Positions 1 through 39,984 of a stretch of DNA of 39,984 nt are shown in pieces; the first letter of the stretch is position 1; each line of letters begins with the position of its first letter. A program made the position numbers and the translations under genes. The notes beneath the pieces were generated by a model. That model did no database searches. It saw only the letters and a list, made by a program, of their open reading frames with translations, and had not been told where the DNA came from. Source of the DNA: Chloroflexota bacterium (GTDB taxonomy: Bacteria; Chloroflexota; Dehalococcoidia; UBA2979); contig VXOS01000114.1 in the NCBI GenBank assembly GCA_009839925.1, positions 1-39,984 of the forward strand, in the 5' to 3' direction.

Positions 1-9
1 CCCGCGCCG

Positions 10-456
10 ATGGGCACCGCGCGCGCCGTTACCAACCCCCGCGGCCCCCCCCCCGCCTTCGCCGCGGGCGCGCGCGCGGGCGCGGCGGCGCGCGCGGCGC
101 GCGGGGCCGCCCTCGACCGCGCCGGTCCGGCGGCGATCGCCGCCTCGGTCCCCCGCCTCGACGCGGGCGTGCGCATCGAGCGCAAGCCGGTGATCGAGGG
201 CGATGAGTTCGCCTGGGGCCACGTGCTCAGCAGCGAGCAGCGTCCCGAGGGCACCCCGCTCAGCCTGCCCGTCGCGCGCATGCTCGCCTCCGCTGACGGC
301 GTCGCCTCGATCGCCGAGCTGAGCGAGCGCATCGCCGCCGCCGCCGGCGTCAGCGACGAGGCCACGCGCGCCCGCCTCACCGAGCAACTCACCGCCGCCG
401 CCTCCATCCTCTACGTCGACGGCGCGATCGAGGAGCTCGCCGGGCTGAGGGAGTGA
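10..456 (+). CDS. Hypothetical protein; probably the C-terminal part of a gene truncated by the window edge
   Basis: ORF to TGA at 454-456; the plausible protein-like part starts around RIERKPVIEGDEFAWGHVLSSEQRPEGTPLS. The first ~130 nt are GC-homopolymer rich and may be unreliable. Confidence 0.4.
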   Translation: MGTARAVTNPRGPPPAFAAGARAGAAARAARGAALDRAGPAAIAASVPRLDAGVRIERKPVIEGDEFAWGHVLSSEQRPEGTPLSLPVARMLASADGVASIAELSERIAAAAGVSDEATRARLTEQLTAAASILYVDGAIEELAGLRE

Positions 457-569
457 AGGGCGAGCATCTCCGGGGAGAACCGCGCCACCACTGCGGGCGT
501 ACTTCCTCGGGGCGTGCGCGGGGATGGACTCGCCGCTCCGGCGGCCAGCGGCGACACGGGCGACTCCGC

Positions 570-575
570 TAGCAT
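570..575 (+). promoter_or_regulatory. Putative -10-like element TAGCAT upstream of the LRR gene
   Basis: GCTAGCATC context resembles GCTATCATC/GCTATGATC seen upstream of other genes in the window; no convincing -35. Confidence 0.3.
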
Positions 576-614
576 CCAAGCCATCGGCCCGGACCGCCCG
601 GACGGGACCTGCGG

Positions 615-3600
615 ATGAGCACACGACTGACGGCCCTGCTCGCGGTGATCGTCCTCGCTGTGCTGGCGATCGCCACCTTCGTGGCCGCGCCGGATGAGCC
701 CGAGCCGGACCAGACGCCCTCCCCGAGTGCCGGGACGCCCAGGTCGACTCCAACAGTCACGCCGGCAGCTCGCGAGACGGCGTCCGCAGTCCCGACAGCC
801 ACACCGGTACCTCGCGAGACGGCGCCGGCGAACGTGACAGCCGCGTCGACCCCGCCCGAACCGGCGCCTGGCAGCGTCGCCTCCGACCGCGCCGCCCTCG
901 TCGCCTTCTTCGAGGCGACGTGGGGGGTGAACTGGGGACGGAGTACGAACTGGCTGAGCGACAGTCCGCTTGGCGAGTGGCACGGCGTCAGCACCGATGG
1001 CGATGGCCGTGTCACGAGCCTCCATCTGGACGCGAACGGGTTGAGCGGATCGATCCCAGCCGAGGTGGGACGCCTCGCCAACCTGGAGTCCCTGAACCTC
1101 GGTGCTAACCGGTTGAGTGGTTCGATCCCGGTCGAGCTGGGGCTGCTCACCAACCTGCGATGGTTGTGGCTCCACGAGAATCAGTTGAGCGGTCCGATCC
1201 CTGCGGAGCTGGGTCGCCTCACCAATCTTGAAATGCTGTTCCTCCCGAAGAACGACTTCAGCGGCCCGATCCCAACCGAGCTCGGCGGCCTCACTCGCCT
1301 GAATTGGCTGGTGCTCGACTCCAACGACTTGAGCGGTCCTATCCCGCCCGAGCTCGGCGGCCTCGCCAGCCTTGAACTGCTGGCTCTGTACAGGAACCGA
1401 CTCAACGGTCCGATCCCCGCTGAGCTGGGCCGCCTCACGAGCCTGCGCAACCTGTGGGTGTCGAACAACGGGCTGAGCGGCGAGATCCCGGCCGAGCTGG
1501 CCGACCTCCCGAACCTCGAGTCCATCGACCTTCGGGACAACCGGCTGACCGGGTGCATCCCCGTGGGCTTGCAGCACTTGCTCGAGGATCAGGCCGCCGA
1601 CCTCGACTTGCCGTTCTGTAAGCCAGAGCCCGCCCAGGGCAGCGTAGCCTCCGACCGGGCCGCCCTCGTCGCGTTCTTCGAGGCAACATGGGGGGTGAAC
1701 TGGCGCGACAGCACAAACTGGCTGACCGACCGGCCGCTCGGCGAGTGGGTCGGCGTCAGCACCGACAGCGATGGCCGCGTGACGGGTCTCAGTCTCGAGT
1801 CCAACGGACTCAGCGGGGCTCTGCCGGCGGAGTTGGGCGCCCTTGCCAGGCTCGAGTGGCTGGATCTGGGCTACAACCACTTGAGTGGGCCAATCCCACC
1901 CGCGTTGGGAGATCTCACGAGCCTGGTGCGTTTGGCGCTCGCTTCCAACGAGTTAACCGGCGCGATCCCGCCTCAGCTGGAAATGCCCCCGCACCTGCGC
2001 GAGTTGTACCTCAGCGGCAACCCGCTGAGCGGCTGCATCCCGGTGAGCTTGTGGGAGCTTCCCAATCACGACCTCCACCCCCTCAGACTGCCTTCGTGTG
2101 CGGTAGCAGGTGCGGCATCTTCGATTGACGATCGGGCTGTACTCGTTGCGCTCTACGAGGCGACCAACGGTGCGCGCTGGGCGACTCGCACCAATTGGGT
2201 GACTGACCGGCCTATCGGCGAGTGGTACGGCGTGAGGACCGACGACGAAGGCCGCGTGACGGAGCTGCAACTCCATTCCAACGGGTTGAACGGGCCGATT
2301 CCGGTCGAGCTGAGCCGCCTCGCCAATATCGAACGGCTATGGCTCCACGGGAACCAGTTGAGCGGTCCGATTCCGGCCGAGCTCAGCGGCCTGGCCAACC
2401 TGATCACGCTCTACCTCAGCGACAACGACCTGAGCGGACCGATCCCTCGGGAGTTGGCCCAGCTCAGCAATCTGAAGGAGCTGTTCCTCTACAAGAACCG
2501 GCTGAGCGGGCCAATCCCTCCGGAACTGGGCCGGCTCGGCGACCTGACGTGGCTGTCCCTTGGATCCAACGAGCTGAGCGGGGCCATCCCGCCGGACCTG
2601 GGCCGCCTCGCCAGGCTGGAGCGCCTGTTCCTCAATGACAACGAGTTGAGCGGGCCCATCCCGGCGGCGCTGGGTGACCTCAGGAGCCTGCGGTGGCTGT
2701 CCCTTGAGGCCAACGAGTTGAGCGGGCCCATCCCTCCGGAGCTGGGCCGCCTCGTCAGGCTGGAAACACTGTCGCTCCAGGTCAACCAGTTGAGCGGTCC
2801 GATCCCACCTGAGCTGGGTAGGCTCACCCACCTGTGGTATCTGCGACTCAGGCTCAACTCGTTGGACGGTCCGATCCCGCTCGAACTCAGCAACCTTACC
2901 AACCTGCGGGGGTTGGACCTCGCGGAGAACGAGTTGAGCGCTTCGATCCCCCCGGAGCTGGGCCGCCTCGCCCTACTGGAGGGCCTGTACCTCTTCGACA
3001 ATCGGCTGAGCGGGCCGATCCCGGCGGAGTTGGGGAACCTCGCCAACCTGCGCTGGCTGTACCTCAATGGCAACGGTTTGAGCGGGCCGATCCCGCCGGA
3101 ACTGGGCGGTCTCGCCAACCTGCAAGACCTGCGCCTGTTCGAGAACGAGCTGAACGGGCAGATCCCGGCGGCGCTGGGGAATCTCGCCAACCTGAGGTCC
3201 CTGTATCTCAGCTCGAATGAGCTGAGCGGCAGAATCCCAGGTACGCTCGGGAAGCTCACCAACCTCACGTGGCTCGAACTGGACGGAAACAGGCTCAGCG
3301 GCCCCATTCCCGCTGAGATTGGCAGCCTCACGAGGCTCCGGACACTGAACCTTGAGTTCAATCAACTGAGCGGGCCGATCCCGCCGGAACTCGGCAGACT
3401 CGGCAGCGTCGCGTGGCTCATCCTCCACTCCAACCAGCTGAGCGGACCGATTCCGCCCGAGCTGGGCGGCCTCACGAGCGTGGAGCGGCTGGACCTCTAC
3501 AACAACCAATTGAGCGGATCGGTCCCTGCCGAGCTGGGCGGCCTGCCCAACATCGAGACGCTCTTCATCCGCGACAATCCGTTCACCGGTTGCCTCCCCG

Positions 3601-3662
3601 GGGCCTTGCGCGAAATCCCGTCCACCGACCTCGCACACCTCGGCCTCCCCTACTGCGAGTAG
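615..3662 (+). CDS. Secreted multi-module leucine-rich repeat protein (plant-type 24-aa LRRs, about 31 repeats)
   Basis: 1015 aa; N-terminal hydrophobic segment (LTALLAVIVLAVLAIATFVAA) then a Pro/Thr-rich linker; repeated LxLxxNxLSGPIPxELGxLxxLxx; three LRRNT-like blocks (DRAALVAFFEATWGVNW...GEWxGVSTDxDGRVT). Confidence 0.93.
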   Translation: MSTRLTALLAVIVLAVLAIATFVAAPDEPEPDQTPSPSAGTPRSTPTVTPAARETASAVPTATPVPRETAPANVTAASTPPEPAPGSVASDRAALVAFFEATWGVNWGRSTNWLSDSPLGEWHGVSTDGDGRVTSLHLDANGLSGSIPAEVGRLANLESLNLGANRLSGSIPVELGLLTNLRWLWLHENQLSGPIPAELGRLTNLEMLFLPKNDFSGPIPTELGGLTRLNWLVLDSNDLSGPIPPELGGLASLELLALYRNRLNGPIPAELGRLTSLRNLWVSNNGLSGEIPAELADLPNLESIDLRDNRLTGCIPVGLQHLLEDQAADLDLPFCKPEPAQGSVASDRAALVAFFEATWGVNWRDSTNWLTDRPLGEWVGVSTDSDGRVTGLSLESNGLSGALPAELGALARLEWLDLGYNHLSGPIPPALGDLTSLVRLALASNELTGAIPPQLEMPPHLRELYLSGNPLSGCIPVSLWELPNHDLHPLRLPSCAVAGAASSIDDRAVLVALYEATNGARWATRTNWVTDRPIGEWYGVRTDDEGRVTELQLHSNGLNGPIPVELSRLANIERLWLHGNQLSGPIPAELSGLANLITLYLSDNDLSGPIPRELAQLSNLKELFLYKNRLSGPIPPELGRLGDLTWLSLGSNELSGAIPPDLGRLARLERLFLNDNELSGPIPAALGDLRSLRWLSLEANELSGPIPPELGRLVRLETLSLQVNQLSGPIPPELGRLTHLWYLRLRLNSLDGPIPLELSNLTNLRGLDLAENELSASIPPELGRLALLEGLYLFDNRLSGPIPAELGNLANLRWLYLNGNGLSGPIPPELGGLANLQDLRLFENELNGQIPAALGNLANLRSLYLSSNELSGRIPGTLGKLTNLTWLELDGNRLSGPIPAEIGSLTRLRTLNLEFNQLSGPIPPELGRLGSVAWLILHSNQLSGPIPPELGGLTSVERLDLYNNQLSGSVPAELGGLPNIETLFIRDNPFTGCLPGALREIPSTDLAHLGLPYCE

Positions 3663-3814
3663 CCGCCGCCGCGGGCGCGGCGGCGCGCAAGCCCCGCGCC
3701 TATCGCCTGCGCGGGCCGCGGCCTATATTGCGCACGCGGCGATCGAGGGCCGGGGCGACGCCGCACCTCGTGACCTGCTGCCCCGGTGCCCGCGGCACGA
3801 GGGGCGGCCATTCC

Positions 3815-4876
3815 GTGAACCACGAATTCAACGAACTGCAGGAACTGCTCGGTCAGACCGCGCGCGAGTTCTTCTCGCGCGACTTCCCGCTCGACCGGAT
3901 GCGCGACGGCTACCGCAACGACGACGGCTACGACACCGAACTCTGGCCCAACATCGTCGACCTCGGCTGGAACTCCGCTCCCTTCCCCGAGGAGATGGGC
4001 GGTACCGGCGGCGGCCTCTTCGACACCGTCCTGCTGCTCGAGGAGATGGGCAAGGGCTACTGCGTCAGCCCCTACCCCCACTCCACCATCGCCGCCGGCC
4101 TCCCGCTCGTCGAGGCGGATGCGGACCTCGCCCAGGCGATCGCCGACGGCGAGGCGGTCGTCATCCCGGCGCTCACTGCCGCCGAAGGCGGTCCTGCGCA
4201 GGAGGCCGCGCGCGGCGACGGCGATGCCGTCACGCTGACCGACCGGCGCCTCGTGGTGCCGTGGGCGGAGCTGGCGACGCACCTGCTGGTCCCGCTCGCC
4301 GACGGCGACGAGATGGCCGTTGTCGAGACGGGGGCGGACGGCGTGAGCGCCGCGCAGATGCCCTCCTCGGGCGGCGAGCCGCTCTCCGACGTGCGCTTCG
4401 AGGGCGCCGCGGGCCGCGTGGTCTCGGCCGCCGGACTGCAGGACACGGTCACGCTGCTCGGCGCGATCGCCAACTCCGTGCTGATGCTGGGGCTCTGCCA
4501 GCGCTCGCTGGAGCTGGCCTCGGAGTACTCGAAGACGCGCGTCGCCTTCGGCAAGCCGATCGGCACCTTCCAGGCGATCTCGCACAAGTGCGCCAACATG
4601 GTGGTCGACATCGAGACCGGACGGAACCTCTGCTACAAGGCCGCCTGGCTGCACTCCACCGGCCAGCCGTACGAGATGGGCGCACGCTACGCCAAGGCGT
4701 TCATGGGCGACGCCACCGCCCGCATCACCCGCGATGCGATCCAGGTGCACGGCGGCGTCGGCTTCATCGACGACCACTTCGTGCAGTTCCCCTACCGCAT
4801 CGGCACCGCGGCGGCCTGCACGTACGGCACAGCGCACGAACACCGCCGCGCCGTCGCCAGCGCGATCCTCGACTAG
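3815..4876 (+). CDS. Acyl-CoA dehydrogenase family protein (short, FadE-like)
   Basis: GTG start VNHEFNELQELLGQTAREFFSRDFPLDRMRDG; SRVAFGKPIGTFQAISHKCANM-type segment (TRVAFGKPIGTFQAISHKCANMVVDIETGR) and DAIQVHGGVGFIDDH; the ORF-track extension to 3413 overlaps the LRR gene and is unlikely. Confidence 0.88.
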   Translation: MNHEFNELQELLGQTAREFFSRDFPLDRMRDGYRNDDGYDTELWPNIVDLGWNSAPFPEEMGGTGGGLFDTVLLLEEMGKGYCVSPYPHSTIAAGLPLVEADADLAQAIADGEAVVIPALTAAEGGPAQEAARGDGDAVTLTDRRLVVPWAELATHLLVPLADGDEMAVVETGADGVSAAQMPSSGGEPLSDVRFEGAAGRVVSAAGLQDTVTLLGAIANSVLMLGLCQRSLELASEYSKTRVAFGKPIGTFQAISHKCANMVVDIETGRNLCYKAAWLHSTGQPYEMGARYAKAFMGDATARITRDAIQVHGGVGFIDDHFVQFPYRIGTAAACTYGTAHEHRRAVASAILD

Positions 4877-4917
4877 CCAGCGGCGACTGACTCGCAACGA
4901 GACGACGGAGGATCGCC

Positions 4918-6075
4918 ATGGACTTCGAATACACCGAGAGCGAAAAGCAGTTCCGCGCCGAGGTGCGCGAGTTCTTCGAGCGCGTCTGGCCGCCGGAGGT
5001 ACAGCGGGCCGGGCGCGCGGGCCGCGAGGAGGGCGAGCGCTTCCGCCGCGCCGCCGCGCAGCGCGGCCTCTTCTCCCTGGGACTCCCCGAGGAGTACGGG
5101 GGCCTGCCCGACTTCAGCCAGATGGAGCGCTTCATCGTCAGCGACGAGGCGAGCCGCATCGGCGCGCCGCTCCCCGCCTACCTCGTCAGCATCATGGGGC
5201 CGCTGATCATGAAGTACGGCACGCCCTGGATGAAGGAGGAGGTGCTGCCCAAGATCCGCGCCGGCGACGTCGACTTCACGCTCGGCTTCACCGAGCCGGA
5301 GACCGGGTCGGACCTCGCCAACCTGACGACGCGCGCCTACCGCGACGGCGACGAGTACGTGATCAACGGCCAGAAGATGTACGGCAACCCGGGCCCCGAC
5401 GAGATGATGTACCTCGCGGTGCGCACGGACCCGGACGCGCCGCTACGCCAGGGCATCTCCGTGCTCTTCGTCGAGGCCAACCGCGAGGGTTTCACCTCGC
5501 TGGAGATGCCAACCCTGGCCGGCAACACCGTCGGCGCCACCTTCTACGACAACGTGCGCGTCCCCGCCGACCACCTGCTCGGCGAGGAGAACAAGGGCTG
5601 GGATTACATCCGCGAGGCGCTCGACCTCGACCGCACGAGCGGCATCACCTACGGCCAGATGCCCGAGCGGCTCAGCGAGCTGATCGAGTACGTCAAGGAA
5701 TCCTCGCTCGACGGCAAGCCGCTGATCGAGGATCCGTGGGTGCGCGACCGCATCGCGCGGTTCGTGATCGAGATCGAGGCGGGCGAGCTGCTGCAGGGCA
5801 TGACCGCCTCGAAGATCGCGACGGGCATGAAGCTGCGCATGGAGTCATCGGTCGTGAAGATCTTCCTGACCGAGCTGGAGCTGCGCATGGGTGAGTTCGC
5901 GATGGAGATCTCCGGGCCGCTCTCCTCGCTCACGGCGGACTCGCCCGAGGCGCCCTCGGGCGGCTGGTTCCACTACACGCACCGCAACAACCCCGGCATC
6001 ACCATCGCCGGCGGCAGCAACGAGATTCAGCGCAACATCATCGCGCTACAGGGTCTCGGGCTGCCCCGCGACTAG
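4918..6075 (+). CDS. Acyl-CoA dehydrogenase family protein
   Basis: 385 aa; GFTEPETGSDLANLTTRAYRDGDEYVINGQKMY and C-terminal ITIAGGSNEIQRNIIALQGLGLPRD. Confidence 0.95.
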   Translation: MDFEYTESEKQFRAEVREFFERVWPPEVQRAGRAGREEGERFRRAAAQRGLFSLGLPEEYGGLPDFSQMERFIVSDEASRIGAPLPAYLVSIMGPLIMKYGTPWMKEEVLPKIRAGDVDFTLGFTEPETGSDLANLTTRAYRDGDEYVINGQKMYGNPGPDEMMYLAVRTDPDAPLRQGISVLFVEANREGFTSLEMPTLAGNTVGATFYDNVRVPADHLLGEENKGWDYIREALDLDRTSGITYGQMPERLSELIEYVKESSLDGKPLIEDPWVRDRIARFVIEIEAGELLQGMTASKIATGMKLRMESSVVKIFLTELELRMGEFAMEISGPLSSLTADSPEAPSGGWFHYTHRNNPGITIAGGSNEIQRNIIALQGLGLPRD

Positions 6076-6107
6076 AGCGGGACGGGACCGCGAAGGGACG
6101 CAGGCAG

Positions 6108-7283
6108 ATGGACTTCGCCTGGAGCGACGAACAGAACGGGTTCCGCGCGCAGATCCGCGAGTTCCTCGAGGACGCCTGGCCCGAGGAGGTGCGCTCCGCG
6201 GACCGCCTCAGCCGCCGCGCCCCCGAGCACGAGGGCGCAATCAGGCGCTTCAAGGACATGGTCGCCGAGCGCGGCTGGTACTCGATCGGCTGGCCCGAGG
6301 AGTACGGCGGCACGGGCGACCTCACGGCCGTCGAGCGCTTCATCCTCTCGGACGAGGCCTCCCGCGTCGGCGCGCCGCTCTCGCTCTACAACGTCAACAT
6401 CATGGGGCCGCTGATCATCAAGCACGGCTCGCCCTGGATGAAGTCCGAGTTGCTCCCGAGAATCCGCGACGGCGAGATCGACTTCACGCTCGGCTTCACC
6501 GAGCCGGAGACCGGCTCCGACCTCGCCAACCTCTCGACCGCCGCCTACCGCGACGGCGACGAGTACGTGATCAACGGCTCGAAGATGTACGGCCGCCCCG
6601 GCCCCGGCGACATCATGTACCTCGCCGTGCGAACCGACCCGGACGCGCCGCTGCGCGACGGCATCTCGCTGCTCTTCGTCGAGCACGGCCGCGAGGGCTT
6701 CACCGTCGCCTCGATGCCGACGCTCGACGGCGGCGAAGTCGGCGCGACGTTCTACGACGACGTGCGCGTCCCCGCCGACCACCTGCTGGGCGTGGAGAAC
6801 CGGGGCTGGGACTACGTGCGCGAGGCGCTGGATCTGGACCGCACCTCGGGCATTCCCTACGGGCACATGCCGCTGATGCGCGACAACCTGATCGCCTTCA
6901 TCAAGGAGACGAAGGTCGACGGCCGCCCGCTGTCCGAGGATCCGTGGGTGCGCGACCGGCTCGCGCAGCTGGTGATCGACCAGGAGGCGGGCGACGTGCT
7001 GCAGGGCATGACCGCCTCGAAGATCGCCACGGGCATGAAGCTGCGCACCGAGTCGTCCGTGCTGAAGATCTTCATGACCGAGCTTGAGCGCCGCATGGGC
7101 GAGTTCGGCACGGAGATCGCGGGCCCGCTCGGCTCGCTTGAGCCGGCCTCCGGGGAGGCCCCGCTCGATGGCCAGATCTGGGCGACGCACAAGTTCAACG
7201 TCGCGATCACGATTGCGGGCGGCAGCAGTGAGATCCAGCGCAACATCATCGCGCTGCAGGGCCTCGGCCTGCCTCGCGACTAG
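6108..7283 (+). CDS. Acyl-CoA dehydrogenase family protein, tandem paralog of 4918-6075
   Basis: 391 aa; nearly colinear with the previous gene, long shared blocks (GFTEPETGSDLANL; LQGMTASKIATGMKLR.ESSV.KIF.TELE.RMGEF). Confidence 0.95.
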   Translation: MDFAWSDEQNGFRAQIREFLEDAWPEEVRSADRLSRRAPEHEGAIRRFKDMVAERGWYSIGWPEEYGGTGDLTAVERFILSDEASRVGAPLSLYNVNIMGPLIIKHGSPWMKSELLPRIRDGEIDFTLGFTEPETGSDLANLSTAAYRDGDEYVINGSKMYGRPGPGDIMYLAVRTDPDAPLRDGISLLFVEHGREGFTVASMPTLDGGEVGATFYDDVRVPADHLLGVENRGWDYVREALDLDRTSGIPYGHMPLMRDNLIAFIKETKVDGRPLSEDPWVRDRLAQLVIDQEAGDVLQGMTASKIATGMKLRTESSVLKIFMTELERRMGEFGTEIAGPLGSLEPASGEAPLDGQIWATHKFNVAITIAGGSSEIQRNIIALQGLGLPRD

Positions 7284-7362
7284 CGGTCGCGCGTAGCCGT
7301 CCTCGTCGCGGCCAGGGGGGCGCGGTAGCCGCGCGTGGCGGCGCGGTGGCAGACTCCGGCGC

Positions 7363-8124
7363 ATGGACGTTCCCGGCGGCATCCCCGACTACACGGCCCT
7401 CGAGTTCCCCGACGCGCCCGCCGATCGGCCGTACGTGATCGTCAACATGGTCGCGTCCGCAGACGGCACGACCGTGATCGAGGGCCGCGAGCAGGGGCTC
7501 GGATCGGCGGCCGACCGCCAGCTGATGCGCGAGCTGCGCGTCCACGCCGACGTCGTGCTCACCGGCGCGGGCACACTGCGCGCCAGCGGCCACTCGCCAC
7601 GCCTCAACGACGACGCCCTTGAGGCGCTGCGCGTCAGCCGGGGCAAGGCGCGCCTCCCGATCGCCGCCACGCTCTCGAACTCCGGAGAGCTGCCGCTCGA
7701 CAACCGCTTCTTCAGCGGGAGTGACTTCGAAGGCATTGTCTACCTCTCCGACGGCGCCTCTGCCGAGCGAGCCGCGGCGATCGCGGCCGCCGGGCGACCG
7801 GTCCAGCGCGTCGCCGCGGGCGCCGCGGTCCCCTCGATGCTCGCGCACATGCGCGGGGCGCTCGGCTGCCGGTTGCTGCTGCTCGAGGGGGGCCCGACGC
7901 TCAACGGCGAGTTCTTCCGCCGCGGCCTTGTCGACGAGCTGTTCCTGACGCTCGGCGCGCTCGTCGTCGGGGGCGGCGGCGGCCCGACCGCCGTCGAGAC
8001 GCCCGGCCACCCCGCCACGCACGAGGGCGTGCGGCGGCTCGACCTTCTTTCGGCGTACCGCAACGCGGAGACGAGCGAGCTATACCTGCGCTACCGCGTC
8101 CGCCGGCCCGCCGAGCCGGATTAG
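7363..8124 (+). CDS. RibD C-terminal / dihydrofolate-reductase-like (pyrimidine reductase) family protein
   Basis: RPYVIVNMVASADGTTVIEGREQGLGSAADRQLMRELRVHADVVLTGAGTLRASG...LLLLEGGPTLNGEFFRRGLVDELFLTLGALVVGG. Confidence 0.88.
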   Translation: MDVPGGIPDYTALEFPDAPADRPYVIVNMVASADGTTVIEGREQGLGSAADRQLMRELRVHADVVLTGAGTLRASGHSPRLNDDALEALRVSRGKARLPIAATLSNSGELPLDNRFFSGSDFEGIVYLSDGASAERAAAIAAAGRPVQRVAAGAAVPSMLAHMRGALGCRLLLLEGGPTLNGEFFRRGLVDELFLTLGALVVGGGGGPTAVETPGHPATHEGVRRLDLLSAYRNAETSELYLRYRVRRPAEPD

Positions 8125-8585
8125 CGAAGGGCCGCCTCGCAGGCGTCGACGGCGGCCACGGCGTCCTCGACACGTTCGATCGGGGCGTGCTCGCCGTCAC
8201 CGTCGCGCAGCTCCCAGGTGCCGAGGCCGATCACGGGCCGTTCGGAGATGAGCGCAAACGCGATCTCGGAGAGCGTGCCGAACTTGCCGTCGATGGCGAT
8301 CACGGCCTCGCCGGCGCGCGCGACCAGCACGTTGCGCGCGTAGCCCAGGCCGCTCGGCAGCGGGATGTCGACGTACTCGTTCGCATCGCCGAGGTCGTCG
8401 CCGGGCAGGATGCCGATCGTCAGCCCGCCGCTCTCCTTCGCGCCGCGGCAGGCCTCGAGCATCACGCCGCCGCGGCCGCCGCAGATCAGCACGTGCCCGC
8501 GCGCGCCCAGCTCGCGGCCGACCTCGAACGCCAGCCGCGCCGCCTCGTCCTCCGCCTGCTCGCCACCGATGACCGAGATGCGCAT
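8121..8585 (-). CDS. LOG-like / TIGR00725-type Rossmann protein
   Basis: MRISVIGGEQAEDEAARLAFEVGRELGARGHVLICGGRGGVMLEACRGAKESGGLTIGILPG; internal ATG at 8585 preferred to the 8756 ORF start, which overlaps the next gene. Confidence 0.85.
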   Translation of the reverse strand: MRISVIGGEQAEDEAARLAFEVGRELGARGHVLICGGRGGVMLEACRGAKESGGLTIGILPGDDLGDANEYVDIPLPSGLGYARNVLVARAGEAVIAIDGKFGTLSEIAFALISERPVIGLGTWELRDGDGEHAPIERVEDAVAAVDACEAALR

Positions 8586-8712
8586 CGCCAGCCCCGCCTT
8601 CTCCTCGCGATCGTCGCCGGTTGCAGGGTAGCCCGCGGCGCGGGGCGGGTGCTTGTGAGCGGCTGAACTTGCCGCCGGCCGCGGCGCAATACACTCGAAG
8701 GGAAGGAGATGC

Positions 8713-9024
8713 GTGATGATCATGCGAATCACGTGGGGCAAGGTGCAGCCCGGCAAGTGGGCCGAGTACGCCGAGGCCTACCGCCGGACGATGGAGCCGA
8801 TCAGCAGCGGCATCCAGGGGCTGCGTGGCCGCTGGCTCGCCCACGACCTCGACGAGGAGGACGCCGGCTTCGCGGTCAGCATCTGGGACTCGCGGGAGGA
8901 CCTCGACGCCTACCGCGACTCGGAGCTGTTCGAAGAGCAGGTGCAGGCCCCGCTCGCCGACTACTTCGTCGACGAGTTCCGCACGTACCACTGCGAGGTC
9001 GACGTCGTCGAGGACGTCGGCTAG
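8713..9024 (+). CDS. Antibiotic biosynthesis monooxygenase-like (dimeric alpha/beta barrel) small protein
   Basis: 103 aa MMIMRITWGKVQPGKWAEYAEAYRRTMEPISSGIQGLRGRWLAHDLDEEDAGFAVSIWDSREDLDAYRDS; AAGGGAAGGAG RBS. Confidence 0.7.
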   Translation: MMIMRITWGKVQPGKWAEYAEAYRRTMEPISSGIQGLRGRWLAHDLDEEDAGFAVSIWDSREDLDAYRDSELFEEQVQAPLADYFVDEFRTYHCEVDVVEDVG

Positions 9025-9071
9025 GACACGCCGTCCGAGGTCCACACATCCGAGGCGCCCCGGGTGGCGGG

Positions 9072-9141
9072 GCGCCTCGTCAGTTCCGGCCCCAACACTC
9101 CACGGAGCCGTCGGGGCCCTGGCCGCAGGTGTGCCGCAGAA
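9072..9141 (-). pseudogene. Detached 3'-terminal fragment of an RCC1-repeat gene
   Basis: Minus strand reads ILRHTCGQGPDGSVECWGRN*, paralogous to the end of the 9431-10486 gene (GRWHTCGLRPGGSIECWGLGSDEAQ*); DNA similarity continues past the stop (GCGCCTCGTCA identical on the plus strand in both). Confidence 0.75.
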
Positions 9142-9182
9142 TCAGTTGCACGTCGGGGTGGGATGAGTTCGAGGAAGCAGCG

Positions 9183-9377
9183 ATGGTGAGCATCACCGAA
9201 ATCCAGGAAGCGATTCGGATCCTTCCCGAGCCCGAGTATGCCCGGCTGCGGAAATGGATCAGCGATCTGGACTGGGAACGCTGGGACCAGCAGCTCGAGG
9301 CTGACGCCGAGGCCGGCAGGTTGGACTTCCTGATCGCGGAGGCCCATGAGGCCGGAGAGCGCCTGATCGGCGTTTGA
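9183..9377 (+). CDS. Small antitoxin-like protein (addiction-module type), no toxin adjacent
   Basis: 64 aa MVSITEIQEAIRILPEPEYARLRKWISDLDWERWDQQLEADAEAGRLDFLIAEAHEAGERLIGV; matches the general W(D)xQ(I/L)EADAEAGxLDxLxxEA pattern of small antitoxins; GAGGAAGCAGCG RBS-like upstream. Confidence 0.65.
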   Translation: MVSITEIQEAIRILPEPEYARLRKWISDLDWERWDQQLEADAEAGRLDFLIAEAHEAGERLIGV

Positions 9378-9387
9378 CCCACCCCCA

Positions 9388-9426
9388 CTCGCCCAACCCT
9401 TGCCCCTTACCAACCCGCACGGCGAT
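9388..9426. repeat. Imperfect direct repeat, copy A
   Basis: ctcgcccaacccttgccccttaccaacccgcacggcgat; cf. copy B at 10558-10595. Confidence 0.7.
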
Positions 9427-9430
9427 CTGG

Positions 9431-10486
9431 CTACTGCGCCTCGTCACTTCCGAGCCCCCAGCACTCGATGGAGCCGCCGGGCCTCAGGCCGCAGGTGTGC
9501 CAGCGCCCTGCGCTGATCGAAGTGAAGGCGCCATCGGGCGGCGAGGCTTGGCCCTCGGAGTCCCGGCCCCAACAGACGACGGTGCCATCACTCTTGACCC
9601 CGCAGATGTGCGCAAACCCTGTACTCACAGACATAAAGGGGCCGTCGGCTGTCAAGGACTCCGCCCAAGGCCCGCGGCAAAGAATCGCGCCGCTGAGTGT
9701 GACCCCGCACGAATAGTCATCGCCGGCACTTACGGAGATGAACCAGCCACCAACAGGACGCAGGGTCTCGGCGTCGGACCACTCATGGCCGCTACCGCAA
9801 CCCTCGTCCTTCGAGCAATGGCTGACCCACCGGAACCCTTGGCCCCAGCACTCGACAGAGCCGTCTGCCCGGACGCCACAGGCATGCTCCCAGCCGGCGC
9901 TCACGGAGACAAATGGCTGCGCAGGGGGCGAGGACTGGCCCAGGTAGTCAAAGCCCCAGCACGCGACCGAACCGTCGGCTCGAATAGCACAGCCGTACGA
10001 AGCGCCGACGCTCACAGCGGTGAAGGCGCCATGAGGCGGCGACGACTCGCCTTCGATATCCGCGCCCCAGCACGCGATCGAACCATCCGTCCGGACTCCG
10101 CAGGTGTGCGACACACCTGCGCTCACGGACCCGAAGGAGCCACTGGGTGGCGACGACTTTCCGTACTGGTCGTCGCCCCAGCACTCAACCGCACCATCAG
10201 CCTTGACTCCGCAGCTGTGCGACACACCGACGGTCACCGAAGTGAATGCCCCCTCGGGCGGCGAGGTCAGGCCGGGAATGGTGGGCGGCGGTACAACAAG
10301 TGGTGGGGATGTGGACGTGGGCGGCGGCGCACGCCGTGACGCGGCGGCGGGCTGCGACTCGGCGTCGGGCTCGCCGCCGGTGCAGGCGATGAAGGCGGCT
10401 CCGAGCAGGACCGCGAGCACGGCGAGCGACCACCCGGCCGGGGTGCGCGCAAACAGTCGCAGCCGGAAGTCCGTCATGGCCCTCAC
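9431..10486 (-). CDS. RCC1-repeat (RCC1_2-like) lipoprotein
   Basis: 351 aa; hydrophobic leader ending LLGAAFIAC|T (lipobox-like), Pro/Thr linker, about seven FxSVSAGxxHxCGVxxDGSVxCWG repeats. Confidence 0.9.
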   Translation of the reverse strand: MRAMTDFRLRLFARTPAGWSLAVLAVLLGAAFIACTGGEPDAESQPAAASRRAPPPTSTSPPLVVPPPTIPGLTSPPEGAFTSVTVGVSHSCGVKADGAVECWGDDQYGKSSPPSGSFGSVSAGVSHTCGVRTDGSIACWGADIEGESSPPHGAFTAVSVGASYGCAIRADGSVACWGFDYLGQSSPPAQPFVSVSAGWEHACGVRADGSVECWGQGFRWVSHCSKDEGCGSGHEWSDAETLRPVGGWFISVSAGDDYSCGVTLSGAILCRGPWAESLTADGPFMSVSTGFAHICGVKSDGTVVCWGRDSEGQASPPDGAFTSISAGRWHTCGLRPGGSIECWGLGSDEAQ

Positions 10487-10557
10487 GCATCACCGGGCCT
10501 CGAGACATCGCCGTCAACGAATGGTACGTCTCGTACGTCTGACTGGTTCCCTTTACC

Positions 10558-10595
10558 CTCGCCCAACCCTCGCCGCTACCAACTGACACGGCGAT
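10558..10595. repeat. Imperfect direct repeat, copy B
   Basis: ctcgcccaaccctcgccgctaccaactgacacggcgat; shares ctcgcccaaccct, taccaac and cacggcgat blocks with copy A. Confidence 0.7.
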
Positions 10596-10662
10596 ACTAG
10601 GTGCGGACGGCCGTCGCCCGGCGCGAGCCGGGGATCGAGCGGCCGCGGCGGGAGGAGCGGGG

Positions 10663-11682
10663 ATGAGCGCCAACCCGCACGCGGCGATCGTCGCCGAGGG
10701 CCTCGTCCGCACCTTCCCCGGCGTCCGCGCCGTCGACGGCATCGACCTCTCCATCGAGCGCGGCCAGGTTTTCGGCTTCCTCGGCGCGAACGGCTCCGGC
10801 AAGACCACCACCATCCGCATGCTCACCACGCTGCTGCGGCCCACCGCCGGCCGCGGCTACGTCGACGGCCTCGACGTGCAGCGCGAGGCCTCCGAGGTGC
10901 GGCGGCGCATCGGCGTCGCGCTGCAGGAGGCGGGCCTCGACGACCTCCAGACGGGGCGCGAGCTGCTGACGCTGCAGGGCCGCCTGCAGGGCATGTCCCG
11001 CGCCGCCGTCCGCCCGCGCGTCGACGAGCTGCTGGCCATCGTCGAGCTCGAGGACTCCGCCGACCGCAAGATCGGCACCTACTCCGGCGGAATGCAGCGG
11101 CGGCTCGACCTCGCCTCGGCGCTCGTGCACACGCCGAGCATCGTCTTCCTCGACGAGCCGACGAGCGGGCTCGACCCGATCAGCCGCGAGGCGCTCTGGC
11201 GTTATGTAGAGCGACTCAACCGCGACGACGGCGTCACCTTCTTCCTCACCACCCAGTACCTCGAGGAAGCCGACCGCCTCGCCGACGAGATCGCAATCAT
11301 CGACGCGGGCCTCATCGTCGCCTCCGGCTCGCCTTCGGCGCTCAAGGCGACGATCGGCGCGGACGTGGTCTCGCTGCGCATCGAGGACGGCGACGGCGCC
11401 GGGCAGGCGGTGGAGCGAGCGAGCGAGCGGTTCCGCGCGATGCCCGGGCTGGAGGAGCTGCGGACGACGGAGGACGCGCTGGTGGTCTACATCCGCGAGG
11501 GCAGCCAGGCAATCGCGCCGATCGTGACGATCGCCAACGAGACGGGCCTCTCCGTGCTCGAGGTCACACTCGCGCAACCGACGCTGGACGACGTCTTCCT
11601 GCGCGCGACGGGGCGGCGCCTGGAGGTGGACGCGGACGTGCCGGATCCGGGCGTGCGGGACGCCTCGGAGGCGGTCTCGTGA
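10663..11682 (+). CDS. ABC transporter ATP-binding protein (DrrA-like)
   Basis: Walker A GANGSGKTT, signature YSGGMQRRLDLA, Walker B IVFLDEPTSGLDP, H-loop LTTQYLEEAD region. Confidence 0.96.
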   Translation: MSANPHAAIVAEGLVRTFPGVRAVDGIDLSIERGQVFGFLGANGSGKTTTIRMLTTLLRPTAGRGYVDGLDVQREASEVRRRIGVALQEAGLDDLQTGRELLTLQGRLQGMSRAAVRPRVDELLAIVELEDSADRKIGTYSGGMQRRLDLASALVHTPSIVFLDEPTSGLDPISREALWRYVERLNRDDGVTFFLTTQYLEEADRLADEIAIIDAGLIVASGSPSALKATIGADVVSLRIEDGDGAGQAVERASERFRAMPGLEELRTTEDALVVYIREGSQAIAPIVTIANETGLSVLEVTLAQPTLDDVFLRATGRRLEVDADVPDPGVRDASEAVS

Positions 11683-12443
11683 CGGCGCTCGTCATCGCCT
11701 CCTCCCTGCTTTGCTGGCGCGCGGTGCGCGAGACGCTCCGCCAGCCCGGCGTCGAGGTCAGCAACCTCTTCATCCCGCTGTTCTTCTTCTTCGTCACCGT
11801 CGGCGCGATCAGCAACGTGGCCGGGCCGGCCTTCGGCGTCGACAACTACGAGGGCTTCCAGCTGCCGGTCGCCGTCCTCCAGTGCGTGGCCGGCGCCGCC
11901 TCGATCTCCGGCATCGCGATCGTCAAGGACATCGAGAGCGGCTACTTCGACAAGCTGCTGCTCACGCCCAGCCCGAGGCTGGCGATCGTGCTGGGTCGGC
12001 TCTTCGCGGACGCGATCCGGGCCATCGCGTTCACCGCGGTGATCCTCGTCGTGGTTTCGCCGGTGGGTGCGGGGATGGAGGCGGGGCCGCTCGGCTACCT
12101 CGTGATCCTCGCGCTGGCGGGGCTGTTCGGTGCGGCCTACTCCGGCATCGGCGCGACAATCGCGCTGCGCACGGGCAACGCGCAGGCAGCGCAGGCCGGG
12201 TTCCTGCTGTTCTTCCCGCTGCTCTTCCTCTCGCCGGCGTTCGCGCCCAAGGAGGTCTTCGACCCCTGGATGGAGTTCCTCGCCTCGATCAACCCCGTCA
12301 CCTACCTGCTCGAGGGCATGCGGGCGCTGGTGCTTGAGGGCTGGGAGTGGGACAACCTGGCCGGCGCGGTCGCCGCCGTGCTCGCCCTCGGCGTGGTCAC
12401 CATCGCGCTCTCGCTCTGGTCGCTGCGGGCGCGCACGCGCTGA
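11679..12443 (+). CDS. ABC-2 type transporter permease (DrrB-like)
   Basis: GTGA overlap with the upstream ATPase gene; multiple TM segments, FFFFVTVGAISNVAG and LLFLSPAFAPKEVFDPWMEFLASINPVTYLLEGMRAL. Confidence 0.93.
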   Translation: MTALVIASSLLCWRAVRETLRQPGVEVSNLFIPLFFFFVTVGAISNVAGPAFGVDNYEGFQLPVAVLQCVAGAASISGIAIVKDIESGYFDKLLLTPSPRLAIVLGRLFADAIRAIAFTAVILVVVSPVGAGMEAGPLGYLVILALAGLFGAAYSGIGATIALRTGNAQAAQAGFLLFFPLLFLSPAFAPKEVFDPWMEFLASINPVTYLLEGMRALVLEGWEWDNLAGAVAAVLALGVVTIALSLWSLRARTR

Positions 12444-12457
12444 GGCGCGCCGCAGCG

Positions 12458-12465
12458 TATAGAAT
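12458..12465 (+). promoter_or_regulatory. Putative -10-like element TATAGAAT
   Basis: AT-rich octamer in GC-rich context, about 25-32 nt upstream of ATG 12490. Confidence 0.35.
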
Positions 12466-12489
12466 CAGCCCCGAGGTCAGGAGGACCAC

Positions 12490-13755
12490 ATGGACTGGGA
12501 CGACTCTGCCGAACTCGCGGCCTTCCGCGAACGCATCCGCACCTTCTTCGAGGACAACCTGCCGGACCGCTACAAGCGAGCGGCCGCGGGCGAGTGGATG
12601 CGCCAGATGATCCCCGCTCCCGACGGCGAGCCGATGTACTTCGACGAGCCCAGCTGGGACCACGACCGGCTCTCGACCGACCCGGACGCGCGCGCGGCCT
12701 CGCGCGAGTGGGCCGACGCGCTCGCCGCCGAGGGCCTCGTCGCCCCGGCCTGGGCGAAGGAGCACGGGGGCGCCGGCCTGTCGACGCTGGAGCAGTTCGT
12801 CTTCAACGAGGAGCGCGAGCGCGCCGGCGCGCCGCGCGTCGGGGGGACGGGCGCGATGTTCCTCGGCTCCTTGCTGATGGTCTACGGCAGCGCCGAGCAG
12901 CAGGCGAAGTACATGCCGGCGATCGCCAACGGCGACATCCAGTGGGCCCAGGGCTACTCCGAGCCCGGCGCCGGCTCCGACCTCGGCTCGCTGCAGCTGC
13001 GCGCCCAGCGCGACGGCGACGAGTACGTCCTCAACGGGCAGAAGATCTGGTCCACGCCGCAAACCGCCGACTCGATGTACGCCCTCGTGCGCACGGACCC
13101 GGACGCACCGAAGCACAAGGGCATCTCGTTCCTCATGATCGAGGACTTCCACATCGACGGCATCACGATGCGGCCGATCGAGAACGCGGTCTTCGACCAC
13201 AGCTCGTTTGGCGAGACCTTCTTCGACGACGCGCGCGTGCCCGCCGAGAACCGCATCGGCGAGGAGAACAGCGGCTGGTACGTGGCGATGACGCTGATGG
13301 ACTTCGACCGCGCGTCGATCTCCAACACGGCCGAGGACCGCTCGCTGCTCGGGGACCTGAAGGAGTTCCTCGAGACACCCGAGGGCGCGGCGAAGTCGCG
13401 CCTCGCGGAGTCGGCGACGATCCGCGCGGAGCTGACGGATCGGGCGATCGAGATCGAGGTGGGCTACAACCTCTCGCTGCGGCTCGCCTCGCTGCAGGCG
13501 AAGGGGCTGATCCCGAACTACGAGGCCTCGATCGGGCAGGTCTTCTCGAAGGCGCTGAACCAGCGCATGGCGCGCACCGGCACCGTGATCTTCGGGCTCT
13601 ACTCGAATCTCTGGCCGGGCGACGAGCGCGCGCCGATGACGGGTGAGTTCACGCGCTCCTACGTACGCACGATCCCCTCGACGATCGCGGGCGGCAGCGC
13701 CGAGATCCAGCGCAACGTGATCGCCACCCGCGGCCTGGGGCTGCCCCGAGGCTAG
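12490..13755 (+). CDS. Acyl-CoA dehydrogenase family protein
   Basis: 421 aa; GYSEPGAGSDLGSLQLRAQRDGDEYVLNGQKIW; TIAGGSAEIQRNVIATRGLGLPRG. Confidence 0.95.
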   Translation: MDWDDSAELAAFRERIRTFFEDNLPDRYKRAAAGEWMRQMIPAPDGEPMYFDEPSWDHDRLSTDPDARAASREWADALAAEGLVAPAWAKEHGGAGLSTLEQFVFNEERERAGAPRVGGTGAMFLGSLLMVYGSAEQQAKYMPAIANGDIQWAQGYSEPGAGSDLGSLQLRAQRDGDEYVLNGQKIWSTPQTADSMYALVRTDPDAPKHKGISFLMIEDFHIDGITMRPIENAVFDHSSFGETFFDDARVPAENRIGEENSGWYVAMTLMDFDRASISNTAEDRSLLGDLKEFLETPEGAAKSRLAESATIRAELTDRAIEIEVGYNLSLRLASLQAKGLIPNYEASIGQVFSKALNQRMARTGTVIFGLYSNLWPGDERAPMTGEFTRSYVRTIPSTIAGGSAEIQRNVIATRGLGLPRG

Positions 13756-13804
13756 GAGCGGGGCGCCGGCCGCGCCCCCGCGGGGAAGGGGGCGTCCCGC
13801 CTGG

Positions 13805-13824
13805 ATTCCGGCTTTCGCCGGAAT
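13805..13824. repeat. Short palindromic repeat ATTCCGGC-TTTC-GCCGGAAT
   Basis: Perfect 8-bp inverted repeat, 4-nt loop; flanking GGATTCCGGCTTTCGCCGGAATGACGG resembles a dispersed intergenic repeat common in bacterial genomes (minus-strand translation FRRKPESR). Confidence 0.75.
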
Positions 13825-13860
13825 GACGGATCTGGCGGACCCGAAGGCGACGTGGGGGGC

Positions 13861-13877
13861 GCGGGGCGCAGCCCCGC
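13861..13877. terminator. GC hairpin GCGGGGC-GCA-GCCCCGC, possible terminator or REP-like stem
   Basis: Perfect 7-bp inverted repeat between the convergent ACAD and SPFH genes; no T-tract. Confidence 0.35.
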
Positions 13878-13951
13878 ATCAACTGAAGGCGGGTCGGCGG
13901 GGCCGAGCCGCCCTGCGCGGTACCCCTCGCGCTCGCTCCGGACTGACGGCG

Positions 13952-14839
13952 CTAGGACTCGCCGTTCGCGGAGCCATCGTCCTGGGACTCGCTGCGCGCG
14001 CCGCCGGAGATGCCGGCGAGCGTGCTGCTGAGGTTGCCGGCCACGCTCGCGAGGTCCATCGGGATGATCCACTTCGTGGACTGACCGTCGCCGAGCTGCT
14101 TCATCATCTCCAGGTACTGCAGCCCCATCGTGTTGGAGTCCACACCCTGCGCCACGTCGTAGATCCGCTCGAGGCCAATCGAGAAACCCTCGGCCTGCAG
14201 GATCTGGGCCTGCCGCGACCCCTCGGCGCGCAGGATCGAGGACTCGCGCACGCCCTCGGCCTCGAGGATGGCGGCCTGCTTGTTGCCCTCGGCGACGTTG
14301 ATCGCGGACTGGCGCTGGCCCTCGGACTCGGTGATCTGGGCGCGCTTCGTGCGGTCCGCCGTCAGCAGCTGGGTCATCGCGTCCTGGATGTCGTGCTGCG
14401 GGGTGATCTCGCGAATCTCGATCGAGGTGACGGTCACGCCCCAGCGCACGGTTTCCCCGGCGATCTTGGCCTGCAGGCGGCTGTTGATCTCCTCGCGCCG
14501 CGCCAGCACGTCCTCCACCGTCATGTCGCCGATCACGGCACGCAGCGAGGTCGTTGCGAGGTTGCGGACGGCGATGATGAAGTTGCTGATGTTGATCACC
14601 GCCGCTTCGGCGTCGACGACCTGGAGGAAGACCACGAAGTCGACATCGACGAGTGCGTTGTCCTTGGTGATCGAGGTCTGCTTCGGCTCCTCGATCACGA
14701 ACTCGCGCATGTCGACGCGCACGCCGCGGTCGATGAAGGGGACCATGATCACGAGGCCGGGGCCCCGCGTGCCGGTGTAGCGGCCGAGGCGGAAGATCAC
14801 CGCCCGCTCGTACTGCCGCACCACGCTGATGAAGAACAC
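13952..14839 (-). CDS. Slipin/stomatin-like SPFH (band 7) protein
   Basis: VRQYERAVIFRLGRYTGTRGPGLVIMVPFIDRGVRVDMRE...WGVTVTSIEIREITP...EAEGVRESSILRAEGSRQAQILQAEG; GTG start preceded by GAGGAGGTGG. Confidence 0.93.
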   Translation of the reverse strand: MFFISVVRQYERAVIFRLGRYTGTRGPGLVIMVPFIDRGVRVDMREFVIEEPKQTSITKDNALVDVDFVVFLQVVDAEAAVINISNFIIAVRNLATTSLRAVIGDMTVEDVLARREEINSRLQAKIAGETVRWGVTVTSIEIREITPQHDIQDAMTQLLTADRTKRAQITESEGQRQSAINVAEGNKQAAILEAEGVRESSILRAEGSRQAQILQAEGFSIGLERIYDVAQGVDSNTMGLQYLEMMKQLGDGQSTKWIIPMDLASVAGNLSSTLAGISGGARSESQDDGSANGES

Positions 14840-14880
14840 CCGCCACCTCCTCGGGACTGTCGGCTCACCCGGTTCGTTCG

Positions 14881-14886
14881 AGTATA
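14881..14886 (-). promoter_or_regulatory. Putative minus-strand -10-like TATACT for the slipin gene
   Basis: Plus AGTATA; reverse GGCTATACTCG; 42 nt upstream of GTG 14839. Confidence 0.4.
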
Positions 14887-14945
14887 GCCGTGCGCCGGAA
14901 GGCCCATGCGGCCGATGGTTCGGCGGCCCGGCGTGCGGCCTAAGT

Positions 14946-14951
14946 TATGAT
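14946..14951 (+). promoter_or_regulatory. Putative -10-like TATGAT for the CaiB/formyltransferase operon
   Basis: GTTATGATG upstream of 14994. Confidence 0.4.
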
Positions 14952-14993
14952 GCGCCGGGCGCCGCGTGAGCGGCGCGCGATGGAGGACCCGTG

Positions 14994-16205
14994 ATGGCCG
15001 AGACGAACGGCAACCTGGATCGGCGCGGCGCGCCCCGGATGCTCGAGGATCTCAAGGTGATCGACCTCACCACGATGATCGCGGGGCCGGTCACCGCGCG
15101 CATGTTCTCCGAGCTGGGCGCGAACGTGATCCACATCGAGCCGCCCTGGGGCGACGACGGACGCAACTCGACCACGCCGTTCCTCGGAAGCGAGGGCGTG
15201 CTTTACACCGTCTCGAACCGCAGCAAGCGCGGCATCGTGCTCGACATCCGCAACCCGAAGGGGCATGAGTTGCTGCTGCGCATGGTGAAGGACGCCGACA
15301 TCTTCATCGAGAACATGCGGATCGGCGTGCTCGACAAGCGCGGGCTCGGCTACGAGGACCTCGCGAAGATCAACCCCGGCCTCGTCTACGTCTCGATCAG
15401 CGGCTGGGGCCGCGAGGGGCCGCTCAAGTACGAGCCCACCTACGACGTGATCATCCAGGCCTTCAGCACCGCCATGCGGCGCTACGACGACCACGGTCCG
15501 CCGCGCCTCAACGGCTCGATGGTCGGCGACACCTCGACGCCGCTGCTCGCCGCCTTCGCGGCGATGGCGGCGCTGCGCGAGCGCGAGCGCAGCGGGCGCG
15601 GCTCGCACGTGACCAGCTCGCTGCTGCAGGGCGCGTTCCACATGATGGCGCCTCGCAAGGTGGTGCCGGAGAACGAGACGGGGCCGCCGCACGAGCGCCA
15701 GTTGCCGGCCGGGGCGGGCGTGTTCCAGACCTCGGACGGGGAGTGGACCTTCATCTGCGCCTGGACCAACGGGCAGTTCGAGCGCTTCGCCCAGCTCGCC
15801 GGCTACCCGCACCTCGCCGGCGACCCCGCCTACGCGACGCGCCAGCTCCGTGAGGCGGCCCAGGTGGAGCTGAACGAGCTGTTCAACGTCTGGGTGCAGC
15901 CACACACGCGCGGCGAGCTGATCGCCGCCCTGCGCGACGCCGACATCCCCTGCTCGCCCGTCTACGGCGGCGTCGAGGAGCTGATGGCGGACGAGCACGT
16001 CCAGGCCAACGACTTCGTCGTGGGCATCGAGCACCCGACGAAAGGCCGCATCTGGCAGATGGGCGCCGGCTTCGAGATCAACGGCGAGCGTCCCGAGCTG
16101 ACCTACTCGCCGCTCTTCGGCGAACACACCGACGAGGTGCTGCGCGAGCACGGCTGCTCCGACGAGGAGATCGCCGCTCTGCGCGAGGAAGGAGTGGTCG
16201 CGTGA
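14994..16205 (+). CDS. CaiB/BaiF class III CoA-transferase family protein
   Basis: LEDLKVIDLTTMIAGPVTARMFSELGANVIHIEPPWGDDGRN; GVLDKRGLGYEDLAKINPGLVYVSISGWG; GGAGG upstream of ATG 14994 (alternative GTG 14991). Confidence 0.93.
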   Translation: MAETNGNLDRRGAPRMLEDLKVIDLTTMIAGPVTARMFSELGANVIHIEPPWGDDGRNSTTPFLGSEGVLYTVSNRSKRGIVLDIRNPKGHELLLRMVKDADIFIENMRIGVLDKRGLGYEDLAKINPGLVYVSISGWGREGPLKYEPTYDVIIQAFSTAMRRYDDHGPPRLNGSMVGDTSTPLLAAFAAMAALRERERSGRGSHVTSSLLQGAFHMMAPRKVVPENETGPPHERQLPAGAGVFQTSDGEWTFICAWTNGQFERFAQLAGYPHLAGDPAYATRQLREAAQVELNELFNVWVQPHTRGELIAALRDADIPCSPVYGGVEELMADEHVQANDFVVGIEHPTKGRIWQMGAGFEINGERPELTYSPLFGEHTDEVLREHGCSDEEIAALREEGVVA

Positions 16206-17128
16206 GGATCGCGATCTTCGGGCAGGCCGCGTTCGGTCTGGACACCTTCAACGCGCTGCGCGAGGCCGGCGAGCAGATCGTCGGCGTCTCCACGCCTCGA
16301 ACGCCCGAGGGCGGGCGCCCGGACCCGCTGCGCGCCGCCGCCGAGGAGGCGGGCCTGCCCTGGCTGGAGACGCGCGCGCTGCGCCGCGAGGAGGCGTTCG
16401 AGGCCTACCGCGCGTGGGAGCCGGAGCTGATCGTCTTCGCCTTCGTCACCGACATCGTGCGCAAGAACGTGCTCGACGCGGCCACGCACGGCGCGATCCA
16501 GTACCACCCCTCGCTGCTGCCGAAGTACCGCGGCCGCTCGGCGATGAACTGGCCCGTCGTCAACGGCGACACGGAGACCGGCCTGACGATCTTCTGGGTC
16601 GACGAGGGCATCGACACCGGCCCTGTTCTGCTGCAGCGCACGGTCGAGATCCGCCCCGACGACACGATGGGCTCGCTCTACTTCGAGCGCCTCTACCCGC
16701 TCGGCATCGAGGCGCTCGCCGAGGCCACGGCGCTGGTGCGTGAAGGGCGCGCACCGCGCATCGAGCAGGACCATGCCGAGGCCAGCTACGAGCCGCCCTT
16801 CGAGGACGAGCACGCGCTGGTCGACTGGTCCCGCCCCGCGCGCGCGGTGTTCAACCACGTGCGCGGCTGCGACCCGGCGCCGGGCGCGATCGCGGCGCTC
16901 GGCGATGCGCGGGTGCGCCTCTTCGACCCCTCGCTCGCGCCCGCCGCGCCCTCGGAGCCGATCGGCACGGTGCTGGAGCCGGACGCGGCGAATCCGGGCG
17001 CGGCGCGTATCGCGGTGATCGGCGGCGTGCTGAGCGTCGGCCGCGTTCGCGCGGACGGCGGCAAGGTCGCGGCCTCCGAGGTGCTGAGTCCGGGCGACCG
17101 CCTGACAGCCGCGACGCTCGGCGCCTGA
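16202..17128 (+). CDS. Formyltransferase-family protein (methionyl-tRNA formyltransferase / 10-formyl-THF hydrolase domain-like)
   Basis: GTGA overlap with the CaiB gene; MRIAIFGQAAFGLDTFNALREAGEQIVGV, QYHPSLLPKYRGRSAMNWPVVNGDTETGLTIFWVDEGIDTGPVLLQ, FNHVRGCDPAPGA. Confidence 0.88.
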   Translation: MRIAIFGQAAFGLDTFNALREAGEQIVGVSTPRTPEGGRPDPLRAAAEEAGLPWLETRALRREEAFEAYRAWEPELIVFAFVTDIVRKNVLDAATHGAIQYHPSLLPKYRGRSAMNWPVVNGDTETGLTIFWVDEGIDTGPVLLQRTVEIRPDDTMGSLYFERLYPLGIEALAEATALVREGRAPRIEQDHAEASYEPPFEDEHALVDWSRPARAVFNHVRGCDPAPGAIAALGDARVRLFDPSLAPAAPSEPIGTVLEPDAANPGAARIAVIGGVLSVGRVRADGGKVAASEVLSPGDRLTAATLGA

Positions 17129-17144
17129 GCCGCGCCGGCCCTCG

Positions 17145-18305
17145 TTACGTCGAGTCCGCCGACTCCGCCTCGGGAGGCTTGTTCGGCGCCCAGTAGCGGG
17201 TGGCGAAGTAGGCGAGGAAGGCGCCAAGGAGCAGCGCGATCACGCCGATCACCGCGAGCACGATTACCAGCAGTCGCCCGATCGTGAGATCCGTCGAACC
17301 CTGGCCGACGCCGATGCCGATCGCGAACGCCAGCGCCAGCGCCGCCCCGGCGCCCAGCACGCCTCCAGTGGGCAGGAATAGCTCCAGGATCACCAGCAGC
17401 ACGGCGAGGACCACGAAGGCAAGCGCGGCCTCGGCGGGCAGCAGCGTGCCCACGCCGAGGAAGAACAACAGCAGCGCGAGCGCGCCGGCGACCCCGGGAA
17501 CGAACGAGCCCGGCGCGAAGAACAGCTCCGTCGCGATCCCGACCATCCCGATCAGCAGCAGCAGCGTGACCACCAGCGGATCGCCGAGGAATGCGACGAT
17601 CCGCTCGTAGGCGTTCAGCTCGTTCTCGATGCGCGGCGCGATTGCGAGCTGCAGCACGACGATGCGCCCGTCGATCAGCTCCACCGAGCGGCCCTCGACC
17701 GCGGAGAGCAGCTCCGACTCGCTGGCGGCGATGAGGTCGACCACGTTGAGCTCGAGCGCCTCGTTCGGTGTGGCGGAGCTGGCCTCGCGGACGGCGGCCT
17801 CGGCCCAGTCCGCGTTGCGCCCGTGCAGCTCGGCGACGCCGCGCGCGAAGGCGACGGTGTCGTTGGTGACCTTGCGGCCGAGGGCGCCCTCGACGTCCTC
17901 GCCCGTGGCGGTGACCGGCGTCGCCGCGCCGATCGTAGTGTTCGGCGCCATCGCGGCGACGTGGCCGGCCATTGCGATGAACGTGCCGGCCGAGACGGCT
18001 TCCGCGCCCGGCGGGCCGACCCAGGTGATGACGGGCACCTCGGAGCGCTCGATGCGCCCGACGATCTCCTTCATCGCGCCGATCTCGCCGCCCGGCGTGT
18101 CGACGCGCAGCAGTACGGCGCGGCCTCGACTGTCCTCGGCGTGGTCGATCGCGCGATCGATGTAGCTCGCGAGCACGCCGTCCACCTGCCGTTCGATCGT
18201 GACGACGTGCAGCGCGCGCTCGGTGCTCTCGGCGCCGCAGGCCACCGCCAGCGCAGCGAGGATGAGTGCGACGGCCGGCACGAAGGCACGAACGGTGCGA
18301 ATCAT
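17145..18305 (-). CDS. NfeD-family membrane-bound ClpP-class serine protease
   Basis: Signal-like N-terminus; LLRVDTPGGEIGAMKEIVGRI, WVGPPGAEAVSAGTFIAMAGHVAAMAPNTTIGAATPV, GRKVTNDTVAFARGVAELHGRNADWAEAAVREA, C-terminal TM cluster. Confidence 0.93.
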   Translation of the reverse strand: MIRTVRAFVPAVALILAALAVACGAESTERALHVVTIERQVDGVLASYIDRAIDHAEDSRGRAVLLRVDTPGGEIGAMKEIVGRIERSEVPVITWVGPPGAEAVSAGTFIAMAGHVAAMAPNTTIGAATPVTATGEDVEGALGRKVTNDTVAFARGVAELHGRNADWAEAAVREASSATPNEALELNVVDLIAASESELLSAVEGRSVELIDGRIVVLQLAIAPRIENELNAYERIVAFLGDPLVVTLLLLIGMVGIATELFFAPGSFVPGVAGALALLLFFLGVGTLLPAEAALAFVVLAVLLVILELFLPTGGVLGAGAALALAFAIGIGVGQGSTDLTIGRLLVIVLAVIGVIALLLGAFLAYFATRYWAPNKPPEAESADST

Positions 18306-18323
18306 GCGAGGACCTCCCCCACC

Positions 18324-18329
18324 ACGATA
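18324..18329 (-). promoter_or_regulatory. Putative minus-strand -10-like TATCGT for the NfeD gene
   Basis: Reverse strand GGCTATCGTGG about 20 nt upstream of ATG 18305. Confidence 0.3.
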
Positions 18330-18351
18330 GCCGTCCGCGCGCGCGCCCGGC

Positions 18352-18984
18352 TCACAGCTCGCGGGCGAGGTCCTCGTCGCGGCCGGCGAAGACGAGCAGG
18401 TCGCCGGGGCCGATCGTGCGGTCGCGCACGGGGTTGAGTTCGACCTCGCCGCTTCGCACGGCGATCAGCAGCCGCCGCGTGCCGTCGCGACTGTCGAGTT
18501 CACCGAGGGTCCGGCCGTGCAGGTGCTCAGGCGCATCCTGGATGGCGATCCCGTAGTCGTGGCTGACCGAGAGGTAGTCGCGGGCGCCCTGCACGCGCAG
18601 CAGGTGCGCGAAGCGCTCACCCCCGTCGCGCTCCGGCTGCACGACGCGGGTGACGCCGATCCGCTCGAGGATCGAGGCGTGGAGCTCGTTGGAGGCCTTC
18701 GCGTAGACGGCGGTGATGCCGAGCGCCTGGACGTTCATCGCCGCGAGGACGCTCGCCTCGAGCACGCCGGTGGCGACGACCACCGCGTCCACGCTGCCCA
18801 CCCCGAGGTCGCGCAGCGCCAGCTCGTTGGTGATGTCGGCGACGGCGGCCTTCGCGCAGTGGGGCGCCGCCCGCTCCACGCCCGCCTCGTTCAGATCGAC
18901 CGCGAGCACCTCGTGGCCGAGTTGCCCGAGTTCACGGACGATCTGCGAGCCGAAGCGCCCAAGTCCGAGCACGGCGATCTGCAT
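18352..18984 (-). CDS. Trk/Ktr potassium uptake NAD-binding subunit (TrkA/KtrA-like)
   Basis: MQIAVLGLGRFGSQIVRELGQLGHEVLAVDLNEAGVERAAPHCAKAAVADITNELALRDLGV; TrkA-C tail IGPGDLLVFAGRDEDLAREL. Start taken at internal ATG 18984. Confidence 0.93.
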   Translation of the reverse strand: MQIAVLGLGRFGSQIVRELGQLGHEVLAVDLNEAGVERAAPHCAKAAVADITNELALRDLGVGSVDAVVVATGVLEASVLAAMNVQALGITAVYAKASNELHASILERIGVTRVVQPERDGGERFAHLLRVQGARDYLSVSHDYGIAIQDAPEHLHGRTLGELDSRDGTRRLLIAVRSGEVELNPVRDRTIGPGDLLVFAGRDEDLAREL

Positions 18985-19013
18985 CGTTCGTTCCTCTCGC
19001 TGCGCGCACTGCG

Positions 19014-20417
19014 CTATCCGATGCGCACCCGACCGTACGGGTAACGGTAACGCTCCTGGGGGCGGTCCGGAATCGAGATCGCGACGATCAGCGGCCCGAG
19101 CCGTCCGATGAACATGAGAACCGTGAGGAGGATGACGCCGCGCTCGGAGAGATCCCCCGTGCTGCCCATCGACCAGCCGACGTTGGCGAGGCCTGACATG
19201 ACCTCGAAGAGCAACGGCAGGAACGGTCCGTCCTCGAACAGCAGCAGCAGCGAGAGTCCCCCGGCGAGGAGGAAGACGCCAAGCAACGTGACCGCGGTCG
19301 CGCGCAGCACGATCGCCTGCGGGATCTCGCGCCCGAACACCTGGGCGCTGTGCCTGCCGCGCAGAGCGGAAAGGATGACGACGAGCGACACCATGAATGT
19401 TCCGATCTTGATGCCGCTGGCCGTGGAGGTGGACGCGCCGCCGATGAACATCAGCGGGATCAGGATCGCGATGCTGGCATCCTCCAGCGCGGCGATCTCG
19501 ACGGTGGACATGCCAGTCGTGCGATTGACGGCGAGGAAGTAGATGTTGGCAAGCGCCTCGAAGGGGTTGAGCCCGCTCAGCGGATTGCCGACACGCAGCT
19601 CGAGGCTGGCGAAGACGAGCATGGCCATCAGCTGCATCGCCACCATCCCGATCACGACCAGCCTCGTGTCCAGCGACCAGCGCCGCGGACGCGTTCGCAG
19701 ATTGAAGACGGTGATGAACGAGATGCTGCCGAGGAAGGCGGCGGTCCCCATCACGAGAAGGGGGTAGGGCTCGTCGACCTGCCCGCTGAACCCGCGGCCC
19801 CCGCCCATCAGGTCGAAGCCCGCGCAGTTCGAGGCGGAGAGGGCGTGGAAGAAGGCGCGCCAGACCGCCGGCGCCGGGTCCCACTTCGTCAGCGACCAGG
19901 GCAGCAGCAGCAGGAACGTCACGGCCTCGAGCGTGAAGACGAAGAGCGCGGCGCGGCGCAGCAGGCGGCGCACGTCGCGCTCGGCGTCCCCGATCAGCTC
20001 GATGCCGAAGAAGTCGCGCCCGCGCAGGCCGAACTGCCCGCCCACGAACAGGATCAGCATCCCCGCGTACATCGTCACGCCGAGCCCGCCGAGCTGGATC
20101 AGCACGACGATCACGAGCTCGCCGAAGAAGCTGAACTGATCGGCCGTATCGAAGCGCACGAGACCGGTGACACAGATCGCCGAGGTGGCTGTGAAGAGGG
20201 CGTCCCAGCCGTTGGTCCACTCGCCCGACTCGGAGGAGATGGGCAGCGAGAGCAGCAGTGCGCCGAGCACGATCAGGAGTGCGAACGCGGCCGGCACCAT
20301 CCACGGCCGGGGCCGGAAGTTGCGCCGCTGGATGGTGCTGACGCGCACCGTTTCCGAGCGACGCCGCGCGCGCCGCACCACCCTGTCGCCGGGGAGCCTG
20401 CGTCCGAGACGCCTCAT
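19014..20417 (-). CDS. TrkH/KtrB-type potassium transporter membrane subunit
   Basis: LFTATSAICVTGLVRFDTADQFSFFGELVIVVLIQLGGLGVTMY; FHALSASNCAGFDLM; LAVNRTTGMSTVEIAAL; start ATG 20417 is an estimate. Confidence 0.93.
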   Translation of the reverse strand: MRRLGRRLPGDRVVRRARRRSETVRVSTIQRRNFRPRPWMVPAAFALLIVLGALLLSLPISSESGEWTNGWDALFTATSAICVTGLVRFDTADQFSFFGELVIVVLIQLGGLGVTMYAGMLILFVGGQFGLRGRDFFGIELIGDAERDVRRLLRRAALFVFTLEAVTFLLLLPWSLTKWDPAPAVWRAFFHALSASNCAGFDLMGGGRGFSGQVDEPYPLLVMGTAAFLGSISFITVFNLRTRPRRWSLDTRLVVIGMVAMQLMAMLVFASLELRVGNPLSGLNPFEALANIYFLAVNRTTGMSTVEIAALEDASIAILIPLMFIGGASTSTASGIKIGTFMVSLVVILSALRGRHSAQVFGREIPQAIVLRATAVTLLGVFLLAGGLSLLLLFEDGPFLPLLFEVMSGLANVGWSMGSTGDLSERGVILLTVLMFIGRLGPLIVAISIPDRPQERYRYPYGRVRIG

Positions 20418-20553
20418 GCGCGCCCTGGCCTTGTCTGCCGGCCCCCGCCGGCCTGCTCGAACCAGCCTACGCCTGCGGCGCGCTGGGCGCAGCCGTGCCG
20501 TTGACAAGATCGCAGCCGCGCGGCGACGGTGCGGCGGACGGAGGAACAGGCTC

Positions 20554-21396
20554 ATGGGCAAGCTCGAGGGACGGGTCGCGCTGGTGACCGGGGCGAGTCG
20601 CGGCATCGGCGAATCGATCGCCGCGCGCTTCGCGGCCGAGAGCGCGCGCGTCGTCTGCGTGGCCCGCACGCTGAGCGAGGGCGATCATCAGCTCGAGGGC
20701 TCGCTCGAGCGCACCGTCGCCACGATCCGCGAGGCCGGCGGCGAGGCGGAGGCCGTCGCCGCGAACATCTCCGAGGTCGACGAGTGCCGCCGCGTGGTGG
20801 CCGAGGCGGAGCAGGCCTTCGGGCCGGTCGACGTCCTCGTGAACAACGCGGCCGCGAACTACTTCGCGCCGGTCGCGGAGATCCCGGAGCGGCGCTGGCT
20901 GCGCGTCTTCGCGGTCAACGTACATGCCCCGTTCCTGCTCGCGCAGGGCGTGCTGCCGGGCATGATCGAGCGCGGCCGCGGCGCGATCGTGAACATCGGT
21001 TCCGGCGGCGCGATCGGCCCCGGCCGCGGCCCCTACCCGACGGTCGCCGAGGGCCGCGCCGTCCTGTACGGCTCGACCAAGGCGGCGCTCGAGCGCTTCA
21101 CGCAGGGGCTGGCCGAGGAGGTCGAGCGCCACGGCATCGCCGTCTCCTGCGTCTCGCCCTCCGAGCCGGTGCGAACGCCGGGCGCGCTGTTCCACCTCGA
21201 GGTCTCCGGGATGGGCGACAAGGGCGCGCCCGTCGACTACATGGTCGAGTCGGCGCTGCTGCTGGCGACGGAGCCGCTGGAGGAAGTTAGCGGCCTCGTG
21301 ACCTACGACCAGAGGCTGCTCACGCAGTACGGCCTGCTCGATGATGCGAAGGGCACGGGCGTCACGAGTCCCGGTTCCGGCTATTCGGACAGCTAG
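20554..21396 (+). CDS. Short-chain dehydrogenase/reductase
   Basis: MGKLEGRVALVTGASRGIGESIAARFAAE; VDVLVNNAAANYFAPVAEI; YGSTKAALERFTQGLAEE. Confidence 0.94.
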   Translation: MGKLEGRVALVTGASRGIGESIAARFAAESARVVCVARTLSEGDHQLEGSLERTVATIREAGGEAEAVAANISEVDECRRVVAEAEQAFGPVDVLVNNAAANYFAPVAEIPERRWLRVFAVNVHAPFLLAQGVLPGMIERGRGAIVNIGSGGAIGPGRGPYPTVAEGRAVLYGSTKAALERFTQGLAEEVERHGIAVSCVSPSEPVRTPGALFHLEVSGMGDKGAPVDYMVESALLLATEPLEEVSGLVTYDQRLLTQYGLLDDAKGTGVTSPGSGYSDS

Positions 21397-21402
21397 GCAG
21401 AT

Positions 21403-21861
21403 CTAGCCGCTCCGCGGGCTGAGCCGCACGAGCGGAATCTCACGCGGGTAGGCCTCCGCGATCATCTCGTCGTAGCGCGGGTAGGCGCGCGCGGCGATCG
21501 GCCACAGCCGCTCGCGATCCTCGCCCTCGATCAGCGAGGCGAGCACGGGGATGCGACGACGGCGCACGTAGACCCAGGCGCGCGGATCGGCGAGCAGGTT
21601 GTGGTACCAGGCGGGCTGCCGCGGGCTCCCGCCGATCGAGCCGACGACGAAGTAGTCGTCGCCGTCCTCGAAGTAGAACAGCGGCGACTCGCGCAGCTCG
21701 CCGCTGCGGCGACCGCTGCTGACGAGCAGCAACGTCGGCACGTACGGCACGCCGATGCGCCTCGTGACGTGGCGACTCAGCAGCGAGTACCCCGTGTAGC
21801 GGACCAGCACCCGCTCCACGCGCGCGCGGAGGCGGAGCAGGTCAAGCAGCGCGATCAACAT
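21403..21861 (-). CDS. DDN-like deazaflavin (F420)-dependent nitroreductase family protein
   Basis: VPTLLLVSSGRRSGELRESPLFYFEDGDDYFVVGSIGGSPRQPAWYHNLLADPRAWVYVRRRRIPVLASLIEGEDRERLWPIAARAYPRYDEM; start ATG 21861. Confidence 0.85.
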   Translation of the reverse strand: MLIALLDLLRLRARVERVLVRYTGYSLLSRHVTRRIGVPYVPTLLLVSSGRRSGELRESPLFYFEDGDDYFVVGSIGGSPRQPAWYHNLLADPRAWVYVRRRRIPVLASLIEGEDRERLWPIAARAYPRYDEMIAEAYPREIPLVRLSPRSG

Positions 21862-21943
21862 GCGGGGCTCCTCGCTTGCTCCCCGGTTATTCTGGCACGG
21901 GTAGCCGCCCAGGCTGAGCCCGCATGACGAACGCCGAGGTCTC

Positions 21944-22405
21944 ATGAGTAGCGCTACACACTTCCGCGCACGCGCCATTGCCCGTCTGCGGGCGGCGACG
22001 ATCTACTGGATCGCGACGACGCGGCCGGACGGGCGGCCGCACTCGATGCCGGTCTGGGGCGTCTGGGTGGACGAGGCGCTGTGGTTCGGCACCTACGGGC
22101 AGAAGGTCCGCAACCTCGCGCACGAACCGTACGCCGTCGCCCACATCGAGAGCGGCGAGGATGTCGCGATCATCGAAGGGCCGGTCGAGCGGCTCGAGCT
22201 CAGCGACGCACCCGCGGCAGTGGTCACCGCCTACCGCGAGAAGTACGTCGACCCCACGACGGGCGAGCCGTTTGAGCTCCAGGCCGCGGCGGAGTCGGGG
22301 GATGACAGCTGGCTCTACGTGCTCCGCCCGCGCGTCGGCCACGCCTGGGTCGAGGGCGCCTACCTGGAGACGCAGACACGCTGGACCTCCGGGGACGCCC
22401 CGTAG
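21944..22405 (+). CDS. PPOX-class (pyridoxamine 5'-phosphate oxidase-like) F420/flavin-binding protein
   Basis: ARLRAATIYWIATTRPDGRPHSMPVWGVWVDEALWFGTYGQKVRNLAHEPYAVAHIESGEDVAIIEGPVERL. Confidence 0.85.
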   Translation: MSSATHFRARAIARLRAATIYWIATTRPDGRPHSMPVWGVWVDEALWFGTYGQKVRNLAHEPYAVAHIESGEDVAIIEGPVERLELSDAPAAVVTAYREKYVDPTTGEPFELQAAAESGDDSWLYVLRPRVGHAWVEGAYLETQTRWTSGDAP

Positions 22406-22435
22406 CCTCGTCGCGCTCCCCCCGCGAGCGCATCG

Positions 22436-22456
22436 ACGCCCCGCGCGCCGGGGCGT
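22436..22456. repeat. Inverted repeat ACGCCCC-N7-GGGGCGT
   Basis: Perfect 7-bp arms in the gap between the PPOX and LLM genes. Confidence 0.4.
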
Positions 22457-22491
22457 AGCCTGACCGGCGCGCGGAGGGAGCGCGAGGCGCG

Positions 22492-23514
22492 ATGAAGGTC
22501 TACGCAGGCATCGGGACGCACACGCCGTTCGCCGACATCGCGGCGCACGTGCGCCGCGTCGAGGCGCTTGGCTACGACGGCATCAAGGTGCCGGAGACGG
22601 TCAACGACGGGATGATCACCGCCGCGCTCGTCGCCGAGCACAGCGAGCGGCTGCGCATCGTGACCAGCATCATCCTCGCCTTCCCGCGCGCGCCGATGCA
22701 GCTCGCCTACAGCGCCTGGGGCGTGCAGCAGCTCGCGGCCGGCCGCCTCAACCTCGGCCTCGGCACGCAGGTGAAGGGCAACATCGAGGGCCGCTACGGC
22801 GTGCCGTGGACCCCTCCGATCCCTCGCATGCGCGAGTACCTGCAGCTGCTGCAGGCGATCTTCGGCGCGTTCCAGTCCGGCGAGGGCGTGCGCTTCGAGG
22901 GCGAGCAGTACCGGATCACGCGCCTGCAGCCGCGCTTCAACCCCGGCCCGATCGACCACCCCGCGCCGTCGCTCTGGCTCGGCGCGGTCAACCCGGCGAT
23001 CTGCCGCCTCGCCGGCGAGCTGGCGGACGGCGTGCTGACGCACCCGACGAACTCCAGCCCTCGCTACCTGCGCGAGGTCACCCTCGCCAACATCGCCGAG
23101 GGCGCGAAACGCGCGGGCCGCGACCCCTCCGACATCGAGCTGATCCCGAGCCTGCAACTGCTGACGGGCGCGACACAGGCCGCGATCGACCGGCAACGCG
23201 AGGTGGTGCGGGACTCGATGGGCTTCTGGTACTCGACCCCGCCCTACTGGCCGACGCTCCAGATCCACGGCTGGACGGAGCTCGGTCTGGAGCTGCGCGA
23301 GCTGACGCGGGCCGGCAAGTGGGACGAGATGTCCTCGCTGATCAGCGACGACCTCATCGACGCGCTGATGCCGGAAGGCACGTACGACCGCATCGCCGAC
23401 ATCATCCTCGAGTGGTACGGCGACATCGTCGACGGCGTCACCTTCCCGTTACCAGAAGACCCGGCACAGGACGAGCAGGTCGTGCGCGTGATCGAGCAGT
23501 TGCAGGCGGGATAG
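22492..23514 (+). CDS. LLM-class (luciferase-like) flavin/F420-dependent oxidoreductase
   Basis: MKVYAGIGTHTPFADIAAHVRRVEALGYDGIKVPETVNDGMITAALVAEHSERLRIVTSIILAFPRAPMQLAYSAWGVQQLAAGRLNLGLGTQVKGNIEGRYG. Confidence 0.93.
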   Translation: MKVYAGIGTHTPFADIAAHVRRVEALGYDGIKVPETVNDGMITAALVAEHSERLRIVTSIILAFPRAPMQLAYSAWGVQQLAAGRLNLGLGTQVKGNIEGRYGVPWTPPIPRMREYLQLLQAIFGAFQSGEGVRFEGEQYRITRLQPRFNPGPIDHPAPSLWLGAVNPAICRLAGELADGVLTHPTNSSPRYLREVTLANIAEGAKRAGRDPSDIELIPSLQLLTGATQAAIDRQREVVRDSMGFWYSTPPYWPTLQIHGWTELGLELRELTRAGKWDEMSSLISDDLIDALMPEGTYDRIADIILEWYGDIVDGVTFPLPEDPAQDEQVVRVIEQLQAG

Positions 23515-23535
23515 GAAGAGGACGGAGGCGGGACG

Positions 23536-23928
23536 ATGCGGCTCTCAGGGGACGACCGGACGGCGATCCAGGATCTGGTATCGCGCTACAACATGGCGCA
23601 CGACACGGACGATGTGGAAGGCTGGCTCGACACCTTCACCGAGGACGCCACGTTCATCACCGGCCGCAGCCGCCGCGAGGGCCACGAGGAACTGCGCGAA
23701 TTCTTCCTGCACGGCGGCGAGCGGCTGCCGAACGTGCGCCACATCACCTACAACTCCGTCTTCGAGTCGATCGAGGGCGCGAGCGATCGCGTGCTGATGC
23801 ACTCGGACCTGCTGGTCTTCCGCGCCGACGACCCGCCGGTGCTGGTGCTGACGCGCCGCTACCACGACACGCTGCGCCGCGACGGTGGCGAGTGGCGCTT
23901 CGAGCGCCGCGAGATCACGGCCGACTGA
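23536..23928 (+). CDS. SnoaL-like / NTF2-like domain protein
   Basis: DDRTAIQDLVSRYNMAHDTDDVEGWLDTFTEDATFITGRSRREGHEELREFF...RYHDTLRRDGGEWRFERREITAD. Confidence 0.88.
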   Translation: MRLSGDDRTAIQDLVSRYNMAHDTDDVEGWLDTFTEDATFITGRSRREGHEELREFFLHGGERLPNVRHITYNSVFESIEGASDRVLMHSDLLVFRADDPPVLVLTRRYHDTLRRDGGEWRFERREITAD

Positions 23929-23967
23929 GTCGACTCGGCCCGCGCACGAACGCAGCGCGCGCACTCG

Positions 23968-23973
23968 TATACT
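23968..23973 (+). promoter_or_regulatory. Putative -10-like TATACT
   Basis: CGTATACTCGCGG, 30 nt upstream of ATG 23998. Confidence 0.4.
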
Positions 23974-23997
23974 CGCGGGGCGCGCGAGGAGGGCCGG

Positions 23998-24825
23998 ATG
24001 TTCGCGACGATTGGGCATACCTTCGAGTTGATGAAGATGAGCTGGCGCGTCCTGATGCTGGACCGCGAGTTGATCCTGTTCCCGATCATGTCGGGCATCG
24101 CGGTCCTGGTGCTCGTCGCCGTGATGGCCGGCATCGGCCTCTCCGTCGGCACCTTCGATCGCGCCGCGGCCGGGGGGGCTGAGGAGTCCTTCGGACTCGT
24201 GGACGCCGTGCTCGGGCTGGTTTTCGTCTTCGTGTCGTCGGCGATCGTGATCTTCTTCAACGCGGCGCTGGTGGCCGCGGCGCTCGAGCGGCTGCGAGGC
24301 GGCGACCCGAACATCGGCTCCGGGCTGCGCGCCGCCTCCGCCCGCCTGCCGCAGATCCTCGCCTGGGCGCTGATCTCGGTGATCGTCTCGATCATCCTCC
24401 AGGCGCTGCGCGAGCGCGGCGGCATCGCCGGCCAGGTCGCATCGTGGATCGGCGGCGTGGCCTGGGGCCTCGCGACGTTCTTCGTCATCCCGGTGCTCGT
24501 GGCCGAGGGCGTCGGGCCGATCGAGGCGATCAAGCGCTCGGCCGGGCTGCTGCGCCAGACCTGGGGGCGCCAGTTCGCCGCCAGTTTCGGGTTCGGCCTC
24601 GTGAGCATCTTCGCGGTGATCATCGCCATCATCCCCGCCGCGATCCTCTTCTTTGTGCATCCGATCCTCGGCATCGCCGTCGGCGTGCCGCTGGTCGCGC
24701 TGGCGATCGGCACCGTCTCCGCCCTCGAGGGCATCTTCAAGGCGGCGCTCTACGACTTCGCCAACGGCGAGACACCGCACGGCTTCGACCGCTCGACGCT
24801 GGCGAACGCCTACCGGGCGATGTAG
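23998..24825 (+). CDS. Multi-pass membrane protein (DUF6159-like)
   Basis: MFATIGHTFELMKMSWRVLMLDRELILFPIMSGIAVLVL; several TM helices; GVGPIEAIKRSAGLLRQTWGRQFAASFGFG. Confidence 0.75.
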   Translation: MFATIGHTFELMKMSWRVLMLDRELILFPIMSGIAVLVLVAVMAGIGLSVGTFDRAAAGGAEESFGLVDAVLGLVFVFVSSAIVIFFNAALVAAALERLRGGDPNIGSGLRAASARLPQILAWALISVIVSIILQALRERGGIAGQVASWIGGVAWGLATFFVIPVLVAEGVGPIEAIKRSAGLLRQTWGRQFAASFGFGLVSIFAVIIAIIPAAILFFVHPILGIAVGVPLVALAIGTVSALEGIFKAALYDFANGETPHGFDRSTLANAYRAM

Positions 24826-24865
24826 CTCGCGAGGGCGCCGCGCGGCCCCGGCGCCGCCGGGCGGC

Positions 24866-24871
24866 TATGAT
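24866..24871 (+). promoter_or_regulatory. Putative -10-like TATGAT
   Basis: GGCTATGATCG upstream of the MFS gene. Confidence 0.35.
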
Positions 24872-24939
24872 CGCCGCGGCTCCGCGCCGCCCCGAGGCTG
24901 CGCATCGCGAGCCGCGCGGCGAGAGGCCCCGAGGTGGCG

Positions 24940-26241
24940 ATGCAGCCCTCCACGGAGAGTGACGCCCCGGCTACCTCCGGCGCGCCCGTTGCCACCGCCG
25001 AGGACATTGACGACGCGACGGCCGACGTCTCGTTGTGGGGGCCGCTGCGCAGCCGCGACTACCGCTGGTTCCTGCTCGGCGGGCTCACCTTCTCCGGTTC
25101 GCTCTGGGTCGGCATCACGGCCGTCGGCTGGATTGCGCTCGAGCTGACCGGCTCGCCCTCCGGGGTGACGCTCGCCAGCGCTGTCTGGTTCTCGCCGTTC
25201 GTCGTGTTGGCGCTCCCGGCCGGCGTGCTCGCCGACTCGATGGACCGCCGCTGGCTGATGATCGTCCTGCGAGGGCTCTCGGCGGTGCTGATGCTCGCCG
25301 GGGCGCTGATCGCCTTCAGCGGACAGCTGACGTACCCGCTGCTGCTGGTCCTCGCCGCCTGCAACGGCGCGCTGATCATCATCGAGATGCCCGCCCGCCA
25401 GGCCTACATCGCGATGCTGGTGCCGCGCGGCCAGCTGGTGAACGCGATGGCGATGCTCTCCAGCGAGGGCAGCGTCTCGCGCGTCGCGGGCCCGCTGCTC
25501 GCCGGCATCCTGCTCGACGAGACCGGGGCGGGCGGCGCGTTCCTCGCCTTCGCGGTGCTTTGCCTGATGATCATCATCTTCACGCTGCGGATCCGCACTC
25601 CGGGGCGCGTCGTGCGGGAGCGCGCGCCCGGAGCGGCCGCGGGCCGCATGCACCGCGAGCTGATGGAGGGCCTCCGGCACATCGCCGGGCACCGCGACGC
25701 GAGGGCGGTCGTGACGCTCGCCATCCTCGCCGGCACGGTTTCGTGGGTGTATGTCACGCTGCTGCCGGTGATGACCAGGGAGGTCTTCGACGGCGACGCG
25801 CGGCTGCTCGGCACGCTCAGCGCGGCGATCGGCATCGGGCAGGTGCCGTCGGCGGTGCTGCTCGCGTTCTACCGCAACTTCCGCCACACCGGCATCGCCT
25901 ACATCGCCTCGATGCTCACGCTCGGCCTCGCGATCGTCGGCTATGCCGTCTCCACCTCGGTGCCGCTGACGCTGGGGCTGCTCGCGCTGACGGGGCTCAC
26001 CTTCTCCAGCCAGCACATCATGCTCAACGCGATCCTGCTGAGGATTGTGGAGCCCCGCTTCCACGGGCGCGTGCTCGGCGCGATGTTCCTGCCCTGGGGC
26101 TTCAACGTGCTCGGCCTGCTCTCGGCGGGCGCGATCGCCGAGGCGCTCGGTGTGCAGCTCGCCGTCGGGCTGTCCGGAGCGCTGTTGGTGATCTTCGCGA
26201 GCGGCGCCGTGCTGCTGCGGCCGCAGTTGCTCCGCATCTGA
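24940..26241 (+). CDS. MFS transporter (enterobactin exporter/EntS-like permease)
   Basis: LRSRDYRWFLLGGLTFSGSLWVGITAVGWIALELTGSPSGVTLASAVWFSPFVVLALPAGVLADSMDRR; about 12 hydrophobic segments. Confidence 0.92.
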   Translation: MQPSTESDAPATSGAPVATAEDIDDATADVSLWGPLRSRDYRWFLLGGLTFSGSLWVGITAVGWIALELTGSPSGVTLASAVWFSPFVVLALPAGVLADSMDRRWLMIVLRGLSAVLMLAGALIAFSGQLTYPLLLVLAACNGALIIIEMPARQAYIAMLVPRGQLVNAMAMLSSEGSVSRVAGPLLAGILLDETGAGGAFLAFAVLCLMIIIFTLRIRTPGRVVRERAPGAAAGRMHRELMEGLRHIAGHRDARAVVTLAILAGTVSWVYVTLLPVMTREVFDGDARLLGTLSAAIGIGQVPSAVLLAFYRNFRHTGIAYIASMLTLGLAIVGYAVSTSVPLTLGLLALTGLTFSSQHIMLNAILLRIVEPRFHGRVLGAMFLPWGFNVLGLLSAGAIAEALGVQLAVGLSGALLVIFASGAVLLRPQLLRI

Positions 26242-26355
26242 GGCCGGCCCGAGGGCGCCCCGAGCCGCCGCGCACGCCCGCGATGCGCTAAGGTCGCTCG
26301 CGGAGTGAGCGGGCGCGGGCGAACTGCCTCGCAGGACTCGAACGGGGGACGCGCG

Positions 26356-27195
26356 ATGGAGGACTTCGCGGGCAAGGTCGCCGTCATCACCGGCGCCGCG
26401 AGCGGCATGGGCCGCGCCTACGCGCGCCGCTTCTCCGCCGAGGGCATGAGCGTCGTGCTCGCCGACATCGACGCGGACGGCCTCGATCGCCTCGTCTCCG
26501 AGCTGCGCGAGGCCGGCCGCGACGCCAGCGGCGTGGTCGCCGACGTGATGGACCCGGAAGCCGTCGAGGCCCTCGCCGAGACGGCCTTCGAGCGTCACGG
26601 CGGCGTGCACGTGCTGAGCAACAACGCCGGGGGGAGCGGCGACAGCCGCGGCCCGATCTGGGAGAGTTCGCTGGAGCAGTGGGAGTTCGTGTTCGGCCTC
26701 AACATGTACGGCGTGGTGAACGGGATCCGCTCGTTCGTCCCGCGCATGATCGCGATGGACGAGGAGGCGCACGTCGTCAACACCTCCTCGATGTCCGGCA
26801 TCGTCCCCGGCGGCCTGCTCTACGGGGCGGCCAAGCACGCCGTGGTCAGCATCAGCGAGACGCTCTACCTGCAGCTGCGGCGCCGCAACCTGAAGGTCCA
26901 CGCGCACGCGCTCTGCCCCTGGTTCGTGAAGACCTCGCTGACCTCGCGCAGCGACGACCCGCGCGCCGTCTCCGCCTACGAGGGCGCGATCCAGCCCGAG
27001 GACGTCGCCGAGGCGGTGGTGCAGGCGCTGCGGGACAACCGCTTCTACATCCTGCCGCAACACGATCTCGACGAGTTGATCGTCGCCCGCGCGAAGAACA
27101 TCGTGGCCGAGAGCGAGCCCGCCTCGCTCACGCCGTGGGAGGCGAGTGCGAGCGTGCGCAGCGGCAGCGGCGTCAGCGACGCGATCAGGAGGTAG
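26356..27195 (+). CDS. Short-chain dehydrogenase/reductase
   Basis: MEDFAGKVAVITGAASGMGRAYARRFSAEGMSVVLADID; HVLSNNAGG; YGAAKHAVVSISETLYLQL; start at 26356 by family N-terminus. Confidence 0.94.
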   Translation: MEDFAGKVAVITGAASGMGRAYARRFSAEGMSVVLADIDADGLDRLVSELREAGRDASGVVADVMDPEAVEALAETAFERHGGVHVLSNNAGGSGDSRGPIWESSLEQWEFVFGLNMYGVVNGIRSFVPRMIAMDEEAHVVNTSSMSGIVPGGLLYGAAKHAVVSISETLYLQLRRRNLKVHAHALCPWFVKTSLTSRSDDPRAVSAYEGAIQPEDVAEAVVQALRDNRFYILPQHDLDELIVARAKNIVAESEPASLTPWEASASVRSGSGVSDAIRR

Positions 27196-27197
27196 TG

Positions 27198-27635
27198 ATG
27201 AGCGAGTACATCCCGAGCCCGCGCGACTGGGTCGCCGAGCAGGTCGAGGTCTACGAGGGCAGCGACGGCCGCGAGGGCACGACGCTGCGCGACACCGGGC
27301 TGCCCTGCATCATCGTGACCTGCACGGGGCACAAGACCGGCGCGATCCGCAAAGTGCCGCTGATGACCGTCGCCGACGGCGACGGCTACGTGCTGGTCGC
27401 CTCCGTGGGCGGCGGACCGAAGCACCCGCTCTGGTACTACAACCTGCTCGCCGACCCCGAGGTCGAGATTCGCGATGGCGAGCGCGTGCAGCCGATGCGG
27501 GCGCGCCTGGTCGAGGACGCCGGGGAGCGCGCGCGCCTCTGGGAGATCGCCGTCGCGGCCTACCCGCCGTACGAGGAGTACCAGGGACGCACGGAGCGCG
27601 TGATCCCGGTCTTCCGCGCGGAGCCCGTCGGCTAG
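27198..27635 (+). CDS. DDN-like deazaflavin (F420)-dependent nitroreductase family protein
   Basis: LPCIIVTCTGHKTGAIRKVPLMTVADGDGYVLVASVGGGPKHPLWYYNLLADPEVEIRDGERVQPMRARLVEDAGERARLWEIAVAAYPPYEEYQGRTERVIPVF. Confidence 0.9.
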   Translation: MSEYIPSPRDWVAEQVEVYEGSDGREGTTLRDTGLPCIIVTCTGHKTGAIRKVPLMTVADGDGYVLVASVGGGPKHPLWYYNLLADPEVEIRDGERVQPMRARLVEDAGERARLWEIAVAAYPPYEEYQGRTERVIPVFRAEPVG

Positions 27636-27735
27636 CGCAGCGCGCGGACTCGCGATCCGACACCGTTCACAGCGATCGCCGATACTGGATCCGCCGGGCC
27701 GCGGGCAGCCTCGCGGCGCTGAGACGAGGCGCGAG

Positions 27736-29145
27736 ATGAGCGACGCGATGAGCCTCCTCGATACGGTCTACCGCCAGTTCGACCAGGCGGCGAGATTCAC
27801 GGACTACGAGCCCGGTCTGCTCCAGCAGATGCGGGACTGCAACGCCGTCTACCACCTGCGCTTCCCCGTCGAGATGGACAACGGGAACGTCGAGGTGATC
27901 GAGGCCTATCGCGCGGAGCACAGCTACCACCGGCTGCCGACCAAGGGCGGGATCCGCATCAGCCCGCACGTCAGCGCCGACGAGGTGGTCGCCCTCGCCA
28001 CGCTGATGAGCTTCAAATGCGCCCTCGTGGAGGTGCCGTTCGGCGGCGCGAAGGGGGCGATCGTCCTCGACCCGCGCAGCCCCGAGGACGTTCGCAGGCG
28101 CGTGATCCGCCGCTACACGGCGGAGCTCTCGCGCAAGAACTTCATCGGGCCCAGCGTCGACGTGCCTGCCCCCGACTACGGCAGCGGCGAGCAGGAGATG
28201 GCCTGGATCGCCGACACCTACCGCCACCTCAACCCCGACGAACTCGACCACTGGGCCTGCGTCACCGGCAAGCCGGTCACGCTGCACGGCATCCCCGGCC
28301 GCAGCGAGGCGACGGGGCTCGGCGTCTGCGACGGGATCATGGAGGCGCTCGACCACCTCGACGACATGCAGGACCTCGGCCTCACGCGCGGCCTCGCGGG
28401 CAAGCGCGTGATCGTGCAGGGTCTCGGCAACGTCGGCTCCAACGCCGCCAGCCACCTCCAGGAGTGCGGCGCGCGCGTCGTCGGCGTCGCCGAGTACGAG
28501 GGCGGGCTCTACACGGAGGGCGAACTCGATGTCGAGGCGGTGCTGGACCATCGCGCCGAGACCGGCTCGCTGCACGGCTTCCCCGGCGCCACCTGGATTC
28601 CCAGCTCCGCCGAGACGATCGAGCAGGATTGCGACATCCTGGTCCCGGCCGCGATCGAAGGCGTGATCACCTCGGAGAACGCGGCCCGCATCCAGGCGAA
28701 GGTGATCGCCGAGGCCTCGAACGGCCCGGTCTACCCGGACGCGGAGCCGATCCTGGCCGAGCGGGGCACGCTGCTGATCCCGGACATCTACCTCAACGCC
28801 GGCGGCGTCACTGTCTCCTACTTCGAGTGGCTCAAGAACCTCTCGCACGTCAGCTTCGACCGCATGTACAAGCGCTACGAGGAGATCTCGACGCGCCGCC
28901 TGCTGATGGCGACCGAGCAGCTCGCGGGCAGCCGCTTCCGCCCCGACGACCTGGCCGACCTCACGCGCGGCCCGTCCGAGATCGACTTCGTGCGCACGGC
29001 GCTGGCGGAGACGATGTCCGAGGCCTACCGGGGCATGCACGAGACGTGGCGGGAGCGCAATCTGCCCGACCTGCGCACCGCCGCCTTCCTCATCGCCATC
29101 GAGCGCATCGCCGCCAACTACCTCGCGCTCGGCATCTTCCCGTAG
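27736..29145 (+). CDS. Glu/Leu/Phe/Val dehydrogenase (GDH-like)
   Basis: PTKGGIRISPHVSADEVVALATLMSFKCALVEVPFGGAKGAI; VIVQGLGNVGSNAASHLQECGARVVGV; YLNAGGVTVSYFEWLKN. Confidence 0.95.
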   Translation: MSDAMSLLDTVYRQFDQAARFTDYEPGLLQQMRDCNAVYHLRFPVEMDNGNVEVIEAYRAEHSYHRLPTKGGIRISPHVSADEVVALATLMSFKCALVEVPFGGAKGAIVLDPRSPEDVRRRVIRRYTAELSRKNFIGPSVDVPAPDYGSGEQEMAWIADTYRHLNPDELDHWACVTGKPVTLHGIPGRSEATGLGVCDGIMEALDHLDDMQDLGLTRGLAGKRVIVQGLGNVGSNAASHLQECGARVVGVAEYEGGLYTEGELDVEAVLDHRAETGSLHGFPGATWIPSSAETIEQDCDILVPAAIEGVITSENAARIQAKVIAEASNGPVYPDAEPILAERGTLLIPDIYLNAGGVTVSYFEWLKNLSHVSFDRMYKRYEEISTRRLLMATEQLAGSRFRPDDLADLTRGPSEIDFVRTALAETMSEAYRGMHETWRERNLPDLRTAAFLIAIERIAANYLALGIFP

Positions 29146-29162
29146 GTCAGGGCGCGCTTCCC

Positions 29163-29822
29163 CTACAGCGCCATCTCGCGCAGGTCCGGCGATCGCACGA
29201 GCGGCGCGGCCGTGGCCGCCTCGACCTTCTCCGGCGTGACGCCGGGCGCGACCTCGCGCAGCAGCAGGCCGTCCGCGGTGACCTCGATCACCGCGAGGTT
29301 CGTGACCAAGAGGTCGACGCAGGCGCGCGCCGTCAGCGGGTAGGAGCAGCGCTCGAGGATGCGCGGGCGGCCGTCGTGCGTGGTGTGCTCCATCGCCACG
29401 ATCAGCCGCCGCACGCCGACGGCCAGGTCCATCCCGCCGCCGATGCTCCCGCCGCCCCGCTCCGGGATCGACCAGTTCGCCAGATCGCCACGGGCGGAGA
29501 CCTCGAGCGCCCCGAGGATGGCGACGTCGACGTGCCCGCCGCGGATCATCCCGAACGAGTCGCTGGTGTGGAAGAAGCTCGCGCCGGGGCGCAGCACGAT
29601 CCGTTGCCCGCCGGCGTTGATCAGGTTCGGGTCGAAGCCGCCTTCGTCGCGAATCGCGCCGTAGCCGAGGATGCCGTTCTCCGCCTGCAGCAGCACGCCG
29701 TGGTCCGGCGGGAGGTAGTTCGAGACCAGCGTCGGGATGCCGATGCCGAGGTTGACGACCATCCCGTCGCGCAGCTCGCGGGCCACGCGCAGCGCCATCA
29801 GCTCGCGAGTCAGCCCGGCCAC
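29163..29822 (-). CDS. Class I CoA-transferase subunit B (3-oxoacid/acetate CoA-transferase family)
   Basis: VNLGIGIPTLVSNYLPPDHGVLLQAENGILGYG; GHVDVAILGALEVSARGDLANW; GTG start. Confidence 0.93.
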   Translation of the reverse strand: MAGLTRELMALRVARELRDGMVVNLGIGIPTLVSNYLPPDHGVLLQAENGILGYGAIRDEGGFDPNLINAGGQRIVLRPGASFFHTSDSFGMIRGGHVDVAILGALEVSARGDLANWSIPERGGGSIGGGMDLAVGVRRLIVAMEHTTHDGRPRILERCSYPLTARACVDLLVTNLAVIEVTADGLLLREVAPGVTPEKVEAATAAPLVRSPDLREMAL

Positions 29823-29823
29823 G

Positions 29824-30519
29824 CTACATGCCCTCCAGGCGGACCTCGATCGGGTCGCAGCGCACGATCCGGTCGACGTAGACGGCGGGCGTGCCGACAG
29901 TCTCGGGGTCGAGCTCGCCGGTTTCGACGATCTCCGAGACCTCGGCGATCACGAGGTCGGCGGCTGTCGCCATCAGCGGGTTGAAGTTGCGCCCGGACGC
30001 GCGGTAGACGAGGTTGCCGAGCCGGTCGGCGCGATGTGCCTGGATCAGCGCGACATCGGCGCGCAGCGGCGTCTCCAGCAGGTAGTCGACGCCCTGCACC
30101 TCGATGCGCCGTTTGCCCTCCTCGACGACGGTGTCGAGGCCGGTGCGGGTGAGCACGCCGCCGAGGCCCGAGCCGCCCGCGCGGATGCGCTCCACGAGCG
30201 TGCCCTGCGGGACCAGCTCCAGCGTCACCTCGCCGCGGTGGTACTGCTCCTCGAAGCGGCTCCACTTCGATGTGGAGGCGCGGATCGCGAACGAGGTGAT
30301 CATGTGGGCGATCTGGCCGTCCTCGCAGAGGACGTCGAGCTGGTCGCCGAACCCGATGTTGTTGGCGATCGCCGTCAGTTCGCGCGTCCCGCGGCGCTTG
30401 AGGGCATGAATCAGGTTCGTCGGCGTTCCCGCGGAGACAAAGCCGCCGACCATCACGGTCGCGCCGTCCTCGATGCCCTCGAGGGAGGCGTCCGGCGTCT
30501 CGAAGATCTCGGCGACCAG
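29824..30519 (-). CDS. Class I CoA-transferase subunit A; probable CTG start at 30519 (longest ATG/GTG/TTG ORF starts only at 30456)
   Basis: MVGGFVSAGTPTNLIHALKRRGTRELTAIANNIG; in-frame upstream codons read LVAEIFETPDASLEGIEDGATV, a typical subunit A N-terminus; GGAG 7 nt before the CTG. Confidence 0.85.
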   Translation of the reverse strand: MVAEIFETPDASLEGIEDGATVMVGGFVSAGTPTNLIHALKRRGTRELTAIANNIGFGDQLDVLCEDGQIAHMITSFAIRASTSKWSRFEEQYHRGEVTLELVPQGTLVERIRAGGSGLGGVLTRTGLDTVVEEGKRRIEVQGVDYLLETPLRADVALIQAHRADRLGNLVYRASGRNFNPLMATAADLVIAEVSEIVETGELDPETVGTPAVYVDRIVRCDPIEVRLEGM

Positions 30520-30563
30520 CGTCCGGCTCCGTTCAGCGGCGCCCGTGCGGGGAGCGCGCGACG

Positions 30564-30569
30564 ATCATA
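30564..30569 (-). promoter_or_regulatory. Putative minus-strand -10-like TATGAT for the CoA-transferase operon
   Basis: Reverse strand CCGGCTATGATCG, 45 nt upstream of the proposed CTG start. Confidence 0.4.
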
Positions 30570-30593
30570 GCCGGGCGGTGCGCGGCGCTGCGC

Positions 30594-30599
30594 TATCAT
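30594..30599 (+). promoter_or_regulatory. Putative -10-like TATCAT
   Basis: GCTATCATCGCGG, about 30 nt upstream of ATG 30626; divergent to 30564-30569. Confidence 0.4.
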
Positions 30600-30625
30600 C
30601 GCGGCGCGCGCGAGGGAGATCGACG

Positions 30626-31738
30626 ATGGCGGCGGACGCGGCGAACCCACTGCATACGCGGCTCTGCGAGGAGTACGGCTGCGAGTACCCGATCGTCGCC
30701 TTCTCGCACACGCGCGACGTGGTCGTCGCGGCCTCGAACGCGGGCGCGATCGGGATGCTCGGCTGCAGCACGCACACGATGGACGAGCTGCGCGCCGACC
30801 TCGCCTGGATCAAGGAGCGCGTCGGCGACCGGCCCTTCGGCTGCGACATCACCCTCCCGTCCTCCTACGTCCAGGGGAACCGCGAGGAGCTGGAGGAGCA
30901 GATCCCCGAGGCGCATCGCGAGTTCGTCGAGGACCTGATCCGTGAGCACGAGATCCCGGAGCCGAAGACGCCGGGGCCGTGGGGCACGACGCGGCTGCGC
31001 AGCCTGGCCGACACTCGCGCCAAGCTCGAGCTGTTCATGAACGAGCGGATCCCGATCTTCGCCTCGGGGATGGGCAGCCCCGCCTTCGTGCTGGACGAGA
31101 TGCACGACGCCGGGGTGAAGGTCTGGGGGCTGATCGGACTCGGCCGCCAGGCCGCGCGCGAGCTGGAGTCCGGGATCGACCTGATCATCGCCCAGGGGCA
31201 GGACTCCGGCGGCCACACCGGGCGCATCGGCACCTTCTCGATCGTCCCCGAGGTCGCCGAGCTGGCGAGGGCGTACGACACGCCGATCGTCGCCGCCGGA
31301 GGCGTGACGACCGGGCGTCACCTCGTGGCCGCGCTCTCGCTCGGCGCGGTCGGGGTCTGGACCGGCACGCTCTGGCTGGCGACGCACGAGAACGGGCACC
31401 TCGAGCCCTGGCAGAAGCAGAAGGTCGTCGACGCGCGCACGCAGGACGCCTGGGTCACGACGGCGCTGGACGGCAAGCGCGCCCGAGGGCTGCGCGACTC
31501 CTTCGTCGAGGCGTGGGAGCAGCCCGAGGCGCCGGGCACGCTGCCGATGCCGCTGCAGGGCCTGCTCGTCGGCAAGCTCCTCCAGGCCGCCGAGGACTGG
31601 GACCGCCGCGACTGGATCCGCACGCCCGGCGGGCAGGGTGTCGGCTTCGTGCGCGAGATCAAGCCGACCCGGCAGGTGATCTTCGACGTCATGGAAGAGG
31701 CCTGGGACGCCCTCGACGCCGTCCAGCTCGCCGAGTAG
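30626..31738 (+). CDS. Nitronate monooxygenase / 2-nitropropane dioxygenase-like FMN protein
   Basis: IVAFSHTRDVVVAASNAGAIGMLGCSTHTMDELR; ASGMGSPAFVLDEMHDAGVKVWGLIG; DLIIAQGQDSGGHTGRIGTFSIVPEVAE. Confidence 0.92.
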   Translation: MAADAANPLHTRLCEEYGCEYPIVAFSHTRDVVVAASNAGAIGMLGCSTHTMDELRADLAWIKERVGDRPFGCDITLPSSYVQGNREELEEQIPEAHREFVEDLIREHEIPEPKTPGPWGTTRLRSLADTRAKLELFMNERIPIFASGMGSPAFVLDEMHDAGVKVWGLIGLGRQAARELESGIDLIIAQGQDSGGHTGRIGTFSIVPEVAELARAYDTPIVAAGGVTTGRHLVAALSLGAVGVWTGTLWLATHENGHLEPWQKQKVVDARTQDAWVTTALDGKRARGLRDSFVEAWEQPEAPGTLPMPLQGLLVGKLLQAAEDWDRRDWIRTPGGQGVGFVREIKPTRQVIFDVMEEAWDALDAVQLAE

Positions 31739-31757
31739 CCGGGAAGCGATCGAGGCG

Positions 31758-34196
31758 ATGGCGCAACCCGGCGAGGGCGGCGCGCACGGTGCACTCTCCG
31801 GTTTGCGCGTCCTGAACCTCGGCGGCTCGCTCGCCGCCGCCTGGTGCGCGCGCACTCTCGCCGAATACGGCGCGGAGGCGACGATCGTCGAGCCGCCCGG
31901 CGGGGCGGCGCTGCGGAGCCTCGGCCCGCACGGCCCCGACGGCGGGGGCATCCCCGCCGCCTACGCGCTCGCCAACCAGCGATCGCTCGTGCTCGACCTC
32001 GCGGACGAGGCGGACCGCGCCACGCTGCGCCGCCTCGCCTCGGACAGCGACGTGGTGCTCGAGAGCCACGCGCCCGGCGCCCTCGAGGAGGCGGGCGCGA
32101 GCTTCGAGGAGCTGCGCGCCGAGCGGCCGGGGCTGATCCTCGCGGCGCTGACGCCGCACGGGCTGACGGGGCCGCGCGCAGGGCAGCCGGGCAACGACCT
32201 GACGGCCTTCGCACGCTCCGGCTGGGCGGCGATCAACGGGCGAGCCGATCCGCCGCTGAAGGGCGCGCGCCACGTCGCCTCGCTCTACGCCGGGCTGACG
32301 GGCGCGGCGGCGGTGCTGGCGGCGCTGCGCGAGCGCGCGAGGAGCGGGCGCGGCCAGCTCGTCGACCTCGCGGAGACGGACGCCCTCGCCGCGACGTTCG
32401 CCTCGGTCGCGTCGCACGCGCAGTACCAGGGCGAGCTGGAGCAGCGCAACGTCGTCTGGTTCCGCGACCCGCTGCGCGGGCCGCTGCCCGCGGCGGACGG
32501 ATACTTCCACCTCATGCTCGGGCGCAGCGACTTCTTCCGGCTGGCGCTGCACATCCTCGAGCTGCCGGAGCTGGCCGAGGACACGCGCTTCGAGGGCCGC
32601 AACGCCCGCCTGGAGCTGGCGGATGAGTGGGCGCCCGCCGTGTGGGAGCGCGTCGCCGCGCGCGAGAAGCTCGAGTTGTTCGAGGCGCTGACGACGGCGC
32701 GTGTGGTCGCCGGACCGGTGCTGGACGCCGCGGAGCTCGCGACGAACGAACACCTCGAGGCGCGCGGCTTCTTCGTGCGCCCGGAGGGCGGCGGGCCGCG
32801 CATGCCGGGCCCCGCCGCGCGGCTCTCGGCGACGCCACCACGGCTGCGCAGTGCCGCTCCAGCTCCCGACGCGGACGGCGCCTCGGTGCTCGGCGAGGAG
32901 CGCGAGCGCCGGGCGGCCACACCGCCGCCGACCGGCGGCGCGCGATCGAGACCCCTCGAGGGCTTGCGGGCGCTCGCCCTCACGCAGGTCTGGGCGGGGG
33001 CGCACTGCGCGCAGCACCTCGCGCTGCTTGGGGCGGAGGTGATCAAGGTCGAGGCGCGGCGGCGGCCCGACACCTGGCGCGGCGGCTACGAGATGCCGAT
33101 CCTCAGCGCGCTGCGGGACCGCCCGACGGCGCGGCGCGGCTGGAACTGCCATCCCTCCTTCAACTCCGGCAACCTCAACCAGCTCGGCCTCACCCTCGAC
33201 CTGCAACGGCCTGAGGGCATCCGCCTCTTTCGCCACCTGCTGCGCTCGACCGACATCGTCGTCGAGAACTTCACGCCGCGCGTCCTCGGCAGCCTCGGGG
33301 TCGGCTACGAGGCGCTGCGTGAGGAGCGCCCGGACGTGATCCTCTGCTCGATCAGCGGCTTCGGCGCGAGCGGGCCGTACCGGGACCGGCCCTCGAACGG
33401 CGGGACGATCGAGCCCGCGTCCGGGATGTCCTCGCTGCTCGGCTTCCCGGGCGGGCCGCCGCGCAACTCGGGCGCGACCTTCCCCGACCCGCTTGCCGCG
33501 ATGACCGCGACGACCGCGATCCTCGCCGCGCGCGAACACCGAGCGCGGACGGGCGAGGGTCAGCACATCGACGTCTCGATGCAGGAAGCAACACTCGCCC
33601 TCGTCGGCGACGCGGCGCTGGAGCACGAGCTGACCGGGCGCACGCCCGGCCCACAGGGCAACCGCCACCCGGACATCGCGCCGCACGGCGTCTACCCCGC
33701 GAGCGGCGAGGACCGCTGGATCGCCCTCGCCGCCGAGCACGACGCGCAGTGGGAGCGGCTTTGCGCCATTGCCGACCGCCCCGGCTGGCGGATCGACCCT
33801 CGCTACGCGACGAACGCCGCCCGCAAGGCCAACGAAGACGACCTCGACGCCGCGATCGCCGGGTGGACGCGCACGCAGCCACGCGACGAGCTGGCCGCGC
33901 GGCTCGCCGCCGCCGGACTGCCCGCCGCGCCGGTGCTGAACCCGGGCGAGCTGCCCTCGGACGCCTCGTTCCGCGAGCGTGGCGTCGTCGCCGAGGTCGC
34001 GCACCCGGAGGCCGGCGTCTGGCCCTACGTCGTCGTCCCCTACCGCCTCGCGGAGACCCCGCTGCGCGTGACCACGCCCGCCCCCTGCCTCGGCGAGCAC
34101 TCCGCCGAGGTGCTCGCCCGCCTCGCCGGCATCGACGCCGCGCGCTACGAGGACCTCGTGCGCATCGGCATCAGCGGCGAGGACCCGCCGGAGTAG
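31758..34196 (+). CDS. Double-domain CaiB/BaiF class III CoA-transferase fusion
   Basis: 812 aa; domain 1 LSGLRVLNLGGSLAAAWCARTLAEYGAEATIVEPPGG..., domain 2 LEGLRALALTQVWAGAHCAQHLALLGAEVIKVEARRRPDTW..., joined by a charged/Pro-rich linker. Confidence 0.93.
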   Translation: MAQPGEGGAHGALSGLRVLNLGGSLAAAWCARTLAEYGAEATIVEPPGGAALRSLGPHGPDGGGIPAAYALANQRSLVLDLADEADRATLRRLASDSDVVLESHAPGALEEAGASFEELRAERPGLILAALTPHGLTGPRAGQPGNDLTAFARSGWAAINGRADPPLKGARHVASLYAGLTGAAAVLAALRERARSGRGQLVDLAETDALAATFASVASHAQYQGELEQRNVVWFRDPLRGPLPAADGYFHLMLGRSDFFRLALHILELPELAEDTRFEGRNARLELADEWAPAVWERVAAREKLELFEALTTARVVAGPVLDAAELATNEHLEARGFFVRPEGGGPRMPGPAARLSATPPRLRSAAPAPDADGASVLGEERERRAATPPPTGGARSRPLEGLRALALTQVWAGAHCAQHLALLGAEVIKVEARRRPDTWRGGYEMPILSALRDRPTARRGWNCHPSFNSGNLNQLGLTLDLQRPEGIRLFRHLLRSTDIVVENFTPRVLGSLGVGYEALREERPDVILCSISGFGASGPYRDRPSNGGTIEPASGMSSLLGFPGGPPRNSGATFPDPLAAMTATTAILAAREHRARTGEGQHIDVSMQEATLALVGDAALEHELTGRTPGPQGNRHPDIAPHGVYPASGEDRWIALAAEHDAQWERLCAIADRPGWRIDPRYATNAARKANEDDLDAAIAGWTRTQPRDELAARLAAAGLPAAPVLNPGELPSDASFRERGVVAEVAHPEAGVWPYVVVPYRLAETPLRVTTPAPCLGEHSAEVLARLAGIDAARYEDLVRIGISGEDPPE

Positions 34197-34202
34197 CGGG
34201 CG

Positions 34203-34598
34203 CTACGGGCCCGCGGCCTGCGGGGCGAGCGCGTAGGCGGAGGACTGGAACGCGCGGATCGCGTCGACGTGCACGACGCGGACGCGCTCCGCTTCGACCT
34301 CGACCGTCCCCGTGTAGTCGACGATCGTGCGCACCCCGGCGGCGACGAGGCGGTCGGCGACGCTCTGCGCGTAGCGCGGCGGCACGGCGATGATCGCCGC
34401 CGCGATGCCCGAGGCGGCGAGGGCGTCCTCGAGGCCGTCGACGGACTCGACGGTGAGGCCGCGGACCGTGTGGCCGATCTGGCGCGGGTCGGCGTCGAAG
34501 GCGGCCTCGATCTCGTAGCCGGCCCGGGCGAGCTGCTCGCTCGCGAGCGTCGGGCGGCCGACGCGGCCGCCGCCGCCGAGGGGGCTCGGGCGCAGGGG
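34203..34598 (-). pseudogene. Rex-like NAD(H)-binding Rossmann domain remnant lacking the N-terminal winged-helix DNA-binding domain
   Basis: Minus-strand frame reads LGGGGRVGRPTLASEQLARAGYEIEAAFDADPRQIGHTVRGLTVESVDGLEDALAASGIAAAIIAVPPRYAQSVADRLVAAGVRTIVDYTGTVEVEAERVRVVHVDAIRAFQSSAYAL; no ATG/GTG/TTG before the GxGxxG motif; preceded in frame by the stop of the MBL gene. Confidence 0.7.
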
Positions 34599-35516
34599 TT
34601 AGACGCCGCACGCGGGCCCGAACGCCTCGGTGATGGCCTGCGGGCCGCGCTGCTCCTCGATCAGCCGGCCCTCGCGCACGAGGTAGTGGAGGTGCGCGTT
34701 GGTCTCCCAGATCGCCATGTTGCGCGTGTCTGCGTTCATCTCGGCCCACGTGCCCACGTTCCAGCTGATGCGCGCCGCGATGCCGGCGGCGCTGCGCGGG
34801 CCGTCCGCGGCAGCCGCGAGGATCTCCTCGTTGCGCTCGTGGTGGTGCTCGATGATCTCGTCGACCCGCGCCCGCAGGTCCTCGAAGGAGTGCTCGTGGG
34901 CGGGATGGACCATCGCCACGTCGAGCTCGGCGAGCGCGCGGTGGCCGTCGATGAAGTCCTGCAGCGGGTTCCCCGTATCGGTGGGGTAGCGGCTGACGTT
35001 GGGCGTGGTGACCGGCAGCACGTGGTCGCCGGAGAACAGCAGGCGCCGCCCGCGGTCGTGGACGCAGGTATGGCCCGGCGTGTGTCCGGGCGTCCAGATC
35101 GTCCACAGCCCCGAGCCGGGCACGAGCTCCTCGCCGCCTTCGAGCAGCACGTCCACCTCAGGCGGCCCGGCCTCGGCGTCGAAGGTGAGCACGTAGGGGT
35201 TCGTCGCGTCGGCGCGATGGATGGCGACCGGGGCGCCGGTGAACCCGCGCGCCTTCGCGGCGAGGCCGAAGTGGTCGTTGTGGCCGTGGGTGACGACGAT
35301 CAGCGAGAAGTCGCGCGGGTCCAGCCCGGCCTCCGGGATCTGGCGACGCAGCGCCTCGAGGCCCTGCTCGCTCTCCATCCCGGCGTCGACCATGACCCAG
35401 CCCTCGGCGGTTTCGATGGCGTAGACGAGCGTGTAGCGCTCGCGGCTGCTGGGCCGGATCTGGTTCGGTGGCATGGGGATGCGGAACTGGTGGACGCCCT
35501 CGGCCGCTGCCTGCAC
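34599..35516 (-). CDS. Metallo-beta-lactamase-fold hydrolase
   Basis: LIVVTHGHNDHFGLAAKARGFTGAPVAIHRAD; LWTIWTPGHTPGHTCVHDRGRRLLFSGDHVLP; VAMVHPAHEHSF. Confidence 0.93.
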   Translation of the reverse strand: MQAAAEGVHQFRIPMPPNQIRPSSRERYTLVYAIETAEGWVMVDAGMESEQGLEALRRQIPEAGLDPRDFSLIVVTHGHNDHFGLAAKARGFTGAPVAIHRADATNPYVLTFDAEAGPPEVDVLLEGGEELVPGSGLWTIWTPGHTPGHTCVHDRGRRLLFSGDHVLPVTTPNVSRYPTDTGNPLQDFIDGHRALAELDVAMVHPAHEHSFEDLRARVDEIIEHHHERNEEILAAAADGPRSAAGIAARISWNVGTWAEMNADTRNMAIWETNAHLHYLVREGRLIEEQRGPQAITEAFGPACGV

Positions 35517-35705
35517 GCGCTGCCTCCTGCCCGGCTCCGTCCGTGCCTCGCAAGCCTAGAGGCGCCCACCCGGCCGGTCACGGCCGGGGGGACGACGAGG
35601 GTGGCAGAACACACCAGGCCGAGGGCGAATGGCCTCATTTCGCAATGCGCACAGGTCACAAGGAATGGCCCCGACGCGTCGCGGCAAGGGGCCTCGCATC
35701 GGTGC

Positions 35706-35711
35706 TATCAT
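35706..35711 (+). promoter_or_regulatory. Putative -10-like TATCAT for the cox-like operon
   Basis: GCTATCATCCGCC, 29 nt upstream of GTG 35735. Confidence 0.4.
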
Positions 35712-35734
35712 CCGCCCGCGCGGGGGGCAGACGC

Positions 35735-36196
35735 GTGCGAGTAGACGGCGAGCATCGCTTCGATCTTTCACGCTCCGTGATGTGGGAGCACCTGCTCAAC
35801 CCGGAGTCGCTGCAAGGCGCGATCCCGGGCTGCACGGCCTTCGAGGAGGTCGCTCCCGAGACCTGGGAACTGACCGCCCAGGTCGGCGTCGGGCCGGTGC
35901 GCGGAACGTTCACGGGCCGCGTCGAACTGCGCGACCGCGAGCCCGAGTCGCGCTACACGCTGATCGCCTCGGGACAGGGGCGGCCCGGCGGCGGCCAGGG
36001 CGAGGCCGTGATCAACCTCACGGACGACGGAGACGGCACGCACCTGCGCTACGAGGCCGACGTGACGGTCCGGGGCGCGATCGCGCGCGTCGGCGGCCGC
36101 TTGCTGACCGCCTCGGCGCGCACGATGGCGCGCCAGTTCTTCGATGCGATCGAGAAAGAGGCAAAGACGGCGACGGAAAGGAGTGCGGCGAGATGA
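35735..36196 (+). CDS. coxG: CO dehydrogenase subunit G (CoxG/SRPBCC) family protein
   Basis: [59 protein letters not shown]; overlaps coxS-like by ATGA. Confidence 0.88.
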
Positions 36197-36660
36197 CCGT
36201 ACCGATTTCAGTGACCGTGAACGGACGGGCCCACGAACTGGAAGTGGAGCCCCGCATGCTGCTGGTGCACCTCCTGCGGGAGGAGTTGAACCTCACCGGC
36301 ACGCATGTGGGCTGCGACACGAGCCAGTGCGGGGCCTGCACCGTGATCGTCGATGGCTCGTCCGCCAAGTCCTGCACCGTGCTGGCGGTGCAGGCCGACG
36401 GCGGGTCCATCACCACGATCGAGGGCCTGAGCGCGGAGGGTGAGATGCACCCGCTGCAGCAGGCCTTCTGGGACGAGCACGGGCTGCAGTGCGGCTACTG
36501 CACGCCGGGGATGATCATGTCCGGCGTCGACCTGCTGGAGCGCCACCCGGACCCCTCGGACGATGACATTCGCCGAGGGCTGGACGGAAACCTCTGCCGC
36601 TGCACGGGCTACGAGCACATCATCAACGCGGTGAAGAGCGCGGCGGGAGGTGCGGAATGA
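36193..36660 (+). CDS. coxS: [2Fe-2S] small subunit of xanthine dehydrogenase-family molybdenum hydroxylase (CoxS-like)
   Basis: [55 protein letters not shown]. Confidence 0.96.
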
Positions 36661-39028
36661 CCATGCAGGCAACCCCGGGCCAGCTCGTCGGGCAGCGCGT
36701 ACGCCGTCGCGAGGACCCGCGCCTGGTCAAGGGCCGGGGATCCTACGTCGACGACATGAAGCTGCCGGGCATGCTGCACCTGGCCTTCAAGCGCAGCGAC
36801 GTGGCCCACGGCATCATTCGCTCGATCGACACGAGCGCCGCCGAGGCGATGCCCGGCGTCGAGCTGGTGCTGACCGGCGCGCAACTCGCCGAGATCATTC
36901 CGCCGATGCCCGTCGCCACGCCGTTCCCGGCGCCGGACCACCACGCCGTCACGCCGGACCGCGTGCGCTACGTGGGCGAGCCGATCGCCGTCGTCGTGGC
37001 CACCGACCGCTTCCTGGCCGCCGACGCGGCCGACGTCATCGAGGTCGACATCGAGGAACTGCCCGCGGTGATCGACCCGGAGCGGGCCGCCAACGGCGAC
37101 CCGGCCGTGATCCACGAGGCGTTCGAGAACAACCTCGCCGTCCCCTTCGCCCCGGCCGGCACCGGGGTCAACCCGGAGACGCTCGAGGTCGAGGACGAGT
37201 CGGCGCTCAACGAGGCGTTCGAGAACGCGGACGTCGTGGTCTCGCAGCGCATGTTCAGCCAGCGGCTGGTGCCGAACGCGATGGAGCCGCGAGGCGTGAT
37301 CGCGCGCTTCGAGCCCGGCAACGACGAGCTGACGGTCTGGTCGACGACCCAGAACCCGCACATCGCGCGCACGTTGCTGGCGGCGATCCTGGGGATGGGC
37401 CAGCACCAGGTGCGCGTCATCGCCCCCGACGTGGGCGGCGGCTTCGGCAGCAAGATCAACGTCTACGGCGAGGACTTCGCCGCAGCCGCGATCTCGCGCG
37501 ACATCGGCCGCCCCGTGAAGTGGATCGAGGACCGCTCCGAGGCGTTCATGACCACGATCCACGGCCGCGACGTGATCGGCTACATCGACCTCGCCGCCAC
37601 CGGCGAAGGCAAGGTGACGGCCGTCAAGATGCGGCTCATCGCAGACATCGGCGCCTACGAGATGGTGCTGACGGCGGCGATCCCCACCCTGGTGGCCTTC
37701 ATGATCAGCGGCGTCTACGACATCCCCGTCGTGCGCGCCGAGCTGACCGAGGTGTTCACCAACAAGATGCCGACCGACGCCTACCGCGGGGCCGGACGGC
37801 CCGAGGGCATCTACTTCCTCGAGCGCGCCATGGACATGCTCGCGTCCGAGCTGGGGATGGACCCTGCCGATGTGCGGCGGGTGAACTTCATCCAGCCGGA
37901 CCAGTTCCCCTACACCACCGCCGGGGGGATGGTCTACGACTCCGGTGAGTACGAGCGCCTGCTGGACCAGGCCCTCGAGAACGCCGGCTGGGAGCAGATG
38001 AAGGCCGACCGCGACGCCGCGCGCGCCGAGGGTCGGATCGTCGGGCTCGGCATGTCGTTCTACACCGAGATCTGCGGCTTCGGCCCCTCGGCGGCGATGC
38101 CGACCGTCGGGCTCTGGGAGCACGCGAGCGTGAGCGTGGAGCGCGATGGCAAGGTGCGAGCGTCCTCCGGGGCGTCCTCGCACGGCCAGGGCCACGAGAC
38201 GACGTTCGCGCAGATGCTCGCCGACGACCTCGGGATCCCGATGGATGACATCTCGATCATCCACGGCGACACCGGGCAGGTCCGCGAGGGCACGGGCACC
38301 TTCGGTAGCCGCTCGCAGGTGGTGGGCGGCACCGCGCTGCTCATGGCGAGCGGCAAGGTCAAGGACAAGATGCGCGTCTTCGCCGCGCAGATGCTCGAGA
38401 CCCAGCCCGGGGACCTCTCGTTCAGCGACGGGATGATCGGGCCGACCGGGCAGGAGGACACCGGCGTCGCCTTCGCCGAGGTCGCCGGCTTCGCCTACAT
38501 CCCCATCCCGCTCCCGCCGGACACCGAGCCCGGCCTGAGCGAAGAGGCGTTCTGGGAGCCCGAGGGCTTCACGTGGCCCTTCGGCTGCTACATCACGCAG
38601 GTCGAGATCGACCGCGACACCGGCGAGCTGGAGCTCCAGCGCTTCGTCGGCGTCGACGACTGCGGCAACGTGATCAACCCGCTCATCGTGGCGGGGCAGA
38701 TCCACGGCGGGATCGCGCAGGGCGTCGGGCAGGCGCTCACGGAGGAGGCCGTCTACGACGAGGGCAGCGGCCAGCTGCTGACCGCGTCGTTCATGGACTA
38801 CCAGATCCCGCGGGCGCGCGACTTCCCGCGCTTCGAGCTCGACCACACCGTGACCCCCTCGCCCCTCAACCCGATGGGCGTGAAGGGCATCGGCGAGGCG
38901 GGCACGATCGGATCGACTCCATCGATCGTCAACGCCGCCGTCGATGCGCTCAGCGGGCACGGCGTCGAGCACATCGACATGATGCTGCGTCCGGAGAAGC
39001 TCTGGCGTCTGATCCAGGGAGGCGACGC

Positions 39029-39032
<4 letters not shown>
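36657..39032 (+). CDS. coxL: Molybdopterin-binding large subunit, xanthine dehydrogenase family (form II CoxL-like)
   Basis: [92 protein letters not shown]. Confidence 0.95.
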
Positions 39033-39874
<842 letters not shown>

Positions 39875-39984
39875 CCGCGGGGGCGCCGGGGGGGCCGCGC
39901 GGCCAATGGGGGGGGGGCGCACCCGCGCCCCGGGGGGGGCCCCGGCCGCGGGGGGGGGGGTGCCCCCCCCCTGGGCGGCCCCCC
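39875..39984. other. Low-complexity G/C homopolymer tail, probable assembly/sequencing artefact at contig edge
   Basis: Runs such as ggggggggggg and ccccccccc unlike the rest of the window. Confidence 0.7.

Follow-up and report, generated by a model that had tools for sequence, protein, structure and literature searches.

The imperfect direct repeats that flank an RCC1-repeat lipoprotein gene in the Chloroflexota contig VXOS01000114.1 are probably what remains of a local tandem duplication, in which the RCC1 gene, its leader and the adjoining edge of the upstream region of an ABC transporter gene were copied and the outer copy decayed. Below, the window is the whole stretch of DNA that was analysed (39,984 nucleotides), the repeat next to the ABC transporter gene is called U, and the one adjoining the RCC1 gene at its 3' end is called D.

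The repeat pair and the two RCC1 copies

Copies D (9388-9426, + strand) and U (10558-10595, + strand) are identical in 33 of 39 alignment columns with one gap, corresponding to 86.8% (about 87%) when the gap is left out, and the similarity reaches to the left of the repeat core (CTCGCCCAACCC). Their local alignment score is 46, whereas 2000 dinucleotide shuffles of positions 9025-9430 reached at most 27 and shuffles of the whole window at most 31. Searching the whole 2.86-Mb genome, we find only two places that match the repeat, with an E value of about 1e-4. D lies 5 bp from the end of the RCC1 gene and U lies 72 bp from its listed start. The first-pass annotation had placed one repeat just beyond the 3' end of this gene and the other 72 bp before its 5' end, and its coordinates, its quoted sequences and both positions agree with our measurements, with a score far above that of the shuffles.

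The intact RCC1 gene between the repeats (copy a, 9431-10486, - strand) encodes 351 aa from the listed GTG, the real start being likely an ATG near 10478. Its product belongs to the RCC1 repeat proteins, with a match to Pfam RCC1_2 at an E value of 6e-43 (144 bits, for a cut-off of 22) and six RCC1_2 stretches. It is called a lipoprotein because a signal and the Cys motif ..AVLLGAAFIACTGG can be recognised by eye. The best relative of this gene in the family reaches about 58% over part of its length and none is near-identical, and RCC1 genes occupy different genomic places among the relatives. Three loci in relatives (L045, L049, and L051) carry very long RCC1-repeat ORFs, of 1129-1735 codons, in which 15 to 27 CWG-type motifs are found, from which it follows that the repeat number varies widely in the family.

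Further out, beyond D, a detached stretch at 9072-9135 (- strand) is identical to positions 9436-9501 of copy a in 56 of 66 columns, or 87.5% without gaps. Against the RCC1 gene, this stretch scores 78 in the region of the last repeat and the stop and 36 elsewhere. Since no other part of the gene matches it nearly as well as 9436-9501, we take the stretch for what is left of a second RCC1 copy (copy b), namely its last repeat and its 3' end. The detached 3' fragment noticed in the first pass is thus a real and specific match.

The left edge of the conserved flank is formed by an ABM-domain gene (8713-9024, + strand), which in G037, a genome of the same genus, is followed instead by a cation-ATPase-like gene, as read by eye. 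Synteny with G037 breaks at 9024-10557, the two flanking blocks lying on different G037 contigs, each beside other genes. Between the ABM-domain gene and the remnant of copy b there is a GC-rich hairpin (9051-9079), for which the region 9040-9090 gives -29.7 kcal/mol and a z score of -3.3, and which resembles a terminator but has no T run. The 3' end of copy b is one arm of this hairpin, and copy a has only that one arm, suggesting that one end point of the duplication is located in or near the arm.

The gap left by copy b is filled by a 64-aa antitoxin-like ORF (9183-9377, + strand), which has no match in Pfam or NCBIfam. Homologues of this ORF occur in G035 (70%) and in G060 (57% and 41%), and both homologues in G060 are directly before ParE-like toxin genes, one of which is above the Pfam cut-off and the other below. 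As no toxin gene follows the ORF at 9183-9377, the antitoxin-like ORF is an orphan here. On contig C15 of G060 (locus L063, 4600-5300), we observe by eye that an antitoxin-toxin pair lies between attC-like sequences, with GCCTAAC..GTTAGGC before the pair and GCTAACAAGGCG..CGTTCGGC after it, which suggests that in G060, a member of the same class, this pair forms an integron cassette.

Copy U belongs to the upstream region of an ABC transporter gene

U is located about 70 bp 5' of a gene for a DrrA-type ABC transporter ATPase (10663-11682, + strand), which is divergent from the RCC1 gene and is followed by a permease gene (11679-12443). The core of U, CCTCGCCGCTACCRRC..CRCGGCRATACT (extending to 10598), is kept before the same ABC gene in G037 and in G039, a genome of the same family. 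G037 is colinear with 10557-12877 at 88.8%, U included, with the blastn alignment ending at 10557; beyond U it has a luciferase-like gene and no RCC1 gene. In G039, the U core again precedes the ABC gene; a PIN-domain gene lies beyond it, and no RCC1 gene is adjacent. When a pattern of the U core with up to three mismatches was searched for in the 44 family genomes (the own genome and 43 relatives), matches were found in three only, always before the ABC gene, and the reversed control of the pattern gave no matches in the same 44 genomes. G035 and G036 have an ABC gene that is 77-78% identical, with a drifted upstream region and without RCC1, and an RCC1 gene adjoining the ABC gene was found in none of the four genomes G035, G036, G037, and G039. 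G015, G038, and G043 gave weak matches to the intergenic region, as did G039 in a second place, but these are in unrelated coding DNA and were dropped. U is single copy in G037 and G039, and the D region is absent from all 43 relatives.

Since the U core is found only before the ABC gene, and without RCC1 in G037 and G039, U corresponds to upstream DNA of the ABC gene, and not to a leader of RCC1 or to an attachment site. The first-pass description of the repeat as an RCC1 leader has to be abandoned accordingly, and the proposed check, whether the repeat always abuts RCC1, turned out negative in these same two genomes. Most likely, U is still part of the promoter/operator region of the ABC gene. 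Scans of 9000-10700 for sigma-70 promoters and terminators returned no matches, so that what points to the predicted promoter role of U is its position and its conservation.

A tandem duplication as the probable origin of the repeats

From left to right, the features follow the order b-D-a-U, so both ends of the duplicated unit occur twice, in head-to-tail orientation. U and D (86.8%) and the two RCC1 3' ends (87.5%) are equally diverged, as one event predicts. In addition, U and D share CCAAC and CACGG, where G037 and G039 have CCGAC or CCGGC and CGCGG, and each of the two copies also has private changes. These shared bases, which are few sites within 39 columns, suggest that the copying is younger than the split from G037. 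The first-pass proposal of tandem copies, of which the second lost its body, fits the divergence, the order, the orientation, and the lineage restriction and is right in outline, although the unit that it had defined, a leader repeat plus the RCC1 gene, is not.

We infer the following course of events. In the ancestor, an RCC1-repeat lipoprotein gene would have been located beside the ABC transporter gene, in divergent orientation. The segment running from the 3' end of RCC1 through the leader to about position 10595, in the ABC upstream region, would have been duplicated head to tail, so that D, a further copy of the ABC upstream edge, came to adjoin the inner RCC1 gene at its 3' end. Of the two RCC1 copies, the inner would have remained intact, and the outer would have lost its leader and nearly all of its body, keeping its last repeat and 3' end, with the body replaced by about 250 bp that include the orphan antitoxin-like ORF. 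U and D would have no role as recombination sites, and D would be a non-functional leftover. Inverted repeats are seen at both putative end points, namely the hairpin arm at 9072-9079 and, by eye, TCGCCG..CGGCGA in U, which fits replication-associated template switching.

Neither the state before the duplication (one RCC1 gene adjoining the ABC gene) nor two full copies were found in any relative. No similarity could be detected between the leader beside U and the sequence that adjoins D on its left, so loss or replacement in the outer copy must be assumed. The stretch 9427-9435, nine bases that separate D from the homologous 3' end of RCC1, is either filler or the product of divergence and falls outside the duplication account. 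The arrangement is similar to that of bacterial tandem segmental duplications with decay, which also show a head-to-tail order with one intact and one decayed copy, a junction at which the start of the unit meets its far end, and equal divergence at both ends. It differs from them in the foreign-looking ORF that fills the decayed copy.

Alternative origins of the repeats

The first-pass annotation also considered a mobile cassette, in which the RCC1 gene would be carried between U and D as recombination sites and inserted by a site-specific recombinase or an integron-like system. The scattered genomic places of RCC1 genes in relatives, the break in synteny with G037 at the RCC1 region, and the integron-like attC sequences seen by eye around the antitoxin homologue in G060 are all consistent with such an element, but U sits at the ABC gene without RCC1 in G037 and G039. 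Moreover, we examined ten other RCC1 ORFs in the own genome and in relatives, two of which were excluded for having too little flank, and none of the eight testable ones has flanking direct repeats above shuffles; the U/D sites do not flank any other gene copy in the own genome or the 43 relatives either. Inspection of the window ORFs reveals no recombinase, and the detached RCC1 3' fragment is left unaccounted for. Integron gene cassettes resemble the present layout in having a gene beside a short repeated non-coding element, here with one core-like heptamer, GCCCAAC, in D. Unlike in these cassettes, no integrase is seen and the repeat is tied to the ABC gene; an attC reading of D was rejected since, read by eye, no GTTRRRY occurs within 150 bp of this heptamer to complete the RYYYAAC/GTTRRRY pair. 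Given that there are no other flanking repeats, no recombinase, and no paired attC core in D, the cassette is not supported and we consider it very unlikely.

Homologous recombination at U, by which a circular or transferred DNA bearing RCC1 and a U-like sequence would have left U and D as flanks, would also be expected to produce direct repeats around RCC1, and the RCC1 gene indeed has no near-identical relative in the family. Nevertheless, such an insertion seems unlikely, as it accounts neither for the detached 3' fragment of RCC1 nor for the fact that this fragment is as diverged as U and D are, and no trace of the ABC left flank found in G037 and G039 is observed to the left of D. U and D might instead be independent copies of a shared promoter/operator motif and not duplicates of one locus, considering that the core is conserved before the ABC gene in three genomes and includes the TCGCCG..CGGCGA inverted repeat. 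We regard this as highly improbable, because the motif occurs nowhere else in the own genome or the 43 relatives, the similarity of U and D continues to the left of the core, and derived bases group U and D against the relatives. Furthermore, the + strand ORF that follows D (9374-10339) is only a reverse frame of the RCC1 gene. We give hardly any credence to the idea that RCC1-repeat lipoprotein genes in these Chloroflexota spread between genomic places by an undescribed process in which the edges of neighbouring promoters are captured and direct repeats stay behind.

Genomic setting and significance

Among named records, the ABC gene has its closest matches in Chloroflexi MAGs, SB0661_bin_43 and APA_bin_13 among them, which we presume to be of sponge origin, and the host is probably a sponge-associated Chloroflexota bacterium. 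The window also encodes a large secreted-looking LRR-repeat protein of 1015 aa (615-3662), similar in kind to the eukaryotic-like proteins reported from sponge symbionts. Eukaryotic-like repeat proteins are described as a general feature of sponge symbionts (PMC6306507). As in the sponge-symbiont Chloroflexi, we observe a repeat-protein gene with many relatives in the genus and family, together with the LRR protein in the window; unlike the gene studied here, the proteins named in that paper are ANK, TPR, and LRR proteins, with RCC1 unmentioned. Two papers combine RCC1, sponge, and Chloroflexi, and judged by title and abstract both deal with other topics.

The first-pass remark that the layout matches no described element loses its point, because a decayed tandem duplication accounts for it. 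The feature is real and most likely has an ordinary cause, namely ordinary genome plasticity. Understanding the repeats as a duplication scar would spare the search for a new cassette system and draws attention to an element, conserved in three genomes, that lies upstream of a DrrA-type ABC transporter gene. The locus would provide a small example of repeat-protein gene turnover in Chloroflexota of the kind found in marine sponges.
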